A stretch of DNA of 64,000 nt from an uncultured Fibrobacterota bacterium. Lineage in GTDB: Bacteria > Fibrobacterota > Fibrobacteria > Fibrobacterales > Fibrobacteraceae. Under the pieces are notes generated by a model. It saw only the letters and a program-made list of their open reading frames with translations. It had not been told where the DNA came from and did no database searches. Shown here piece by piece: positions 1-64,000 of the stretch. Numbering within the stretch: position 1 is the first letter of the stretch; the number at the start of each line of letters is the position of its first letter. The translations under genes and the position numbers were made by a program. The stretch lies in assembly GCA_903876665.1 (NCBI GenBank), contig CAIRAY010000125.1, forward strand, positions 1 to 64,000, read 5' to 3'.

Positions 1-2
1 CA

Positions 3-134
3 AGTAAGCGTCCGCTAAAAAAGAATGAATCACTGAAAGATCGGGTAGAGTCAGATTTGGCAGAACTAAAAGGTGACAGAATAAAATTGCGGAATTTCTT
101 TGCATCAAAACATGTAGACTATATTATGTACTAG
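3..134 (+). CDS. C-terminal fragment of an unidentified protein, cut by the window edge
   Basis: An open frame enters from the left edge and ends at a TAG at 132-134, giving 43 residues. The tail is rich in Lys, Asp and Glu and looks helical. I do not recognise a family. The transposase remnant that follows makes an upstream transposon ORF possible, but nothing in these residues proves it. Confidence 0.35.
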   Translation, partial: SKRPLKKNESLKDRVESDLAELKGDRIKLRNFFASKHVDYIMY

Positions 135-189
135 GTAGTAAATGTGGAGTCAAATGATGCAAAGTTGGTCAAAGAATTTTTAGGTGTAG

Positions 190-263
190 TTCACCGAACG
201 GTTACGATCTTCTGCCTGGCATATTGTAAGCGATTATGGATATGTGTTTCACCGAACGGTTAC
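190..263. repeat. 16-bp direct repeat, 58 bp apart
   Basis: The 16-mer TTCACCGAACGGTTAC occurs at 190-205 and again at 248-263. It lies at the degraded 5' end of the IS3-type transposase remnant. It looks like a local duplication that arose as the element decayed. Confidence 0.7.
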
Positions 264-831
264 TGTATACAGAGGATCCGGCACGTGGACAGCGCCGAAT
301 GCGCCATGCCCTTCGAAAACAGTTTGGAATATATGCTGGACGGTTAAAAATTCGTAGGCTGATGAATGTTTTGGGCATTGCTGCGATATACCCGAAACGC
401 AACTTTGCCATGGCAGACAAGCTGCACAAAAAATATCCATACCTCCTGCGCAATGTTGCTGTTACAAGGGTCAATCAGGTTTGGAGTACGGACATCACCT
501 ATATCAAGCTGAATGGCGGTTTTGTACCGAGGTGCTTGAACAGGCGTTGGAAAAATATGGCACGCCGGAGATATTAAATACCGATCAGGGCTGTCAGTAC
601 ACGAGCAATGAATTTACAAGTATTCTAGAAAGCCATGGCATCAGTATCAGCATGGATGGAAAGGGTCGTGCCTTGGACAATATCTTTGTCGAGAGGCTAT
701 GGCGCACGGTCAAGTACGAAGATATATATTTGAAAGACTATGGAACTGTTCCAACTTGCAAGAAAGGGCTTGCCGATTTTTTCGAAAGGTACAATAATCG
801 CTGGGAACACAGGGCAAACGCATTAAAATGA
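236..831 (+). pseudogene. IS3-family transposase OrfB remnant with internal deletion
   Basis: Two frames together give parts of an IS3-type OrfB (DDE integrase). Frame one (236 to about 515) carries the N-terminal helical part with RRLMNVLGI and YPYLLR, then VWSTDITYI, which holds the first catalytic Asp. Frame two (about 516-831) carries NTDQGCQYTS, with the second Asp, and the C-terminal block VERLWRTVKYEDIYL, with the Glu. The stretch normally between them, which starts like YLVAIIDWHSR and runs for some tens of residues, is missing, and the frame changes exactly at the junction after GGF. The N-terminus is degraded as well. The product cannot be active. Confidence 0.85.
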
Positions 832-1295
832 CATTTTATCAACTGCACCGCTTTTTCAGGGTTTTGTCACCCTCGCGCAGGCGACCGATGTGCAGCCAGT
901 TATCCGTTTGGTCCACTGGCAGCTATGCAAAGCTCGGCCACTTGCGGCTTTGCCGCTTTCCACACAGTGGATATGTGCCTGTAACCGCCGAGGCGAAACC
1001 GGCATATCATCCACACAGTGGATATTTGCCTGTAACTGCTGAAGCGGAACAGGCATATCAAGTGGAGCACTATCCACTGTGTGGACCATCACCGTTGCAT
1101 TCTGAACGCATTGCGGGCACGGTGCGGTGATCTCCGTGCCTACACAGTGGTGTACATGTGTCCGTAATCAAGGGGTACCCCGAACGGCCCCACCGAGGGA
1201 TGACAAGGATAGCCGTGGATGAATCGATTTAATCCAACATATTGATGACTGTATGCAAAATTTTTCGCAGATATTATTTTAATGCGTTTGCCCTG
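810..1295. repeat. 20-bp perfect inverted repeat enclosing a palindrome cluster
   Basis: CAGGGCAAACGCATTAAAAT at 810-829 overlaps the end of the transposase remnant and returns as its exact reverse complement at 1276-1295. The 446 bp between the arms hold the palindromic repeats at 895-1055. A 20-bp perfect match is far beyond chance at this distance. It suggests an inverted duplication of the transposase tail, or the two ends of a larger rearranged unit. Confidence 0.75.
881..1140. repeat. Palindromic repeat cluster, locus 1 of 4
   Basis: Three hairpin units lie here at 895-920, 976-1004 and 1027-1055. The last two follow a short CACACAGTGGAT lead that is itself a hairpin (ATCCAC/GTGGAT). 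Arms differ between units, for example TGCCTGT pairing with ACAGGCA at 1027-1055, yet pairing is largely kept. The same design recurs at 8932-9011, 10484-10512 and 56640-56930. The stretch from about 911 to 972 is found in inverted orientation near 56661-56730. I see no gene in 832-1392. Confidence 0.8.
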
Positions 1296-1392
1296 GCAGG
1301 GAACATTCTTTACTTGAAGGTAACTATCCCGTGGAAGTATATTTTGGAAAGATCACGCTAGCAGATGCGGGTTGATCATGTCGGGAAGCCAC

Positions 1393-1921
1393 TTATAATG
1401 CTGCTTTTTTCTGTCGAAAAAATTCGACCACTATAGCCGGCATGGTCACATTTCGTGTGGGATCTTCGGAACTATATGCAACAAGGGGTACAGAACGAGA
1501 GAAAGTTCGCGGACGAAACTCGTCCAGCAGGGCCAGAGGCGTGAAATCCCGAAAATGCAGGGCTGTTGCTAATTGGAGTAGCAGTATCTTCGAATCCTCG
1601 GGCTTTTCCAAGGAACTAGATTTTCTGGCCCAGCCGGGGTAGTTTTCTGGCAAGCCTCTGAAAGGCGCCAAGCCATACGCGCAGGATTGTGGCTATGCAA
1701 TAGGTGCTCATGTGCTTAAGCAGGCACGATGCGTGGCGAACCGACGCCAGGGTCCATCGCATCACGGGCACCAGGTCCTGTGGCAACACGCCAAAGGTGC
1801 AACGGCAGCTCAGGCACAGACAGCGGAGTACCTGAATTGCTTTGAACCGACGATGGGTTGCCTTGCGAAAAAAGTAGCCATGCCGGTGATGGTGGACACA
1901 GTTGCACTTTTTGCAACGCAC
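1393..1921 (-). pseudogene. Frameshifted zinc-ribbon protein, probably transposon-derived
   Basis: The upstream frame starts at a GTG (1919-1921) and opens with RCKKCNC, then a second cysteine pair in CLCLSCRC. This is a four-Cys zinc ribbon resembling the N-termini of short transposase-related proteins. That frame stops at 1616. Another frame continues from about 1650 to 1393 and reads sensibly as a continuation (EKPEDSKILLLQLATALHF). One indel near 1630-1650 would join them into about 175 residues. No catalytic transposase motif is visible. A sequencing error or an intended frameshift cannot be excluded. Confidence 0.5.
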
Positions 1922-2049
1922 CGGGCTCTCGCCAACGGTTGAGAATGTTGGTATCTTTTAGGGATTGCTCGTTGCATTGCCGAGCTTGATTCCCTGTTAG
2001 AGCGCGGTGGCTAACAGAGGTGACCTTCTTGTTTGAAAAGAATCTTTTT

Positions 2050-3426
2050 CTATTTCCCGATGCAGAATTTACTGAAGATCACATCCAAGATTGCGTCGGT
2101 GGTGATTTGACCGGTGATGCCGGCAAGGCTTTCGCGGACTCCAAAAAGTTCGAAGGCGAGCTCCTCGGGGGCTGAGCGGCCTGATTGCAAATGCGCCAAA
2201 GCGCGCTCCACTCCGGCGAGGCCGTTTTCGAGACAGGCCAGCTGGCGTTCGCTGGCCATCCAGAATTCTTCGCGCACTTCCTGGGGTGGGAATAAATGGG
2301 CTTCGAGGCGTTGCAGAAATTCCGCAATGCCCCAGCTGGAATGGGCTGAAACTGCAGTGCCATCCCCAACGGATTTCTGGTCGAACAGGTCGGCCTTGGT
2401 TTGCACCACCCAATGGGACGGATTTTCGGGAGGCAAAAAAGGAGTTCCTTGTTCCACCAGCATAATGGCCAGATCGGCTTGGGCGATGCGTGCGCGAGCT
2501 TTTTGTTGCGACGCCATATCTAATTCATCAACAGGGCTACTTGAAATGCCTGCTGTGTCCATGAGGCGGACTTCGCCCCGGTCCAACAGCAAAAGAACTT
2601 CGACCACATCGCGCGTGGTGCCTGCCTTGGGCGAGACAAGCAGTCGGTCATCGCAGAGCAACGCGTTGACCAGACTAGACTTTCCGGCGTTAGGCGCGCC
2701 ATAAAAAACCACCGCAGGGGTGCGGTTTTCGGTGGCTTCGGAGCGAAAATTCTTTTTTAAAGCCCGGAGCTGGGTGCATATTGCATACAACTGTTCTTGC
2801 CAGCCACGCTGATCGGCATCGGCTTCTTCTTCGGCGAAATCCACCTCGAGTTCGAGCAGGGCCGATATTTTTTTCACTGCTTCAACAAGGCTTGTGATCT
2901 GCTGGGAGAGCCGTCCCGCGAGGAGTCTCTCCGCATTGCGCAGACCACTTTCCACCGTGGCGTGTAGCAATTGTCCAATGGCTTCGGCCTGTACCAGGTC
3001 GATTTTTCCCGCTTCGAAGGCCCGTCGTGTAAATTCGCCCGGGTCGGCCAAGCGCACGCCCGCAACCGAGCGGATGGCTTCGACCAGGTGGCGCACTAGC
3101 AGAGGGTTTCCGTGCGGGAATATTTCCAGCACATCTTCTCCGGTATAGGATTTTGGCCCCAAAAACACACAACACATCAGGTCATCCAGGGGTTCGCCTG
3201 TGCGGGGGTCCCTGGCCCCAGCGCGCGTCATTTCCCGCACCCGAATGGAACCCTTCTCCAGATCCTTGCCCAGCACCTGCCGTAGCACTTCCTGCACCTG
3301 GGGTCCCGACACGCGCACTACCGCAATGGCGGATACCCCGTTGGGAGTCGAGGGGGCCACAATCGTCCGGACTTCAAGTTGGTTTTTCATCTGCACAAAA
3401 GGTAGAACCAATTTTTGGGCTGTCAT
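2050..3426 (-). CDS. mnmE: tRNA uridine-5-carboxymethylaminomethyl modification GTPase MnmE
   Basis: MnmE works with MnmG to modify U34 of tRNAs in the cytoplasm. The 458-residue length is normal. The N-terminal folate-binding domain (about 15-135) has IVAPSTPNGVSAIAVVRVSG. The G domain, inserted in a helical domain, shows GAPNAGKSS (P-loop, near 243), DTAG, and TKAD where NKxD is usual. The C-terminus is the diagnostic FSKFCIGK with its Cys. An internal Met at 3390 (MKNQLEVRT) matches the usual N-terminus better than the listed start, and neither has a clear ribosome binding site. It stands alone, downstream of a short tandem-repeat tract. Confidence 0.95.
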   Translation of the reverse strand: MTAQKLVLPFVQMKNQLEVRTIVAPSTPNGVSAIAVVRVSGPQVQEVLRQVLGKDLEKGSIRVREMTRAGARDPRTGEPLDDLMCCVFLGPKSYTGEDVLEIFPHGNPLLVRHLVEAIRSVAGVRLADPGEFTRRAFEAGKIDLVQAEAIGQLLHATVESGLRNAERLLAGRLSQQITSLVEAVKKISALLELEVDFAEEEADADQRGWQEQLYAICTQLRALKKNFRSEATENRTPAVVFYGAPNAGKSSLVNALLCDDRLLVSPKAGTTRDVVEVLLLLDRGEVRLMDTAGISSSPVDELDMASQQKARARIAQADLAIMLVEQGTPFLPPENPSHWVVQTKADLFDQKSVGDGTAVSAHSSWGIAEFLQRLEAHLFPPQEVREEFWMASERQLACLENGLAGVERALAHLQSGRSAPEELAFELFGVRESLAGITGQITTDAILDVIFSKFCIGK

Positions 3427-3451
3427 TCTTTGGCAGGGGTGGGGGGGCTAG

Positions 3452-3550
3452 ACCCTCGCCTTCGCGAGGGTGACATGGCGAAGTTGGGTGAGGGTGACAC
3501 GGCGAAGTTGGGTGAGGGTGACATGACGAAGCGCCGCGAGGGTGACAGGA
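3452..3550. repeat. 24-bp tandem repeat behind a palindrome
   Basis: GAGGGTGACA recurs with a strict 24-bp period at 3466, 3490, 3514 and 3538, separated by variants of TGGCGAAGTTGGGT. The first unit is preceded by ACCCTCGCCTTCGCGAGGGT, a hairpin. The tract separates mnmE from the divergent lipoprotein gene. It belongs to the same broad type of palindromic repeat as the GTCATGCCCG elements elsewhere in the window. Confidence 0.8.
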
Positions 3551-3614
3551 AGCGGTTTGCCCCGGTCATTCTGGGTCGGTCGGGGATTTAGTGTGAAGAT
3601 TGTACCTTTTGCCC

Positions 3615-4187
3615 ATGAAAAATCGTTTCCGAATTGTTTTGGGCTTGTTTCTGGTGCTTGGGTTCGGTGCCTGCGCGCCCAATTTGGCGGGATCCTGGAA
3701 GCCCGGATTGCAAGGTTCAGAAACGCCAACCACCCCCCGAGTGTCGGTCCGGCTACATTCCTCTGCACCCGCATCTGCGAAAGAGTTGGATGGTCTGCGG
3801 GCGGGGCTTGTCCGGGCCATCGATTCCACGGGCTGTTTTCCTCCGGACGGACGCACAACTTTCGCATTTTCTCTCACGCCCCGCATGGAGCAAACGCTGG
3901 CATGGCCCTGGTATCTGGGCCTGGTCACCGTGGTTTGGCCGGCCCTTCCGCGGACGGGCTCCCTTAGTCTCGACCTGGAAATGAAAATTTTGGTCGGGGG
4001 AAAGCTTTCCCGAAAATTGACCCTGACCGAAGCAGAGGATTTTGACTTGTTCTGGTACGGGCTTTATCGGGTTGCGCCCTTGCAGGAGAAGATGGACTTC
4101 CTTTATCAGAAGACTTTTGCAAGCTTGGGTTCCCTGCTTTCGAGCCAAGTCTGCCCGGTACTTTGGATCGAAGTGGGTGCGGAGTAG
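3615..4187 (+). CDS. Lipoprotein of unknown function
   Basis: The ATG at 3615 gives MKNRFRIVLGLFLVLGFGAC: a basic start, a hydrophobic core and a lipobox ending in Cys, so a signal-peptidase II lipoprotein. An upstream ATG at 3600 in the same frame is less likely. The mature part, about 170 residues, contains one hydrophobic stretch (LAWPWYLGLVTVVWPALP) and then a mixed alpha/beta tail with a lone Cys. I do not recognise the family. It is followed by a hairpin shared with the convergent bTHX gene. Confidence 0.75.
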   Translation: MKNRFRIVLGLFLVLGFGACAPNLAGSWKPGLQGSETPTTPRVSVRLHSSAPASAKELDGLRAGLVRAIDSTGCFPPDGRTTFAFSLTPRMEQTLAWPWYLGLVTVVWPALPRTGSLSLDLEMKILVGGKLSRKLTLTEAEDFDLFWYGLYRVAPLQEKMDFLYQKTFASLGSLLSSQVCPVLWIEVGAE

Positions 4188-4195
4188 TCCAATAA

Positions 4196-4232
4196 AAAGC
4201 AAAACCCCGGCTTTCACCAGGGTTTTGTGCTT
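4196..4232. terminator. Bidirectional terminator between lipoprotein and bTHX genes
   Basis: The sequence GCAAAACCC, a short loop, then AGGGTTTTGTGC forms a stem flanked by A-rich sequence on the left and TTTTG on the right. It sits between two convergent genes, so it probably stops transcription from both sides. Confidence 0.7.
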
Positions 4233-4246
4233 GCGCAAAAAATCGC

Positions 4247-4438
4247 TTATTTGGCCGCAGGCTTCTTGGCTTTTGGAGCGGGGCTAGCCTTTGGCGCCAC
4301 CACTTTTGGTGCAGCCTTTACAGCTGGCTTGGCTACTACAGCAACGGCCTTCTTGGTCTTGCTTGGCTTGAGACGGGTCTTGCCCGAGCTACCAATACAG
4401 ATTTTGCCACGCTTGGAACGTTTGTCGCCTTTACCCAT
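4247..4438 (-). CDS. thx: Ribosomal protein bTHX-like (30S Thx)
   Basis: The 63-residue product begins MGKGDKRSKRGKI followed by SSGKTRLKP. This matches the small basic 30S protein Thx (bTHX), consensus MGKGDK-(R/K)-(T/S)-x-RGKI...GxxGKxRP, which sits in the head of the small subunit in Thermus and in Bacteroidetes relatives. The final 35 residues are a low-complexity Lys/Ala/Pro/Val tail (AAPKVVAPKASPAPKAKKP) longer than in the short Thermus protein. The start is firm: AAGGAG lies seven bases upstream of the ATG. Confidence 0.85.
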   Translation of the reverse strand: MGKGDKRSKRGKICIGSSGKTRLKPSKTKKAVAVVAKPAVKAAPKVVAPKASPAPKAKKPAAK

Positions 4439-4510
4439 GATACGGCTCCTTAAATAGGTTAATTTTCACAATTATAGTCATTTCAACAGCAACTGAACAG
4501 AGGATTGACC

Positions 4511-4690
4511 ATGACCTGGGAGTGCCGATACCTGTTTCGGGGAGAATGCACCTTGCGTAAAAGCCCCTGTGTACCCGGGGAGAAGGGTTGCATTTTACGT
4601 GGTCGCTATGAATTCCCTTTGGATGATTCCAAGCCCAAGCCCAAACCACGTGCTTCATCCAAAAACAAGGAAGAGCCCGGAAAGTTGTAA
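4511..4690 (+). CDS. Small Cys-rich protein of unknown function
   Basis: The 59-residue ORF begins MTWECRYLFRGEC and has four cysteines in the first 30 residues, spaced to allow a metal site or two disulfides, then a Pro/Lys-rich tail. AGAGGA at 4499-4504 supports the ATG at 4511; a TTG two codons earlier is also possible. There is no signal peptide, so a cytoplasmic zinc-binding role is more likely than secretion. The family is not recognised. It ends ten bases before the end of the convergent GGDEF-EAL gene. Confidence 0.6.
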   Translation: MTWECRYLFRGECTLRKSPCVPGEKGCILRGRYEFPLDDSKPKPKPRASSKNKEEPGKL

Positions 4691-4699
4691 TCTGGGAAG

Positions 4700-7084
4700 C
4701 TAAATGGCTTTGGCGAGGATCCGTTCCAGAGACTTTTTACTTTGGGCGGTCACCCAGGCCGGAATGGCATCGGCAAACATGGGCTTCCCAAACAGATATC
4801 CTTGGATGTAACCACATTTCATCCGCTCCAGGGATTCGGCCTGTTCTTGGCGTTCCACGCCTTCCGCCACCAGCTCGTAGTCCATCACCTGGGCGACTGC
4901 AACCACGGAGCGCACAATTGGGGCGTCAATATCCACGAGCAACTTGTCTACAAAGGATTTATCGAGTTTGATGGTGTGGACGGGAAACCGGTCCAAGTAC
5001 CCGAGGGATGAATAGCCCGTTCCAAAATCGTCCAATGAAAGCCGAATTCCCAGGTCCGTCAAGGATTTGAGGCGTCGAGCGCAATCGGCCGGATTATCCA
5101 TCATGGCGGATTCGGTAATTTCAAGCTTGAGCCGTCCCAAGGGGAAACCGGTGACTTTGATGGTATCGAGGATGTTGGCGTGCAGGTTTGGATCGCGGAA
5201 TTGCCGCACCGAAAGATTCACGGAAATGAAGGTATCGTCGAAGTCCTCGAAGAGGTAGGACCAAGCCACCATTTGGCGACAGGATTCGCGCAGGACCCAT
5301 TGCCCGATGGGTTCAATCAGGCCTGTTTCTTCGGCCAGGGGAATAAAATTAAGCGGACTGATCAGCCCTTTGGTAGGGTGTTTCCAGCGTACCAGGGATT
5401 CAAAGCCCGCGAGCTTGTGGGTAGCCACATTGATGATGGGTTGAAAGGCGACCATGAATTCATTGTTTTCGACCGCGCGTCGCAGATCTTTTTCAAGATC
5501 CATCTGCTCACGTGCCATTCTGTCCAATTCGGGGTCAAAGAGGGCCACACTCCCAGACGCGCCGGCCTTTTGCAGATTGTGGAGAGAGGCTTCGCCTCGC
5601 CGGAGGGACTCATGGACCGGAATCCCTTGCATATCCTGCATCATGCTGATTCCAATAAACACTTTGGGAGTGACTTCCTTCCCTGATCTTCCCAGAATAA
5701 TGGGCTGTTCCAGGGCCTTGCGCAGACTTTCGGAAACCCGGGTAATCGCATTGATGTCATCGGTTTTGTCGAGGACTACGGCAAAACCGTCATGACTGAC
5801 TCGCGCAACTAAGTTGAGGCCAGGGTATTCCAGCAATCGGTCGGCCAGGGTCATGATGAATTGGTCTCCCTCATTGGGGCCATACGTATCGCAAATTTTT
5901 TGGAAGCGGTCTATGGTGATTAGTACCATGGATAGGCAGCCTAGACCTTGGCGCTCTTCCTGCTCCATTTTGTTGGAGAGCTCACCGAGGAACATGGTGC
6001 GATTTGAAAGTCCAGTGAGGCTGTCTTTCAGAAGTCGTGAATCCGATTCCGCGCGTGTGGCATCCAGCTTTTCCAGAGTGTCGTTCACTTGCATGGCAAG
6101 GACTCCGATATCATCCTTACCCAGTCCACTCACTCGAGCTCCTTGGCCCCTTTCGCCCACCCGGGCAAGGTCTTCCCGCAACGCCTCGATGCGGGCAACA
6201 ACGGATCTACCGAGGAAGGTCATGAGAACCGCCAGGGCTATGGCCCCAAGGCCCAGCATCCAGGCAAGCAAGTAGAGCAGCCCGTCTTTGCCTTCCTGGT
6301 ACACGATGCGGGGCATGCGAGCCCGAACTTCCAAGCCACCCATACCCGGAAAACCAGGAAGGAGGGCCGAGCCCTCGATGGAGTCTGGGCCAACTAGGGC
6401 CAGGGCGAGAGCCTGGTTCTGAGGCGCGGAAGGACTCTGGGCCAGACGCAAATCAATGCGTCCAAGGCCGCCGGGAATCGGGATTTTGCTGCGCTGCAAG
6501 CGCTCGCCCATGACCACGAATCCCCTTTGGGGCGCTTTAAAAGTATGGGGAACCACTTCAGCAACCCCAATGGCATAAAAGTTGGTATCGATGGCCACAA
6601 ATCCATTAAAGGCACTGAATGCTTTTTGGTGCCACTGGGGAGCCAATTTTAGGACCTCAGCAACCCAAGGCGCAGGACAGGCAAAAGCCGAATCCGAACC
6701 TTCCCGGGGGCAAACCTGATCGACCAGAACCCCTGCAGTGTCAAACATCAAGTAGATGGAATTTCCGGCAACCAAAACATCAGATGGCTTGAGGCTTACC
6801 TTGCGGAATTCATCGCTCGGTTTGTCAATTTGATTCCAGCTGTCATCCCAAGTGCCCCAAGACCCTGCAAGAGTCATGCGGGAGTTTGCGTGGCCCTCCA
6901 GCCATTCCTTGGTCTGCATAAAGGCGGCCTGTGTGGATTTGTGTTCCTGCACACCGAACCGACCTTCCAGGAAGACCTTGGAAAGAAAAAACAAGGAGGA
7001 AATCATGAAGAATGCGCAAAGCACCACCACCAAAAAGACTTTGTGGCGAAGCTTGAGCGTTATTTTTGGAGAATGCATGGGCAC
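4700..7084 (-). CDS. CHASE4-HAMP-GGDEF-EAL membrane c-di-GMP protein
   Basis: Order of domains: a transmembrane helix (about 15-37), a periplasmic CHASE4 sensor with the typical SWGTWDDSWNQI, a second helix near 270, HAMP, GGDEF (about 350-510) and EAL (about 530-780). The GGDEF signature is replaced by SHDGF, so cyclase activity is unlikely. The EAL site reads ESL in GFESLVRWKHP, but the other catalytic residues are present: the Asn of VNLSVRQF, ITES, DDFGTGYSS, the Lys of IKLDKSF and AEGVE. I infer a sensor-controlled c-di-GMP phosphodiesterase. The start is a GTG at 7084 or the ATG at 7078. A perfect palindrome lies 34-61 bp upstream. Confidence 0.88.
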   Translation of the reverse strand: MPMHSPKITLKLRHKVFLVVVLCAFFMISSLFFLSKVFLEGRFGVQEHKSTQAAFMQTKEWLEGHANSRMTLAGSWGTWDDSWNQIDKPSDEFRKVSLKPSDVLVAGNSIYLMFDTAGVLVDQVCPREGSDSAFACPAPWVAEVLKLAPQWHQKAFSAFNGFVAIDTNFYAIGVAEVVPHTFKAPQRGFVVMGERLQRSKIPIPGGLGRIDLRLAQSPSAPQNQALALALVGPDSIEGSALLPGFPGMGGLEVRARMPRIVYQEGKDGLLYLLAWMLGLGAIALAVLMTFLGRSVVARIEALREDLARVGERGQGARVSGLGKDDIGVLAMQVNDTLEKLDATRAESDSRLLKDSLTGLSNRTMFLGELSNKMEQEERQGLGCLSMVLITIDRFQKICDTYGPNEGDQFIMTLADRLLEYPGLNLVARVSHDGFAVVLDKTDDINAITRVSESLRKALEQPIILGRSGKEVTPKVFIGISMMQDMQGIPVHESLRRGEASLHNLQKAGASGSVALFDPELDRMAREQMDLEKDLRRAVENNEFMVAFQPIINVATHKLAGFESLVRWKHPTKGLISPLNFIPLAEETGLIEPIGQWVLRESCRQMVAWSYLFEDFDDTFISVNLSVRQFRDPNLHANILDTIKVTGFPLGRLKLEITESAMMDNPADCARRLKSLTDLGIRLSLDDFGTGYSSLGYLDRFPVHTIKLDKSFVDKLLVDIDAPIVRSVVAVAQVMDYELVAEGVERQEQAESLERMKCGYIQGYLFGKPMFADAIPAWVTAQSKKSLERILAKAI

Positions 7085-7117
7085 ATTATGGCAAAATTAT
7101 TAGCGAATGTGTACTAG

Positions 7118-7145
7118 ATAATCCAGAAATTATGATCTGGATTAT
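7118..7145. promoter_or_regulatory. Perfect 10-bp inverted repeat upstream of the GGDEF-EAL gene
   Basis: ATAATCCAGA at 7118-7127 and TCTGGATTAT at 7136-7145 are exact inverted copies with an 8-bp AT-rich spacer. The site lies in the intergenic space just upstream of the gene starting at 7084. It has no T-tract, so a dimeric-regulator operator is a better guess than a terminator. Confidence 0.5.
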
Positions 7146-7186
7146 ACAAGACGGGAAATTTTAACGCAAAAAACTTCAAACTCCCC

Positions 7187-8752
7187 TTAAGGGATTTTGG
7201 AGACAATCCGCAGATAGGCCGGACCGGGCTCGGTGTGCTGGTTGGCGACCAGGGTCAACCCGGCTTGGGCCACGGTGTTCTCGAAGGCGATTCCGAAACT
7301 AGCCTGCACCGTGTGGGCGGCCGTGGTGTCCGGGACCCAGGAGGAGAATGAATTGACCCCATCTTGAAAATATTGATAGGTGCAGTCCACAAATAAATGG
7401 CTGGTGATTCCTACTAGGGATTGAACCTGTACCGTAGGCATGCCAACGATTTGTGGGGTGTTCTGGGAAAAATGGGAGGGGTTATCCTGTAGCAGAGAGA
7501 ACCCTCGGGCATCGGAAGAATTATAGCCTTTCTGGGTAGAGGAACCGAGCAGGTTCAAGGATGCGTAGGAAAGAATGCGCAGTTCCCCCGCGCCCGGAAC
7601 AAAGCCCCACAAATATTGCACGGGCTGAATCCCGGAAGGGCCATCGGTCCGCATTGGAATCGTGGAAAAATTCATCTGCAACCGGAGCTTCAACTCCTGT
7701 TCTTCAGTGGTGCCCGAATGGAAGACATCGTTCTCCAAATTGACTCCCACGGTCAATGGCTTCAACACGCCGTACATGGCGCTCACATAGCCTTCCAGGT
7801 CGGTCATGTGCTCCGCGTCGGGCAAGTATTCACCCCATACGAGGAGCTGTCCACTTCCCAGAATCGGATAAAAAAAAGAATCCCAATTGCCGTAGACATT
7901 GGAAAAGTTGATGTCTTCCCGGGTGGTGATCGCGCCTGCGTAAATGCTTCCCCTGGAACCGGAAGTGGAGAGACGGATGGGGTCTTCCGTATTCACCATC
8001 CAATTCGTGCCCAGCCAAAAATTGGGGAGGTGGAAATCGAGCCGGGCCTGGAAATCACTAGGCCATCCTTGGGGACCAGCGCTCCAGCGGTCCACGCCGG
8101 CATGGAGGGATAGAAATGAGGTTAGACCGTACGAAGGATGCCAAGAAAGGGATTCGCTGTGGCCATCGCCCCCGGCGGAGTATTTTTTGGCCGAGAACTC
8201 ATGCCGATATTGGCCGGCCATGAGTTGAGGGCCCCGGATAAAAGCCTGGGAATAATCAAAAGAATTGATGGAGATGTTGCCCCGGTTGGTGAGCATGCGA
8301 TGGGTAAAGAGCAGATTCGACCAATTCGAAACCTTGGCGTTCACCATGGAATCTTGCAGGTCGAATTCCGAGTGCCCGCGCTTGAAGGAGAGGAGGGAAG
8401 AAATCACCTCTAGATCGAATACTTGGCCCTGAATGGGACTGATCGTTGCGGAAAGGTCATCGGGAAAAACACCGATAGCCTGGTAATCGTAGAGACCTTG
8501 GTGATCCAGATTGTTCTGATATGGATTGGACAGGGAGGCCTTGACTTGGAAGGTGCCGGGAACGCCCAGCTGCAGGGTGGTGACCGGAACCACTCCCAGC
8601 CAGCCATCCACCTGATCCGCCACGGTGGTGTTGGAGAGGAAAGCACCTCCGGTGATCCGTCCGAAATTATAGTCCTGTTTGATCAATTGCGCAAAAACGC
8701 TGGTGAGGCATAGCGCAAGCAACAGAGATACTTTCTGAATTTTTCCCATCAT
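7187..8752 (-). CDS. Exported protein of unknown function, possibly outer-membrane barrel
   Basis: From the ATG at 8752 the product starts MMGKIQKVSLLLALCLTSVFAQ, a signal peptide cleaved after an A-x-A-like site. The remaining 500 residues are rich in Gly, Ser, Asn and aromatic residues with alternating hydrophobics, as in beta-barrels or beta-sandwiches (HSESLSWHPSYGLTSFLSLHAG), and have almost no Cys. No family is recognised and the C-terminus is not the usual terminal Phe. It is a single gene upstream of the repeat that precedes recF. Confidence 0.75.
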   Translation of the reverse strand: MMGKIQKVSLLLALCLTSVFAQLIKQDYNFGRITGGAFLSNTTVADQVDGWLGVVPVTTLQLGVPGTFQVKASLSNPYQNNLDHQGLYDYQAIGVFPDDLSATISPIQGQVFDLEVISSLLSFKRGHSEFDLQDSMVNAKVSNWSNLLFTHRMLTNRGNISINSFDYSQAFIRGPQLMAGQYRHEFSAKKYSAGGDGHSESLSWHPSYGLTSFLSLHAGVDRWSAGPQGWPSDFQARLDFHLPNFWLGTNWMVNTEDPIRLSTSGSRGSIYAGAITTREDINFSNVYGNWDSFFYPILGSGQLLVWGEYLPDAEHMTDLEGYVSAMYGVLKPLTVGVNLENDVFHSGTTEEQELKLRLQMNFSTIPMRTDGPSGIQPVQYLWGFVPGAGELRILSYASLNLLGSSTQKGYNSSDARGFSLLQDNPSHFSQNTPQIVGMPTVQVQSLVGITSHLFVDCTYQYFQDGVNSFSSWVPDTTAAHTVQASFGIAFENTVAQAGLTLVANQHTEPGPAYLRIVSKIP

Positions 8753-8841
8753 GGGCACCAATGTAAAAATCCCATCGAACAGCTTGTGGCCTTGCCTTGA
8801 AATTGAGGGTACCTACTCGAAATACATGGGGTGTCCTCTTT

Positions 8842-9150
8842 TCTCAAAGGATGGAAAACCACATTGCCCACTGGGTTCGTCCAAATGTACGGGCGCTGTT
8901 GCCTTGCAACCAGGGCCCTAACTTGGATATATGCCAGTAATCACCAAGGTGAAACTGGCACATCATCCACACAGTGGATATATGCCGGTAACCGCTATAG
9001 CGGAACCGGCACATCAAGATCGTCACACGGAAGGGAGACTGCTAGTCTCGATGACTCCTGCTCACCGTCGCATGCGTTGCATGCTCCACTGTGGACTCGG
9101 GCTTGTGGGGTTCGCGATCCCCTGTGTTCAATGTGGTCCCCGATCCCTGC
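8842..9150. repeat. Palindromic repeat, copy upstream of recF (locus 2 of 4)
   Basis: The copy begins TCTCAAAGGATGGAAAACCAC and ends near CCTGTGTTCAATGTGGTCCCC. It holds two 29-nt hairpins at 8932-8960 (TGCCAGT with ACTGGCA) and 8983-9011 (TGCCGGT with ACCGGCA), then about 160 bp nearly identical to 10513-10650. That tail contains further short hairpins such as GAGACTGCTAGTCTC. The frame is open through the repeat into recF, but there is no sign that it is coding. I see nothing further in 9151-9278. Confidence 0.85.
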
Positions 9151-9278
9151 ATCCAACGGAACAGGTCCTAGTGTTACGGACTATATTCCTTCAATACTTT
9201 ATGTTTTTCAGTGTTACCCAATCATACCTTGGGGAGTATACAGTCGAAGGGTGCGAAATTGAAGCTACTTTTTGTGGC

Positions 9279-10403
9279 GTGATTCACCTGCTGGCCCAAA
9301 ATCAATTCCGGAACCTTATGCCTTGCGAGCTACGCTTTGGCCCTGGGGTGACGGTAGTTGCGGGCAAAAATGGACAAGGCAAAACCAATTTATTGGAGGC
9401 CATCCATTGGGTGACTCAGGGGTTTTCTCCCCGTACCCGGAGCTTTGACGGGGCGGTGAAATGGCAGGCGGACGAGGCCTGGATTCGCATGGAAGGCCTG
9501 GGCAAAACGGGCCATCCCGTCCGGCAGGGGATCCTGTGGCGTGGGGGCGCGGTGGTGACCAAGGTGGATGCCACCGAGTCGCGTAGCCTGGTGGCCCTGC
9601 ATGGGAATTTGCATGTAGTCATGATGGGTCCCGAAGATATTGCCCTCATCAAAGATGGGCCCGACCAAAGGCGGCGCTGGGTGGATCTGCTGCTCTCGGC
9701 GCGCTACACCGATGGCCTGGATTTGCTGATGCGCTACCGGCGTACCTTGGCCCAGCGCAACCGGTGGCTCAAGGACCGGCGTGGTGGTACACAAGTTTCC
9801 AGCCCCGCGGACTGGCAGGCCTTCGAGGCCCTGACCGAACAATTATCGACACTCGGTGCCACAATCATGGTGCGCCGCAGCCAATTATTGCAGGAGCTGA
9901 GTCCGCAGGTCTCTGCCTATTACCACGACCTGTCTTCGGGCGCGGAAGCCGTTGAGCTGGAATACCTGGGTTCGGTCAAGGTGGAAGAGGGCGACGAGTC
10001 ATTTGTGCAGGCCAAGCTGTTGCGAAAAATGACCGCCATGCGCACCGTGGAGCTCTCCCAGGGGATCACGGCTGCCGGACCACACCGGGACGATATTGCG
10101 GTGCGCTTCGCTCTGCACGGGGCGTCCTTGCGCGAGTCGGGTTCCCAGGGCCAATGTCGCACGGCCGCCCTCGCCATGGGAATTGTGGCGCTGGATGTGG
10201 GTTCGGGAAAAGAGGTGGAGCCTCCCATTTTGCTTCTGGACGATATCTTTGCCGAGCTGGATGCCTACCGTCGCAATGCCTTGGCGGATCTCATCCGGGC
10301 CAAGAAATGCCAAGTCTTCGTGGCCACTCCCCGCGCTGAAGATTTACCCTTTTCCGCCGACGCCATGCTCCATGTGGAAGCCGGGATCATCCGCTCCGTC
10401 TAG
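9279..10403 (+). CDS. recF: DNA replication and repair protein RecF
   Basis: RecF is an SMC-like ATPase that helps load RecA at gaps. The GTG at 9279 gives VIHLLAQNQFRNL, which aligns with the usual N-terminus; the frame is open further upstream only through repeat DNA. Walker A is GKNGQGKT (29-36), the ABC signature region reads GSQGQCRTAALA, and Walker B is ILLLDDIFAELD (near 318-328). The length of 374 is normal. No good ribosome binding site precedes the GTG. It is not beside dnaA, dnaN or gyrB here, and both flanks carry copies of the same repeat. Confidence 0.93.
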   Translation: MIHLLAQNQFRNLMPCELRFGPGVTVVAGKNGQGKTNLLEAIHWVTQGFSPRTRSFDGAVKWQADEAWIRMEGLGKTGHPVRQGILWRGGAVVTKVDATESRSLVALHGNLHVVMMGPEDIALIKDGPDQRRRWVDLLLSARYTDGLDLLMRYRRTLAQRNRWLKDRRGGTQVSSPADWQAFEALTEQLSTLGATIMVRRSQLLQELSPQVSAYYHDLSSGAEAVELEYLGSVKVEEGDESFVQAKLLRKMTAMRTVELSQGITAAGPHRDDIAVRFALHGASLRESGSQGQCRTAALAMGIVALDVGSGKEVEPPILLLDDIFAELDAYRRNALADLIRAKKCQVFVATPRAEDLPFSADAMLHVEAGIIRSV

Positions 10404-10780
10404 CTTATAAATGATTCCGTTATCCTATCATCTCAAAGGATGGAAAACCACGTTGCCCACTGGGGCTCCACACAGTGGATATATGCCGGTAACCGCTATA
10501 GCGGAACCGGCACATCAAGATCGTCACACGGAAGGGAGACTGCTAGTCTCGATGACTCCTGCTCACCGTCGCATGCGGTGCATGCTCCACTGCGGACTCG
10601 GGCTTGTGGGGTTCGCGATCCCCTGTGTTCAACATGGTCCCCCATCCCATAATCCTGGGGTTCTTTTTGCGGAAATCCCAATGTGTGGTTAAGAAACGGC
10701 CCGTAATCCATTTCACGGAAACGGGCCGTATGCTCCCAAAAATTGGGCGCCCCAATCATCCGCCCGGTCTAGCTTATAAA
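10386..10780. mobile_element. Insertion of repeat DNA flanked by a 26-bp duplication
   Basis: ATCATCCGCTCCGTCTAGCT plus TATAAA at 10386-10411 (the recF stop) recurs at 10755-10780 (the end of the PAP2 gene) with only two mismatches in 26 bp. Removing 10412-10780 would leave recF and the PAP2 gene directly convergent over this one site. The enclosed DNA holds the palindromic repeat at 10431-10650 and two further hairpins: ACGGCCCGT with ACGGGCCGT near 10695-10730, and ATTGGGCGCCCCAAT near 10742-10756. No transposase is encoded. I infer a non-autonomous insertion that duplicated its target, or a tandem duplication later invaded. Confidence 0.65.
10431..10650. repeat. Palindromic repeat, copy downstream of recF (locus 3 of 4)
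   Basis: It starts with the same TCTCAAAGGATGGAAAACCAC as the copy at 8842 and ends at the same CCTGTGTTCAA block. It has only one hairpin unit (10484-10512); the first unit and spacer of the upstream copy are missing. The shared 160-bp tail differs at only a handful of positions. Both copies are in the same orientation, so recombination between them would delete recF. Confidence 0.85.
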
Positions 10781-11304
10781 AACTGGGTCCAGAGGATGTG
10801 GGCGAGGAGGAAGCTTGCGGCTCCCAGGAGGATTCCGGCGATGATGTCGGTGAGCCAATGGACTCCGAAATAGACCCGCAGGGCACCCCAGCTGAGGGGC
10901 ATCAGCACCACGATCCAGCCAATTTTAGGCTCGAGCCAAGCCAAGGTAAAGCCTGCGGCCAGGTTGTTCATGGTATGGCCACTGGGGAAGGAGAAGGCGT
11001 CGAGGGGCGGGACTTCGGCATTCACCGCTTTCAATTTCTCGTAGGGGCGCTGGCGACGGGTGGTGTATTTGACCAGCATGTAAAGCGCGAGGCTTACTCC
11101 CCCAGCCAAAAAGCACTGCTTCACGATGACCCAGACCTCGCTCTGGGGCAAGGCCAAAAATAGGTAGAGCAACACCAAGGCCCAGACATAACCGTCTCCT
11201 AGACGGGTGTACCAGCGCAGGATCAAATGCAGGCGCGGGCGAAGGCGATGGCTGGTTAGCCATAGGCTGAACTGTTCGTCGAGTTTTGCGATTTGTGCAA
11301 GCAT
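10774..11304 (-). CDS. PAP2-family membrane phosphatase
   Basis: The 176-residue protein has five to six hydrophobic helices and the three phosphatase motifs of the PAP2/PgpB superfamily: KYTTRRQRP, FPSGH, and RVYFGVHWLTD with the catalytic His and paired Asp. Such enzymes remove phosphate from lipid pyrophosphates (undecaprenyl-PP, phosphatidylglycerol-P) on the outer face of the inner membrane. Substrate cannot be told from sequence. It is convergent with recF and its stop lies within the duplicated 26-bp site. Confidence 0.88.
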   Translation of the reverse strand: MLAQIAKLDEQFSLWLTSHRLRPRLHLILRWYTRLGDGYVWALVLLYLFLALPQSEVWVIVKQCFLAGGVSLALYMLVKYTTRRQRPYEKLKAVNAEVPPLDAFSFPSGHTMNNLAAGFTLAWLEPKIGWIVVLMPLSWGALRVYFGVHWLTDIIAGILLGAASFLLAHILWTQFL

Positions 11305-11422
11305 GTCACCAATGTAGGTTTGTTCGACAACTCTGTACTACGGGAACTTGAACCCGGTAATCTCCAGCAATTCTTCGGGGCTATCCCTAGCTTCAATGCC
11401 GCCTATTGGTTAGATTTAAGGC

Positions 11423-12601
11423 ATGTCGAGAGTGCTTGTTCTGAATTGTGGCAGTTCTTCTGTCAAATTTGCCCTGATCGAAACCTCTTCTGCGGATTCC
11501 GTGGCTTCGGGTCTGGTGGAAAATCTGGGTGCGGATGCCCACCTGAAGGCCAATGGCCCCAAGGGAAAGGTGAATGAAAAGATTAGCGGCAAGGATCACG
11601 GCGAGGCTCTCGAATCCGTAGTTTCCTTTTTGCAAAACCAAGGCGTGCTCGAGCAAGGTCTCGTGGCCGTGGGCCACCGCGTGGTCCATGGGGGCGAGCG
11701 ATTTTCGGGCTCTGTGCTCATCACGCCACAGGTTTTGGATGCGGTGCGGGCCTGCAATGACCTGGCCCCCCTCCACAATCCAGCCAATCTCAAAGGCATC
11801 GAGGTGGCGAGCCGCGTGTTTCCTGAGGTTCCCCAGGTTGCGGTCTTCGACACGGCCTTCCATCAGACCATTCCCGCTCACGCCTTCCTGTACCCATTGC
11901 CACAAAGTCTTTATCGTGAACGCGGAATCCGTCGCTACGGTTTCCACGGGACTTCCCATCGTTTCGTGAGCGCCAAAGCCGCGGAAATGCTGGGCAAGCC
12001 GGTTGCTGATTTATGTCTCATCACTGCCCATCTCGGGAATGGTTGCAGCGCCTGCGCCGTGTTGCAGGGCAAGTCGGTGGACACCACCATGGGCCTCACC
12101 CCCATGGAAGGGATTCCCATGGGAACCCGCTCCGGAACCATTGACCCGGGCATATTCCGCTATTTGCATGATTCCCTTGGCTGGGATTTCAAGCGCATCG
12201 ACCAGCTGCTCAACAAGGAAAGCGGACTGCTCGGACTTTCGGGGCTTTCCAATGACATGCGGACTTTGGCCGAGGCGCGCGCCCAAGGCCATGAGGGAGC
12301 CACTCTGGCCATTGATGTTTTTTGCTATCGTCTGGCCAAGGAAATCGCGGCGCTGGCCATTGCCCTTCCGCGCATCGACGCCTTGGTATTTACCGGTGGC
12401 ATCGGCGAAAATAGCTTCCTCGTGCGTGAATTGACTTTGGCGCATTTGGCGGTATTTGGATTTCAATTGGATATTTCGCGCAATGGCGCACATGGACGGG
12501 AATCAAAGGGCATAATCACCCGGGCCGAAACGCCCACGGCCATGGTCGTTCCCACTAACGAAGAACTTTTGATCGCACTGGATTCGGAGCAAATCATATG
12601 A
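11423..12601 (+). CDS. ackA: Acetate kinase
   Basis: AckA makes ATP and acetate from acetyl phosphate. The 392-residue product starts MSRVLVLNCGSSSVKFAL, has the ASKHA-fold phosphate loops, HRVVHGG, FDTAFHQT, RYGFHGTSH, HLGNGCSACAV and the C-terminal FTGGIGENS. Its stop overlaps the pta start by four bases (ATGA), so the two are translationally coupled. The intergenic region to the divergent PAP2 gene is 118 bp and must hold the promoter. Confidence 0.97.
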   Translation: MSRVLVLNCGSSSVKFALIETSSADSVASGLVENLGADAHLKANGPKGKVNEKISGKDHGEALESVVSFLQNQGVLEQGLVAVGHRVVHGGERFSGSVLITPQVLDAVRACNDLAPLHNPANLKGIEVASRVFPEVPQVAVFDTAFHQTIPAHAFLYPLPQSLYRERGIRRYGFHGTSHRFVSAKAAEMLGKPVADLCLITAHLGNGCSACAVLQGKSVDTTMGLTPMEGIPMGTRSGTIDPGIFRYLHDSLGWDFKRIDQLLNKESGLLGLSGLSNDMRTLAEARAQGHEGATLAIDVFCYRLAKEIAALAIALPRIDALVFTGGIGENSFLVRELTLAHLAVFGFQLDISRNGAHGRESKGIITRAETPTAMVVPTNEELLIALDSEQII

Positions 12602-14763
12602 AACGAGCGTTCGTCTTAGTCCCTACGGGGAACGATGTGGGACTTACTTCTGTAACCCTGGGCTTTGTCGCAGCCTTACAGGAAAAGGGATATTCCGTAG
12701 GCTTTATCAAGCCCGTGGCCCAGCAAGAGAAGGAACACGATACGGAGCACTCGACGGCACTCGCTCGCAAAATATTCAATATGGATCCCCCGACTCCCAT
12801 CCGTCTTTCCGAAGTGGTCAAGCGCTTGACCATCGGGGATGACCAGGGTCTGCTCGAGCTGTTCTTGGAACAGTTCAACCAGGTGGCTGCAAAGGCGGAC
12901 ATCGTGGTGGTCGAAGGCATGGTCCCCTCCAAGGCACTCTTCTACAACAAGCGCCTCAACAAGATGATGATCCGCGCTTTTGACGCCGATGTCATCCTGG
13001 TTTCCGCTCCCCACGAAAAATCCCCCGAAGAATTGCTGGAAGCGGTGGAAATCGAAGCGCATTCCTATGTGGAAAACGCAGGCCAGATCGTTGGCGTGAT
13101 TCTCAACAAGGTGGGCCGGTCCTCCTCGGACGAAGCTGAAGGCGACATCCTCAAGCATACCAAGACCCGCTATTTCGGAAACACTCACGCCGAGGCTTCA
13201 CGCCTGGATCTCGTGGAGCGTTATCGCCAGGTCTTCGCGGCCGGAACCCTTGCTCCCTTGCTGGCCCTCGTGCCCTGGAAGGAAGGCCTCGCTGCGCCGA
13301 GCATGAAGGACATCACGGACTATCTGGGAGCACACGCGCTTCGTCGGGGTGAATGGGGTGCGCGCAAAGTGGAGTCCGTGGCCATCTGTTCCATGGGCCT
13401 CTCCAAGAGCCTTTACTTTTATCAGGATGGCGTTCTGGTCATTACCACCGCAGACCGTTCGGATATTATCCTTGCGGCTTCCATGGCTTCCCTCAATGGC
13501 GTGCGCCTCGCGGGCATTGTGCTCTGCGGGCGCTACGAACCTGACCCGAATTTGCTGATTCTATGCGAACGCTCCTTTGCCCAGGGGCTCCCCATCATTT
13601 CGGTCGTTGCTGATATGTACAGCGTGGTGGGCAAGATTTCTGGATATCATAAATCCATAACGGTCGACGACTGGGAGAACGCCAAAATGGTATTCTCGAG
13701 CGTAGCCTCCACGGTAGATCCCAAGTGGCTTGGTGATGTGCTGAGCGCCTATCGTGAACACCGGATTTCCGGACCGGAGTTCCGCACTCGCGTAATCAAC
13801 TCCGCGCGTCGGTCTCCCAACAAAAAAATTATTTTGCCCGAAGGTACCGAGCCTCGCACCATCAGGGCCGCGGTCATTGTCTATATGCGCCAGATTGCTG
13901 TTCCCATTTTGCTTGGCGATCCAGAAGAGGTGCGCCGGGTGGCCGCGGAACAGGGGCTCGTCCTTCCTCCCGCCCTTCCCATCATTGACCCCAAAGCCGT
14001 TGCCGAAAAATATGCGCAACCTCTTTATGAGCTTCGCAAAGATAAGGGCCTGACCATGGACGGGGCGCGCAAGCTCCTGGAGGACTCGGTCTGGGTAGGC
14101 ACCATGATGCTCAAAATGGGCGAAGTGGATGGCCTGGTTTCGGGAGCGGAACACACTACTGCCGACACCGTAAAGCCAGCTTTGCAGATCATTAAAATGG
14201 CTCCGGGCTTTACCCTCGCTTCTTCAATTTTTTTCATGTGCCTGCCCAACCAAGTTCTGGTCTATGGAGATTGCGCCATCAACCAGAATCCCAATGCGGA
14301 CGAGCTGGCCGACATTGCAATCCAAAGTGCGGACAGCGCCAAGGCCTTCGGGCTCCCACCGCGCGTGGCCATGATCAGTTATTCATCAGGCAGTTCCGGT
14401 CAGGGCACCGATGTAGAAAAAGTGCGCCGGGCAACATCCATTGTAAAGGAACGTCGGCCGGACATTCTGATCGATGGTCCCATGCAGTATGATGCCGCCA
14501 CCACCGAAAGCGTCGGGCGCCAAAAAATGCCCGGAAGCCCCGTTGCGGGGCGCGCCACGGTGCTTGTGTTCCCGGATTTGAATACGGGCAACACCACCTA
14601 TAAAGCCGTGCAGCGGTCGACCAACACGGTGAGCGTGGGCCCCATGTTGCAAGGTTTGGCGCGACCGGTGAACGACCTTTCCCGAGGTGCACTAGTGGAT
14701 GATATTATTTACACGATTGCCATTACCGCAATTCAGGCCGCTGCAAGCGGAACGCAAACCTAA
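12598..14763 (+). CDS. pta: Phosphate acetyltransferase, long form
   Basis: Pta converts acetyl-CoA and phosphate to acetyl phosphate, feeding AckA. At 721 residues this is the long form: an N-terminal P-loop-like domain (FVLVPTGNDVGLTSVTLG), a DRTGG domain in the middle (about 230-340) and the C-terminal catalytic PTA_PTB domain (about 400-721) with VDGLVSGAEHTTADTVKPAL and SYSSGSSG. It shares ATGA with ackA, so both enzymes of the acetate branch come from one transcript. This points to acetate as a fermentation product with substrate-level ATP. Confidence 0.96.
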   Translation: MKRAFVLVPTGNDVGLTSVTLGFVAALQEKGYSVGFIKPVAQQEKEHDTEHSTALARKIFNMDPPTPIRLSEVVKRLTIGDDQGLLELFLEQFNQVAAKADIVVVEGMVPSKALFYNKRLNKMMIRAFDADVILVSAPHEKSPEELLEAVEIEAHSYVENAGQIVGVILNKVGRSSSDEAEGDILKHTKTRYFGNTHAEASRLDLVERYRQVFAAGTLAPLLALVPWKEGLAAPSMKDITDYLGAHALRRGEWGARKVESVAICSMGLSKSLYFYQDGVLVITTADRSDIILAASMASLNGVRLAGIVLCGRYEPDPNLLILCERSFAQGLPIISVVADMYSVVGKISGYHKSITVDDWENAKMVFSSVASTVDPKWLGDVLSAYREHRISGPEFRTRVINSARRSPNKKIILPEGTEPRTIRAAVIVYMRQIAVPILLGDPEEVRRVAAEQGLVLPPALPIIDPKAVAEKYAQPLYELRKDKGLTMDGARKLLEDSVWVGTMMLKMGEVDGLVSGAEHTTADTVKPALQIIKMAPGFTLASSIFFMCLPNQVLVYGDCAINQNPNADELADIAIQSADSAKAFGLPPRVAMISYSSGSSGQGTDVEKVRRATSIVKERRPDILIDGPMQYDAATTESVGRQKMPGSPVAGRATVLVFPDLNTGNTTYKAVQRSTNTVSVGPMLQGLARPVNDLSRGALVDDIIYTIAITAIQAAASGTQT

Positions 14764-14769
14764 CAGGGT

Positions 14770-15120
14770 TCATAAATCCTTCCAGTCCGGTGGCAACGGC
14801 TGGGGAAGACTGAAAAGGGCAGAAAGGCTGACTCCCAGAGCCTTGGCGACGGCATCCATGGTGCTTAGGCGAGGGTTTCGTGTGTGGTGAATCAACTGGG
14901 AAAGCGTACTTTTAGGGATTTGATGCTCATGGGCGAAGCGTTCAAAAGTTTGGTAGCCCAAGGTTCTGAGGATATGTTTCAGGTTTTTTCGCAAGAGAAT
15001 TGCGGATGCCTCCCAATAGACTTCGGCCGTATTGGTCGATTCCCGCATCAAAAGTTGTTTAGACCCGCGCAAGGGCGCAGGGATACTTCCTTTGGGGCGT
15101 CTTTTGGGTATCTTTGGCAT
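14770..15120 (-). CDS. XRE-family helix-turn-helix protein
   Basis: The C-terminal half is a Cro/CI-type HTH: FERFAHEHQIPKSTLSQLIH then NPRLSTMDAVAKALGVSLSA. The N-terminal 50 residues are basic and Pro-rich (MPKIPKRRPKGS). I chose the ATG at 15120; an upstream start at 15150 is possible. It ends six bases after the convergent pta gene and faces a divergent 78-residue ORF across an 80-bp gap, which could be its own target. A single-HTH regulator; the signal is unknown. Confidence 0.8.
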   Translation of the reverse strand: MPKIPKRRPKGSIPAPLRGSKQLLMRESTNTAEVYWEASAILLRKNLKHILRTLGYQTFERFAHEHQIPKSTLSQLIHHTRNPRLSTMDAVAKALGVSLSALFSLPQPLPPDWKDL

Positions 15121-15199
15121 AGTGCGGTCTCTTGGCACAAAGGATACCAAGGAAGCACATGGTGTAAATTCTCATTTGAGAACGGCCAAAAGGTAAAAG

Positions 15200-15436
15200 A
15201 TGGAAAATGAAGCAAACGAAATCTGGGTGCGCCGCGCCATCGCGGCACAAATTGTGGAATGGCAAGCCCGTGTTCCCTGTCCTTCTTTGGACGAGATCGA
15301 GGCATTTTTGAATTGCCCGATCGAAGACAGAAACCGGGCCTGCGAATGTGGCATTGAGGAGCTTTATTTGCTCCAGGAATCAGGTCAGGGAAACCTCGTT
15401 GGAGCCATCGCAAAAGCCCGGTTACGGGCTGGCTAA
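15200..15436 (+). CDS. Small protein of unknown function
   Basis: The 78-residue product begins MENEANEIWVRRAIAAQIVE. It is acidic, has three Cys (in PCPSL and ACECG), and looks helical. AAAGG stands just upstream of the ATG. It is divergent from the XRE regulator and its last four bases overlap the end of the convergent galT gene. The pairing with an XRE regulator recalls toxin-antitoxin or phage-type switches, but I see no toxin motif. Confidence 0.6.
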   Translation: MENEANEIWVRRAIAAQIVEWQARVPCPSLDEIEAFLNCPIEDRNRACECGIEELYLLQESGQGNLVGAIAKARLRAG

Positions 15437-16467
15437 ATCCGTGGTGTAAGTCCAGGTGGCAAGGCTTGGATTTTAACCGAGCGCAGCTCTTCGGCGCACA
15501 CTTCAGGGCTTGAGGTGTTAATGAAAATCCCCGTGCCCAGCTCAAAGCCTGCATAGTGGCTGGTTCGGGGCACAATGGTCAAATACCAGTGGTAATACTG
15601 GACTTGTCCATCACAGGTTGTGGAAGAGCGGATATAAAAATTATAGTCGGGGTCGCCGAGCAAGGCCCGCAGGCGTTGCAGCACTTGTTTCAAAATGAGC
15701 GCTAGATCAAACTCCTCTTCGGCGTTTATGGACCCGAACACCGAACAGTGACGGCGAGGGAAAATGCGGACTTCGTAAGGCGACTTGGATGCAAAGGGGC
15801 AATAGGCGACGAAGTGGAATGTCTCCTGGACGATGCGAAGGCCTTGAGCGAGCTCATCATCGAGGGCCCTGCAATACACACAATTTCCCCAGGTATTGTA
15901 GGCGCGCTTTGCGTATTCAATTTGATCCGTGACATGGGGTGGCGCGACCATGCACCCAATGATCTGGGAATGGGGGTGCTGCAAGGAGGCTCCGGCGCTG
16001 GGCCCGTGGTTGCGAAACACATTGACAATATTGATGGCTGGGTCCAAGGAAATTTCATTGTAGCGGAAACGGTAGGCTTTGATGATCTCTTCAATTTGGC
16101 TCAGGGGCATGGTGGAAATATCTGCATTGTGCAGGGGGGATTCGATCAGAACATCGGCAATGCCGTAGCCACCGGCTTTCAGATGAATACCCTCGCGCGT
16201 GCGACCCGGGTCGGCGTGAGTATTCACAGCGGCAAAAATATTGGGAATTACACGCAAACTCCAACCGGTCCCATCCTGGATCTCGTAAAGTGATGGCTTG
16301 CACATGGATTCATTTCCCCGACAAAACGGACAGGAATCGCTATGCTCGGCGTCCACGGTGGTTGCTCCGCAAAGCTTGTCGCGGTCGTAGTCGTCCGGGC
16401 GTTTGCGACGCTCCGGGGCAATAATGACCCATTCTCCGGTGGCGATATTCTGGCGAAATTCTGACAT
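15433..16467 (-). CDS. galT: Galactose-1-phosphate uridylyltransferase family protein
   Basis: GalT swaps UDP between glucose-1-P and galactose-1-P. The 344-residue product begins MSEFRQNIATGEWVIIAPER, has a zinc pair in CPFCRGNE, NVFRNHGPSAGASLQHPHSQ with the catalytic HPH, and a C-terminal HIT-like half with HWYLTIVPR. The start at 16467 is firm, with GAGG upstream; the frame stays open to 16860 but that part is low-quality sequence overlapping the aldolase gene. Some close relatives act on ADP-glucose or other nucleotides, so the donor is not certain. It lies 35 bp after the KDPG-type aldolase gene, probably in one transcript. Confidence 0.88.
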   Translation of the reverse strand: MSEFRQNIATGEWVIIAPERRKRPDDYDRDKLCGATTVDAEHSDSCPFCRGNESMCKPSLYEIQDGTGWSLRVIPNIFAAVNTHADPGRTREGIHLKAGGYGIADVLIESPLHNADISTMPLSQIEEIIKAYRFRYNEISLDPAINIVNVFRNHGPSAGASLQHPHSQIIGCMVAPPHVTDQIEYAKRAYNTWGNCVYCRALDDELAQGLRIVQETFHFVAYCPFASKSPYEVRIFPRRHCSVFGSINAEEEFDLALILKQVLQRLRALLGDPDYNFYIRSSTTCDGQVQYYHWYLTIVPRTSHYAGFELGTGIFINTSSPEVCAEELRSVKIQALPPGLTPRI

Positions 16468-16502
16468 GAGGTTCCTCTTTGCAGAATAATATATATCAAG
16501 CG

Positions 16503-17150
16503 CTACTTTCCCGTAGATTCCCGCAATTTTTTTATAGCAGAAATGACTTTTTCCCATTCTCCCGCAACCAACCATTCGGGACGGAAGATGCTGGATCCAA
16601 AAGCGAGGGCATCGGCGCCACTCGCAAAATATTCCGCTGCGTTGTGTGTATCTACGCCCCCACAGGCCAGTAAGGGAATGTCGTGGAAGGGTCCGCGCAA
16701 TTCCTTGAAATAGGCGGGTCCGCCCAGCACCTTGGCAGGGAAAACCTTGATGCAAGTGGCTCCGGCATCGAAGGCCGTTTGGATTTCGGTGGGAGTCAGA
16801 GCCCCGGGCAGGCATGGCATTCCGTGGCGGGCGCAATGGTCGATGATTGCTGGATTGCACGAGGGAGAAACAATGAATTCGGCACCCGCATCGATGGCCA
16901 TGTGTAAATCATCCAGAGTGCGCACCGTGCCCGCGCCCACCTCGATATTCAAAGGTTTGCACAATTTTGAAAGGATGCGGATCAAATCCACCGCCCCTTT
17001 GGTGTTCATGGTGATTTCGATAAAGTCGAGCTGGGCTGCTTTCGCAACTTGAGCGATATGTGGCAGGTGGCTGGTTTCCACTCCACGGAGAATTCCAAGA
17101 AAGGGGCTGATGCGAAGTGCGGATAGAAAAGAGAAAGGCGTCATACTCAT
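16503..17150 (-). CDS. eda: KDPG/KHG-type aldolase
   Basis: The 215-residue TIM-barrel protein has the class I aldolase pattern: FLGILRGVET, a Glu in FIEITMNT, GAGTVRT, FIVSPSCNP, the Schiff-base Lys in CIKVFPA, and LACGGVD near the end. These enzymes split 2-keto-3-deoxy-6-phosphogluconate, or 4-hydroxy-2-oxoglutarate, to pyruvate plus an aldehyde. No edd dehydratase is in view. It precedes galT and follows a terminator, so it may start a two-gene unit. An alternative ATG lies two codons in, at 17144. Confidence 0.88.
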   Translation of the reverse strand: MSMTPFSFLSALRISPFLGILRGVETSHLPHIAQVAKAAQLDFIEITMNTKGAVDLIRILSKLCKPLNIEVGAGTVRTLDDLHMAIDAGAEFIVSPSCNPAIIDHCARHGMPCLPGALTPTEIQTAFDAGATCIKVFPAKVLGGPAYFKELRGPFHDIPLLACGGVDTHNAAEYFASGADALAFGSSIFRPEWLVAGEWEKVISAIKKLRESTGK

Positions 17151-17167
17151 GCTCTGAAAGATACATG

Positions 17168-17197
17168 AAAAAAGCCACCCGGTTGGGGTGGCTTTTT
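17168..17197 (-). terminator. Rho-independent terminator after the HMGL-like aldolase gene
   Basis: AAAAAGCCACC and GGTGGCTTTTT form an 11-bp stem around a short loop. Read on the minus strand it is a GC-rich stem with A and T tracts on each side, just downstream of the gene ending at 17216 and upstream of the aldolase start at 17150. It separates the two minus-strand transcripts. Confidence 0.85.
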
Positions 17198-17215
17198 CAC
17201 AGAATGAAATGTGGG

Positions 17216-18172
17216 TTATTCCAGGCCGGCGGCGATCTGCCGTTCCCAGAATTCACGGTACTTGTCGCGATGGGGGCCCTTGCGCATGGCAATGGCATCT
17301 TCGGGGTGCGCATTGAAAATGCCCGCGATCATTTGCGGAATCACATAGCCCCATTCCAGGTCGCCTTTTTCGCGCATGGGAATGAAATCCGATGCGATGA
17401 TGTCGAGGATGGGACGGATGTCAAACTTCGGATTCTTGAGGAAGCCGAGCAAAAGTTCGGTAGTGCAGTTGCCCGCACCACGGCCGATACCATAGATGGT
17501 GCAGTCCAGGTAGTTCACGTCGTTCATGATGCACTGGATGGTATTGGAGAACGCGAGTTGCTGGTTGTTGTGACCGTGGAAGCCGAGCTCTTTGGTCTTG
17601 ATCCATTTGCGGTAGCGCTTGACCATGGCGTCGATCTGTTCCTGGTAGTAGTATCCGAAGGTGTCGACCAAGTAGACCACATCGGCCTTGGATTCGCGTT
17701 CGGCCTGGTCCAGGGCTTCGTCGAGCTCGGGACCGGAGTCGCGGCTGGAGGCCATGATGTTGATGGAGGTTTCGTAGCCCAGGTCATTGAATGTGTTCAC
17801 CAGGGCGATGCACTTGTCAATGTCCTTGGCGTATGTGGCCACACGGACCATCTGGTATGGAGAGTCCACAGCCTTTTTGATGGCGTTCATGTCGGCACGG
17901 CCGATGTCCACTAATACGGACATTTTAGGGGCGTTTTCTACGCCGTCCTTTAAGCGCCAAAGAAGATCGTCATCGCAGAATTTCCAGGGGCCAAATTCCG
18001 TTTCGGAGAAAAGCGCACGGCTGTTTTTGTAGCCCGCTTCCATGTAGTCCACACCTGCGGCGGCAAGGGCCACATAGACCTTACGCACGAGGTCAAAGGA
18101 GAATTGGTGCTTGTTCAGCAGACCCCCATCGCGGATGGTGCAGTCGAGGACTTTGATTTTGGGACGGAACAT
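17216..18172 (-). CDS. HMGL-like (DRE-TIM) aldolase or lyase
   Basis: The N-terminus has KVLDCTIRDGGLLN, the D-x-R-D metal and substrate motif of the DRE-TIM metallolyase superfamily, and FHGHNNQQLAFSN supplies the two metal-binding His. That places it with HMG-CoA lyase, 4-hydroxy-2-oxovalerate aldolase and isopropylmalate synthase catalytic domains. It lacks their extra C-terminal domains, so an aldolase of the 4-hydroxy-2-oxoacid type is more likely than a synthase. The length is 318. GGAG precedes the ATG. Neighbouring sugar and keto-acid enzymes suggest a carbon-catabolic role, but the substrate is unknown. Confidence 0.75.
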   Translation of the reverse strand: MFRPKIKVLDCTIRDGGLLNKHQFSFDLVRKVYVALAAAGVDYMEAGYKNSRALFSETEFGPWKFCDDDLLWRLKDGVENAPKMSVLVDIGRADMNAIKKAVDSPYQMVRVATYAKDIDKCIALVNTFNDLGYETSINIMASSRDSGPELDEALDQAERESKADVVYLVDTFGYYYQEQIDAMVKRYRKWIKTKELGFHGHNNQQLAFSNTIQCIMNDVNYLDCTIYGIGRGAGNCTTELLLGFLKNPKFDIRPILDIIASDFIPMREKGDLEWGYVIPQMIAGIFNAHPEDAIAMRKGPHRDKYREFWERQIAAGLE

Positions 18173-18247
18173 GGGATCTCCGGAAGTGGGGATTTGGATG
18201 GTTTTAAGGAATATAGAAAAGGAAAATCAGCCTAGCGAAGGATGCGC

Positions 18248-19204
18248 TTATTCTACGGTAGCGCCCCAGCTGAGCAAATGCTCGGCCCCGGGGACCAGCA
18301 GAATCAAGCCCAGCTGGTTGTTCAGGACATCGGGTGGGCAGGTCATGGGTTCAATGGCCAAGGACTCTCGTGCGGGGGGGGTGTACAGTTGGATGTAATC
18401 ATAACCGCCTTCGCCACGCGTTTGCCAATACCGCAAAGTCAGTCCCGAAGTGGGATTGCGCAGAGTGACGTCGGCGCGCATGGCGGGCCCGGCAAACTTC
18501 CAGCAGGTATTCAAATTGCGGGCTCCGATCAGCACGGGCTTGGAAAAATCATCATCGGGAATCATGGTGCGGGTCGGGATGGAGCGGTCATCCACTTCCA
18601 CCAAAAGGGTGGGTAAGGCCATGTGCAGTTCTGCCTGGTCAATTGGGCCACCTACGCGAAAATAGGGGTGCCAGCCTTCTCCAAAAGGAAGCGCCTCGTG
18701 TCCAGTATTGCGTACAAGTGTCTGAACCTCAATGCCCTGCGAAGAGAGTCCGTAGCGAGTGACTGCAGTATATGGGAAGGGAAATCCCGGCTGTTTGCCA
18801 TCGTAGGCGCACTCCAGGGTAAGCCACGCAGTGTCTCCCGTCACGGTAAAATCCGTTTTGGTCCAGGGCAGGTCAAAAAGCATTCCATGAATGGCATGAC
18901 CCTGTTCCCAAGGGAAGTTCTTGAGCAGGCTGTGGTTTACACCCTTCCAGTGCCACTTGCCGTCTTTGATGCGGTTGGGGAATGGAGATAGGCGAGCGCC
19001 ACAATGGGAGGAATGATAGCGTTCGTGCAAGTCTTCAGCGCTGGAGTATCCGTCCAGCAGTTCCACCGTTTTTCCATTGCGCACAACACGCCAACCGACC
19101 AGGCAGCCCCCACGGCCAATCAATACATCGAGTTCGGCGCCACAGTCATGGGCAACAACCAGACGCTCCACGGGGCCTAAATGACGGGAGAAAAGAGAAG
19201 ACAT
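18248..19204 (-). CDS. Aldose 1-epimerase family protein
   Basis: The 318-residue beta-sandwich protein has the galactose mutarotase pattern: GARLSPFPNRIKDG (the Asn-Arg substrate motif), HAIHGM with the catalytic His, GWHPYFRV with the second His, and LAIEPMTCPPD with the catalytic Glu. It interconverts alpha and beta anomers of hexoses, fitting with galT nearby. The ATG at 19204 is chosen, with GGAG upstream; the open frame to 19291 runs only into tandem repeat DNA. Confidence 0.87.
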   Translation of the reverse strand: MSSLFSRHLGPVERLVVAHDCGAELDVLIGRGGCLVGWRVVRNGKTVELLDGYSSAEDLHERYHSSHCGARLSPFPNRIKDGKWHWKGVNHSLLKNFPWEQGHAIHGMLFDLPWTKTDFTVTGDTAWLTLECAYDGKQPGFPFPYTAVTRYGLSSQGIEVQTLVRNTGHEALPFGEGWHPYFRVGGPIDQAELHMALPTLLVEVDDRSIPTRTMIPDDDFSKPVLIGARNLNTCWKFAGPAMRADVTLRNPTSGLTLRYWQTRGEGGYDYIQLYTPPARESLAIEPMTCPPDVLNNQLGLILLVPGAEHLLSWGATVE

Positions 19205-19227
19205 GATGGACTCCGAAAACCAGGAAT

Positions 19228-19451
19228 ACGAACTTCGTCGCGAATGATGCGACACAACTTTGTCATGCCCAGTACGGGCATCACCGTGCATCTAGCAGAG
19301 TTCTGTGATGCCCGTTCCGGGCATGACAATCCATAAACACGAACTTCGTCGCGAATGATGCGACACAACTTTGTCATGCCCGGTACGGGCATCGCCGTGT
19401 ATCTAGCAGAGTTCTGTGATGCCCGTTTCGGGCATGACAATCCATAAACAC
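19228..19451. repeat. Two tandem 111-bp repeats, each with a palindrome
   Basis: The unit ACGAACTTCGTCGCGAATGA through CCATAAAC starts at 19228 and again at 19339. Each contains GTCATGCCC...ACGGGCATC and its inverted partner GATGCCCGT...GGGCATGAC around CTAGCAGAGTTCTG. The two differ at only a few positions. The palindromes are relatives of those at 37991-38056 and 50587-50653. The tract lies between two minus-strand genes and holds no gene. Confidence 0.9.
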
Positions 19452-19488
19452 ATTTCATGAAGCAATACCCGTGACGATGTGAGTAAGA

Positions 19489-20913
19489 CTAATTCAATAC
19501 GGTGAATCCAGTGGTCATCTTGAGTACGATGCCGGTGGTTCCGCCACCTGTGGTGGTTTTCCAGCCCGAGACGATTAAGTTTTCACCGGGGAGTTGCACC
19601 ACATCGGTGAGTACGTTCATATCGGGGATGACCGCAGAATTGACCTTGGAGCCGTCCGTGCCCATGAGCCAGAGCATGCCCTTGCCACCGGCTTCGCCTA
19701 CCATCAGCAGGCGGGTTACGCCACCCACCTGAATGGCCCGGATGCGTTTGGGGGTTCCTACATTCAAGCCCTGTGCGGAGCCATCGACCTCGACGGTCTG
19801 GGTTGCACTCACCACCAGCATGCGGGGGACATTGCCCACGGTAGCTGCGATGTAGGTCTTGCCTGCAACGGTTTCGAGGTCATAGGCGCGCTCGTTGGCA
19901 TTGCCCGTGGTGATTTGGGCCATGGCTTCCCGCTCATTCAGCTTGTTGACCAGGTAATACCAGATCTGGGAAGAGTCAGGATTTAAAACGGAGCGGGTCC
20001 CTACGGCCGCGCACTTGTTGCCTTCGACCACTTCACCACCCGTCATTACTCCGCTCAGAAGCTTGCCTACCTTGGTCGGTACTTGTCCATCGGTGACATT
20101 GGCATCAATAGCAATATAGCCGGTATCCAATTGGGCGGAGGCACCATAGTTGTTGATCACATAGCACAGGGAGGTAGAAGAATTCGCTCCCATAAAAAGG
20201 TATTCCCCCGAAGGCCAAATGCCGTTGTTGCCCCAGGTGCGGTCATCGGCATAGGTCAGAAAAAAGTTTGTGGCAAAGGTGCGGCTGGAATAAGTGCTGT
20301 AGCCAAAGAAATTGACATTTCCATCCAGAGTGGTGTCGACACCCAGAAAAACGCGGCCTGTTGGTAGGCCATAGGAATTCAAGACTCCCTTGAGGAGGCT
20401 ATCGAGAAGGTCGTCGGGAGTTTGTTCGCTGGATTGGTCCAGGATGTTTCCGGTAGAGTCCATAGTCAAACGCAGTCCTTGTCTCCCGATCCGTCCCGCA
20501 GCGATAATTTCCGTGGAACCGGAAGCATTGAAAAGAGCAAGAACTTGTACGGAGTCATTGTCCTGGGGGATTTCTACGGGGAACTGCCCGGAGACCGAAG
20601 CGGAGCTTGTAGCCGAGGAGGAGGATGCCCCAATGGAGCTGGTCCCGTCAATTCCAGAGGAAGGAATCGCAACGGGTGACCGGTAATCTTCATAATGACA
20701 AATGGTATCACCAAGAATGCGTGCCAAGCTATCCACCGCACGGCAGTCGGGGTCGTAACAATCGAAATTATTGTCGCCGTCATCATCCTCGCCGTTGGTG
20801 CAAAGGGCTTTGGTGTTTTCGGGAGAGCCATTGGAATTGGGGTCGCTTCCTAGACAGGAGAACAACATCAAACCGGTGAAGGCGAAGCTTGCTAGGACTA
20901 GGTTTCGGAACAT
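19489..20913 (-). CDS. Lipoprotein with acidic calcium-type loop and Ser-rich linker
   Basis: From the ATG at 20913, backed by GAGGAGG, the product starts MFRNLVLASFAFTG and reaches a lipobox at LMLFSC. Next comes CTNGEDDDGDNNFDCYDPDC, an Asp/Asn-rich Cys-bounded loop of the kind that binds calcium, then a Ser/Thr linker (GASSSSATSSAS), then about 350 residues of beta-rich sequence, perhaps a propeller. This layout of loop, linker and binding module is common on Fibrobacter surface proteins. No enzyme motif is visible. It stands alone between repeats and a divergent regulator gene. Confidence 0.75.
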   Translation of the reverse strand: MFRNLVLASFAFTGLMLFSCLGSDPNSNGSPENTKALCTNGEDDDGDNNFDCYDPDCRAVDSLARILGDTICHYEDYRSPVAIPSSGIDGTSSIGASSSSATSSASVSGQFPVEIPQDNDSVQVLALFNASGSTEIIAAGRIGRQGLRLTMDSTGNILDQSSEQTPDDLLDSLLKGVLNSYGLPTGRVFLGVDTTLDGNVNFFGYSTYSSRTFATNFFLTYADDRTWGNNGIWPSGEYLFMGANSSTSLCYVINNYGASAQLDTGYIAIDANVTDGQVPTKVGKLLSGVMTGGEVVEGNKCAAVGTRSVLNPDSSQIWYYLVNKLNEREAMAQITTGNANERAYDLETVAGKTYIAATVGNVPRMLVVSATQTVEVDGSAQGLNVGTPKRIRAIQVGGVTRLLMVGEAGGKGMLWLMGTDGSKVNSAVIPDMNVLTDVVQLPGENLIVSGWKTTTGGGTTGIVLKMTTGFTVLN

Positions 20914-21142
20914 GGTGGCCTCCTCAAAGGGCGCTCGAGATGGAAAAAAGATAATCAAAAAAGGTATTCCTCGTTTGACTCCCCCCCCAGCAGGTCAGGA
21001 AAATCAAGGGAGGAGTGAACCAGATAATCCCCCTCAAAAGCTAAAGGACCATGCGGGGAAAGGAAAGAAATCCCTTGAGGGTAAGCCTTCCCGGATGTAT
21101 TTTCAACTTCATTGTCCTTTGTTTTTTAATTCAGGATTGCCC

Positions 21143-22051
21143 ATGATCCAGCAAAATGACCCCTTTATGTGCCTGGTTGTGGAAGACGACCTCGAAGAAA
21201 TTGAAATCCTGCGCCTGGCACTCAAAGAGAACAACAACGACAATAATTTCCAGATGACGGTGGCCCAATCCCTCCAGGAGGCCTTTGCCATTATGGATCG
21301 GCAGCCGGTCCATCTGGCCATTCTCGATCTGAACCTTCCCGACAGCCATGGCTTTGAGACCTTTCTGCAGTTTCAGGATAAGCACTTCGGCGTTCCCGTG
21401 GTCGTGGTCACCGGACATGAGGACGAGGAGCTTGCCTTGCGCGCCATCCGCATGGGCGCCCAGGATTACATTGCCAAGGGCGTGTTTCGCCCCGAGCTCA
21501 CCATCCGCGCCATGCGTTTCGCCATTGAGCGGCATCGCATCATGGAGTCCTACATCGGAACTGCCATGCAGGACGAGCTCACCGGCCTCTACAACCGTCG
21601 CGGATTCCTGGATTTTGCCGCCAAGCAGCTCCGCCTTTCGATCCGCAACGAAAAAGACCTGATTTTGCTCTATGTCGATCTCGACAACATGAAACTTGTA
21701 AACGACAATTTTGGTCACCGAATGGGCGACCAGCTTCTCAAAGACACCGCCGAAATTTTGCGCAAGGCCCTGCGCGATACCGATATCATTGGGCGAATCG
21801 GGGGTGACGAATTTGTAGCCCTGGCCCTGGGTGCCGCCTCCGAATACACCGGAATCATTGTTACCCGGCTCATGCGGCTGATCAAAGAATTCAACGAGGC
21901 CAATCAACGAAAATACAACATTGCCCTGAGCCTTGGCATTGCATCCTTCGATCCCCGTAGCCCCATAACCATCGAAGAACTGTTAAAACGTGCGGACCAG
22001 GCCATGTACATGGACAAGCGCTCCCACAAAGACTGGGCCCAGCCCCGCTGA
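21143..22051 (+). CDS. Response regulator with diguanylate cyclase output (REC-GGDEF)
   Basis: The N-terminal receiver (1-125) has VVEDD, the phospho-acceptor Asp in LAILDLNLPD, VVVTGHED and the Lys of YIAKG. The GGDEF domain (about 140-302) has RIGGDEFVAL and, five residues upstream, RDTD, a classic inhibitory site, so the enzyme should make c-di-GMP and be feedback-inhibited. The start is the ATG at 21143; the open frame reaching back to 20771 overlaps the divergent lipoprotein gene and is not coding. No histidine kinase is adjacent. Confidence 0.92.
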   Translation: MIQQNDPFMCLVVEDDLEEIEILRLALKENNNDNNFQMTVAQSLQEAFAIMDRQPVHLAILDLNLPDSHGFETFLQFQDKHFGVPVVVVTGHEDEELALRAIRMGAQDYIAKGVFRPELTIRAMRFAIERHRIMESYIGTAMQDELTGLYNRRGFLDFAAKQLRLSIRNEKDLILLYVDLDNMKLVNDNFGHRMGDQLLKDTAEILRKALRDTDIIGRIGGDEFVALALGAASEYTGIIVTRLMRLIKEFNEANQRKYNIALSLGIASFDPRSPITIEELLKRADQAMYMDKRSHKDWAQPR

Positions 22052-22087
22052 CAAAATTTTTACGCTTTGCTAGCATTGCCTCCGTAA

Positions 22088-22280
22088 TCGCTGCAGGTGC
22101 CCGGAAGGGCGAAGCAGGCGCCGGAATCATCCGGCACCCGTGAAGGGAATCCCGTGTAAATCGGGGACGGTCCCGCCGCTGTAAGAGGCTACGAAACGGC
22201 AATCGCCACTGGGAATAAAACCCCGGGAAGGCGCCGGAGTAGGTTGATCCTCGAGTCAGAAGAACTGCCCGCAGCCAAAG
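22088..22280 (+). ncRNA. Cobalamin (B12) riboswitch
   Basis: The leader has all the expected blocks in order: GTGAAGGGAATCCCGTGTAA, then GGACGGTCCCGCCGCTGTAA, the B12 box GCCACTGGGAATAAAA with CCCCGGGAAGGC (22205-22232), and AGTAGGTTGATCCTCGAGTC with AGAAGAACTGCC. It precedes a TonB-receptor gene, as in other bacteria. Adenosylcobalamin binding should shut down the receptor and anything transcribed with it. Confidence 0.95.
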
Positions 22281-22352
22281 GATGTCGAGAACGGTCCGTG
22301 GAAGATCGTCTGTGCCCGAGGCTCGGGTTCCTTCGTGAACCGTTCTCGCATC
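22281..22352 (+). promoter_or_regulatory. Probable expression platform hairpin of the B12 riboswitch
   Basis: GATGTCGAGAACGGT at 22281-22295 pairs, with one bulge, with ACCGTTCTCGCATC at 22339-22352, enclosing a smaller CCCGA/TCGGG stem. There is no U-tract after the stem, which argues for control of translation rather than termination. The btuB ribosome binding site GAGG lies about 14 bases downstream. Confidence 0.55.
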
Positions 22353-22373
22353 CCAAACCCGGTTGAGGTTCGG

Positions 22374-24398
22374 ATGCGTCAGTTTGACTCAAAATCCTGC
22401 ATTTTTCTGTTATCCTTTTTAGGGATAGTTGCTGGTGCTAATGCACAGGTTCCTGCCGACACTGCCGGGGCCAATGCCTTGCCTGCAACCGAGGTCCGTA
22501 CCCAAATCAACCCCATCGACCAGGTGGGCCCTGCGCCCATCGTCCTGAAGCCCGCGGACTGGGAAGGGTCGGGCCTAGGCCTTGCGGATTTGCTGGCAAC
22601 GCAAGCGGGCATGCACACTCGGCGCATGGGAGGCATGGGGAGTTTTCAGGCGGTTTCCATCCGAGGCGTGGCGGCCAACAAGGTCGTCGTCTGCATTGAT
22701 GGAATTCCTTTGGCCGAAAACCATGGAGCCGCCTTTAACTTGGGATCGGTGGACCTGAACCAGCTCGAACGGGTGGAGGTTTTCAAGGGTACTGTGCCGG
22801 CGGCCTTTGGGGGCAACGGACTGGGAGGCGCCATCAATTTGGTCACCCGCAAAAAAGTGGGTCAGGCGGGTAAGGTCCAGGCCTCCTACGGAAGCCACAA
22901 CACCGGCGAAGCATCCCTTACCCTGGGAAGCAACTTGACCGATTCCCTGCGTTGGAATTCCTCCGTTTCTTGGCGGTTTTCGGACAACGATTATAAATAT
23001 TATGACCGCAATGGCACCCCCTATAATCATGAGGACGACACGACCCGGACCCAGTCCAACGCGCGCTTCAATCAATTCAGTGGGAGCCATGGCTGGAGTC
23101 TCATCCGCAAAAGCGGAGAGCTTCGTCTTAACTTGGGGCATTCCCAGGAATCGGGTGGAATTCCCGGCACAGAATCCCAACACACCCATGTGGCCGGATT
23201 CGACCAGCAGTTTGTGGCTTCGCGCCTCACGTGGCTCAACCGGCCTTGGGGCACCGGACTTCGCCTGGAGGCGGAATTGGGTGCCCGTCTGGGCAAAGAC
23301 CTGTTCCATTGGTCCAACGGGATTGACGGCCTAGGGTACAGCGTAGGTGACCCGAATTATCAGGAAATTGGATCTCGTAGTCTCAAAGCGGACGGGGCCT
23401 TGCGCCTTTTTGGAGAATGGAACGAGCCCTATGGATTCGAATCGCACCTTTCGGGATTTGCTGAACAGCTGGACCCCAGGGACCATCCCGCCACCTTGAA
23501 TTCCTGGCAATGGCGTCTGCAACGCCACTCCCTCACCAGTGCTACAGAAGCATCCTGGGCCCCTCAATCCTGGATGGCTTTGCGGATGCATTACCAGGCC
23601 ACCGCCCAAATCGATCACAACTCCGGTGGGGTTTTACGCACAACATTTCCAGATACCATGGAGGCCGAAGCGGACAGCCGAATGGCGCAGGCCTTGCAAG
23701 GTTCCTTGCGCTGGGGAAAACCAACGTTCCCCTTTCATGTCTCCGTTTCTGGAGGTCACCACTACCGGATCCCTGAGCTACGGGAGCAGTACAGCACGGG
23801 CATGGGCATAGTCGCCAATCCTGATCTAAAGCCAGAATCCGGAGAAAAAGTGGAGCTTGCCGGGGAGTACGAGGTCAAAAAGACGCGCCTGCAAATCGCC
23901 CTGTTCTGGAATCAGTCCCGAAATGGGATATATTATGTCAATAGTGCGGGATTGTCCAAGCCCATGAACCTGACTCGCAACGATAATCTGGGATGCGAAC
24001 TGGATTTCCATTCCCAGCCCTTGCTTTGGTTGGATGTATCTGCGCAGGCAACTTTGCAGAATCCACGCAACCAGTCTCCTCTGGGCGCCTATTTGGGAAA
24101 GCTCACTCCCAATGAACCCCAATTATCCACCGGATCTGAATTCACTTTGCGCCTAGGTCCAAAATGGGACGTGGGCCTGCGTGCCGAATGGCGTTCCGAA
24201 GTGTTTAGGGACCCGGCCAACCAAATGAGAATCGCACCCCAGGAAGGAATCCATTCCACGGTGTCCTTTAAGCCCTGGAAGCAAGGGGTGCTCCGATTCA
24301 GCGCCACCAACTTGACCGGGGTGGAATACCAGGATGTGTATTCTGCTTATCCCACTCCGGGCCGTCAATATTTTATTCATCTCACCCAAACTTTTTAA
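22374..24398 (+). CDS. btuB: TonB-dependent vitamin B12 receptor BtuB
   Basis: The 674-residue outer-membrane protein has a signal peptide (CIFLLSFLGIVAGANAQ), a plug domain (about 45-165) with VSIRGVAANKVVVCIDGIPL and ERVEVFKGTVPAAFGG, and a 22-strand barrel ending in Phe (FIHLTQTF). The substrate is assigned from context: a B12 riboswitch directly upstream and B12 salvage genes downstream. The ATG at 22374 has GAGG upstream and starts just before the signal peptide. The next gene follows after 25 bp and is probably co-transcribed. Confidence 0.92.
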   Translation: MRQFDSKSCIFLLSFLGIVAGANAQVPADTAGANALPATEVRTQINPIDQVGPAPIVLKPADWEGSGLGLADLLATQAGMHTRRMGGMGSFQAVSIRGVAANKVVVCIDGIPLAENHGAAFNLGSVDLNQLERVEVFKGTVPAAFGGNGLGGAINLVTRKKVGQAGKVQASYGSHNTGEASLTLGSNLTDSLRWNSSVSWRFSDNDYKYYDRNGTPYNHEDDTTRTQSNARFNQFSGSHGWSLIRKSGELRLNLGHSQESGGIPGTESQHTHVAGFDQQFVASRLTWLNRPWGTGLRLEAELGARLGKDLFHWSNGIDGLGYSVGDPNYQEIGSRSLKADGALRLFGEWNEPYGFESHLSGFAEQLDPRDHPATLNSWQWRLQRHSLTSATEASWAPQSWMALRMHYQATAQIDHNSGGVLRTTFPDTMEAEADSRMAQALQGSLRWGKPTFPFHVSVSGGHHYRIPELREQYSTGMGIVANPDLKPESGEKVELAGEYEVKKTRLQIALFWNQSRNGIYYVNSAGLSKPMNLTRNDNLGCELDFHSQPLLWLDVSAQATLQNPRNQSPLGAYLGKLTPNEPQLSTGSEFTLRLGPKWDVGLRAEWRSEVFRDPANQMRIAPQEGIHSTVSFKPWKQGVLRFSATNLTGVEYQDVYSAYPTPGRQYFIHLTQTF

Positions 24399-24423
24399 CA
24401 AAAAAACGCACCAAGGAACAACC

Positions 24424-25527
24424 ATGAAAAAAAAACTTCTTCTCCCTCTGGGAATTGCCTCCAGCCTGCTCCTCTCAGGCTGTCTGTTTGATTCCGATTC
24501 CACCGACAACAAGGTCAGCACTTTGACCCAAAATTCCGTGGTGGCGGTTTTTACTTCCGACTACACATCGGGAGCCATGCGCTGGCTGGACAGCAACCAG
24601 CTGGCCGATGACTCGCTTCAGTTCAATCAGGATTCGCGTATCCATGCTGGGGGTCAATACATCTATGTGCTGGAGCGCTTTGGCGCAGACAACCTGGTGC
24701 GGGTCGATGCCGCAAAACTTGGGATCGGTGATGCAGCGGTCGAGTACCAAAAATCCCTAGGTGCGGGAGCCAATCCGGAAGATGTGGCCATTGTCAGTAG
24801 CTCCCTGGGTTGGCTCGCTTTAAGTGGTCGTGGCTATTTGCTGAAGTTCAACCCGGCGACTGGCCTTGCCATGGACAGTATTGATATTTCGGCATACTCC
24901 CAGGACTCAACGCCCTCTCCCCAAGCTGTCGCCCTGGCGCTGTATGGCGATACCTTGTGTGTAGTGCTCCAGCGCCTTACAAGTTGGAGTCCAAATCACC
25001 CAGGCCTGTTGTTGCTTTTGGATGCAAATAAAGGTTCTATAATGGATACTATTGCTCTTTTGGGGCATAATCCAGGCGAAATCGTGCTTGAGGACGGAAA
25101 GCTTTATGTGGCCAATAGCGGCGATTTGATGAACAGCGAGCTTGACGATACCAGGAGCCTCGATGTGGTGGACCTAAAAACGGGTTCCGTGAAAGTACTT
25201 TCCACCTCTGTCGCACTGGGGGGTGGCCCCTCCGGCCTGACTCTCGACCAAAAAAATCAGGTTCTTTACACGAGCGTGTATAAGGGATGGGGCGAAACCA
25301 CCGTGGCCAAGGTATCCCTCACGGATGGGAAGGTCATCACCGCCAAGTTGCCGGGTGTTTCCAATGGATTTGGCGGAGTGGCTTTTGACAACAAGACCCA
25401 AATTCTGTATGTGGGAGAACAGGACCAAACCCTTGCGGGAGTAAAGTCCTGGGATGGGGATTCCCTTCGGGTCGTTTCCTCCCCCAAGGTCCTCCCGCCC
25501 ACCGGTTTTGCTATCGCAAACTGGTAA
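24424..25527 (+). CDS. BtuG-like beta-propeller lipoprotein, candidate B12 surface receptor
   Basis: The 367-residue product has a lipoprotein signal (MKKKLLLPLGIASSLLLSGC) and then repeated YVLERFG, GWLALSGRGYLLKF, KLYVANSGD, QVLYTSVYKG and ILYVGEQ blades, consistent with a six- or seven-bladed YncE-type propeller. In Bacteroides the lipoprotein BtuG is such a propeller; it caps BtuB and binds B12 very tightly. Here the gene follows btuB by 25 bp under the same riboswitch, so the same job is likely. Identity to BtuG cannot be measured by eye. AAGGA precedes the ATG. Confidence 0.75.
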   Translation: MKKKLLLPLGIASSLLLSGCLFDSDSTDNKVSTLTQNSVVAVFTSDYTSGAMRWLDSNQLADDSLQFNQDSRIHAGGQYIYVLERFGADNLVRVDAAKLGIGDAAVEYQKSLGAGANPEDVAIVSSSLGWLALSGRGYLLKFNPATGLAMDSIDISAYSQDSTPSPQAVALALYGDTLCVVLQRLTSWSPNHPGLLLLLDANKGSIMDTIALLGHNPGEIVLEDGKLYVANSGDLMNSELDDTRSLDVVDLKTGSVKVLSTSVALGGGPSGLTLDQKNQVLYTSVYKGWGETTVAKVSLTDGKVITAKLPGVSNGFGGVAFDNKTQILYVGEQDQTLAGVKSWDGDSLRVVSSPKVLPPTGFAIANW

Positions 25528-25528
25528 T

Positions 25529-26407
25529 TCAGTTCAAAGGCGTCCACCGATAACTATTGGTTGCTCCATCGAAAAGACAAATCACCAAGGCGTCTGTTCC
25601 ATCTGCGGTGTAAAAGGCCTTGCGGAAAATCATCTGCCCGCGGACCGTTGCTCCACAGTAGGAAATGGGAAACCCGTCGCCAAAGGAGTGAGGCACAAAC
25701 TTGAGGGTGCTCAAGCTGTCGGAGTGCAGATCCCCTTTGCTGTCAAAGCGGGCAAAGTCCGTGGCCGACAGGATTCCGTTACGGGAAGTGGTGGCGGTGC
25801 GTTCCGCTACGGCTTTGGTGCTATCTCCCGAAAACATGAGGTGGGGGCTGTGCACATGGGTCAGGGCAGAATCCATTTGCAACGCCCGAATCGAATCCAG
25901 CTCACCGGAGACTCGCAAGAGCAGGGTGTCAGAACGAATTTCCAGCACCAAGTTTCCACTGGTGGCCAGAGTGATTTCGTCCTTGAGGCCATTGAGGCTC
26001 CGGACTGCGAGCCCTGGCCCTATTCCTGCAGTGGGAAGCACCGTGTCGCTGACCGCCGCGGCGCTCCAGGCTTTGACCGCGCCCGTGAGCGCGACTCGGC
26101 CCGTCATGGTCTGTCCATCCAGCTTCACCTCCACATAGGCGGGTTTTCCGGACACCAGGGGCAAGGGAATGGAGTCTCCCAGACGGGCCTGGTAAAAGCC
26201 ATCCAACACCGCAATGGAATCGCACTCGCTCCAGACCTGCGTGCCTCCCGTCGGAGTCTCAAAAATGCTGAAGCAGGCCAAATGGTTTCCGTCCGAAGCC
26301 CGCTGCCCCGAGGGCTGCAGCAGGAGACCCTGCACGCTGAGCCAGTTTCCGGGATTTCCTGCGAAGAGCGTGCTTATGCTCAATACACACAACATCAATA
26401 TTTTCAT
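25529..26407 (-). CDS. Exported protein of unknown function in the B12 locus
   Basis: The 292-residue product has a signal peptide (MKILMLCVLSISTLFAG). The mature part starts with a beta-rich domain (about 20-125) and then a segment where Leu/Ile recurs with Ser/Asp (LVLEIRSDTLLLRVSGELDS), reminiscent of tail-fibre or adhesin stalks, followed by a C-terminal globular part with two Cys (YCGATV, VICLFDG). AGGAGA supports the start. It lies on the strand opposite the B12 genes, four bases after the partner gene and two bases from the end of the propeller gene. The family is unknown. Confidence 0.7.
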   Translation of the reverse strand: MKILMLCVLSISTLFAGNPGNWLSVQGLLLQPSGQRASDGNHLACFSIFETPTGGTQVWSECDSIAVLDGFYQARLGDSIPLPLVSGKPAYVEVKLDGQTMTGRVALTGAVKAWSAAAVSDTVLPTAGIGPGLAVRSLNGLKDEITLATSGNLVLEIRSDTLLLRVSGELDSIRALQMDSALTHVHSPHLMFSGDSTKAVAERTATTSRNGILSATDFARFDSKGDLHSDSLSTLKFVPHSFGDGFPISYCGATVRGQMIFRKAFYTADGTDALVICLFDGATNSYRWTPLN

Positions 26408-26410
26408 TTT

Positions 26411-26818
26411 TCACTTCTCCTGCGGGTTGTTACCCGTTTCGATACAATGCATTTTCAAAAGGGCCTGATGCTTGATGCGAAGGGACTCGTGGCCCGCCGA
26501 GCTTCCATTGACCCGATGAAGGTCCATCGAAGTGCCGGTGCAGAGGCCCAATTGGCCTTGTCGCTTATTGGAGCGGGATTCTATGCCCACAACCGGTCCC
26601 ACATGGGGCGCAAATACGCCTCCCACCGAAAGCCCCCCGGATTCTCCGTCGGGCATCCAATACCCGGTCAGGGGACCCACCCAGATTTTTGTGTGCAACG
26701 ACCCGAGATTCAAGGTTTCCGACCCGAATCCCGCCGCCATCAAGGTGGCACTGGCATCGCAGGCGATCCCGGTCATCCCAATCAGGCAAAATTTTCTTAT
26801 CCAGTTTCCAAAATGCAT
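26411..26818 (-). CDS. Small exported protein of unknown function
   Basis: The ATG at 26818 has an excellent GGAGG five bases upstream and gives MHFGNWIRKFCLIGMTGIAC, a short signal-like segment, then a Gly-rich stretch (GPLTGYWMPDGESGGLSVGG) and a basic C-terminus, 135 residues in all. It sits just ahead of the exported gene at 26407, so the two form a minus-strand pair inside the B12 locus. No family is recognised. Confidence 0.6.
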   Translation of the reverse strand: MHFGNWIRKFCLIGMTGIACDASATLMAAGFGSETLNLGSLHTKIWVGPLTGYWMPDGESGGLSVGGVFAPHVGPVVGIESRSNKRQGQLGLCTGTSMDLHRVNGSSAGHESLRIKHQALLKMHCIETGNNPQEK

Positions 26819-26919
26819 GGAAACCTCCATTGTTTCATAACCCCAACTCGGGGCTATGAAAGTATTGGACGAAGCAAAGCCAAAACCTGTACCCCCCAAC
26901 CAGGAATTATATTCCATCT

Positions 26920-27513
26920 ATGGCACTAAACATCAATCGCATATATACACGTAGTGGCGACAAGGGTCTGACGAGCCTTGCTTCCGGAGAACGCGTTCCC
27001 AAGCACCATCCGCGTTTGGAAAGTTACGGGACATCGGATGAACTTTGTTGCTTGGTCGGTCGCTTACGCACCCAGCTTGCGCAGGGGGCCACGGAAAAAT
27101 GCCGGGCGACTACCGAGGAAATGCTGGCCACCATTCAGGATCGGCTTTTCGACTTGGGGACCATGCTGGCTACTCCCCTAGGCAAGGAATGGCCGGGAAT
27201 GCCCGCCGTGAACCAGGCCGATGTGGACCAGCTTGAAACCTGGATCGATTTGCTGAATGCGGATCTCGCTCCCCTGACCTCCTTTGTATTGCCTGGGGGC
27301 TCGTTTTTGAACTGTGACGCCCATTTGGCGCGCGCCGTTTGCCGGAGGCTGGAGCGGGTCCTTTGTGGTCTGGGCGAACTGGACATTGAGGTTTCGCCAC
27401 TCGCGCTAGCCTGGGTCAACCGGCTTTCGGACTTGTTGTTTGTGCTTTCGCGTTGGTATGCCTGGCAAGAGGGGATTCCCGAATACCTTTGGAGCCAGAG
27501 AAAGGGATCATGA
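26920..27513 (+). CDS. PduO-type corrinoid adenosyltransferase
   Basis: The 197-residue four-helix protein starts with the ATP-binding IYTRSGDKGLTSLASGERVP, then KHHPRLESYGTSDEL and FVLPGGSFLNCDAHLARAVC with CRRLERVL. These are the PduO/MMAB signatures for transfer of the 5'-deoxyadenosyl group of ATP to cob(I)alamin or cobinamide. It makes the adenosylated corrinoid that CbiZ and CbiB act on. Its stop overlaps the next start (ATGA at 27510-27513), giving translational coupling. Confidence 0.93.
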   Translation: MALNINRIYTRSGDKGLTSLASGERVPKHHPRLESYGTSDELCCLVGRLRTQLAQGATEKCRATTEEMLATIQDRLFDLGTMLATPLGKEWPGMPAVNQADVDQLETWIDLLNADLAPLTSFVLPGGSFLNCDAHLARAVCRRLERVLCGLGELDIEVSPLALAWVNRLSDLLFVLSRWYAWQEGIPEYLWSQRKGS

Positions 27514-28760
27514 AGGGATTACGACCCCATTTTTGGAATGCCTTGTCATGTCAAAACTCATCGTGTCATGGCCCATCGTGTCATGGCCGGAACGGCCATC
27601 ACCGCACCGGGGCGGGACGAATTTGTGTGTTAAATGTGCTTTTTTCCCTTTGCATCCTTTGGCTTTTGGGCTGTTCGCCCCAGGAGGTCCCCGAGGTAAA
27701 GCCCTTGGCTTCTGTGGAGGCGCCCAGCTACACCCGGTATTCCAAAGGATTTCGCATCGATACGGTAACTGGATTCAAGATACTATCCATCACCAATCCA
27801 TGGGCGGGCCATGTCCTGACCCAAAGAATTCTTCTGGTCGATTCCCTGCCCAAAGGTGTGATGGGCAAAATCCCCGATTCCCTGCAGGCATTGCCTCGCC
27901 TGAAAATTCCTTTGCGGCGCATCGTGGCCCTTTCCTCTACGCACTTGGCGTTGCTTGCCGACTTGCAAGCCCTGGACCGGGTGGTGGGGGTTTCGCGTCA
28001 TGACCTCATCATCAGCCCGACTACCCGGGAAAATATGGCCCGGCGCAAGGTCCCTCAGGTGGGCTATGGGCCCTCCATCCAGGTGGAGCAAGTCTTGGAG
28101 CTCGAGCCCGATGCGGTTTTCACTTTTGGAACGGGAGATTCCAAATTTGATGATTATTCTGTTTTGCAAGAAGCTCATCTTCCGGTGTTGGTTCTTTCGG
28201 AGTGGCTCGAATCCCACCCGCTCGGGCGCCTGGAATGGATTCGTCTGCTCGGAATTTTACTCAAACAGGAAAATTTGGCGGATTCCATTTTTTTGGACCG
28301 AGCCAACCGCTACGATTCTCTTCTACGAATTGCACATAAACTACCCGATTTGCCCACGGTGATGACGGGTCTTCCTCAGGGCGAGACTTGGTACATGACC
28401 GGGGGACGCAATTATTTTGCCCAGTTTCTGCGCGACGCCAAAGCCAAATACTATTGGAATGAAAACCTCTCTCAAGGTTCTCTGAAAAGTTCGGTGGAAC
28501 AAGTTCTTGCTACGGCGCAACATGCGGACTACTGGTTGAATCCTGGGACGTGGAACACCCGTGCCGAGGCTTTGGCGGAGGATCCTCGCGTCATGCTTTT
28601 CGATTCTTGGAAAAAGGGTCAGGTCTATCAGCACAATAAATCCGACTTTTGGGAACTGGGAATGACTCGGCCCGACCTGGTGCTGGCGGATTTAATTGCT
28701 ATTTTTCATCCAAATTCGCTTCCGGCTTATCCAACCACCTTTTACCAACTCTTGCAATAG
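27510..28760 (+). CDS. btuF: BtuF-like corrinoid-binding periplasmic lipoprotein
   Basis: The mature part is a class III periplasmic binding protein (FepB/BtuF type): IVALSSTHLALLADLQALDR, VGVSRHDLI, then EQVLELEPDAVFTFGTGD and a long linking helix. The lipoprotein signal CVLNVLFSLCILWLLGC starts only about 39 residues in. The ATG at 27510 overlaps the pduO stop, so it is the coupled start; the stretch between it and the signal is translated palindromic repeat (SCQNSSCHGPSCHGRNGHHR). A GTG at 27627 would give a normal-length signal instead. BtuCD partners are not in the window. The B12 assignment comes from neighbours. Confidence 0.82.
   Translation: MKGLRPHFWNALSCQNSSCHGPSCHGRNGHHRTGAGRICVLNVLFSLCILWLLGCSPQEVPEVKPLASVEAPSYTRYSKGFRIDTVTGFKILSITNPWAGHVLTQRILLVDSLPKGVMGKIPDSLQALPRLKIPLRRIVALSSTHLALLADLQALDRVVGVSRHDLIISPTTRENMARRKVPQVGYGPSIQVEQVLELEPDAVFTFGTGDSKFDDYSVLQEAHLPVLVLSEWLESHPLGRLEWIRLLGILLKQENLADSIFLDRANRYDSLLRIAHKLPDLPTVMTGLPQGETWYMTGGRNYFAQFLRDAKAKYYWNENLSQGSLKSSVEQVLATAQHADYWLNPGTWNTRAEALAEDPRVMLFDSWKKGQVYQHNKSDFWELGMTRPDLVLADLIAIFHPNSLPAYPTTFYQLLQ
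27545..27612. repeat. Palindromic repeat inside the 5' end of btuF
   Basis: Three GTCATG motifs and the palindrome CATGGCCGGAACGGCCATCA lie between the coupled ATG and the signal-peptide codons. GTCATGGCCGGAAGGGCCAT at 56814-56833 is a close relative. Here the insert keeps the frame open, so the repeat is translated if the ATG at 27510 is used. Confidence 0.75.
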
Positions 28761-28772
28761 AGCGGAGCGAGA

Positions 28773-29891
28773 ATGGTTCTTTTACAATACCCTGGATTTA
28801 CCGTCCTGCGCGAACACCGGTTCGTGAAAGTCCTTTTCCATGCTCCGCATCGGAGCCTTTCTACCTGTGCGATCCATGGCGGACAACGCGAGGACCTGTT
28901 GGCGTTTTTGAATTGCCAGACCTGTGAAGGCAGTGCGTTGCATCCCAAGGCTCAGACCTTGCATTTGCTAAGTCGCGAAGCGATGCATTTGGAGAGCTGT
29001 CGCGAAGCGGCCTTGGAGCCCGGTACCACGGCTCAAATGGGCACGGCAGCCAACATGGATTATGTGGCGGTCCGTGAGGCGAACTATGAAGATGCACGCG
29101 TCTCGGCCATCGTGACTGCCGGAGTCGAGGGCAATGCGGGTCGCGCCGGGGATCCTGCCCAGTGGCACGAAGGATCCCAGGGTTATCAGGCCGTCCACGC
29201 CGTGCCGGGAACCATCAACATCATTTTGCTTTTTCATCAATCCTTGAGTCCGGCTGCCCTGGCGCGCAGTGCCGTAACCATGACGGAAGCCAAGTCTGCA
29301 GCCCTTCAGGATCTTGCGGTCGGAAGCCGTTATAGCTCCGGGCTCGCCACCGGAACCGGAACGGATCAGTTCGCCATAGCCAGTCCCTTGGCCTTGGAAG
29401 CCCGGTTTCACTGGACCGGCAAACATGCCAAGCTGGGCGAGCTCGTGGGCACCACGGTAAAAGAAGCGGTGCTGGAAGCGTTGCGTTGGCAAAATGGTTT
29501 TGAACCTTCGCGCACCCGTAGCTTGTTTCATGCCCTCGGGCGTTTTGGCCTACGTGAGGAAGCCTTCAAAGGCCATGTCGAGCGCATCATTCAGGATGAA
29601 GGACAGCGCAAATTTTTGCAGGATTGTACCACCATGCTGAGTAACGACCCTCGTTGCAGCGCATCGGCTTATGCGTTGGCCGCGGTTCTTGATCGGCAAA
29701 AGGCAGGGGTGTTGCCCAGTGGCTCTGCCCGGGACGCAGTGGCTCTGCAATGTGCGCTATTGGCCTGCGCGGTTTCGGGAAAGAATGAAAAGTTCTCCCA
29801 GTATCTGGCACAAATGCAAGCCTGCCACGAGGTGTTTCCCGATGGGCTGATTATGGCCATCTATTTAGGGTGGCGCGACAAATGGTGCTAA
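28773..29891 (+). CDS. cbiZ: Adenosylcobinamide amidohydrolase CbiZ with C-terminal extension
   Basis: CbiZ cuts the aminopropanol side chain from adenosylcobinamide, giving adenosylcobyric acid, the substrate of CbiB. The signature GTAANMDYVAVREANYEDAR with SAIVTAGVEGNAGRAGDP lies at about residues 90-130, and VPGTINIILLFHQ follows. The catalytic domain ends near 240. About 130 more residues make a mostly helical tail (SRTRSLFHALGRFGLREEAF onward) that ordinary CbiZ lacks. It starts 12 bp after btuF and overlaps cbiB, so the operon order is salvage logic. Confidence 0.88.
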   Translation: MVLLQYPGFTVLREHRFVKVLFHAPHRSLSTCAIHGGQREDLLAFLNCQTCEGSALHPKAQTLHLLSREAMHLESCREAALEPGTTAQMGTAANMDYVAVREANYEDARVSAIVTAGVEGNAGRAGDPAQWHEGSQGYQAVHAVPGTINIILLFHQSLSPAALARSAVTMTEAKSAALQDLAVGSRYSSGLATGTGTDQFAIASPLALEARFHWTGKHAKLGELVGTTVKEAVLEALRWQNGFEPSRTRSLFHALGRFGLREEAFKGHVERIIQDEGQRKFLQDCTTMLSNDPRCSASAYALAAVLDRQKAGVLPSGSARDAVALQCALLACAVSGKNEKFSQYLAQMQACHEVFPDGLIMAIYLGWRDKWC

Positions 29892-30838
29892 CCCTGGCTT
29901 CGGCCCTAGTTCCCGCTACCATTCTTTTGGATGCAATTATTGGTGATCCCGTGTATCGTTTTCATCCGATTCGCCTGATGGGTCAAGCCATCGTTTGGAT
30001 TGAACAAAAAATTTTCGCCTGGGGATGGAATACTCGGATGGGCGGGGTGATCCTGGTGTTGGCCATGATGGCCCTCTTTGTTTTGCCCGTTTGGTTTGTG
30101 CATGAAAAGCTTTGGGCTTTGAGCCCTTGGGCTGGGTTTGCCTGGGACCTGTTTTGGACCACCCATTGCCTGGCTTTGCGGGACTTGGTCAAGCACGTTT
30201 ACCGGATTGCCCGCGCAGTCCGCGCAAGAGATATCCCCAGGGCGCGTCAGGCGTGTTCCATGCTGGTGGGACGCGACACGGAGCCTATGGACGGACCCGC
30301 CTGTTGCCGGGCAGGGATTGAAAGCCTTTCGGAAAACCTGACCGACGGTGTCATTTCGCCCTTGTTCTGGTTGGTGTTGCTGGGCGTTCCGGGCATGGTG
30401 GCTTTCAAGGTGGCGAGTACTTTGGATTCCATGGTAGGGTACAAAAGCGAGCGCTACCTGTTTTTCGGATGGGCTGGTGCGCGCCTGGACGATGTCATGA
30501 ATTATTTGCCCGCACGCATCACCTGGATCCTGACCGTGCTTGCGGCCCTGGTGCTACCCGGGTATTCTGCCCGCAAAACGATTAGGATTGGACTTCGGCA
30601 ACACGCCCGGGTGCCGGGGCCCAACTCGGGCTGGAGCGAGACCGCTTTTGCCGGAGCCTTGGGAGTCCGCATCGCAGGTCCTATATGGAAGAATGGGGTT
30701 TTGGTAAATGAGATTTGGCTGGGATCCCCATCCGACCATGCGAATGCAACCCCCCGGGATATTTCTCGAGCTGTGACACTATCTGTCGTCTGTGTGCTCT
30801 TCTTTGCAATCCTGGCCCTACCCTTTTGGATGGGATAA
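29882..30838 (+). CDS. cbiB: Adenosylcobinamide-phosphate synthase CbiB
   Basis: CbiB (CobD) is an integral membrane enzyme that joins adenosylcobyric acid to aminopropanol or its phosphate. The 318-residue protein starts MVLTLASALVPATILLDAII, has the family motif GDPVYRFHPIRLMG near 23-36, the conserved ESLSENLTDGVISPLFW and TLDSMVGYKSERY, and four to five hydrophobic helices. Its ATG lies inside the end of cbiZ (10-bp overlap). No cobT, cobS or cobU is in view, so loop assembly must be finished elsewhere. Confidence 0.92.
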   Translation: MVLTLASALVPATILLDAIIGDPVYRFHPIRLMGQAIVWIEQKIFAWGWNTRMGGVILVLAMMALFVLPVWFVHEKLWALSPWAGFAWDLFWTTHCLALRDLVKHVYRIARAVRARDIPRARQACSMLVGRDTEPMDGPACCRAGIESLSENLTDGVISPLFWLVLLGVPGMVAFKVASTLDSMVGYKSERYLFFGWAGARLDDVMNYLPARITWILTVLAALVLPGYSARKTIRIGLRQHARVPGPNSGWSETAFAGALGVRIAGPIWKNGVLVNEIWLGSPSDHANATPRDISRAVTLSVVCVLFFAILALPFWMG

Positions 30839-30854
30839 GGATATACTTTACACA

Positions 30855-32336
30855 ATGAAAAAATTGTTTGCCCTGGATCCCCAGTTTTTACGTCAGATTT
30901 CGGAAATCAGCCTCCGCTTTGTGTCTCCGGTTACTTTGCTCAACGTAATTACGGTAGCGGGCATCGTCTTTATTGCTGGCCTGATCGACCAGCTTCTCCT
31001 GATTCATTTGTCAGGCCCTTTCCGCGCGGCTTGGTGGGTTCTGATTCAGGCCCTCTTGGTTGGGCGCTACACTTTGGCGGCCAGCGAAGGAAGTTTTCAT
31101 TCTGATATTTTCGACTCCTTTTCCCATGAAAAGCTTCCCGGATTCATGTTGCGCTATATCCTGATTTCCTTAGTTTGGATTATCCCCCTAGGAATTCTGG
31201 TATTTGGATTCATTCCGGTCCAGCAGCTTCGACTTACCGGTGTTACCGAATGGCTGATCAGTGAAGTCTTTTTGACTGGCTCCATGCCCTTTTCCCCGAA
31301 CTTTACTTTTTGGTTGACTTTGCTGGGCATATCCTTAGGTGGAATCTTCCCGGTCTATTCCGCAATTCTGGCAGGGATTTCTCGTTCTCCCGCGCAGGTG
31401 TTGCAACCCTCTTTATGGAAACATCCCTTCCAGAATGGAGCTCCACCTGTACTGGTTTTGATCGCCATGTTGGGCTCCCTGGCCACAGTATTTCTGCTGT
31501 ACCTTCCCTGGGTAGGGGGTATCGCGCTCCTGGCCTTTCAAGCCAGCAGAACTTTGGGAGGGATTATTGCTAGCCTGGCGATTCTATTTCCGCTGATGTC
31601 ATGGCCGATCATTGCGGGCCGACTAGCGGGTACTTGGGCTTTCTTCCATCCTTTGCCTGTCGAGGACGAATTGTTCACGGCTAAAGCGGATCTGCAAGAG
31701 GCCAAGCCTTCTATGCTTAGGCCTACCCTGATTGTTCCCACTCTCTCCCCTGCACCACCCGTGCCACCCCAGGAAGACTTGGGCACCCTATTGTTGCCGG
31801 TATATTCCGATCTCGATACCAATCCAACCCAGGCGTTTGGAGTTCTCCTAGGTTTGAAAAAACGCTTTCCCGATGATGCCCGGGTTTTGGGGCTTGAGCT
31901 ACGCCTGCTCCTGAAATTTGGACACCGTCCCAAAGCCATGAGCCTTGCCATGGTGGCTGTCCAAGCTTTGGTGAAGTCTCCTTATGGTGCCGAAATCGTA
32001 CCCATTTTCCAAGCCCTGGGAAAGGACCGCCACACCCTACCCTGGGATTCCACCATGTTGGATCTTTTGGCCAAGGTTTTCATGGATGCCAAAGATTTTA
32101 AAGAGGCAGGCTGGTGCGCCCACACCTCGGAATTGCAAATGGGAAATTCGGCTCGGGCCGGTAAGCGCCTAGTCCAGATTGCGGATGCGGCGAGTGCCGG
32201 AAAATATTTCGAAAGCTCGGTCGGGTTGCTTAAATATTATATGAAGAATCACCCGGATGGTCCTTTTGTGGAATACGCCAGGAAGGCAGCCGAGTTTAAT
32301 CAAAAACAGATTGGTGCAGACTCCGCGCGTAAATGA
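30855..32336 (+). CDS. Polytopic membrane protein with cytoplasmic C-terminal domain
   Basis: The 493-residue product has five or six hydrophobic helices in the first 270 residues (for example TLLNVITVAGIVFIAGLIDQ and FMLRYILISLVWIIPLGILV), a Pro-rich linker near 295-320, and a helical C-terminal region (GVLLGLKKRFPDDARVLGLE, AKVFMDAKDFKEAGW) resembling TPR repeats. No enzyme motif is found. It starts 16 bp after cbiB with AAGGA upstream, but its role in B12 metabolism is unproven and it may simply be the next transcript. Confidence 0.72.
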   Translation: MKKLFALDPQFLRQISEISLRFVSPVTLLNVITVAGIVFIAGLIDQLLLIHLSGPFRAAWWVLIQALLVGRYTLAASEGSFHSDIFDSFSHEKLPGFMLRYILISLVWIIPLGILVFGFIPVQQLRLTGVTEWLISEVFLTGSMPFSPNFTFWLTLLGISLGGIFPVYSAILAGISRSPAQVLQPSLWKHPFQNGAPPVLVLIAMLGSLATVFLLYLPWVGGIALLAFQASRTLGGIIASLAILFPLMSWPIIAGRLAGTWAFFHPLPVEDELFTAKADLQEAKPSMLRPTLIVPTLSPAPPVPPQEDLGTLLLPVYSDLDTNPTQAFGVLLGLKKRFPDDARVLGLELRLLLKFGHRPKAMSLAMVAVQALVKSPYGAEIVPIFQALGKDRHTLPWDSTMLDLLAKVFMDAKDFKEAGWCAHTSELQMGNSARAGKRLVQIADAASAGKYFESSVGLLKYYMKNHPDGPFVEYARKAAEFNQKQIGADSARK

Positions 32337-32371
32337 ATACAGGTTGATGTTGCCATAATGGTGTGCGTTGG

Positions 32372-33742
32372 CTATTCCGGAATGGGAAGTTCCTGCTTGG
32401 GGTCGGGCCAGCCGTCCTGGCGACGCGGGTCTGCCGAGAACTGGACTGTGGGAATGGACTCCCAGGTGGAATCCACCCAACCAGCGACCGCCTGCGGAGT
32501 AATCGGTAGCTCCGGTTGCACCACGCGCAAATGGTCTTCCAGAATCTTCCGGGCCAGGCTGGCTGTAGCTGCGGGCTCGCTCACCCACACTTCCGGGCGC
32601 AGACAGGCGAGCACAATGCCTACCTGATCCCCGAGCTGCATAATCTTCTCATGGCCGACCTCAGGAGGGACAGGACGTCCTCCCTGACCTCCCGTGGAAA
32701 GTTGCTGGGCGTAGGGGAGGATTTGATCGGCAATCAGTTTTGATCCGGTAGAATAATTATTCAAAGCGATTGAATAGTTTGAATCAAAGTAGGAGCGGAT
32801 GGCGTTTTGGATGCCGAAGCTTGCTGCCTCCAAAGAGAGGCCCATCGGATCAAAGGAGTTGGTAGTTCCAGAAGGACCCACCGAAGCGCTATCACGGAAC
32901 TCCCACACGGTCTGATAGTAATGGACCGTTGCGGAGTCACCCACAATCCCTTGAGCAGCTTCCCATTCTTCCAATAAGGGTCTGGCCTCGGTAGGAGGCA
33001 AATTGAAGATGGCCATGTTTGCTGCGAGGATCAAACGGAATGGTTCTTTTCCGAGCAAAGGATTGCCAATTTTATCCTGATACAGTGTATCCATAAGGTG
33101 TTTTAGATCCAGACTATCGTTTTCGGCTTGTTGGTGGAGGCTATGGAGCAACATGTCGCTTGAAGTGGGAATGCGATCGTTGAATCCACCCGGCAAAGCA
33201 GCTCTAAAATTCCGGTCCTGGCTGAATTGATAGTAGTCAAGCCCCTTGCCAAAAACAGCCCCAACGGCTCGCTCTCCCATGGCGGTAACAGAGTCCGCGA
33301 TGGGTGCCAGATAACCGCCAGTAGGATTGCCCACGGCAGGACCCAGCAATTGACGCGCCACAAAGTCGGTAATTGGGTTCACCATGCCAAACAAGGTGTC
33401 GCTGATTGTTTTGGTGGTGTCAGATAAAAGGAGTGCAGCCAAGGTGTCCGTAGAGGACATGACGCGAACCATCCAGGGGCGAGGTTCTTGGGCGACGGTA
33501 GAATCCAGCAGGGCGCTAAAACCACCCAGGGAATCGGTAGTGCCTTGGGCGATTCGTGCGCCACTTGGGGCGACAAGTTCCCAGGCCGCCTGTTGCATGG
33601 CATAGCCCGAGGCGGCAATGCCCTGAACGCTAGAGACGGTCAATTCGTTTTCTACCTCGGTGCTGGCACGCTGGGAATCGGAGCAGGCAAAAAGAGATAG
33701 TGCCAGGGAGAAGGATCCCAAGATTGCGTATAAATGATTCAT
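32372..33742 (-). CDS. Fibrobacter-type lipoprotein, partner of a TIGR02147 regulator
   Basis: The 456-residue product has a lipobox in FSLALSLFACSD, then a beta-sandwich domain with WELVAPSGARIAQGTTDSLG (the shape of carboxypeptidase-regulatory-like domains), and a long helical remainder. No enzyme residues are visible. Its start overlaps the end of the regulator gene at 33739 by four bases (ATGA), so regulator and lipoprotein are co-expressed. It looks like a surface protein; the ligand is unknown. Confidence 0.75.
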   Translation of the reverse strand: MNHLYAILGSFSLALSLFACSDSQRASTEVENELTVSSVQGIAASGYAMQQAAWELVAPSGARIAQGTTDSLGGFSALLDSTVAQEPRPWMVRVMSSTDTLAALLLSDTTKTISDTLFGMVNPITDFVARQLLGPAVGNPTGGYLAPIADSVTAMGERAVGAVFGKGLDYYQFSQDRNFRAALPGGFNDRIPTSSDMLLHSLHQQAENDSLDLKHLMDTLYQDKIGNPLLGKEPFRLILAANMAIFNLPPTEARPLLEEWEAAQGIVGDSATVHYYQTVWEFRDSASVGPSGTTNSFDPMGLSLEAASFGIQNAIRSYFDSNYSIALNNYSTGSKLIADQILPYAQQLSTGGQGGRPVPPEVGHEKIMQLGDQVGIVLACLRPEVWVSEPAATASLARKILEDHLRVVQPELPITPQAVAGWVDSTWESIPTVQFSADPRRQDGWPDPKQELPIPE

Positions 33743-34617
33743 GCATTTTCCTCGGTGAGGTTGCGCGTAGTTGAAACCGGAAATAATTCGAATACGCCCT
33801 GATAAACCCGACGACTGTCACCCTGGATGCCATTCCAGAATTTTTTATTTTCCGCTTCGGACAATTGTATCATTTTTTGACGGAGGGTCTTGATATCTTC
33901 TTTGATGACATTGAAGGAGTCGAGACTTAAAGAAACGGCTACAGCCGAAATGTCGCGTTCCTGCTTGGGAATACGCTCCAGGGCATCAATCCCTAGTTCC
34001 ATCTGGGACTTCACATATTGGAAATAATGCACCGGAGAAAACGCGCTTTGCTTTTTGACATGCTCGGTGGCAGGGCGATATTCGCCACTGGCCAGCCGCT
34101 TGATAAAACCAAGTCGCTCTAACAGCTCGATGGCCTCGCGGGCCTGGGGCGCAGTCAGTGCGGGGCGCATGCGCCTGCCCAGACGGGCGTAATCGCCTCG
34201 GAAAGGCTCAATCAGAAGATATTCACGGACTGCGGAATAATACCACTTGGAAAAGTATTCGAAACGGTCCGATTCAATAATGTCTTTGGGGATTTCATGG
34301 AAGGTGAGGAGCTTTTCGTAAGCGCGGTTCTTTTCCAAAAGGTTTTTGGCCTGGTTGTAATCCGCCAAGGTCTCAAAGTAAAGTTCTTCGCGAGGAGAAA
34401 GTCCCAGCACTCGGGACATGCCCAGGAGGTGGGAGCGGTTGAGCAAACGACGGCCACTGAGCATGTCGGCCAACCAGCCGGAAGACTTGACCGCCAACCG
34501 TTGCAGAATATAGCGGTGCGAGAATTTGGGATCCCGATCCTTGAGGGATTGGAATACATCTTTCAGCCACGCACGGTAATCCGTATATTGGAATATGTCT
34601 ACAGGCGATAAGGGCAT
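33739..34617 (-). CDS. TIGR02147-family protein, probable transcription regulator
   Basis: The opening SPVDIFQYTDYRAWLKDVFQ with SHRYILQRLAVKSSGWLADM and GLSPREELYFETLADYNQAK matches the family first described as a large paralogous set in Fibrobacter succinogenes. The N-terminal part resembles an HTH; the middle (about 110-200) has a winged-helix look with ALTAPQAREAIELLERLGFI. I chose the Met at 34617; an in-frame start at 34653 is possible. Family members often lie next to lipoprotein genes, as here on both sides. Targets are unknown. Confidence 0.85.
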   Translation of the reverse strand: MPLSPVDIFQYTDYRAWLKDVFQSLKDRDPKFSHRYILQRLAVKSSGWLADMLSGRRLLNRSHLLGMSRVLGLSPREELYFETLADYNQAKNLLEKNRAYEKLLTFHEIPKDIIESDRFEYFSKWYYSAVREYLLIEPFRGDYARLGRRMRPALTAPQAREAIELLERLGFIKRLASGEYRPATEHVKKQSAFSPVHYFQYVKSQMELGIDALERIPKQERDISAVAVSLSLDSFNVIKEDIKTLRQKMIQLSEAENKKFWNGIQGDSRRVYQGVFELFPVSTTRNLTEENA

Positions 34618-34695
34618 AAGGACCAGCTGTTTTTTCAAGAAAGGGGCAGCCACTGCACTCGCAGTGACCGCCCTTTTTGCGGGAGGGGGAATCGA

Positions 34696-35820
34696 TTAAA
34701 TCGCGGGATCAACCCAGGCAGAATCAATGGCTACGGGTGGCATTGGCTGTGGGATAGGTGGCTGTGGAGGGACACATACGTTACGGACTTCTTGCATGCC
34801 ACCAACAAAGGCTTCGACGGTGATCTTGTCGCCCTGCAGGTCCGCATTCAGGCTGGATTCCGTAGCGTTCATTGTGGCCATCTGGGTTTCGTCGCAAACG
34901 GGGAGGGGCTCTGGTGCCGGATCGCGGGGAGGATCGCATTCGGCACGGAGTTCCATCATGCCACTGAGGAAGGATTCTTCGGTGATGGCGCCGGCCTGGA
35001 GATCTTGGTTCAGGCTTGTAGCGGTGGCTTCCAGCTGGGTGATTTTTTCAACAGGGCATCCACCTTCAGGAACAACGCCCGAATCCAAGGGACGGAAGGG
35101 AGGGCGGATGCCGTCGGGAAGAGGAAGGGCGGTGCGGCAAGAAGCAACGGCGCGACCAATTTCTTGGCGGACTGGGGCAAAAGAGGAATCCATTTTGGCG
35201 ATGAAGTCCTCGCGGTCGAGATCACCTGACTGCATCTGCGCGATCAGATCGGCGTGGGCTGCCACCATGGTTTCTTCCTGAATTTTGAGGGAATCCAGAT
35301 TGATGGAGAAATTGGAATCCATGCAAGCGCCTAAAGTCATCAGAGCTCTGTTGTGTTCCATGTCTTTGGCTTCGAGTGCCCATTCGGGAGCATCGGCCCT
35401 GACAATGGAATCCCATTCTGGACGGGCGAGGGGCTTCTTGCCGTCATGTGGACCCTTCCAGGCGCGGAAGGCGTGGTCGGTCAGTTCATTGACATTGGCG
35501 CGAATTTCCCTTGGGTTTGCGCTATCGGGTGAAGGAATTGCGGTGCATACGGTATCGGTGTCGGAAATGGCGCGGACCACGAGCGGGAACTCCGCATTGT
35601 CCGGAACCAATACTTCATAGTCGCCCACAGAATCCGTGGTGCCGGTCTGGAGGACTTCATCGTTCGCGTCAGCGATGGCAATGACCTGGAGGGCGGCAGA
35701 TGTGGAGCCCTTGATGGAGATCGTTCCGTCAGCGGTATTTACTGGGGATTTGTTTTCGGAGCATCCGGCCAAGAGAGCCAGGGCCAGGGTTGCGGTGATC
35801 AAAGAAAATTGCGATTTCAT
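34696..35820 (-). CDS. Lipoprotein with repeated helical hairpins
   Basis: From the ATG at 35820 with GAGG upstream, the 374-residue product has a lipobox (ALALLAGC), a beta-sandwich domain (about 25-85, with TGTTDSVGDYEVLVPDNAEF) like that of the lipoprotein at 32372, and then a helical region. Two repeats match well: ATSLNQDLQAGAITEESFLS and ESSLNADLQGDKITVEAFVG, each followed by a Glu-rich stretch with a Cys and PP. A weaker third copy (ADLIAQMQSGDLDREDFIAK) comes first. The tail is Pro-rich. It lies 78 bp upstream of the TIGR02147 gene on the same strand and probably belongs to the same unit. Confidence 0.78.
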   Translation of the reverse strand: MKSQFSLITATLALALLAGCSENKSPVNTADGTISIKGSTSAALQVIAIADANDEVLQTGTTDSVGDYEVLVPDNAEFPLVVRAISDTDTVCTAIPSPDSANPREIRANVNELTDHAFRAWKGPHDGKKPLARPEWDSIVRADAPEWALEAKDMEHNRALMTLGACMDSNFSINLDSLKIQEETMVAAHADLIAQMQSGDLDREDFIAKMDSSFAPVRQEIGRAVASCRTALPLPDGIRPPFRPLDSGVVPEGGCPVEKITQLEATATSLNQDLQAGAITEESFLSGMMELRAECDPPRDPAPEPLPVCDETQMATMNATESSLNADLQGDKITVEAFVGGMQEVRNVCVPPQPPIPQPMPPVAIDSAWVDPAI

Positions 35821-36019
35821 TGTAACCTCGGTTCGGGTGTTTGTTGTCTTCATTCAAGATACCCAAAGAATGGGGGGTGGAGTATGGCGAAGTCAGTCAA
35901 ATACGCTCCTAAAGTGAGAGCAGATACCTCAAAAACAGCAAAAAACCGGTAAATTATTAGATAGTTGAGGTTTTTAGTAACACATTCATTGAGAGCATTC
36001 GTGAATTTATCTTTCCTCC

Positions 36020-36946
36020 ATGAAAAATTCACAAACGATTCCTGACTTGCTTGACGCATTGCGCTTTCCCTCCGGCAAATTTCCCCGCGAAACCATCGAC
36101 CAGCTCATCGCCCGTCGCGATGAGGCGACGCCGGCTCTGTTAGCATTGTTCGAAGACCCCGGGACGGTGTTCGAAGATACAATCTATTGTGAAGAATTAT
36201 TGACATCATTTGCCACGTATTTGCTCGCCTATTTTGGCGAAGCCCGTTTTTGCCCTTTGCTGCTCGACCTGATGCGCTACGAAGGCGAGGGCGATGATTA
36301 TGAAGACTATTGGGGCGATCTCATGTTTGAGGACCTTCCCCGCATTTTGGCCTCAGTCTACAATGATGACGCCCAGGCACTTTCGGATTTGGTTCTGGAT
36401 CCCGAGGCTCCCCACAACTCACGGTCGACTGTCCTCGATGCCATGTCCATCCTGGTTGCGCAAGGCCGCATGGAGCGTAGCTACTTGCTCCATGTCATGA
36501 AAAAAGTTTATTCCCCCACCGTAGATAACAGCAATAAATTCTTTCTGGTGTCCTTTGTAGGAATTGCGGCCGAGCTGCAAATGCGAGAATTCGAATCCGA
36601 AGTGCTGGTCCTTTTAAATGGCCAACTCAGCGATTTTGACACCCCCGAAAACTACTTGAAAGAACTCGCTATTCCTCCCGAAGAGGCCCGCAAGAATTTT
36701 TTTGCCGACCACCATCACCAACCCATCCAGGACATCGAAAAAGACATGGCCTGGTGGCTGGAGCGAGCCCTGGAAGTCGAGGCTGAAGACGAGGAAGGGG
36801 ATGAGGGCGCTCCTGAATGGAGCGATACCGATCTGGATAATCTGGCTGCGGGAACCCCGGTGGTGCGCGAAGAACTCAAGGTTGGACGCAACGACCTTTG
36901 CCCCTGCGGAAGTGGCAAGAAATTCAAGAAATGCTGCGGGGCCTGA
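36020..36946 (+). CDS. DUF1186 protein with C-terminal SEC-C zinc motif
   Basis: The N-terminal 240 residues are helical with HEAT-like spacing ([20 protein letters not shown]), fitting the DUF1186 family. An acidic linker ([20 protein letters not shown]) leads to [19 protein letters not shown] at the very end, the SEC-C zinc-binding motif known from SecA and many other proteins. In SecA it binds SecB and the ribosome; here it may likewise recruit partners. It has 308 residues and a promoter region shared with the divergent lipoprotein. The function is not known. Confidence 0.85.
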
Positions 36947-37068
36947 GTTTGTTTGTAAGGGAATTGCCCTGGCTATGTTCCCCGGGTTTGCGGCCATGCC
37001 AAATCTGAACGACCTAGCCGAAGCAGCCTTTCCCCATGCCCGGGACATCGCGCTCCTCGCCATGGAGC

Positions 37069-37374
37069 ATGCGGAACTCCACACCCGCCTTTGATTCCGT
37101 ACTGCAAGAAATCCGCGCACTCGAAGGCGTGGTCTGGGTCCGCGAGCTCGGCTTTGGCCTCAACCGCGCTTTCTCCCGCGAACGCCGGGTGAACGACATC
37201 GGCACCTATGAGCGCATGTGCGGAATCCATGTTTCCCTCGGCTCCAAACACCCGGTGTATCCCAAGCCCCAGTTCAGCCGGCACAGTACGCGTTTCCATG
37301 TGGACGTGTTCGCCGACACCACAAGCTTTGAGCTCGACGGCGAGGTGGTGTACGCTGAAGGCAAGTGGTTTTAG
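37069..37374 (+). CDS. Small protein of unknown function
   Basis: The ATG at 37069 has GGAG upstream and gives about 101 residues (MRNSTPAFDSVLQEIRALEG, then RFHVDVFADTTSFELDGEVV). Strand periodicity looks real and the opposite strand reads poorly. There is no signal peptide. It is near but not clearly linked to the DUF1186 gene; the 122 bp before it hold nothing I can name. Confidence 0.5.
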   Translation: MRNSTPAFDSVLQEIRALEGVVWVRELGFGLNRAFSRERRVNDIGTYERMCGIHVSLGSKHPVYPKPQFSRHSTRFHVDVFADTTSFELDGEVVYAEGKWF

Positions 37375-37503
37375 GGGGGGGCCAATCAACAACCCTTCAA
37401 GCACTTCATCCCTTGGTTTGACCCCCTGTCGGTTTTCAGGCAACTACCCTTTTAAAAATTGACTAACATGGGCATCAGCCAGTCACTCTCCAAGGAGATT
37501 CCC

Positions 37504-37932
37504 ATGATCGTTAATTTTCATCCCAAAGAAATTCCCAGCAAGAAGGGCGCGGAAATCATTAGCAAGCTCAATGCCAAGGGCGAGCACAGCGTAATCCATG
37601 CACTGGACAAAACTCCTGCGGAGTGGCAAGCCATTGTCTCTTCCTCCGAAAAACTGGTATTTGTGGCTCCGGTTTATTGGTGGGCCGCAGGTCACGAATT
37701 TGACAAATGGGTGCAAGATGTCTTCGCCTATGGCTATGCCTTTAAATACAATGAGGCAGGCGTTCCCGAAGGAATACTCGCAGGCCGGGCCTTTGAAATG
37801 CACCTCACCCATGGCACCCCCATGGGATACGCCGGCGCCATGCAAGAAAACATGAAGACCCGCATTGCCCAGGGTGTTTTTGGATTTTGCAATGCAACAG
37901 TTGACATCCAATTTTACGACCTGCAGGCATAA
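37504..37932 (+). CDS. Short flavodoxin-fold NAD(P)H oxidoreductase-like protein
   Basis: The 142-residue product has LVFVAPVYWWAAGHEFDKWV with GYAFKYN, the central part of flavodoxin-like quinone reductases and KefF/MdaB proteins, where PVYWW contacts FMN. The usual N-terminal phosphate loop and the length of about 180-200 residues are reduced: it starts MIVNFHPKEIPSKKGAEIIS with no T/S-rich P-loop. It may bind flavin weakly or be a trimmed relative. AAGGAG at seven bases makes the start secure. Confidence 0.72.
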   Translation: MIVNFHPKEIPSKKGAEIISKLNAKGEHSVIHALDKTPAEWQAIVSSSEKLVFVAPVYWWAAGHEFDKWVQDVFAYGYAFKYNEAGVPEGILAGRAFEMHLTHGTPMGYAGAMQENMKTRIAQGVFGFCNATVDIQFYDLQA

Positions 37933-37990
37933 TGCTGCCTATGGCCGATATCGTAGATGGTAAATAGATTTAGTAGTTCTTTATGACTGT

Positions 37991-38056
37991 GTCATGCCCG
38001 GCACGGGCATCACAGAGTTCAGGTAGATGGACGGTGATGCCCGTGCCGGGCATGAC
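37991..38056. repeat. Palindromic element with 23-bp perfect arms
   Basis: The arm GTCATGCCCGGCACGGGCAT plus CAC at 37991-38013 returns exactly inverted at 38034-38056, with a 20-bp spacer. A partial third copy (GGGCGGGCATGACAG) follows to 38075. The same arms occur at 50587-50653, with a different spacer, so the arms are conserved and the spacer is not. It fills the space before a pseudogene. Confidence 0.92.
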
Positions 38057-38130
38057 CAAAGGGCGGGCATGACAGATTCGGGTCGCAAAATTTTCGACGA
38101 CGCCAATGAATTCAAAACCAGGGGAAAACT

Positions 38131-38800
38131 ATGAACGAAAAACAAATGGTGGCGCCAGACAACACTGCAGTGAGGGTCGCTTTGTGGCGGGCTTTGCACC
38201 TGGAGGCAGATTCTTTGCCCCATGTGTTCGAAGACCCTGTCGGCTTGAAACTCGTTTCTCCAGACCCTGACTGGCGCAGTCGCCCGGATATGAGCCCCTT
38301 CACGCGGGCTTTCCGTGCCTCAATCGTGGGTCGCGCCCGCTTCGTCGAAGACCTCGTTGCGGAACAAGCGGCTCAAGGCGTAACTCAGTATGTTATTCTT
38401 GGCGCGGGTCTGGACACATTTGCCCAGCGACGCCCGGCCCTCAGGCATGGAAGCGCCAGCGCCTCCTCGATCTCGGCCTGGGCATCCCATCGTTCCTGCG
38501 GCTCGTGCCAGTCAACTTTGAGACGGGCGAGGCGTGGTGGGAACAGGTGGCTTCTTCGGGTTTTGACTCCGGAAAACCGGCGAACGCAGAGACTCTGCGC
38601 AAGGTAGCGACCCTCGCTCCGGGTTCAACCTTCGTCATGTCGTATATTCTTCCCATCGAACTTGCTGATCCAGAGGTCCGTCCCGGGATCGAGCGGGCAG
38701 TGGCGGGCGCGCGGGCAAACGGAACGCCCTTCCTCAGCTTCTTCACTCCGGCCTTCGCCCGCCGAACAATTCCGAGGAATTGTTAGTGGCGAAGACTTAA
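38131..38800 (+). pseudogene. SAM-dependent methyltransferase (TIGR00027/LCM type) with three internal deletions
   Basis: The N-terminal part (DNTAVRVALWRALHLEADSL, QYVILGAGLDTFAQRRP) is a leucine-carboxyl-methyltransferase-type SAM domain. The rest continues in other frames. After a first deletion and frameshift near 38430-38445 comes WKRQRLLDLGLGIPSFLRL, then VPVNFETGEAWWEQVASSGF. A second gap removes the VVASTGVSMYLT-like block between GKPA and NAETL. A third joins SFFTPA to RPPNNSEELLVAKT, ending at a TAA at 38798. The ATG at 38131 still gives a 158-residue ORF, which is not the real protein. High third-position GC suggests the gene came from outside. Confidence 0.85.
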
Positions 38801-38856
38801 TCCAACCATCATTGAACCCGGCAATCCTATCAAATCCCCTAGGGTTTGCTAAGATT

Positions 38857-39387
38857 ATGCCTATGCCCCATCGGAACAGCGCAACCAAAGCCACACTCTT
38901 CAAAGGGTTGATGCTTTTGACCCTCCTGGGTGCTGGCAAGTATTCCTTGCGCGCGATGAAGCCCGAGTATGTGAAGGGTATTTTGGGGTACTTTGCCCAG
39001 ATCCTGGAGGCCACCTTGGGAATTCCCTTCCATTGGGTGGCCGGGTCGGGGTTTCGCAATGATGCGTTGCATGTGGTCATCGATCACAGCTGTGTGGGCT
39101 CCGGATTTTTTATGCTCCTAGTGGCACTGGGTCTGTGGCATTTGCCCTTGGGCAATTTCCGTCGTGCCCTGCTGATTTCGCCTCTGCTCCTGCTTGTTGC
39201 TGCCTGCACCACCCTGGTGGTAAACTCCGTTCGCCTGGTGGTGGTCTTCTTTTTTTTCACCCGGTTTCCGTTCTGGGAAACCCGCCTGGAAATATTGCAC
39301 ATCGCGACCGGAGTTTTTCTTTTTGCAACCTCCCTAATCGCCTATCACGCCTTGCTCATTCACCTGTTTAAAAAGAGCCCCGCATGA
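38857..39387 (+). CDS. xrtK: Exosortase K (XrtK-type)
   Basis: Exosortases are polytopic membrane transpeptidases that cut and transfer proteins with a C-terminal sorting tail. The 176-residue protein has five hydrophobic helices and the catalytic triad in the expected order: Cys in DHSCVGSGFFMLL, Arg in VNSVRLVVVFFF, His in LEILHIATGVF. Its small size and its neighbour point to the K type, which serves a single MSEP-CTERM protein. Its stop overlaps the next start (ATGA at 39384-39387), so the two are made together. The start could be 38857 or 38863. Confidence 0.85.
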   Translation: MPMPHRNSATKATLFKGLMLLTLLGAGKYSLRAMKPEYVKGILGYFAQILEATLGIPFHWVAGSGFRNDALHVVIDHSCVGSGFFMLLVALGLWHLPLGNFRRALLISPLLLLVAACTTLVVNSVRLVVVFFFFTRFPFWETRLEILHIATGVFLFATSLIAYHALLIHLFKKSPA

Positions 39388-42170
39388 AACACATAAACTC
39401 TCCATTTTGGATTCTCTATTCCATTCTGGCTCCGCTCCTTGTCCTGCTTGCCATTTTTGGGGACTCGCTTTATACCATTTTCACCGAGCTGACCCAGCCA
39501 GGGCAACACGCCTGGATTAGCTTATTTGCCTTAATGGGCACCTATTTGACGGGCATTTCGCTATATGGACTCCATTGCCTCCGCAAGGATCGTAACATTC
39601 CGTGGCAGAGTGGTTTGGGAGTGTTGCTAATCCACGCCATCCTCCTTTTTCTGTTTGTCTACTTTGCCGATACCCTGGTGCCCAGAACCATTCCCCAATG
39701 GATTTTGAGCAGTGGGGACCTGTGTCGCTACGCCTTTACCTTCGGCATGCCCGGAGCCGTCTGGGGATTACTGGCCCTAGTGGACGCCCAGGCCCGCAAA
39801 GAGTTTTTCAAAGGCAACATCAAGCTTCGCCCCCTCCCCTTGGTTTTACTCTTTGGCGTTCCATTGAGTTTATATGTTGTTTTCACCATCGGAATGCCTC
39901 TTTTGGGTCAGGCATCCTTCCCTATGATTGAAATTCTTTTACCGGTTGGATTGGTCCTCGGGGTACTGGGCTTTCTTTTTGGACTTGTTTCGGTTCTTTA
40001 TCATTTAGTTACACGCAAAACGCTCAGTTCTCGGGTCACCTTCTGGCTATTTAAATTTCCAGCCTTGCTAGGTTTCCCAATCCTGGGTCTCTTCATCAAT
40101 GGAAAAATGGGTGGTGTCTTTGGTGATTTTTCAAGTCCACTATTTTATATTCTTACTGGGGCGAGCGGAATTCTCTTTTTGATTCCTCTCACGGGCTCGG
40201 GCATCCAAGCTCAAACCATATTCTGGCTACGCTCCCTTTCCATCACATTCCTGGGATTCTTCTTTCTCCTCTTTCTGCCCTTCCTTCCCCTGTCGGTCTT
40301 TGCCGTGATATTTATCGGCACGGGATTTTTGATGCTGGCTCCGCTGATCGCCATGATGTTTGCAGGCCAAAGGCTGTATCTTGATTTTATCGCTATTAAA
40401 GATCAATATTCAACAATCCGCGCCAGCCTGCTCCTGTTCTCCGGAATGGTTGTTTTGCCTTTGATCTTGACGCTCAACAACCTACAGGACCGTCGCATTT
40501 TTCAAGGAATGCTGGACCATGTTTTCGATTCCCCAGACCATTCGATTGAGCTTGCAGCTGGGGACTTGGGCTCCATTGTCAAAGGGCTCCAGTCCCTTTC
40601 GGCCATGCAAAACAATAGGGGTTGGTTTTCCGGAGGAAGCTCCTACACCCCCTATTTGACTCCTTATTATAACTGGCTCGTTTTTGATAATATGAATTTG
40701 CCGACAGAAAAATTGCGGGTGTTGAATGAAATCTTCCGTAACCTCCCGGGGGAAGAATCCCCGAACCGCCCGCGCCCTTGGACCGGTGGGGGAAAGGTGT
40801 CCATTGCACAAAGCTCCGTGCAGTGGAAAACCGCAAATGAATCCAGGATACAACTGATCCTTAAAAATGAACTATCCTCGCAGCAGGAATTCCGCAGTCG
40901 CATCCAGTTGCCTGCAGATGCCTTTATCAGCGGATATTCGCTGACCATTAATGGAATCGACAAGGAGGGCTTACTGGTTGAGCGCAAAGCGGCAACATGG
41001 GTTTATCAGCAGATTTTGAACGAGAACCGCGACCCCGGATTGCTTCGCTATTTGCCGGGTAGCCCAGACCTGGAGCTCCGCATATTCCCCTTCTCCGGCA
41101 ATCAAATCCGCTATTCCGGTCTGAGCGTTCTTCACAATGGTCCCATTCAAATTCAATTGGACAGCACTACGATCCAAATTGATGGAGACTCTGCGGCGCG
41201 CACTTTGGAATTCCCGGGCCTCGGCGCTGTGATCCCCTCGTCCAGAATAGACCAATTACCGCGAGCCCTTCTGCCTCGGCGTTTCCATTTGATCCTGGAT
41301 GCCTCGGAAAATGCCAAGGCAGGGCAATTGCTACGAGTGGCCCAGGTGGACACATTCTTAGCCAGGAACCCGGGGACTCCTTCTTTTTTGGCCATGAATT
41401 TCCGAGGCAAGCAATTGTCGGAAAAAACTTGGAAACAAGAATACCTGGACTTCCCTAAAGAAGGTGGCCTTTTTCTGGAGCGGGCAATTCGAAATTCTTT
41501 GGTGAATGCATATAAAATATCACGAGACACCCTTCCCCGCCTAGTGCTGTTTTCCGACCGCAAAGTATTCCCTGTCCTTAAAAACGACCTTGCTAAATTT
41601 GCCATTACCCAAGGAGGAGATGCCTGTATTTTTGTCATGAACAGTCGCGGAGAGCTCTGGCAAAAGCGCCTGAATGGCGATTCCCTACAAAGAATCGAGA
41701 AGCTCCCCGACCTCGATAGCTCTGCCATTTTTACCAACCAGGAAAACCTACGCTTTGCGCTCCCCTTGCATCAAGGTAGCGTACTTTTGCCCTTTGTTCC
41801 CCCAAGCCTGGCTTCGCAAGCGCAGGCAACGAACGCCCCCGCCTGGGATGCCGCAGCCCGCCTAGCCCTGTTGGATTTGCAGGACGCCATTTTTCCGCGC
41901 AAGCAATGGAAAAACCTCGTACAACAAAGTTTTGCCCAACACGTGCTTATGCCCTCCACGGCTTTTATAGTAGTGGAAAATCCTGCACAGGAAAAGGCTC
42001 TTCTGCAAAAGCAAAAGGATGTGCTCAAAGCCAACGCCAATCTTGAAATTGATGCTCAGGAAAGCCAAATGTCCGAGCCGGAATTTTGGATTCTGCTTGC
42101 GGTGGCGGTGGCGTCTCTGCTGTGGCAAGGCAGATCGCGCCTTACTGGTAAATCCGTAACCAGCGGGTAG
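39384..42170 (+). CDS. MSEP-CTERM sorting-domain protein, target of exosortase K
   Basis: The 928-residue protein has about ten N-terminal hydrophobic helices (1-380), a soluble part with a VIT-like domain (about 470-600: QEFRSRIQLPADAFISGYSL, KAATWVYQQILNENRDPGLL), and near the end MSEPEFWILLAVAVASLLW (from 896) followed by the basic GRSRLTGK. A motif, a helix and a basic patch make a sorting tail, and MSEP is the signature of the family paired with XrtK. The large soluble domain is probably periplasmic or surface-exposed. The role of the system is unknown. Confidence 0.85.
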   Translation: MKHINSPFWILYSILAPLLVLLAIFGDSLYTIFTELTQPGQHAWISLFALMGTYLTGISLYGLHCLRKDRNIPWQSGLGVLLIHAILLFLFVYFADTLVPRTIPQWILSSGDLCRYAFTFGMPGAVWGLLALVDAQARKEFFKGNIKLRPLPLVLLFGVPLSLYVVFTIGMPLLGQASFPMIEILLPVGLVLGVLGFLFGLVSVLYHLVTRKTLSSRVTFWLFKFPALLGFPILGLFINGKMGGVFGDFSSPLFYILTGASGILFLIPLTGSGIQAQTIFWLRSLSITFLGFFFLLFLPFLPLSVFAVIFIGTGFLMLAPLIAMMFAGQRLYLDFIAIKDQYSTIRASLLLFSGMVVLPLILTLNNLQDRRIFQGMLDHVFDSPDHSIELAAGDLGSIVKGLQSLSAMQNNRGWFSGGSSYTPYLTPYYNWLVFDNMNLPTEKLRVLNEIFRNLPGEESPNRPRPWTGGGKVSIAQSSVQWKTANESRIQLILKNELSSQQEFRSRIQLPADAFISGYSLTINGIDKEGLLVERKAATWVYQQILNENRDPGLLRYLPGSPDLELRIFPFSGNQIRYSGLSVLHNGPIQIQLDSTTIQIDGDSAARTLEFPGLGAVIPSSRIDQLPRALLPRRFHLILDASENAKAGQLLRVAQVDTFLARNPGTPSFLAMNFRGKQLSEKTWKQEYLDFPKEGGLFLERAIRNSLVNAYKISRDTLPRLVLFSDRKVFPVLKNDLAKFAITQGGDACIFVMNSRGELWQKRLNGDSLQRIEKLPDLDSSAIFTNQENLRFALPLHQGSVLLPFVPPSLASQAQATNAPAWDAAARLALLDLQDAIFPRKQWKNLVQQSFAQHVLMPSTAFIVVENPAQEKALLQKQKDVLKANANLEIDAQESQMSEPEFWILLAVAVASLLWQGRSRLTGKSVTSG

Positions 42171-42978
42171 TGTCGGCAAATTGGGTTTGGATCCAATGCC
42201 GGTGTGCATCGTAATTGCGAACCAAAGTGGAGGATTCTTTTGGTGAGAGCGTTCGCTGGGTTTGCAGGCTGTCAAAGTCCGTGTAGGTGCGCCATTCTTC
42301 GGAATATTGTGAATCGGATTCTACCTTGCTCCGGCAATATAGGGGAAGCTCTCCGCGCATTTTGCAGTTCTCCTGTGCGTAGGTACGCCAGTTCCCTGCC
42401 GAGTCCAGGACCTGATTTCGTGTCAGGCGGGTACCAGTGCCCCGGGCGGTCAAGGTGCGGCTCCTGATGCGTCCAAACTCTTGTAGCCATAGGGTATCCG
42501 AATATGCGAGGGTGTCCCGGCCATAGCGAAGGAATCGGGCAAAAACCCATGCATGCTGGGCAGAATCCCATTGGTAGGTGGACTCCGCCAAGGCTTTTCC
42601 TTTGGAGTCCGTAACCCAAACCCGACGCGCATTCAGGCGACAGGTGTCTTGTTCGCAATCTTTGCGGATTTCAACGCGGCGGAATGGTTCCGGATACTCC
42701 ATTCGATAGTCCAGCGCCAAAGGGGGCTTCTCTGGATCGGTCAATTGGAAATATTGCTTGGCCGTGTCTTGGCCCACAGCGTTGTATTGGTATTTCATGC
42801 GAAACTGAGGAACCCATTTACCTGATACAGGATCCTTTGACTCCACAATGATTTCGCGCAGCAAGGCATTGGCGGGGTGGTCTACAAGGTCCTGTTTTGC
42901 GCATGAAAATATAGCGAGCAAGGCAATAGCGGCAAGCCGTGAAAAAGGAAAGGGTCTTTTGGGAGTTTGGTCCGCCAT
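42142..42978 (-). CDS. Lipoprotein of unknown function
   Basis: The 278-residue product starts MADQTPKRPFPFSRLAAIAL and reaches a lipobox in LLAIFSCAK. The mature part has repeated beta-strand-turn patterns around Trp/Tyr/Arg (MKYQYNAVGQDTAKQYFQLT, STYQWDSAQHAWVFARFLRY), with four Cys in two pairs. This pattern recalls YD/RHS-like strand repeats, but I will not name a family. It converges on the MSEP-CTERM gene with a 29-bp overlap and is divergent from the PAS-GGDEF gene. Confidence 0.7.
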   Translation of the reverse strand: MADQTPKRPFPFSRLAAIALLAIFSCAKQDLVDHPANALLREIIVESKDPVSGKWVPQFRMKYQYNAVGQDTAKQYFQLTDPEKPPLALDYRMEYPEPFRRVEIRKDCEQDTCRLNARRVWVTDSKGKALAESTYQWDSAQHAWVFARFLRYGRDTLAYSDTLWLQEFGRIRSRTLTARGTGTRLTRNQVLDSAGNWRTYAQENCKMRGELPLYCRSKVESDSQYSEEWRTYTDFDSLQTQRTLSPKESSTLVRNYDAHRHWIQTQFADTTRWLRIYQ

Positions 42979-43048
42979 TTACCGAAATGTAGAAGATTTG
43001 GTTGTGTTCTTTCACGGGTATCTTGCGGAATACGGGCAAATTTTGTGG

Positions 43049-43054
43049 TATAAT
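43049..43054 (+). promoter_or_regulatory. Perfect -10 box seven bases before the PAS-GGDEF start codon
   Basis: TATAAT at 43049-43054 is an exact -10 box and the ATG is at 43061. Transcription from it would start at or next to the ATG, giving an mRNA with little or no leader. No clear -35 box sits 16-18 bp upstream, so the box may be coincidental. Confidence 0.35.
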
Positions 43055-43060
43055 CGTCCC

Positions 43061-44485
43061 ATGTACATTGATATTTGGACCCTAATCGCATTCCTGATCT
43101 CTGCTTCAGTACTGGTAGGATTGTTAATCTGGATGCACAAGCGCGATCTGACGGGCAAGAACGAAAGACTGGAAATGCTTTCCCAGGTCTATGCCACCAC
43201 CACCGAAGCGGTGTCCATCACCCGCCTGGCCGATGGGGTGTTTGTCGATGTCAATAATGTCCTTTTGGTGCTTACCGGCTACGCTCGGGAAGAGCTCCTG
43301 GGAAATTCAACCATCACCGTGAATTTATGGGCAAATGTCAAGGACCGTAGTGCATTTGTGGGTGCATTGTTGGAAAAGGGCGAATGTATAAACAAGGAAT
43401 TCGAATTTAGATGCAAAGATGGAAGTCTAATCTTGGGTTTGATTTCAGGACGGATTGTTCCGATTCGGGGAACACCCCATATTGTGAGTATGATCCGTGA
43501 TATCACGGAGCGCAAACAAGCCCAAATTGCTTTGCAAGAAAGCGAAGAGCTATATCGCTCCATTCTCAATGCTTTTCCCGATGATATTACCATTACGGAT
43601 CTTCAGGGGAAGCTTCTGGTGACATCCCCTGCAGCCCACTTGGTATTTGGCTATGAGCCAAATTATGACTATTCTCAAATGACGATTGCCGATTTTATCG
43701 TACCGGCAGATCTTGCGCGTGCACGCGAAAATATTCGTCGCATGCATGACGGAACATACGTGGGTCCCAATGATTATCATGGGTTGCGCCACGATCGGAC
43801 GATTATCGATATCGAGGTGAATAGCGGGTTGATTCATGATGCCGATGGAAAGCCCAGGAGAATGGTGTTTATTGTACGCGATATTTCCGAGCGCAAGCTG
43901 GCTGCGAAAAAAATTCAAGATTTGGTGCGCCAATTGGAGATTGAAAAGCTACATGCAGAGTCCATTGCCATGACCGATGGGCTCACCGGCCTTGCGAACC
44001 GCAGATACTTTGATGAAGCGTTGCAACGCGAATTCTACCGGATGAAACGTTCCGGTGCCCCCTTTTCTTTGATTCTTTTAGATATCGATAATTTCAAAAA
44101 GTACAATGACTCCTATGGCCATGTCCTGGGAGACGAATGTTTGCGGAGGGTCGCCACCACTTTGCAAATGGTCGTGGGGCGCGTGCCCGATATTTTGGCA
44201 CGCTATGGTGGGGAGGAATTTGTGATAATCTTGCCTGCCACAGATGCCCAAGGGGCGGTAACACTTGCCGAACGGATTCGTAGCTCCATTGAGGATCTTG
44301 CCATACCGCATCGATTATCGGACCCCCAATGGGTCACCATTAGTCTTGGGGTGATCTCTGCAACCGCGACCATCGAACTCAATGAACCCAAAGACGTGGT
44401 AACCCTGGCGGACCGGGGGCTTTACCTCGCCAAGTCTTCAGGCCGCAATTGTGTTCGGCTCGGCAACGGCCGGGCATCTGCGTGA
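43061..44485 (+). CDS. PAS-PAS-GGDEF diguanylate cyclase with one N-terminal helix
   Basis: The 474-residue protein starts MYIDIWTLIAFLISASVLVG, one membrane helix. Two PAS domains follow: about 45-165 (ending DITERKQAQIALQESEELYR) and about 175-295 (ending VRDISERKLAAKK). After a short coiled coil comes GGDEF (about 310-470) with TDGLTGLANRRYFDEALQRE, LDIDNFKKYNDSYGH and ARYGGEEFVIIL. GGEEF is an active form. The I-site RxxD is not evident where expected. The extended frame upstream of 43061 is not coding. It is the strongest candidate in the window for an active cyclase besides the REC-GGDEF protein. Confidence 0.9.
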   Translation: MYIDIWTLIAFLISASVLVGLLIWMHKRDLTGKNERLEMLSQVYATTTEAVSITRLADGVFVDVNNVLLVLTGYAREELLGNSTITVNLWANVKDRSAFVGALLEKGECINKEFEFRCKDGSLILGLISGRIVPIRGTPHIVSMIRDITERKQAQIALQESEELYRSILNAFPDDITITDLQGKLLVTSPAAHLVFGYEPNYDYSQMTIADFIVPADLARARENIRRMHDGTYVGPNDYHGLRHDRTIIDIEVNSGLIHDADGKPRRMVFIVRDISERKLAAKKIQDLVRQLEIEKLHAESIAMTDGLTGLANRRYFDEALQREFYRMKRSGAPFSLILLDIDNFKKYNDSYGHVLGDECLRRVATTLQMVVGRVPDILARYGGEEFVIILPATDAQGAVTLAERIRSSIEDLAIPHRLSDPQWVTISLGVISATATIELNEPKDVVTLADRGLYLAKSSGRNCVRLGNGRASA

Positions 44486-44509
44486 GTGAAGCCCTTGGCG
44501 TTTTGGGGC

Positions 44510-47500
44510 TTATCGCTTTCTGCGAATTCCCCAGGTTTGGTTTGTGGTTTTGTCTTCGAGCTTGAAGGACCTGGCTTTGACCACAAAATGGAGTCGCGCG
44601 ACATAAGCTCCGGTTCCTACCAGACGACCAGATTGACTGCGGGTGTTCCAACCGATAAAAAGGTTCCCGGGGTTTTTGGTGCAATCGCCTTGGAAGAGTG
44701 AATCTGCACAAGTTACCCGGCCACTGGATTTATTTACAAACTGGCCTTCATTGGTAAAGTACCAGGTTTCAAATTCAAGGACGATGTCTTTGGGCAAGGG
44801 TTTTCCGGGGGTGCTTTCGATCACGTTGGCGAGGTCAAAGCGGATCAGGTGCCCGGGCACTCCCTCCTGCGCGATGATGTCCTTAATGTTTTGATTCGGA
44901 TTGGCAAGGACCACGCGGGTTGGAGGAGAGTTTTCCTTGGGAGTGGTTTTGCTATCCATTTCAACAAGGCCAACGGTTTCTACCCGGGAACGCTGACGCC
45001 CAATGATGCGAACCCAAGGGTTTTTGCTGTGTGCAAAATTTTGGGATAGGTCGCGACCGCGCTTGGGCAAAAGCCTTATGGAATCGCCAACGGCAGGGGT
45101 TACTGCGGCTTTGTTGCTATATAGAATAACAAACTTGCTTCCTTCCAGGCGACTGAATCCGATGAGGTAGCTCATATCGGCAGAGCTTTCTACGGCCGAA
45201 CGCCAGGCATGAATGGCAAACAAACTATCTACCGCAATGGAGTCGTCTACAATGGATTCACTCAGGGTTACAATCAGAGTATCTACGGATTTTCCGGGCC
45301 CGACTTCTGCCGACACCACAATGGGTCCCATGTGGTCTTCGATGGGAGCATTGATTTCGAAGGGGACAATTTTCCCGGAGTCCGCGCCTTCGGTGGGAAT
45401 ATAGGTGAACCAGGTCAGACTGGCTCCCTGATAGGCCGTTCCATCTGAATTGCCGGTGGCAATAAAGTCAGTCAAGCTGTCTCCGGTAATTACCACAAGG
45501 GAATCTTTGAGGATATACTTGGTGATTGCGGATTTTTTGAGTTTATTATCCGTTTGATCGCCCCAGCGCCATTGTAAAGAATCGGGTGCGTCTTTGCCTT
45601 TTAGGGCTCTGCTGTAGCCCAGAATCAGACTGTCGGCCATGCCATCGCCATTGCGGTCGTGCATTTGTGCCAGGCGCAGGAAGGGAACAGGAGGCTCCTT
45701 GAGCTGAATATTCTTCCACCAGAGCTCGTTCTGTACCGAGGCTCCATGAACACGGAAGCTTGCGGAATCGAGTTTGGCCTGGCCCATGACCCAAATCACA
45801 GCGCGGCCGGAATCCAGTTTGATGCTGGTGATGGGAGATTTATTGGAATCCAGGAATACTAAAGAATCGGGAGAATCGAGGAGCAGTTCATCCGTACAAT
45901 CGGGGCATTTTATTCCCATGTAGCGGGCTTCGATGTAGACAGCGTAAGGGATGAAAGCCCATTCCCCCAGTTTGGTGGTGTTCGGATTTATGCCTTTCCA
46001 GAGAGAGTCGGTAAAGGTAATTCCAGGGAGAGGGTAGCTTGGGATGTTGAATGTCACTTCGCCACTCAGGGAGCCGTCGATGGAATGAATAAAGGTGAGC
46101 TTGTATTGACCTGGGGCTAAGGACCGGTCCCGGACAATGGCAACGGTGTCGATGCTAAAGGAGGTGAAGTCCGCGCCGATGGTTATGCCACCATAGTTGA
46201 CTCCAGATATCAAAGACCTGGGGCCAGTGGGAAACATGGGTCCAGATAGAAGAAAGTTCGATGCCGCTTTGACGGTATCCGCTGCTGCCGTGTTGCTGAA
46301 ATCACAGCTCAGGGATTGCTCTTTGAGGATTTGCCAGATCTCGTAGCTCACGACTCCTTTGGGGGCATCGACTTTGAGGGGATAGAAAGTCCGGTCCGTT
46401 TTTAGGTCCATGGAGGTGCGCATTTTGAAGTTGGAACCGCAAGTGTTGCGCTCCGCAAAAAAGATGTCGAAGGGATAAATCGTGCCAGCGGTTAGTCCCA
46501 AGGAATCCACATTTACGCTTCCACTGATGGGTCCATGGACGCCACCAATGTCGACCACCAGGGAGTCGTTAATGAATACCCACACATCGTCATCGCCACG
46601 GAAATCAAAATACTGACCGGGCACATATTTGAATTCAGCATTGACATGCATGGTGAAGGCGAAATTATGCAGGCCAATACTGGAGCAATCGCCATCTTGG
46701 CTGAAATTGGGGTTAGCAATGGTTTTTGCTGTATCGAGAAAGCGAAAATTATCTAATGGGAAAAATCCGGGCATGGCCTTGGCTTTATTTTCATAGTAGT
46801 CCGCAAGCCAGAATCCATCTGCGTCAAGGGCAAGTGGCAGGTCATAGCAGGTCGCATTGGTTTTGCCACCCGAAAGTGGAATCGCGGTAAACCAGTTGGC
46901 CAAATCTTTAGGAGCGCAGGTTCCTGCGTTTCCATTTGCCTGTCTAGGCGGAGTGGTCGATTGCACCAAATTCCCGTTCACCAGCTTTTCTTCCACCATG
47001 CCGAGCCAATGGCCTCCGCAGCCCGTGGTGGGTTGCTGAAAGTCGTCTTCGTTCTGGCTTCGATCAAAGACCATTACTGCGAGTTCCCGGGAGGGGCATT
47101 CTCCGGGTGGTCCGGGGTAGGTGCTGGAGAGAACTGCCGCGCCGGTGGGGTAGGGGTTGGGTTTGATCCAGGCCTGATTTCCCAAGGCCATGAGGGAATC
47201 CAGGTCAATGGCCGCGCTGTCTTGGATTCCCGTAGATGTATAAAGCTCTGTGCCCAATGCCTGCTTGAATTTGGCGGTCCAGGCGAGGGGTTCTTCATAT
47301 AGGGTGGTGCGATACCAGCCACAAGTGTCCGAAATGGCGGTCATACGAAGGGTATCTGCGCCCAGTAGGAGTCGTGGTACGGTGCCTTCAAAAGGATTCA
47401 TGATGTTTATTGTCCGGATCTGCAGGGGAGCCCGGATGACTTTGAAGGTGGTTCCCACGGGAAGAAGCCACACCTCGTATTCCCCAGAGGGGAATAGCGT

Positions 47501-48493
47501 GGTTAATTTAAGGGATGCGTAGGTCTGGGTCGCGTTTTCGGGAGTGGGATAATAGCTTCTGATATCCAAATTTGCGGTTTTGAATTCGGTGTGGGCATAT
47601 TGTGCAGCTGAAAAGGCAAAGCGCCACCAGCCCTTCAGTTCTCCGGTCGAATCCATGGCGGCGTAGTTTCCAAGGATGTTTCCGGCATGCAGGTAAACCG
47701 GAAGTTCGAAGCGGTTCGGGTCAGAAGCCCAAGGGTGCAGGATATGCACTACGCGAGCCGTATCCATGCATGTTCCAGCGGTACCCACCGTCGAATCCCC
47801 GGCCAACGTGGCAGCCGTTCCATCCACAAAAAGGGTGTCCTTTTTTGCAAGGAGTGAGGTCAAATTCAGACTGCCCGTGACCGGAAGAGTCTTATCCGTG
47901 TAGGGTCTTTGAAAATGGACTTGTCCGAGGGTGATTTGGGCGTCGCGTAGGGCTCCTTTGAACCAGCCACAACGGGTAGGTTCGGTGGAGTAACGCAGGC
48001 GGACCGTGTCCGTTCCCACAATCATGTTAGGAAGAACCTTGTTGCCCCAGGGGCTCTTGAACCAGATTACTTTTGCGCCCGGAGGAATCAGCTCAATGTG
48101 GTAGCCCTTGGCAGAAGCGTCAGGGATTACCCAAATCTCCTTTTCGGTACCGAACAAATCGACTACTTTGGGTTTGATTTCGGTGCCAGCAGCGGTTTTC
48201 CAGGTTTCACCGCCATTGCAGTTCTGGTCCGTGGCCAGGCCACAATTTTTGAGGGTGAAGTCTTCCCATGTATAGGTAGCTTTTGGGAATGTCTGAGTGA
48301 AATAGCCATCACTTTCACGGGTCATTTGTTTGGTGGGATCGGCGTTATATATGCCGGTCGCCCCTCCATTTAGATGGTGCCGATTGAGTATCTTCACCGG
48401 ATCCGCAGCCCATGGCGACAGAATATGAAGGGTGTACTGCGCAAACGACGCAGAAAGAGCAAACAAAGTCAGCAGAATTGTTTTCATCATCAT
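44510..48493 (-). CDS. Large secreted fibro-slime domain protein
   Basis: The 1327-residue product has a signal peptide (MMMKTILLTLFALSASFAQ). Its first 400 residues alternate two short modules: HILSPWAADP and HILHPWASDP open one; SPWGNKVLPNMIVGTDTVRL with CGWFKGAL, and NPFEGTVPRLLLGADTLRM with CGWYRTTL, open the other. The fibro-slime domain (about 470-700) has AVMVFDRSQNEDDF, then QYFDFRGDDDVWVFINDSLV with DIGGVHG, a PA14-like carbohydrate or calcium fold. More Ig-like modules follow, and the end has GAYVARLHFVVKAR like FlgD/T9SS-type tails. It is probably a surface adhesin for plant polymers. In Fibrobacter, related proteins are found in the outer-membrane and slime fraction. Confidence 0.92.
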   Translation of the reverse strand: MMMKTILLTLFALSASFAQYTLHILSPWAADPVKILNRHHLNGGATGIYNADPTKQMTRESDGYFTQTFPKATYTWEDFTLKNCGLATDQNCNGGETWKTAAGTEIKPKVVDLFGTEKEIWVIPDASAKGYHIELIPPGAKVIWFKSPWGNKVLPNMIVGTDTVRLRYSTEPTRCGWFKGALRDAQITLGQVHFQRPYTDKTLPVTGSLNLTSLLAKKDTLFVDGTAATLAGDSTVGTAGTCMDTARVVHILHPWASDPNRFELPVYLHAGNILGNYAAMDSTGELKGWWRFAFSAAQYAHTEFKTANLDIRSYYPTPENATQTYASLKLTTLFPSGEYEVWLLPVGTTFKVIRAPLQIRTINIMNPFEGTVPRLLLGADTLRMTAISDTCGWYRTTLYEEPLAWTAKFKQALGTELYTSTGIQDSAAIDLDSLMALGNQAWIKPNPYPTGAAVLSSTYPGPPGECPSRELAVMVFDRSQNEDDFQQPTTGCGGHWLGMVEEKLVNGNLVQSTTPPRQANGNAGTCAPKDLANWFTAIPLSGGKTNATCYDLPLALDADGFWLADYYENKAKAMPGFFPLDNFRFLDTAKTIANPNFSQDGDCSSIGLHNFAFTMHVNAEFKYVPGQYFDFRGDDDVWVFINDSLVVDIGGVHGPISGSVNVDSLGLTAGTIYPFDIFFAERNTCGSNFKMRTSMDLKTDRTFYPLKVDAPKGVVSYEIWQILKEQSLSCDFSNTAAADTVKAASNFLLSGPMFPTGPRSLISGVNYGGITIGADFTSFSIDTVAIVRDRSLAPGQYKLTFIHSIDGSLSGEVTFNIPSYPLPGITFTDSLWKGINPNTTKLGEWAFIPYAVYIEARYMGIKCPDCTDELLLDSPDSLVFLDSNKSPITSIKLDSGRAVIWVMGQAKLDSASFRVHGASVQNELWWKNIQLKEPPVPFLRLAQMHDRNGDGMADSLILGYSRALKGKDAPDSLQWRWGDQTDNKLKKSAITKYILKDSLVVITGDSLTDFIATGNSDGTAYQGASLTWFTYIPTEGADSGKIVPFEINAPIEDHMGPIVVSAEVGPGKSVDTLIVTLSESIVDDSIAVDSLFAIHAWRSAVESSADMSYLIGFSRLEGSKFVILYSNKAAVTPAVGDSIRLLPKRGRDLSQNFAHSKNPWVRIIGRQRSRVETVGLVEMDSKTTPKENSPPTRVVLANPNQNIKDIIAQEGVPGHLIRFDLANVIESTPGKPLPKDIVLEFETWYFTNEGQFVNKSSGRVTCADSLFQGDCTKNPGNLFIGWNTRSQSGRLVGTGAYVARLHFVVKARSFKLEDKTTNQTWGIRRKR

Positions 48494-48745
48494 CCCGAAT
48501 TTCCCTAGGCTAGATGGCTCCAGCCAATGTTAAGGCCGACCGTATCCACTGGATATGATCCTTCCCAACAACATTCCATACCGATCCCACTCGGCATGCA
48601 TTCCCTAATTTATCCTGAAATACAGCAAAGAGGTTCCCTGAACTGGGTGTTATTCGCATAGGCTTGCAAGAAATTTTGCAAAAACAGGGTTCCTGTGATC
48701 TGAAACACCCAAATCTGCGGGACCAAAGGTTCTACATTTGCGCCC

Positions 48746-50557
48746 ATGGCAATTTTGACTGTTCGCGATATCGTGCTGCGCTTTGGGGGTCCACCTTTGC
48801 TGGACCAGGCTTGTTTTTCCATTGAGGCAGGCGAGCGGGTCTGTCTGATGGGGCGCAATGGGGAGGGCAAATCCACCATTTTGAAGCTTCTCACCAAAGA
48901 AATGGAGCCCAATTCCGGTGAATTCATCAAAAAGCCGAGCCTGCGCATTGCCCGGTTAATTCAGGAAGTTCCTGAATCCCTGCCCGGAACCATCCGGGAT
49001 GTGGTCGCTACGGGAATCGGCGATGGCAAGGCCCATTTTGACGACCTGGATTGGGAACACCAGCATGCGGTGGAATCCACCATTTCCAAAGTGAACCTCG
49101 ATCCAGACCTGGAATTCAATTCCCTTTCGGGTGGTCAGCGCCGGCGCGCGTTGCTCGCCCGCGCCATCGCCGTGGATCCGGATTTGCTCCTCTTGGACGA
49201 GCCCACCAACCATCTCGACATTCCCTCGATCCAGTGGCTCGAAGACATGCTGCTGCGCTTGCCTTGCGCGCTTTTGTTTGTCTCCCATGACCGTTCGTTT
49301 GTGCGTAGAATTGCTACGCGAATTTTGGAACTGGACCGGGGTAAAATCCAATCCTGGGATTGCAACTACGACCGCTTTATTGAGCGTCGCGATGCCATGC
49401 TAGTGGATGAAGAGCGCGCCCGCGCAGTTTTTGATAAGAAGCTGGCCGAAGAAGAAGTGTGGATCCGGCGGGGAGTCAAGGCCCGGCGCGCCCGCAACGA
49501 AGGTCGCGCTAATGCGCTCTACAAGATGCGCGAAGAGCGTCGCAACCGCCGCGAACGCCAGGGTTCCGTGCAGATGGAAATCAGCGAGGCCGAGCGTTCG
49601 GGAAAAATGGTGATCCGCGCCCGCGACATCTCCTATGCGTGGCCAGGCAAGTCCATCGTGGAGAATTTCTCCTGCACCCTGATGCGCGGGGACCGCGTGG
49701 GAATCGTGGGCGCCAATGGCTCGGGCAAGACCACCTTGATCCGCATTCTGCTGGGTGAGATTCCACCTCAGTCCGGAGATATTTATTTGGGCACCAATCT
49801 GCAGGTGGCCTACTTCGACCAGATGCGCCTACAGCTGCGTGAAGACCAGACCCTGATAGAAAATATCGGCGATGGCAAGGAATACATTGAAATCGGTGGC
49901 GGGCGCAAGCATGTCATGGGTTACTTGGGTGACTTCCTCTTTTCGGCCGACCGTGCCCGCGGGCCCATCAGCGCGTTGAGCGGGGGAGAGCGTAACCGCC
50001 TGCTTTTGGCGCGCCTGTTCTCCCGGCCCTCCAATGTTTTGGTGCTCGATGAGCCCACCAATGATTTGGATATTGAGACTCTAGATCTCCTGGAAGAATT
50101 GCTGGCCGATTATGCCGGTACTGTGTTGTGTGTAAGCCATGATCGCGACTTTTTGGACCGCATCAGCTCGTCCCTGATTGTGCTGGAATCCCCTGGATTT
50201 GCCCGCGAATTTGTGGGTGGCTACGAGGATTACCGTGTGGTCCGTGAAGCGGAGCTTGCCCGGGAAGCCCAGGCCGCCAAGGCAGCCGCCAGCAAAAAGG
50301 CTACAACGGCCGAGGCACAAGCGCAAGCCAGCTCCAAGCGCAAATTGAGTTTCAAGGAACAGCGTGAATACGACCAGTTGCCCGGGCAAATAGAATCCCT
50401 GGAAACCCAGATTGCAGAATTTCACACGGCCCTGACCCAACCGGATGTATTTTCAGATCATAAAAAATTGCTCGACATTCAGGGTAAATTGACTAAGGCC
50501 GAAGCGGATTTGTTGCAAGCTTTTTCTCGTTGGGAAGAATTAGAAATCATTTACTAG
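48746..50557 (+). CDS. ABC-F family ATPase, Uup-like
   Basis: The 603-residue protein has two ABC domains. The first has GRNGEGKS (Walker A, near 36), LSGGQRRRALLARAI and LLLLDEPTNHLD; the second has GANGSGKTTLIRILLGE, SALSGGERNRLLLARLF and VLVLDEPTNDLDIETLDLLE. The ABC-F linker KLAEEEVWIRRGVKARRARN lies between them, with the Arg-rich stretch typical of Uup. A C-terminal coiled coil (about 505-603) follows. These proteins act on the ribosome or DNA, not in transport. It is divergent from the fibro-slime gene; the 252-bp gap holds no gene. Confidence 0.94.
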   Translation: MAILTVRDIVLRFGGPPLLDQACFSIEAGERVCLMGRNGEGKSTILKLLTKEMEPNSGEFIKKPSLRIARLIQEVPESLPGTIRDVVATGIGDGKAHFDDLDWEHQHAVESTISKVNLDPDLEFNSLSGGQRRRALLARAIAVDPDLLLLDEPTNHLDIPSIQWLEDMLLRLPCALLFVSHDRSFVRRIATRILELDRGKIQSWDCNYDRFIERRDAMLVDEERARAVFDKKLAEEEVWIRRGVKARRARNEGRANALYKMREERRNRRERQGSVQMEISEAERSGKMVIRARDISYAWPGKSIVENFSCTLMRGDRVGIVGANGSGKTTLIRILLGEIPPQSGDIYLGTNLQVAYFDQMRLQLREDQTLIENIGDGKEYIEIGGGRKHVMGYLGDFLFSADRARGPISALSGGERNRLLLARLFSRPSNVLVLDEPTNDLDIETLDLLEELLADYAGTVLCVSHDRDFLDRISSSLIVLESPGFAREFVGGYEDYRVVREAELAREAQAAKAAASKKATTAEAQAQASSKRKLSFKEQREYDQLPGQIESLETQIAEFHTALTQPDVFSDHKKLLDIQGKLTKAEADLLQAFSRWEELEIIY

Positions 50558-50586
50558 TTTTTTGGTAAAGGATGCGACATGAAATT

Positions 50587-50698
<112 letters not shown>

Positions 50699-50748
50699 TG
50701 ATAGAACAACCGGGTAGAATGGCCGGCAAATATTAAATGGAGACCCCA

Positions 50749-51339
50749 ATGCTTAACCGTAAAACCTATTTCATTCGCGAACATGTTGGAATTCTGAAGC
50801 TTTCCAACACCTACGACATCCTGGATCCTGAAACCAAGACCATGCTTGGGGTTGCCCAGGAGGATGTCCCTTTTTGGGTTCATTTGTTGCGCTTGGCTGT
50901 CAATAAGCAGTTTCTGCCCACCGCAGTCGTGGTGCGTGAAGGTGGCAACGAGAACGCTCTGGGTCCTGTGTTGTTTCAGATTAAAAGGAGTTTCAATATC
51001 GGATTCCGCACCAAAATTGACATTTTGAATACAAATGGCGAAGTGGTGGGCTGGTTCCAGAAAAAAGCGCTGAGCTTTGGCGGGGCCTTTTTTGTGTTCG
51101 ATGCCGCCGGCACGCAGGTGGCCAAAGTAGGCGGGGACTGGAAGGGCTGGGAATTCCGCTTTGAAGATCTACAGGGCAAATCGCTTGGCTTGGTGAGCAA
51201 GCGCTGGTCGGGCATTGGCAAGGAGCTCTTTACCACTGCGGACAACTACATCCTGTCTTTGGAAGAGGTGAACCCCGCCATGGCCATTCTGCTTTTGGCT
51301 GCTGGCCTTGCCATCGACACGGTATTCAAAGAGCGATAG
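50749..51339 (+). CDS. LURP-one/scramblase-like protein
   Basis: The 196-residue product has the tubby-like beta-barrel pattern of LURP1/phospholipid-scramblase proteins: MLNRKTYFIREHVGILKLSN at the start, IKRSFNIGFRTKIDILNTNG in the middle and a single hydrophobic helix at the C-terminus (PAMAILLLAAGLAIDTVF). In eukaryotes such folds scramble lipids or bind membranes; bacterial ones are poorly known. I chose the ATG at 50749, which has GGAG upstream; an in-frame start at 50737 is possible. It directly follows the GACA tract. Confidence 0.75.
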   Translation: MLNRKTYFIREHVGILKLSNTYDILDPETKTMLGVAQEDVPFWVHLLRLAVNKQFLPTAVVVREGGNENALGPVLFQIKRSFNIGFRTKIDILNTNGEVVGWFQKKALSFGGAFFVFDAAGTQVAKVGGDWKGWEFRFEDLQGKSLGLVSKRWSGIGKELFTTADNYILSLEEVNPAMAILLLAAGLAIDTVFKER

Positions 51340-51348
51340 AATTCATAG

Positions 51349-51441
51349 TCACCCCCGCGAAGGCGGGGGTCTAGGACAAACAGGTACCCTGGACCCCCGT
51401 CTACGCGGGGGTGACAAACTTGCGCGCGGGGGTGACAAACA
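51349..51441. repeat. GC-rich palindrome GTCACCCCCGCGAAGGCGGG type
   Basis: GTCACCCCCGCGAAGGCGGG plus GGT at 51349-51371 is mirrored by ACCCCCGTCTACGCGGGGGT plus GAC at 51392-51414, with a few mismatches, and a third half-copy (GCGCGGGGGTGACA) follows. It is a different sequence class from the GTCATGCCCG elements but has the same design of inverted arms flanked by GTC/GAC. It lies between two convergent genes and may also terminate transcription. Confidence 0.85.
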
Positions 51442-51468
51442 GGATGAGCCCTGGTTTCCCCGGCGGGA

Positions 51469-52425
51469 TTACCCGTCGGCGTTGATCTTGGCGATAAGCT
51501 CCAGGAGCACATCTTCGGCTTTGTCGATGGGGATCTGGCAGGTGCCGGCAGCGGTGTGCCCACCGCCTCCGTAGCCAAGCATCATGGTGCCGATATCGGT
51601 TTTGGAGCCCCGGTCAAAAATGGACTTTCCGGTGGCAAATACCACATTCTGCTTTTTCAGGCCCCAGAGCACATGGATGCTGATGTTGGTCTGCGGGTAC
51701 AGCGCGTAGATCATAAACCGGTTGCCCGCGTAAATGGTCTCTTCGTTGCGCAGGTCCAAAATGGCGAGGTTCTTGTGGATGGTGGTGCAGCGCTGGATCT
51801 GGTCTTTGAAGAACCCTTCGTGTTCACAGAACAAGGTGACGCGCTCTTTCACATCCGGGTGTTCGAGAATTTCTTCGATGGTATGATTTTTGCAAAATTC
51901 GATCAGAATCATCATCAATTGGTAATTGCTGATGCGGAAGTCCCGGAAGCGACCAAGGCCTGTGCGGGCATCCATTAAAAAAGAAAGCAGCTCCCAGCCC
52001 TTGGGTGCCAGGACATCTTCGCGGCTGAATTGGGCCGAATCGGCTTTGTCGACCGCTTCCATCATTCCCAGGTCGATTTGGGGGAAAATGTCGAACCCGC
52101 CGAGCCAGTCATAGACTACGCGTGCCGCAGAAGGGGCATGGCCGTCAATAAAATAGTTAGTGGCGTTCATGGCGTCTTTGTTACGGATCAGCTCGGATTC
52201 GTGATGGTCAAAGGCAAATGCGCAGGTTTTGACATAGGGCAAATTGGTGGTGATATCCCGGTCGGTGACTTCCACCAAGCCGTCCTGCATGTCCTTGGGG
52301 TGAACGAATTTGATTTCGTCGATGATATTCAGTTCAGTCAGGAGCATCCCACACACGAGTCCATCGAAATCGCTGCGTGTGATCAGGCGGTATTTTTTGT
52401 CTGTAAACCGTGTAGCATTGGACAT
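51469..52425 (-). CDS. DHH/DHHA1-family phosphoesterase, exopolyphosphatase-like
   Basis: The 318-residue protein has ITRSDFDGLVCGMLL (metal site 1) near the start, FAFDHHESELI (the DHH triad), and the DHHA1 substrate motif GYGGGGHTAAGTCQIP near the end. Members cut nanoRNA, pAp, cyclic dinucleotides or polyphosphate in the cytoplasm, and sequence alone does not say which. AGGAG six to eight bases before the ATG fixes the start. No partner gene adjoins it. Confidence 0.85.
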   Translation of the reverse strand: MSNATRFTDKKYRLITRSDFDGLVCGMLLTELNIIDEIKFVHPKDMQDGLVEVTDRDITTNLPYVKTCAFAFDHHESELIRNKDAMNATNYFIDGHAPSAARVVYDWLGGFDIFPQIDLGMMEAVDKADSAQFSREDVLAPKGWELLSFLMDARTGLGRFRDFRISNYQLMMILIEFCKNHTIEEILEHPDVKERVTLFCEHEGFFKDQIQRCTTIHKNLAILDLRNEETIYAGNRFMIYALYPQTNISIHVLWGLKKQNVVFATGKSIFDRGSKTDIGTMMLGYGGGGHTAAGTCQIPIDKAEDVLLELIAKINADG

Positions 52426-52506
52426 TATATAGAGCTCCTAAAAACAATCTCTGTGAAAAGTATCCTCATTTTGCTTGGAAATGTCAAGATAACTTAGATT
52501 CCAATC

Positions 52507-53976
52507 ATGCCAAACCAGCAAAAATCGCTACCCGCCTCTCCTGGATGGGTCAAGGATGCGGTGTTTTACCAGGTATTCCCTGACCGGTTCCGGAGAGGGG
52601 TGTCATCGCCAAATCTCGGGGTCATGGAGCCCTGGGGAGCCACGCCGACCACCCATAATTTCATGGGCGGGACTTTGCGCGGTATTCTGGAAGGGCTGGA
52701 CCATATTCAGGAGCTGGGTTGCAACGCGTTGTACCTCTGTCCCATTTTTTCTTCCACCGCGAACCACCGGTACCACACCAACGATTACTTTCGCATCGAT
52801 CCCTTGCTGGGTTCCGAACAAGATTTTGACGATTTGGTGAATGAGGTTCACCACCGGAAAATGTGGATCATCCTGGATGGAGTTTTCAATCATTGCTCCC
52901 GGGGGCTTTACCAGTTTAACAGCCTGCTGGAACTTGGGGAAGAATCCCCTTTCCGGGATTGGTTCTTGGTGGATTCCTTTCCCCTACGGGCCTATGGGGA
53001 TTCACCCAATTACCGTTGCTGGTGGAATCTTCCTGCCCTGCCCAAATTCAATACCGCAAATTCCCAGGTGCGGGAATTTCTTTGGAGCGTGGGTGAATAC
53101 TGGATGAAGCGTGGAATTAATGGGTGGCGCCTGGATGTCCCCAACGAAATTGATGATGACCGGTTTTGGCAAGAATTCCGCAAACGGGTAAAAGCGGTCA
53201 ATGAAGAAGCCTACATCGTGGGTGAAATTTGGAGCGAGCCTTCGCGCTGGCTTGCGGGCGACCAGTTCGACGGGGTCATGAATTACGAGGCCCGGCGGGC
53301 AATCCTTGAAACGCTCTTCCCCGATGCCATGCGCCGCCCGGAAAATCTTTCCACCGGGGAGCCGGAAGCCGTGCTTCACCAAGGTTCCGCAGAATATTTG
53401 CAAAACCAAGCCGCTCGCAAACTCTGTAACGACCTGCTCCATGCCTTTCCGCATGACCGCTACGGAATTCCTTTCAACCTGTTGGGTTCCCATGACAACA
53501 TGCGTATGGCAACCTTGGGAAAGGACTGGCCCGAACACCAGGACCTGGCCTGGGCGTTACTATGTTTTTTGCCGGGCACGGTCTGCATTTACCAGGGCGA
53601 CGAGCTGGGACAAGAGGGTGGAAAGGATCCGGACAACCGCCGTTGTTTTCCGTGGCAGAATCTGGTTGCCCTGAAGAAATCGGCACGTTTTCAAGGACTC
53701 GCGGAACTGATCGCTTTACGTCGTCGCTACGCCTGTCTGCGGCATGGCTCTTTTGGATGCCGACCCGATGGAAATGGAGTAATCCTCTGGCGCGAGCTGG
53801 GGTCCGAACGGCTGGAGTTGCGCATCGGATACCCTGGGCAAGTGGGTCTGGCGCCCTCGCGCGAGGTGGTGTGGGACGAGATCCTTTCGGCGCGGACCGA
53901 GGGAATTCCTGGGCTTGCGGGGCGCATGGTGAATCCAGGTGGCTGGCAGATCATCCGGGTGAAAACCAGCAAATAA
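52507..53976 (+). CDS. GH13 alpha-glucan hydrolase, neopullulanase-like
   Basis: The 489-residue protein has the (beta/alpha)8 barrel of GH13: DGVFNHC, then GWRLDVPNEI with the nucleophile Asp, IVGEIWSEP with the acid/base Glu, and LLGSHDNMR with the third Asp. Loops such as RYHTNDYFRIDPLLGSEQDF resemble cyclomaltodextrinase and neopullulanase. There is no signal peptide, so it likely acts on malto-oligosaccharides inside the cell or on glycogen. No starch-transport genes adjoin it. Confidence 0.88.
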   Translation: MPNQQKSLPASPGWVKDAVFYQVFPDRFRRGVSSPNLGVMEPWGATPTTHNFMGGTLRGILEGLDHIQELGCNALYLCPIFSSTANHRYHTNDYFRIDPLLGSEQDFDDLVNEVHHRKMWIILDGVFNHCSRGLYQFNSLLELGEESPFRDWFLVDSFPLRAYGDSPNYRCWWNLPALPKFNTANSQVREFLWSVGEYWMKRGINGWRLDVPNEIDDDRFWQEFRKRVKAVNEEAYIVGEIWSEPSRWLAGDQFDGVMNYEARRAILETLFPDAMRRPENLSTGEPEAVLHQGSAEYLQNQAARKLCNDLLHAFPHDRYGIPFNLLGSHDNMRMATLGKDWPEHQDLAWALLCFLPGTVCIYQGDELGQEGGKDPDNRRCFPWQNLVALKKSARFQGLAELIALRRRYACLRHGSFGCRPDGNGVILWRELGSERLELRIGYPGQVGLAPSREVVWDEILSARTEGIPGLAGRMVNPGGWQIIRVKTSK

Positions 53977-54055
53977 GACCTTAATTGGCGGATCGGTTGG
54001 GGTGTTTCTGCGAATTCCCTTGCAACTGGTCCGGTAAATAGATATCCTCTATTCC

Positions 54056-56605
54056 ATGAGCCTTCGCAAAATTGCGTCATTATTGATTGTGGTCACATTT
54101 GCCCTCTTCGCGGGCATCTTTTGGTTTTTGGGTGACCGCATTTTGGGACAACAGTTCAATGAGCTTGAATCTCAGGCCATTCGCGATGATTTGGGTCGTT
54201 TGCAAGAAGCCATCGACGATCAGCTGGAATATTTCGCCAAGACCTCCGGTGACTATGGGCATTGGCTCGACACTTGGAAATATGTGGTTGATCTCAATCC
54301 GGGATACGAAGAATCGAATCTGAATGTCGAGACCTTGAAAAACCTTGGCGTTAGCCACATGATTTATCTCGATTCGGTGGGTAAATTGGTCAAGCACTAT
54401 GGAGCAAATATTCACGCGGAAGACGGCGACACCATTCCCTTGGCGGCCGAGATTTTAGGCAAACTCGATGTCAAATCTCCACATTTCAAAGCTCTGGGCC
54501 ACTTATCCCAGGGATGGATAGAAGTGGGTGACTCGGTGGCCTGGCTTTTTGGCGTCTCTGGAATTACCCAGGATTACCTGGATTCGTCCGTCCGGGGGTA
54601 TTTGGTCTTTGTGCGGGAAATCGATTCTGTCATGCTGGAACGCTTTCAAAAGCGGGTCCGGTTGGATTTAAAAATGCAAGTTGGGCGGATCGCTCCTCCG
54701 GGGGCTTTAGTCTTGGATTCTTTGGTGGGCCGTGGGAGTGTTTCGCGGGTGTTTTTGGGGGCGGAACCTGTTCGGGGGGCCAACGGGGTTCGTCAGAGTC
54801 AGGGTTTTCTGCAAACGGGAATTGGGGGCAGCCTGCTTTTTGAGTTATTGCATTCCCGCCAAATCGAAGCCAGCGGGCAAGGAAGCGTTCGTTTTTTGAA
54901 TTGGATCTTGCTTACCATCTGTGTCGCCCTGCTCCTGCTTTTGCTGATTGTGCTTCGTCAAGTTATTGTGCGCCCCTTGGAGGATTTGCAGGATCGCTTC
55001 CAGCGTATTGAAAACTCGGGGGATTATTCTCTTCGGGTTCCGACCACAGGACCCAAAGAAGTCCGGACCCTTTCCCGGGCGATCAACTCCATGCTTGCGC
55101 ACTATGCCGATGCCATGAACAATTTGGAAGCAAGCGAAGGAGAGCAGCGTGCCCTTGCCGCTCAGCTGACCGCGACCTATGCCTTCATGTTGCGTCTGGT
55201 GGACTTTTTGCCCGATTCGACTTTTGCGGTAGATGGGAAGGGAAAAGTGATGGCTTGGAATCTTTCCATGGTCGAGACCACGAAAAAATCCTTTGATGAG
55301 ATGAAGGGCAAGGATTTGGACCAGGTTTCCGAAGTGCTCTACGGAAGCGTAAGGCACCTTTTGATGGAAAGTTTTTTCAATCACGAGCTGGGGGCGGAGA
55401 CCTTTCCGGAGCGTACCCAGCTACCGGATGGCGCGTTTCACTTTGAAGAATTCGTGGCCACCCAGGATGATAATAATGGACGGTTCCTGGATCAGACCGC
55501 GATCGCTTTGCGCGACGGGCAGGGCAAATTTTTGGGAGCCCTTCAGATTATTCGCGATGTGACGGAACAGAAGCGGGCCGAAATACGCTTGGAGTTCCTG
55601 AGCCTTCACGATCCTTTGACGGGTCTTTTCAATCGGACCTACTACGCCGAAGTTTCTGCTGGATTGAGTACTCCCGCAAATCTTCCTCTGGGAGTCATTC
55701 TCATCGACTTGGATGGATTGAAGCTGGTCAATGACACCTTGGGGCACGAGCATGGCGATGCTTTGATTCTTGCTGCTGCGGGAATCATGCGAAAGGTTTT
55801 TGGCAATGTTCCGGTGGCGCGCATTGGCGGCGACGAGTTTGTGACCTTCTTCACCAAGTCGGCCGAGGGCCTGGTCCGGGGAGCCGTGGAGCGCCTTGTC
55901 GAGGCCTGCGAAGAGCATAATGCCAAGAATCCTCCTCTTCCCGTGCAGATGTCGGCGGGGTTTGCTTGGTCCGATTCCCATTGTGATTTGGCGGACCTGG
56001 TCAAGGAGGCCGATGCCCGCATGTATCGCGAAAAAGACTTGCGTCGCGAGTCGGTCCGCCTAGGCTACGTCACCAGTCTTCAGCGTCGCTATGAAGAGGT
56101 CCATCGAAAAGACAAGGACGTTACCGAACGCCTCATTTCGCTGAGCCAGCGCTTCGCAAAATTTTTGGGACAGGACGAAGAGTCTATCGCTCGACTGCTT
56201 TTGCTGGCTCGATTCCGGGATATCGGCAAGGTTGGGCTTTCGGAGCGGATCATGCTCAAGCCTGGGCCCCTGGACAAGGACGAGCAGGCCGAAATGCAGA
56301 AGCAGCCCGAAATCGGGTACCGCATCGCCCGCATTTCCCGGGAGCTCGCTCCTATCGCCGATTTAATCCTCAAACACCGCGAATGGTGGGATGGCCGGGG
56401 CTACCCCCTAGGAATCTCGGGGGAGCAAATTCCTTACCTGAACCGAGTGTTGGCTGTAGTCGAGGTCTATGTGGCCATGACGGGTCCACGCCTTCGGAGC
56501 CGTACTGTGACTGCTCAGGAAGCTCTCGAGGAGATTGGCACCATGGCCGGCAAAAAGCTGGAGCCCGCCCTGGTTACGTCCTTCGGAAAATTCCTGCTTC
56601 AATAA
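54056..56605 (+). CDS. CHASE4-HAMP-PAS-GGDEF protein with degenerate HD-GYP domain
   Basis: Order: membrane helix (8-28), CHASE4 sensor (about 50-260, with GDYGHWLDTWKYVVD), second helix (about 284-303), HAMP, PAS (about 380-495), GGDEF (about 505-665, RIGGDEFVTFF), and an HD-GYP-like domain (about 690-849). In the last, HDIGK reads RDIGK (Arg at 721), the second His of HHE is Arg (HREWWDG), and the following Asp of DxxDAM is missing (VEVYVAMTG), while GRGYPLG is kept. The phosphodiesterase is therefore probably dead, and the cyclase probably alive. Confidence 0.88.
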   Translation: MSLRKIASLLIVVTFALFAGIFWFLGDRILGQQFNELESQAIRDDLGRLQEAIDDQLEYFAKTSGDYGHWLDTWKYVVDLNPGYEESNLNVETLKNLGVSHMIYLDSVGKLVKHYGANIHAEDGDTIPLAAEILGKLDVKSPHFKALGHLSQGWIEVGDSVAWLFGVSGITQDYLDSSVRGYLVFVREIDSVMLERFQKRVRLDLKMQVGRIAPPGALVLDSLVGRGSVSRVFLGAEPVRGANGVRQSQGFLQTGIGGSLLFELLHSRQIEASGQGSVRFLNWILLTICVALLLLLLIVLRQVIVRPLEDLQDRFQRIENSGDYSLRVPTTGPKEVRTLSRAINSMLAHYADAMNNLEASEGEQRALAAQLTATYAFMLRLVDFLPDSTFAVDGKGKVMAWNLSMVETTKKSFDEMKGKDLDQVSEVLYGSVRHLLMESFFNHELGAETFPERTQLPDGAFHFEEFVATQDDNNGRFLDQTAIALRDGQGKFLGALQIIRDVTEQKRAEIRLEFLSLHDPLTGLFNRTYYAEVSAGLSTPANLPLGVILIDLDGLKLVNDTLGHEHGDALILAAAGIMRKVFGNVPVARIGGDEFVTFFTKSAEGLVRGAVERLVEACEEHNAKNPPLPVQMSAGFAWSDSHCDLADLVKEADARMYREKDLRRESVRLGYVTSLQRRYEEVHRKDKDVTERLISLSQRFAKFLGQDEESIARLLLLARFRDIGKVGLSERIMLKPGPLDKDEQAEMQKQPEIGYRIARISRELAPIADLILKHREWWDGRGYPLGISGEQIPYLNRVLAVVEVYVAMTGPRLRSRTVTAQEALEEIGTMAGKKLEPALVTSFGKFLLQ

Positions 56606-56619
56606 GGGATTCATTTTCG

Positions 56620-56985
56620 GTTGTCATGCCCAGAATGGGCATCACAGAACTCAAAAAAATGAACGGTATCCACTGTGTGGAAAGTGGCGAAGCCAAAAGT
56701 GGCCAAGCTTTGCATAGCTGCCAGTAACCGTAACTGGTAGCACATCGGCCGTGCCGGGCATGACAAGGACAGCCGGGCATGAAAGAGAGCCGAGGCCCAT
56801 TGCAACAAGCATGTCATGGCCGGAAGGGCCATCACCGCATCGCGCCCGAAGAATCACTGCAACCAGCACCGGTGATGCTCCACACAGTGGATAGTGCTCC
56901 ACTAACAACCAAAGGTTGAAGTGGCCACTCGGCCGTGCCGGGCATGACAAGGACAGCCGGGCAAGGACAGCTGGGCATGACAAAT
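56620..56985. repeat. Palindromic repeat cluster, locus 4 of 4
   Basis: About 370 bp between genes mix all repeat types: GTCATGCCCAGAATGGGCAT at 56622, a near-inverted copy of the 911-972 block at 56661-56730, a hairpin in TGCCAGTAACCGTAACTGGT (56719-56738), two GCCGTGCCGGGCATGACAAG blocks, GTCATGGCCGGAAGGGCCAT (56814), and another hairpin in TCCACTAACAACC with GGTTGAAGTGG (56899-56924). No gene is visible; it directly precedes the secDF leader. Confidence 0.85.
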
Positions 56986-57059
56986 TCTTCGTTCATAATA
57001 CCGTTTTGGCAAATTGTAGGGAATTAACTAATTTTAGTCCCTATTATTTGAGGATCTCT

Positions 57060-59729
57060 ATGAAAAATGGTATTGGCCCGCGCGGAATCGTAATCTTTGG
57101 TGTGCTTCTATTGGCTTTATATAGCCTTTGGCCATCCATCCAGGTGCATCGCCTCTCCGGCGAAGCGAAGCAACTGTTCATGAAGCAAAACCCCAAGGTG
57201 GTCGATAAAGCGGTCAACTTTGGTCTTGACTTGGCTGGTGGAACCAATATCGTGGTGGAAATCGACAAGTCTGGCCTCAAGCCCGACGAAGCCGCCGACG
57301 CCCAGGAGCGTTCCCTCGAAATTATCCGTAACCGCGTGGACCAATTCGGACTTTCCGAGCCCGTCATTACCCCATCGGGCACCAACCGCGTGGTTGCTGA
57401 ACTTGCAGGCGTTGACGCTGACGCGGCCAAGGGCCTGATCGGTGAAACCGCATTGCTTGAATTCAAGCTCGTGGTCAAGCAGGAGCGCTTTGTTCCCGTG
57501 CTAAATCAAATCGATGAATACCTCAAGCGCAAAGCGGCCGGTGTTTCTACCGATACCGCTGCGATAGCCGACACGACCAAGAAGGATTCTGCCACGGTTC
57601 CAAAAAATTTGACCGATGATCAGTTGCTGCTCGGTGGAACCGCCCTTAAGGATTCTACCGCCAAAGACACCACCAAGGTTGTCGCCCAAGCTCCGGTTGA
57701 CACTTCCAAGAAGGTCGGCCCCAAGGATCGCTTTACTGAGGACCTGGAAACATTCAAAAAGCGTCCTTTCTCCTCCATGCTTCGCGCCCAGGGTGGCGAT
57801 GTGGCTGTCCTGGAAGGGGATATCGTAACCATCAAGAATACTCTGACCAATCCGGGGGTCATGTCCTTGATTCCTCTCGATGTCCAGTTCGCCTGGGGTC
57901 GCAATTTCGAGACCCTGGAGAATGGCGACAAGGTCAAGAAGCTTTATATGCTCAAGCGTCGTGCCGAAATGGACGGCAAAGAAATTTCTGATGCCAAGTG
58001 GAGCCGTGTCGATGGAGGACTCTCCTCCGGTCAGCTTGCTGTCAACATGAAGTTCAAGGGCCTCGGTCCCAAGAAGTTTGCTTCCATCACTGGCAATAAT
58101 GTCGGTCGTCAGATGGCCATCGTTCTGGATGACCAAGTGATCAGCGCGCCTGTGATCCGTGACCGTATTGCCGATGGTAATGCACAAATCACTGGACTTG
58201 ACGATGTGGCCGAAGCCAAGCAGCTCTCCGTGGTTCTCCGCGCCGGCGCGCTTCCTGCTCCTATGAAAATCGTGGAGCTCCGCTCGGTCGGTGCTTCCCT
58301 GGGTGAGGACAATATTCGCAACGGTGTGTTCTCGGCGCTGGCCGGTATCATTATCGTGCTTGCGTTCATGATCATCTATTATAAGACTGCGGGTCTGGTC
58401 GCCAATGTGGCCGTGCTCTTCAATATTGTATTGCTGGGCGCACTCATGTCCATGTTCAACGGCACACTGACTCTCCCAGGTATTGCCGGTATCGTGCTCA
58501 CCGTGGCTATGGCGGTGGATGCCAATGTGATTATTTACGAACGTATCCGTGAAGAACAGCGGGCCGGCAAGTCAGCTCGCCAGTCCGTAGCTTCTGGTTA
58601 TGATCGCGCCTTCTCGACCATCTTTGACTCCAACATCACCACCTTCCTGACCGCCCTTATCCTTTACAAGATCGGAACTGGCCCAGTAAAGGGCTTTGGT
58701 ATGACCTTGATGATCGGTATCGCGGCTTCCATGTTTACCGCGCTGACCGTCACCCGCTCCATTTTTGATGGCATGCTCGCCCGTTCGGAAAGCAACAAAC
58801 TCAATGTCGGCAAGGGTCTGGAATTCTTTGTGAAGGCAAACTTCCCTGTGGTGGCCAATCGCCGTTACTTCATCGGCATTTCCGCTGCTGTGGTTACCCT
58901 TTCGATTCTGATTGTTGCCATCAAGGGTTTTGAATACAGCGTTGACTTTACCGGAGGACATGTGCTGACGGTTCAGTTCCAGGACGATGTTGCCCACGCC
59001 AAGGATTTGCAGGCAGCCCTGACTAAGGGTGAAATTCGAGATGCCAAGGTTCGTACCTTAGGTGGCACGAGTGCCAATCAATACCTGATTTCGGCCAGTG
59101 CTGAGGTTGATGGTGATTCCAAGCTCAAAGGCCAAATTGGCCAAGCCTTGCAAGACGCAGGGCTCAAGGCTGAAATCATCAACGAAGAAATCGTCGGTCC
59201 ATCGATCGGAAAAGAACTCCGCATTGACGCGATTCTTTCGGTCTTCTTGGCTTGCTTGGTCATTGGCCTATATATCTGGCTGCGCTTCGGTAAGTTCGGC
59301 CTGGGCTTTGGAATTGGCGCCGTGCTTGCGCTTGCCCATGATGTGACCATCACCCTCGGTGTCTTTGCCTTGTTCGGTCTGCCCATCGATGCAGCCTTGA
59401 TTGCGGCGGTGCTGACGATCATCGGTTACTCCATCAACGATACCATCATCGTGTTTGACCGTATCCGCGAAAACACCCAGACACTTGCTGGGCACACCTT
59501 TGCGGAACGCATGAACTTGGCCATCAACCAGACCCTTTCCCGTACTTTAATCACTTCGCTGACCGTACTCTTCATCACCGTCATCCTTGCCATCAGCGGT
59601 GGCTCGAGCATTCAGGATTTTGGCATTGCCATGAGCATCGGTGTCGTGGTGGGTACCTGGTCTTCCGTCTTTATCGCGTCTCCGCTGGTTCTCTGGTGGA
59701 CCGAGCGCTTCCCTTCCCGCAAGGCATAA
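57060..59729 (+). CDS. secDF: Fused SecD-SecF protein-export subunit
   Basis: The 889-residue protein combines SecD and SecF, the proton-driven helper of the Sec translocon. The SecD half has FGLDLAGGTNIVVEID, the P1 domain, and six helices with MAVDANVIIYERIREE. A linker of about 65 residues rich in Thr, Lys, Ala and Asp (TDTAAIADTTKKDSATVPKN onward) interrupts the periplasmic part. The SecF half has FEYSVDFTGGHVLTVQF and NDTIIVFDRIREN. GAGG supports the ATG at 57060. A strong terminator follows. Fusion is normal in several phyla. Confidence 0.95.
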   Translation: MKNGIGPRGIVIFGVLLLALYSLWPSIQVHRLSGEAKQLFMKQNPKVVDKAVNFGLDLAGGTNIVVEIDKSGLKPDEAADAQERSLEIIRNRVDQFGLSEPVITPSGTNRVVAELAGVDADAAKGLIGETALLEFKLVVKQERFVPVLNQIDEYLKRKAAGVSTDTAAIADTTKKDSATVPKNLTDDQLLLGGTALKDSTAKDTTKVVAQAPVDTSKKVGPKDRFTEDLETFKKRPFSSMLRAQGGDVAVLEGDIVTIKNTLTNPGVMSLIPLDVQFAWGRNFETLENGDKVKKLYMLKRRAEMDGKEISDAKWSRVDGGLSSGQLAVNMKFKGLGPKKFASITGNNVGRQMAIVLDDQVISAPVIRDRIADGNAQITGLDDVAEAKQLSVVLRAGALPAPMKIVELRSVGASLGEDNIRNGVFSALAGIIIVLAFMIIYYKTAGLVANVAVLFNIVLLGALMSMFNGTLTLPGIAGIVLTVAMAVDANVIIYERIREEQRAGKSARQSVASGYDRAFSTIFDSNITTFLTALILYKIGTGPVKGFGMTLMIGIAASMFTALTVTRSIFDGMLARSESNKLNVGKGLEFFVKANFPVVANRRYFIGISAAVVTLSILIVAIKGFEYSVDFTGGHVLTVQFQDDVAHAKDLQAALTKGEIRDAKVRTLGGTSANQYLISASAEVDGDSKLKGQIGQALQDAGLKAEIINEEIVGPSIGKELRIDAILSVFLACLVIGLYIWLRFGKFGLGFGIGAVLALAHDVTITLGVFALFGLPIDAALIAAVLTIIGYSINDTIIVFDRIRENTQTLAGHTFAERMNLAINQTLSRTLITSLTVLFITVILAISGGSSIQDFGIAMSIGVVVGTWSSVFIASPLVLWWTERFPSRKA

Positions 59730-59746
59730 GACATTTGAAATCAATG

Positions 59747-59774
59747 AAACCGGTCTACCCAGACCGGTTTTTTT
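59747..59774 (+). terminator. Rho-independent terminator after secDF
   Basis: AAACCGGTCT, a 4-nt ACCC loop, then AGACCGGTTT give a perfect 10-bp stem followed by a run of T (59768-59774). It lies 18 bp after the secDF stop. Confidence 0.93.
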
Positions 59775-59896
59775 GTATGTTGGGTGTGGGTGCAGATTCA
59801 ATCTGCAGGATTGTCCTTGGCGAAATTCCCAAGGACAGGAAGGTCGGGCCGCCTTTCGGAACTTGTTGCATATCCATTGCACAAACCGAGGCCATT

Positions 59897-61198
59897 ATGA
59901 CCCTAGCGATCACCTTCGTATTTGTACTTGCCTACCTGGCCATTGCCCTGGAGCATCCCCTGCGCCTGCACAAAACAGCTTCAGCACTTTTGGGTGCTGC
60001 CGTGTGTTGGTCCCTGTATGCGCTGCTGGGAACAGACGCGGGTTTGGTCCACGAACAATTGGTGGAAAATCTGGCAGAGGCTGCGGGCATCATTGTTTTT
60101 TTAATGGGGGCAATGACCATCGTGGAAATTGTGGATGCCCATGGTGGATTTTCCCTGGTGACCGACCGTATTCACACTCGGGACTTGCGCAAGTTGATGT
60201 GGATCATTGCCTGGGTGACCTTCTTCCTTTCCGCGGCACTCGACAATTTGACTACCACCATCGTCATGGTTTCTCTGGTGCGCAAATTACTTAAGAAACA
60301 TGAAGACCGGTTGATCTTTGCAGGGCTGATTGTCATTGCGGCCAATGCTGGCGGGGCATGGAGTCCCATCGGGGATGTCACCACGACCATGCTTTGGATT
60401 GGGGGGCAGATTTCTGCAGGGGCCATTGTCCAGGGTGTATTTTTCCCCAGTGTCTTGAATTTGCTGGTTCCCCTGGCTGTGCTTTCTTTTTGGGTCAAGG
60501 GTGAAGCCACCATGGTGCAAGGTGCAGGAATTGATGCCGCGGGCCATAGCCCAGGCCATATTGCGGGTGCTTCCGTGCGTGAGAAAACCCTGGTGTTCTT
60601 TCTGGGAATTGGTTCCTTGCTTTTTGTTCCCATTTTTAAAACCGTGACTCACCTGCCTCCTTGGATGGGAATCCTGTTTGGACTGGGAGTGCTTTGGACG
60701 GTCACGGAATATATCCATCGCAACAAGGCGGAAACCAGTTCGAGCCATTTGGGAGTTGCGAGTGCCTTGCGTCGAATCGACAGGCCCAGCGTACTCTTCT
60801 TCCTGGGAATCCTTCTCGCTGTAGGCTCCTTACAGGCCATTGGACAATTGGCTGCCGCTGCAGGTTGGTTGGATCAAGCGGTTGGGAATACTGCAGGCAT
60901 TGTATTTTTAATTGGCATCCTCTCGGCGATCGTGGACAATGTTCCCTTGGTGGCGGCCAGCATGGGAATGTACTCCCTGGAAAATTACCCTCAGGACCAC
61001 TTCCTGTGGGAGTTCTTGGCCTATTGTGCCGGAACGGGAGGGAGCATGCTGATCATTGGATCTGCGGCGGGCGTTGCTGCTATGGGCTTGGAGAAGATTA
61101 CCTTCGGCTGGTATCTTCGGAAGATAGGCCCCTTGGCCGCTCTGGGGTATTTTGCGGGCGCGGGAGTATTTCTCCTTCAGGTTCAGGTCCTTCGGTAG
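59897..61198 (+). CDS. nhaD: NhaD-type Na+/H+ antiporter
   Basis: The 433-residue, 12-helix membrane protein has SAALDNLTTTIVMVSLV, ANAGGAWSPIGDVTTTMLW and SAIVDNVPLVAASMGMYSL, the paired re-entrant motifs of the ion transporter superfamily as seen in NhaD. These exchange Na+ or Li+ for H+. GAGG precedes the ATG at 59897; the open frame back to 59696 runs into secDF. It follows a terminator, and the CorA-like gene begins 26 bp later, so the two ion transporters may share a transcript. Confidence 0.9.
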   Translation: MTLAITFVFVLAYLAIALEHPLRLHKTASALLGAAVCWSLYALLGTDAGLVHEQLVENLAEAAGIIVFLMGAMTIVEIVDAHGGFSLVTDRIHTRDLRKLMWIIAWVTFFLSAALDNLTTTIVMVSLVRKLLKKHEDRLIFAGLIVIAANAGGAWSPIGDVTTTMLWIGGQISAGAIVQGVFFPSVLNLLVPLAVLSFWVKGEATMVQGAGIDAAGHSPGHIAGASVREKTLVFFLGIGSLLFVPIFKTVTHLPPWMGILFGLGVLWTVTEYIHRNKAETSSSHLGVASALRRIDRPSVLFFLGILLAVGSLQAIGQLAAAAGWLDQAVGNTAGIVFLIGILSAIVDNVPLVAASMGMYSLENYPQDHFLWEFLAYCAGTGGSMLIIGSAAGVAAMGLEKITFGWYLRKIGPLAALGYFAGAGVFLLQVQVLR

Positions 61199-61224
61199 TT
61201 TTTGTTGGTATCTTTGAAGCAGTC

Positions 61225-62136
61225 ATGCAAAAGTGCTACAAACTCGAAAATGGCCGTCTGCAGCCCTCGGATGAAGCCGACGCCCAAGTGGTGGTCGTGG
61301 TCAGTCCCGATGCCAGCCAGCGAGATTTGCTGATTCAGAGTCATCAGATCGATGAGCATACTTTCAATTCCGCTTTGGACACCGACGAGCTGGCCCGTAT
61401 TGAGTACGAAGACGATTACACGGCCATCATTTTTAAAAAGCCCAAGAGCTACACGGCGGATGACCAGTTTCAATTCAAGGTTTCTTCCTTTGGTGTGTTC
61501 ATTTACGAAGATGTGGTCGTGGTGCTTACCGATACGGAATTGCCCTTGGTCGATGAGCGGCGCTTTTCCAAAATGGGTTCGCTCAAGGCATTTGTGCTTC
61601 GCCTGTTGAACTACTCCATTTACCATTTCACCGAACATCTGAAAATCATCAACAAGATTTCCGATGAAATCGAACAGAAGATTGAGTCCTCGATGAAGAA
61701 CGAGTACCTGATCTATATGTTCTCCTTGGGAAAAGGCCTGACCTATTATCTGAACGCGATTAACTCGAACGACATGTTGCTGCGGCGCTTGCAGTCTGCA
61801 CGCTCCATGGCCTTCAGCGAAGTCGAACGGGACTTGCTGGAAGACCTGATGATTGAAAATCAACAGTGCCTGCGCCAAGCGGAAATCTATTCCAACATTT
61901 TGGCGAACATGGCGGGTGCGCGCTCCTCCATCGTTTCCAACAACCTGAATATTTTGATGAAGACGCTCAACCTGCTGACTGTGGGCATCATGGTGCCGAC
62001 CTTCGTGGTGAGCGCGTTTTCCATGAATGTCCCCATTCCCATGAGCGAATTCAAGTGGGCCTTCAGCATCATCATGGCCCTCGCTGCCCTGTCCGTGGGC
62101 ATCTTCATGTGGATCTACAAGAAGAAGAACTGGTAA
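61225..62136 (+). CDS. CorA-family divalent cation transporter with SMN instead of GMN
   Basis: The 303-residue protein has a cytoplasmic alpha/beta domain, a long helix (from about 145: KIINKISDEIEQKIESSMKN) and two C-terminal helices (about 250-273 and 280-298) with the basic end YKKKNW. In CorA the first helix ends in the nearly invariant YGMN; here it reads FSMNVPIP. Met-Asn is kept and Gly is replaced by Ser, which may change selectivity. The start is the ATG at 61225; upstream sequence in this frame lies within nhaD. The substrate is probably Mg2+, Co2+ or Zn2+. Confidence 0.85.
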   Translation: MQKCYKLENGRLQPSDEADAQVVVVVSPDASQRDLLIQSHQIDEHTFNSALDTDELARIEYEDDYTAIIFKKPKSYTADDQFQFKVSSFGVFIYEDVVVVLTDTELPLVDERRFSKMGSLKAFVLRLLNYSIYHFTEHLKIINKISDEIEQKIESSMKNEYLIYMFSLGKGLTYYLNAINSNDMLLRRLQSARSMAFSEVERDLLEDLMIENQQCLRQAEIYSNILANMAGARSSIVSNNLNILMKTLNLLTVGIMVPTFVVSAFSMNVPIPMSEFKWAFSIIMALAALSVGIFMWIYKKKNW

Positions 62137-62211
62137 TTTGCAGGATACAGGGGTAAACAAACTTCCCCATTTGTCTCGCTTCTGCCTCCAGTGAAAACCT
62201 ATATCTAAATC

Positions 62212-63126
62212 ATGAAAATATTTATCACCGGTGCAACGGGATTCATTGGCTCCTATGTAACCAAAGCCCTTCTGGATCGCGGAGATTCCGTGGTGGCGTT
62301 TGTGCGTAATCCAGGCAAGATTCCTTCGCTGATGAATCATCCCCAGGTACAGGTGGTTGAAGGAGAGCTCACGGATTTTGACGCCATGCGCCAAGGGCTT
62401 CTGGGTTGTGATGCCTGTATACACATCGCACTGGGTTGGGGCGATACTCCCCAGGCTATGCTGGAACGCGATACCTTGCCCACGGTAGCATTGCTGGAAG
62501 CGGCTGCAAATGCGGGTTGCAAATCTTTTGTATACACATCTTCCACGGCGGCCATGGGAGAAATGCGTTCCCCCATGCACGAGGCTTTGCGCTGCATTCC
62601 CAACGATTTATACGGCGCCACCAAATCTGCGGGCGAATCCTTTGTGCTGGGATTTCGCAACACGCCCATGCGTCGCAATGTGATCCGGCCCGGCTATACC
62701 TTTGGAAACCCCGTGGTCTCCGACGGAGTCAGCCAGCCCGATGCACGCTTCCTGAACATGGCCCGGGCAATCTTGCAGGGCCAAGACGTGTCATTGATCC
62801 AACACGACGGCACCCAGTTTATTCATGCCGCGGACCTCGCAAAATTATACCTAGCCGTGCTCGATGGAGATTGCCAGGGCGAGGTCTTTTTAGGGCTTTC
62901 CAGCGAATGGGTTGCTTGGAAAACGGTGGCCATGGAAATGCTGATGCATTCTCCCTCGCCTTCCAAGACCGTTCTTCAGGATTTAGGCTGGGGGGCAGAA
63001 CCGATTTTATTTCTGGTGCAGAAGATTGAGAGTACATTTGGGTTACGGTTTACGAGCTGGCCTGCCTTGCAGGATCATTTAGAATGGAGCCTGGCAAAGG
63101 CAAAAAAGGAGATTGGGCATGAATAA
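62212..63126 (+). CDS. NAD-dependent epimerase/dehydratase (extended SDR)
   Basis: The 304-residue protein has the Rossmann motif TGATGFIGSYV, a Ser/Thr in VYTSSTAAMG and the catalytic YGATK. It fits atypical or extended SDRs acting on nucleotide sugars or related alcohols, for example dihydroflavonol-4-reductase-like proteins. The substrate is unknown. Its stop overlaps the start of the cellulase gene by eight bases, suggesting coupled translation, although no functional link is obvious. Confidence 0.85.
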   Translation: MKIFITGATGFIGSYVTKALLDRGDSVVAFVRNPGKIPSLMNHPQVQVVEGELTDFDAMRQGLLGCDACIHIALGWGDTPQAMLERDTLPTVALLEAAANAGCKSFVYTSSTAAMGEMRSPMHEALRCIPNDLYGATKSAGESFVLGFRNTPMRRNVIRPGYTFGNPVVSDGVSQPDARFLNMARAILQGQDVSLIQHDGTQFIHAADLAKLYLAVLDGDCQGEVFLGLSSEWVAWKTVAMEMLMHSPSPSKTVLQDLGWGAEPILFLVQKIESTFGLRFTSWPALQDHLEWSLAKAKKEIGHE

Positions 63127-64000
63127 TCGCAAGGGAATTTTGAGCGTCTCGCTCCTGTGTAGCTTGTGGCTTTTGGGTTGTTCGGATACCTCCACAAATC
63201 CTGATGCCGATACCTCCAGTTCAAGCGTGGCTGGGGATTCCACTGGAACGGAATTGTCCTCCTCCCTGTCTTCTTCCTCGGGCACAGGGGCTCTGGACCA
63301 GGCGCACCGCTTGGTCAAGAACATGGGCCGCGGTATGAATCTGGGCAACGCCTTGGAAGCCCCCAATGAAGGGGAATGGGGCGTGACCCTGGAAGAAAAC
63401 TATTTCCGCATGCTGGGCGATTCCGGGTTCACCAACCTGCGCATTCCCGTGCGGTGGGATACTCACTTGTCATACGATGGCCTGTGCACGGTGGATTCAG
63501 CCTGGATGGCACGCGTCAAATGGGCCATTGAAAATACCATCAGCAACGGAATGATCGCAATTGTGGATGCCCACCATTGGGAAGCCATGTACAGCGACCC
63601 CACGGGGACCGAGCCCTGCTTCCTCAGCGTATTCAAGCAGATGGCGCAGAATTTCAAGGTTTATTCCAAGGACTCGCTGGTCATTGAATTGCTCAATGAG
63701 CCCCGGGATTTGTTGACCTCCACTGTCTGGAATAATGTACTGGCAAAAACTATTGATACCATTCGCACGATTGATGCGGAGCGTACCCTGATGGTGGGTC
63801 CAGGGAACTGGTACAGTGCTGCTGGGCTCACAAGTTTGAAGCTTCCGGTGGCCGATAAAAATATCATCGCCTCCTTCCATTACTATGACCCTTTTTCCTT
63901 TACCCATCAAGGCGCTACATTTTTGGATCCCGTCCCACCTACCGGTGTGACCTGGTCGGCAACGACCGCCGAAATGAGGGCGGTGCGTGAAACCTTCCAG
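63119..64000 (+). CDS. GH5 cellulase, lipoprotein, cut by the window edge
   Basis: The product starts MNNRKGILSVSLLCSLWLLG with lipobox Cys, then a Ser/Thr-rich linker (TELSSSLSSSSGTG), then a GH5 barrel: MGRGMNLGNALEAP, FTNLRIPVRW, IVDAHHWEAMY and ELLNEPRD, whose Glu is the acid/base. The frame is still open at base 64000, so the nucleophile Glu is beyond the edge. The lipid anchor would hold an endo-beta-1,4-glucanase at the outer membrane, as expected of a cellulose degrader such as Fibrobacter. Confidence 0.93.
   Translation, partial: MNNRKGILSVSLLCSLWLLGCSDTSTNPDADTSSSSVAGDSTGTELSSSLSSSSGTGALDQAHRLVKNMGRGMNLGNALEAPNEGEWGVTLEENYFRMLGDSGFTNLRIPVRWDTHLSYDGLCTVDSAWMARVKWAIENTISNGMIAIVDAHHWEAMYSDPTGTEPCFLSVFKQMAQNFKVYSKDSLVIELLNEPRDLLTSTVWNNVLAKTIDTIRTIDAERTLMVGPGNWYSAAGLTSLKLPVADKNIIASFHYYDPFSFTHQGATFLDPVPPTGVTWSATTAEMRAVRETFQ

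Follow-up and report, generated by a model that had tools for sequence, protein, structure and literature searches.

Is the two-part B12 receptor of the Bacteroidota, a BtuB transporter capped by a propeller lipoprotein, also made by other bacteria? The question is raised by a 64,000-nucleotide stretch of DNA (hereafter the window) from an uncultured member of the Fibrobacterota, a phylum that includes gut fibre-digesters. A preliminary description, made from the letters alone, had placed a lipoprotein propeller gene 25 bp past a riboswitch-controlled btuB and had proposed that the BtuB-BtuG receptor exists in this lineage. In the published record, BlastP searches of 313 gut genomes returned no BtuG homologs outside the Bacteroidetes (Wexler et al., 2018; PMC6143338), lipoprotein-capped TonB-dependent transporters have been described as confined to that phylum (Abellon-Ruiz et al.; PMC10404256), and both papers tie BtuG or capped transporters to gut life. 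Our literature search found no paper naming both BtuG and Fibrobacter. The data presented here indicate that the B12 'pedal bin', thought to be restricted to the Bacteroidota, is probably shared by a second phylum, the Fibrobacterota, where it forms an old branch of its own.

A lipoprotein gene adjoins a BtuB-like gene under a cobalamin riboswitch

Annotation of the window (Table 1) confirmed the gene arrangement and the coordinates given for it, with the riboswitch recognized by RF00174, the transporter by its Plug and barrel domains and the lipoprotein by its lipobox. The riboswitch is the sole Rfam match in the window, and a search of the whole window genome with RF00174 returned this match and no other. 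Between the btuB stop codon (24396-24398) and the propeller open reading frame lies a gap of 25 nt; the sequence AAGGAAC precedes the propeller ATG, and the encoded protein carries a signal peptide and a lipobox (LLSG-C20). Further downstream, two minus-strand ORFs interrupt the B12 operon in the window genome. In a relative (G108, locus L033) the operon is continuous and comprises the same genes without these two ORFs.

Table 1. Features of the B12 locus in the window.
Feature	Position	Strand	Evidence
Cobalamin riboswitch RF00174	22078..22286	+	98.3 bits, E 2.5e-23 (gathering score 31.5)
BtuB-like TonB-dependent transporter, 674 aa	22374..24398	+	Plug 5.6e-16, barrel 1.2e-10
Lipoprotein beta-propeller, proposed BtuG-like B12-capturing lid, 367 aa	24424..25527	+	Lipobox, AlphaFold2, Foldseek, family
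ORF	25529..26407	-	No Pfam match
ORF	26411..26917	-	No Pfam match
PduO-type cob(I)alamin adenosyltransferase (ATR)	26920..27513	+	TIGR00636 148.6 bits (above cut-off), PF01923 9e-52
BtuF-like periplasmic binding protein	27513..28760	+	PF01497 3.9e-22
CbiZ, adenosylcobinamide amidohydrolase (cobamide salvage and remodelling)	28773..29891	+	PF01955 2e-53
CbiB/CobD, adenosylcobinamide-phosphate synthase	29870..30838	+	PF03186 2.4e-89, TIGR00380 above cut-off

The transporter scores below the cut-off of TIGR01779, the BtuB equivalog of NCBIfam (97.8 bits, cut-off 599.7). Among PDB sequences its best match is XusA (9gbc_A, 4e-21), ahead of E. coli BtuB (5e-10) and BtuB1 (8blw_A, 1e-6). Its context is that of a BtuB, as the protein is TonB-dependent, is encoded under a cobalamin riboswitch and is surrounded by B12 genes.

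The lipoprotein is predicted to adopt a BtuG-type fold

Because a Pfam search with the protein alone returned no family above the cut-off, the term propeller rests on structure and on relatives. An AlphaFold2 model, computed from an alignment of 33 relatives, reached a pLDDT of 90.9 and a pTM of 0.87. When this model was compared with the PDB by Foldseek, ranks 1-14 were all occupied by BtuG structures (BtuG1, BtuG2, BtuG3 or the Bacteroides uniformis BtuG 3DSM; E 1.2e-15 to 4e-12, TM 0.65-0.79), followed after a gap by YncE (E 1.3e-10, TM 0.54-0.64) and, lower, by XusB (E 2e-9, TM 0.67). The model thus predicts, with high confidence, a propeller of the BtuG type, and one that is probably seven-bladed, the number of blades being read from the match to the seven-bladed BtuG and not counted independently. 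The earlier call of a propeller was thus borne out by model and relatives, although Pfam could not have yielded it from the sequence alone, and the fold comparison singled out BtuG as the nearest PDB structure.

Profile comparisons relate the propeller to BtuG

With the single propeller sequence as query against the PDB, BtuG came first at a non-significant level (E 0.016). For the family profile, the best 12 distinct sequences in the PDB were all BtuG (7e-13 to 1e-8); behind them came an archaeal surface-layer propeller (1.7e-8), Drp35 (5e-6) and YncE (5e-4). HHalign related the family to riboswitch-linked Bacteroidota BtuGs at 99.9% (E 2.6e-31, 329 columns), to DUF4374-like proteins at 99.8% (E 1.6e-29) and to BtuG2/3 alone at 98.9%. 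The profile comparison proposed in the preliminary description therefore came out in favour of homology, the family profile selecting BtuG in the PDB as well as in Bacteroidota genomes.

A search of the window genome for DUF5074 (PF16819) gave no match, a result that initially weighed against BtuG. At E ≤0.01, this family matched 9 of 33 sampled Fibrobacterota propellers, the window protein not being one of them, and since these relatives do match, we ascribe the missing hit to divergence. DUF4374 matched none of the 33 sampled propellers at E 0.01. The NCBIfam model for YncE gave 12.1 bits on the propeller against a cut-off of 400, and YncE was rejected as nearest kin, being weaker both in fold (Foldseek) and in sequence (PDB profile, NCBIfam).

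The pair recurs throughout the Fibrobacterota

The window genome falls in one family with two genomes (G055 and G019) that contain an exact copy of the 121-bp 16S amplicon delimited by published Fibrobacter succinogenes primers (PMC7374609), whereas four Bacteroidota genomes searched alongside lack it; on this ground its phylum is read as Fibrobacterota, with families and phyla taken as grouped in the genome set. The propeller gene is close to universal in the Fibrobacterota and thus more than the curiosity of one lineage. In a first pass with the window protein as query, homologs were found in 138 of 151 Fibrobacterota genomes and in 39 of 41 genera, and a cobalamin riboswitch is present in 140 of the 151. 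Where a propeller was listed (135 genomes), 115 genomes carry a cobalamin riboswitch that shares the strand of the propeller gene and precedes it by 2.0-5.2 kb; the median distance is 2.27 kb, the length of one btuB gene. Among 39 fetched loci from many families, a BtuB-like gene adjoins or lies near the propeller in 36, and the riboswitch falls inside the fetched stretch in 32, several of the others being contig ends. Recurring in this way across the phylum, the order riboswitch, btuB, propeller is not a product of chance. The genomes sampled for these statements on spread, and for those below, are Fibrobacterota and Bacteroidota, and we do not claim that the arrangement is found in two phyla only.

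Five genomes (G003, G006, G029, G044 and G109) have the riboswitch and gave no propeller in the first pass. Loss of the gene was considered for them and rejected, because divergent propeller copies were found beside btuB. In genus g8 (G107, loci L035, L036 and L037; also G113 and G143), two or three propeller copies occur per genome; their riboswitches are weak or undetected, and copy L036 has no transporter nearby.

A blind search of Bacteroidota genomes retrieves BtuG loci

The strongest control on homology to BtuG is the reverse test in the Bacteroidota. The Fibrobacterota propeller profile was run over 248 Bacteroidota genomes blind to gene context, at most eight candidates being scored per genome, and 40 loci were fetched around the best matches in these and a few further named Bacteroidota genomes. 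A TonB-dependent transporter lies beside the profile match in 38 of the 40 loci, and 18 of the 24 loci scanned for it contain a cobalamin riboswitch. Of the six scanned loci free of a riboswitch, five have propellers that match DUF4374 weakly or resemble such proteins. In Bacteroides xylanisolvens, all three profile matches adjoin BtuB-like genes.

Two groups of loci from this search are worth recording. L188-L192 (Bacteroidota genomes G162, G244 and G387) hold pairs of a weakly DUF4374-like propeller and a TonB-dependent transporter, G162 and G387 each having several, and no cobalamin riboswitch was detected in L188, L190 and L191, which were scanned; these pairs may be lipoprotein-capped receptors of a group not yet characterised. 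At the Bacteroidota locus L199, two adjacent profile matches lie below a cobalamin riboswitch, with no transporter recognised beside them.

The DUF4374-like matches bear on the question of whether the Fibrobacterota pair could be a siderophore receptor of the XusAB type, carrying iron-siderophore, with the cobalamin riboswitch being incidental. XusB holds its siderophores away from the central pocket, and its gene sits with PepSY genes (PMC13142918). In three Bacteroidota genomes, some DUF4374-like, riboswitch-free propellers outscore BtuG with our profile, over its N-terminal part; XusB is among the fold matches of the propeller, and XusA is both the best PDB sequence match of the transporter and representative of the DUF4374-linked transporters with which it groups (see below). 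However, the fold is matched better by BtuG, the profile misses most canonical DUF4374 proteins, and DUF4374 was not found in the 29 Fibrobacterota genomes searched, which is not proof of absence. Moreover, the cobalamin riboswitch is kept before the pair throughout the phylum, and in the window the neighbours are B12 genes, including those for salvage, with a PepSY reductase absent among them. We thus regard an iron-siderophore cargo as very improbable and favour a cobamide receptor.

Conserved residues and the question of surface location

In BtuG2, B12 is contacted by the Asn54-Thr64 loop, Trp194, Tyr239, Trp272, Tyr316 and Tyr335 (PMC10404256). The columns conserved across Fibrobacterota propellers (D46-Y47-G50, N117, Q183-R184, G233, G266-G267 and G317) lie at or near several of the BtuG2 B12 loops. 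The BtuG contact residues themselves are mostly replaced, with N54-E-G-N becoming S-D-Y and both Tyr316 and Trp272 becoming Gly, the mapping being uncertain at this very low identity. The only counterparts kept are an aromatic residue at Trp194 and, in about half of the family, one for Tyr239, where the window protein has Leu. Judged from the alignment, the phylum-wide set of conserved residues would fit one shared ligand, and regulation and neighbouring genes suggest that this ligand is a corrinoid.

A lipobox and its cysteine are found across the family, and the residues past the cysteine are rich in S, D and N with no fixed motif; the lipoprotein export signal of the Bacteroidota cannot be assumed in the Fibrobacterota. 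For the complex, we used locus L033, where the two genes lie in one frame, and predicted a single chain by reading through the intervening TAA stop. This fused model of BtuB and propeller reached a pLDDT of 84.4 and a pTM of 0.63, the placement of the two parts relative to each other not being fixed. Its barrel is matched about equally by E. coli BtuB, XusA and BtuB1, with E. coli BtuB on top. Such a model gives no defined docking and speaks neither for nor against it; together with the lack of a fixed motif past the cysteine, it would be compatible with a propeller that, instead of capping the transporter at the surface, shuttles or chaperones B12 in the periplasm or at the inner leaflet. We consider this role very improbable: the BtuF-like protein encoded in the same locus already takes the periplasmic part, and, among solved structures, the homologues closest in fold cap TonB-dependent transporters at the cell surface (PMC10404256). 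A lid at the cell surface is the reading that we retain.

The Fibrobacterota propellers form a clade of their own

In a tree of 75 propellers, including 33 from Fibrobacterota, 25 BtuGs and DUF4374 types, the Fibrobacterota proteins formed one clade (support 98), the BtuGs another (99) and the DUF4374 types a third (94), the tree leaving the order of branching open. Lying outside the clade of 25 BtuGs, the Fibrobacterota propellers are not filed as BtuG orthologs; by sequence, they appear as a third clade of propeller lids, separate from BtuG and XusB. A second tree was built from 73 transporters; in it, those of the Fibrobacterota grouped with DUF4374-linked XusA-type transporters (99), apart from 24 Bacteroidota BtuBs (89), and forcing Fibrobacterota and Bacteroidota BtuB together was 35.8 log units worse (AU p = 0.028). 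Since both trees are quick, with long branches and few outgroups, we read them as speaking against a recent transfer, and as no more than a hint that the Fibrobacterota transporter and propeller may be akin to XusAB.

With the propellers in their own clade beside BtuG and XusB, and the transporter nearer to XusA than to Bacteroidota BtuB, recent transfer from the Bacteroidota appears unlikely. That the locus is a true BtuBG obtained by horizontal transfer is extremely improbable, because what it has in common with Bacteroidota BtuBG (neighbouring genes, the riboswitch, the fold and a remote homology) is countered by the monophyly of the propellers outside the BtuGs, by the position of the transporters outside the Bacteroidota BtuBs, and by a near-universal presence with great internal divergence, as old vertical descent predicts. 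Neither origin put forward in the preliminary description, transfer or independent recruitment of a YncE-type propeller, held up: the clade is not nested in BtuG, YncE is weaker in fold and sequence, and the transporter sides with the XusA types. The two-part receptor itself was supported, in that fold and profile place a BtuG-like lid beside a riboswitch-controlled BtuB outside the Bacteroidota; its equation with BtuG proper was not, given the separate clade and the largely replaced contact residues.

Discussion

We think it highly likely that the product of 24424-25527 is a BtuG-like cobamide-capturing lid on the upstream BtuB-like transporter, belonging to a separate old branch of propeller-capped receptors. 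The computations show the order of the genes, the riboswitch, the lipoprotein signal, the fold, the conservation through the phylum and the remote homology to BtuG. The role of B12 lid has good inferential support, and we propose with it that the protein sits at the surface, binds corrinoid, docks on BtuB and passes the corrinoid on. At low cellular cobalamin, the riboswitch would permit expression of the operon. The membrane-anchored, probably seven-bladed propeller lipoprotein would capture cobamides outside the cell, and the corrinoid-loaded lid would close on the BtuB-like barrel and hand the corrinoid over, operating as in Bacteroides BtuBG. TonB would then power import to BtuF, from which the corrinoid would pass to the salvage enzymes ATR, CbiZ and CbiB. 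The lid-and-barrel pair would be the receptor by which Fibrobacterota as a rule take up B12 across the outer membrane. It would belong to a wider family of TonB-dependent transporters with a propeller cap, in which BtuBG serves B12 and XusAB serves siderophores.

As to its origin, we tentatively suggest a scenario that we hold to be possible but not probable: propeller-capped TonB-dependent transporters may be an old module of the wider group that comprises Bacteroidota and Fibrobacterota, and the Fibrobacterota B12 receptor may have arisen from an XusAB-like ancestor separately from BtuBG, so that both would capture B12 by the same mechanism through pockets of different build. The near-universal counterpart across Fibrobacterota families implies that the capped-receptor strategy is older and more widespread than a restriction to the Bacteroidetes would allow. 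A related lesson comes from another B12-binding family, DUF4465/BtuJ, which was found in eight clades (PMC13398666). Fibrobacter offers cultivable test organisms, and the findings bear on B12 competition in rumen and gut.

Comparison with known systems

The propeller gene of E. coli YncE likewise lies beside a TonB-dependent transporter gene, but YncE is the weaker match in fold and sequence, and yncE runs opposite to its transporter gene; in E. coli (L230:964-4369), this neighbour is pqqU, encoding the PQQ transporter. E. coli BtuB is an outer-membrane cobalamin transporter, as the Fibrobacterota protein probably is, and gives the top structural match of the fused-model barrel, whereas it has no lipoprotein lid and is placed outside in the transporter tree. 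XusB (DUF4374, PF14298) is, with XusA, a propeller lid of a TonB-dependent transporter, and the Fibrobacterota transporter is near XusA in sequence and tree; in contrast, the Fibrobacterota propeller has no DUF4374 match, and the pair has B12 genes as neighbours and a cobalamin riboswitch in front of it. The closest parallel is BtuG (BtuG1-3 of Bacteroides thetaiotaomicron; DUF5074), also a propeller lipoprotein adjoining btuB under a cobalamin riboswitch, which offers the closest PDB fold, a nearly full-length HHalign match and a similar net negative charge (median -15 versus -16). Unlike BtuG, the Fibrobacterota propellers, at about 13% identity in the structural alignment, form a separate clade, have the B12-contact residues largely replaced and show no fixed export motif of the Bacteroidota type. 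Together, these systems invite a natural comparison of how a single propeller scaffold came to serve B12 in one branch and siderophores in a different one.
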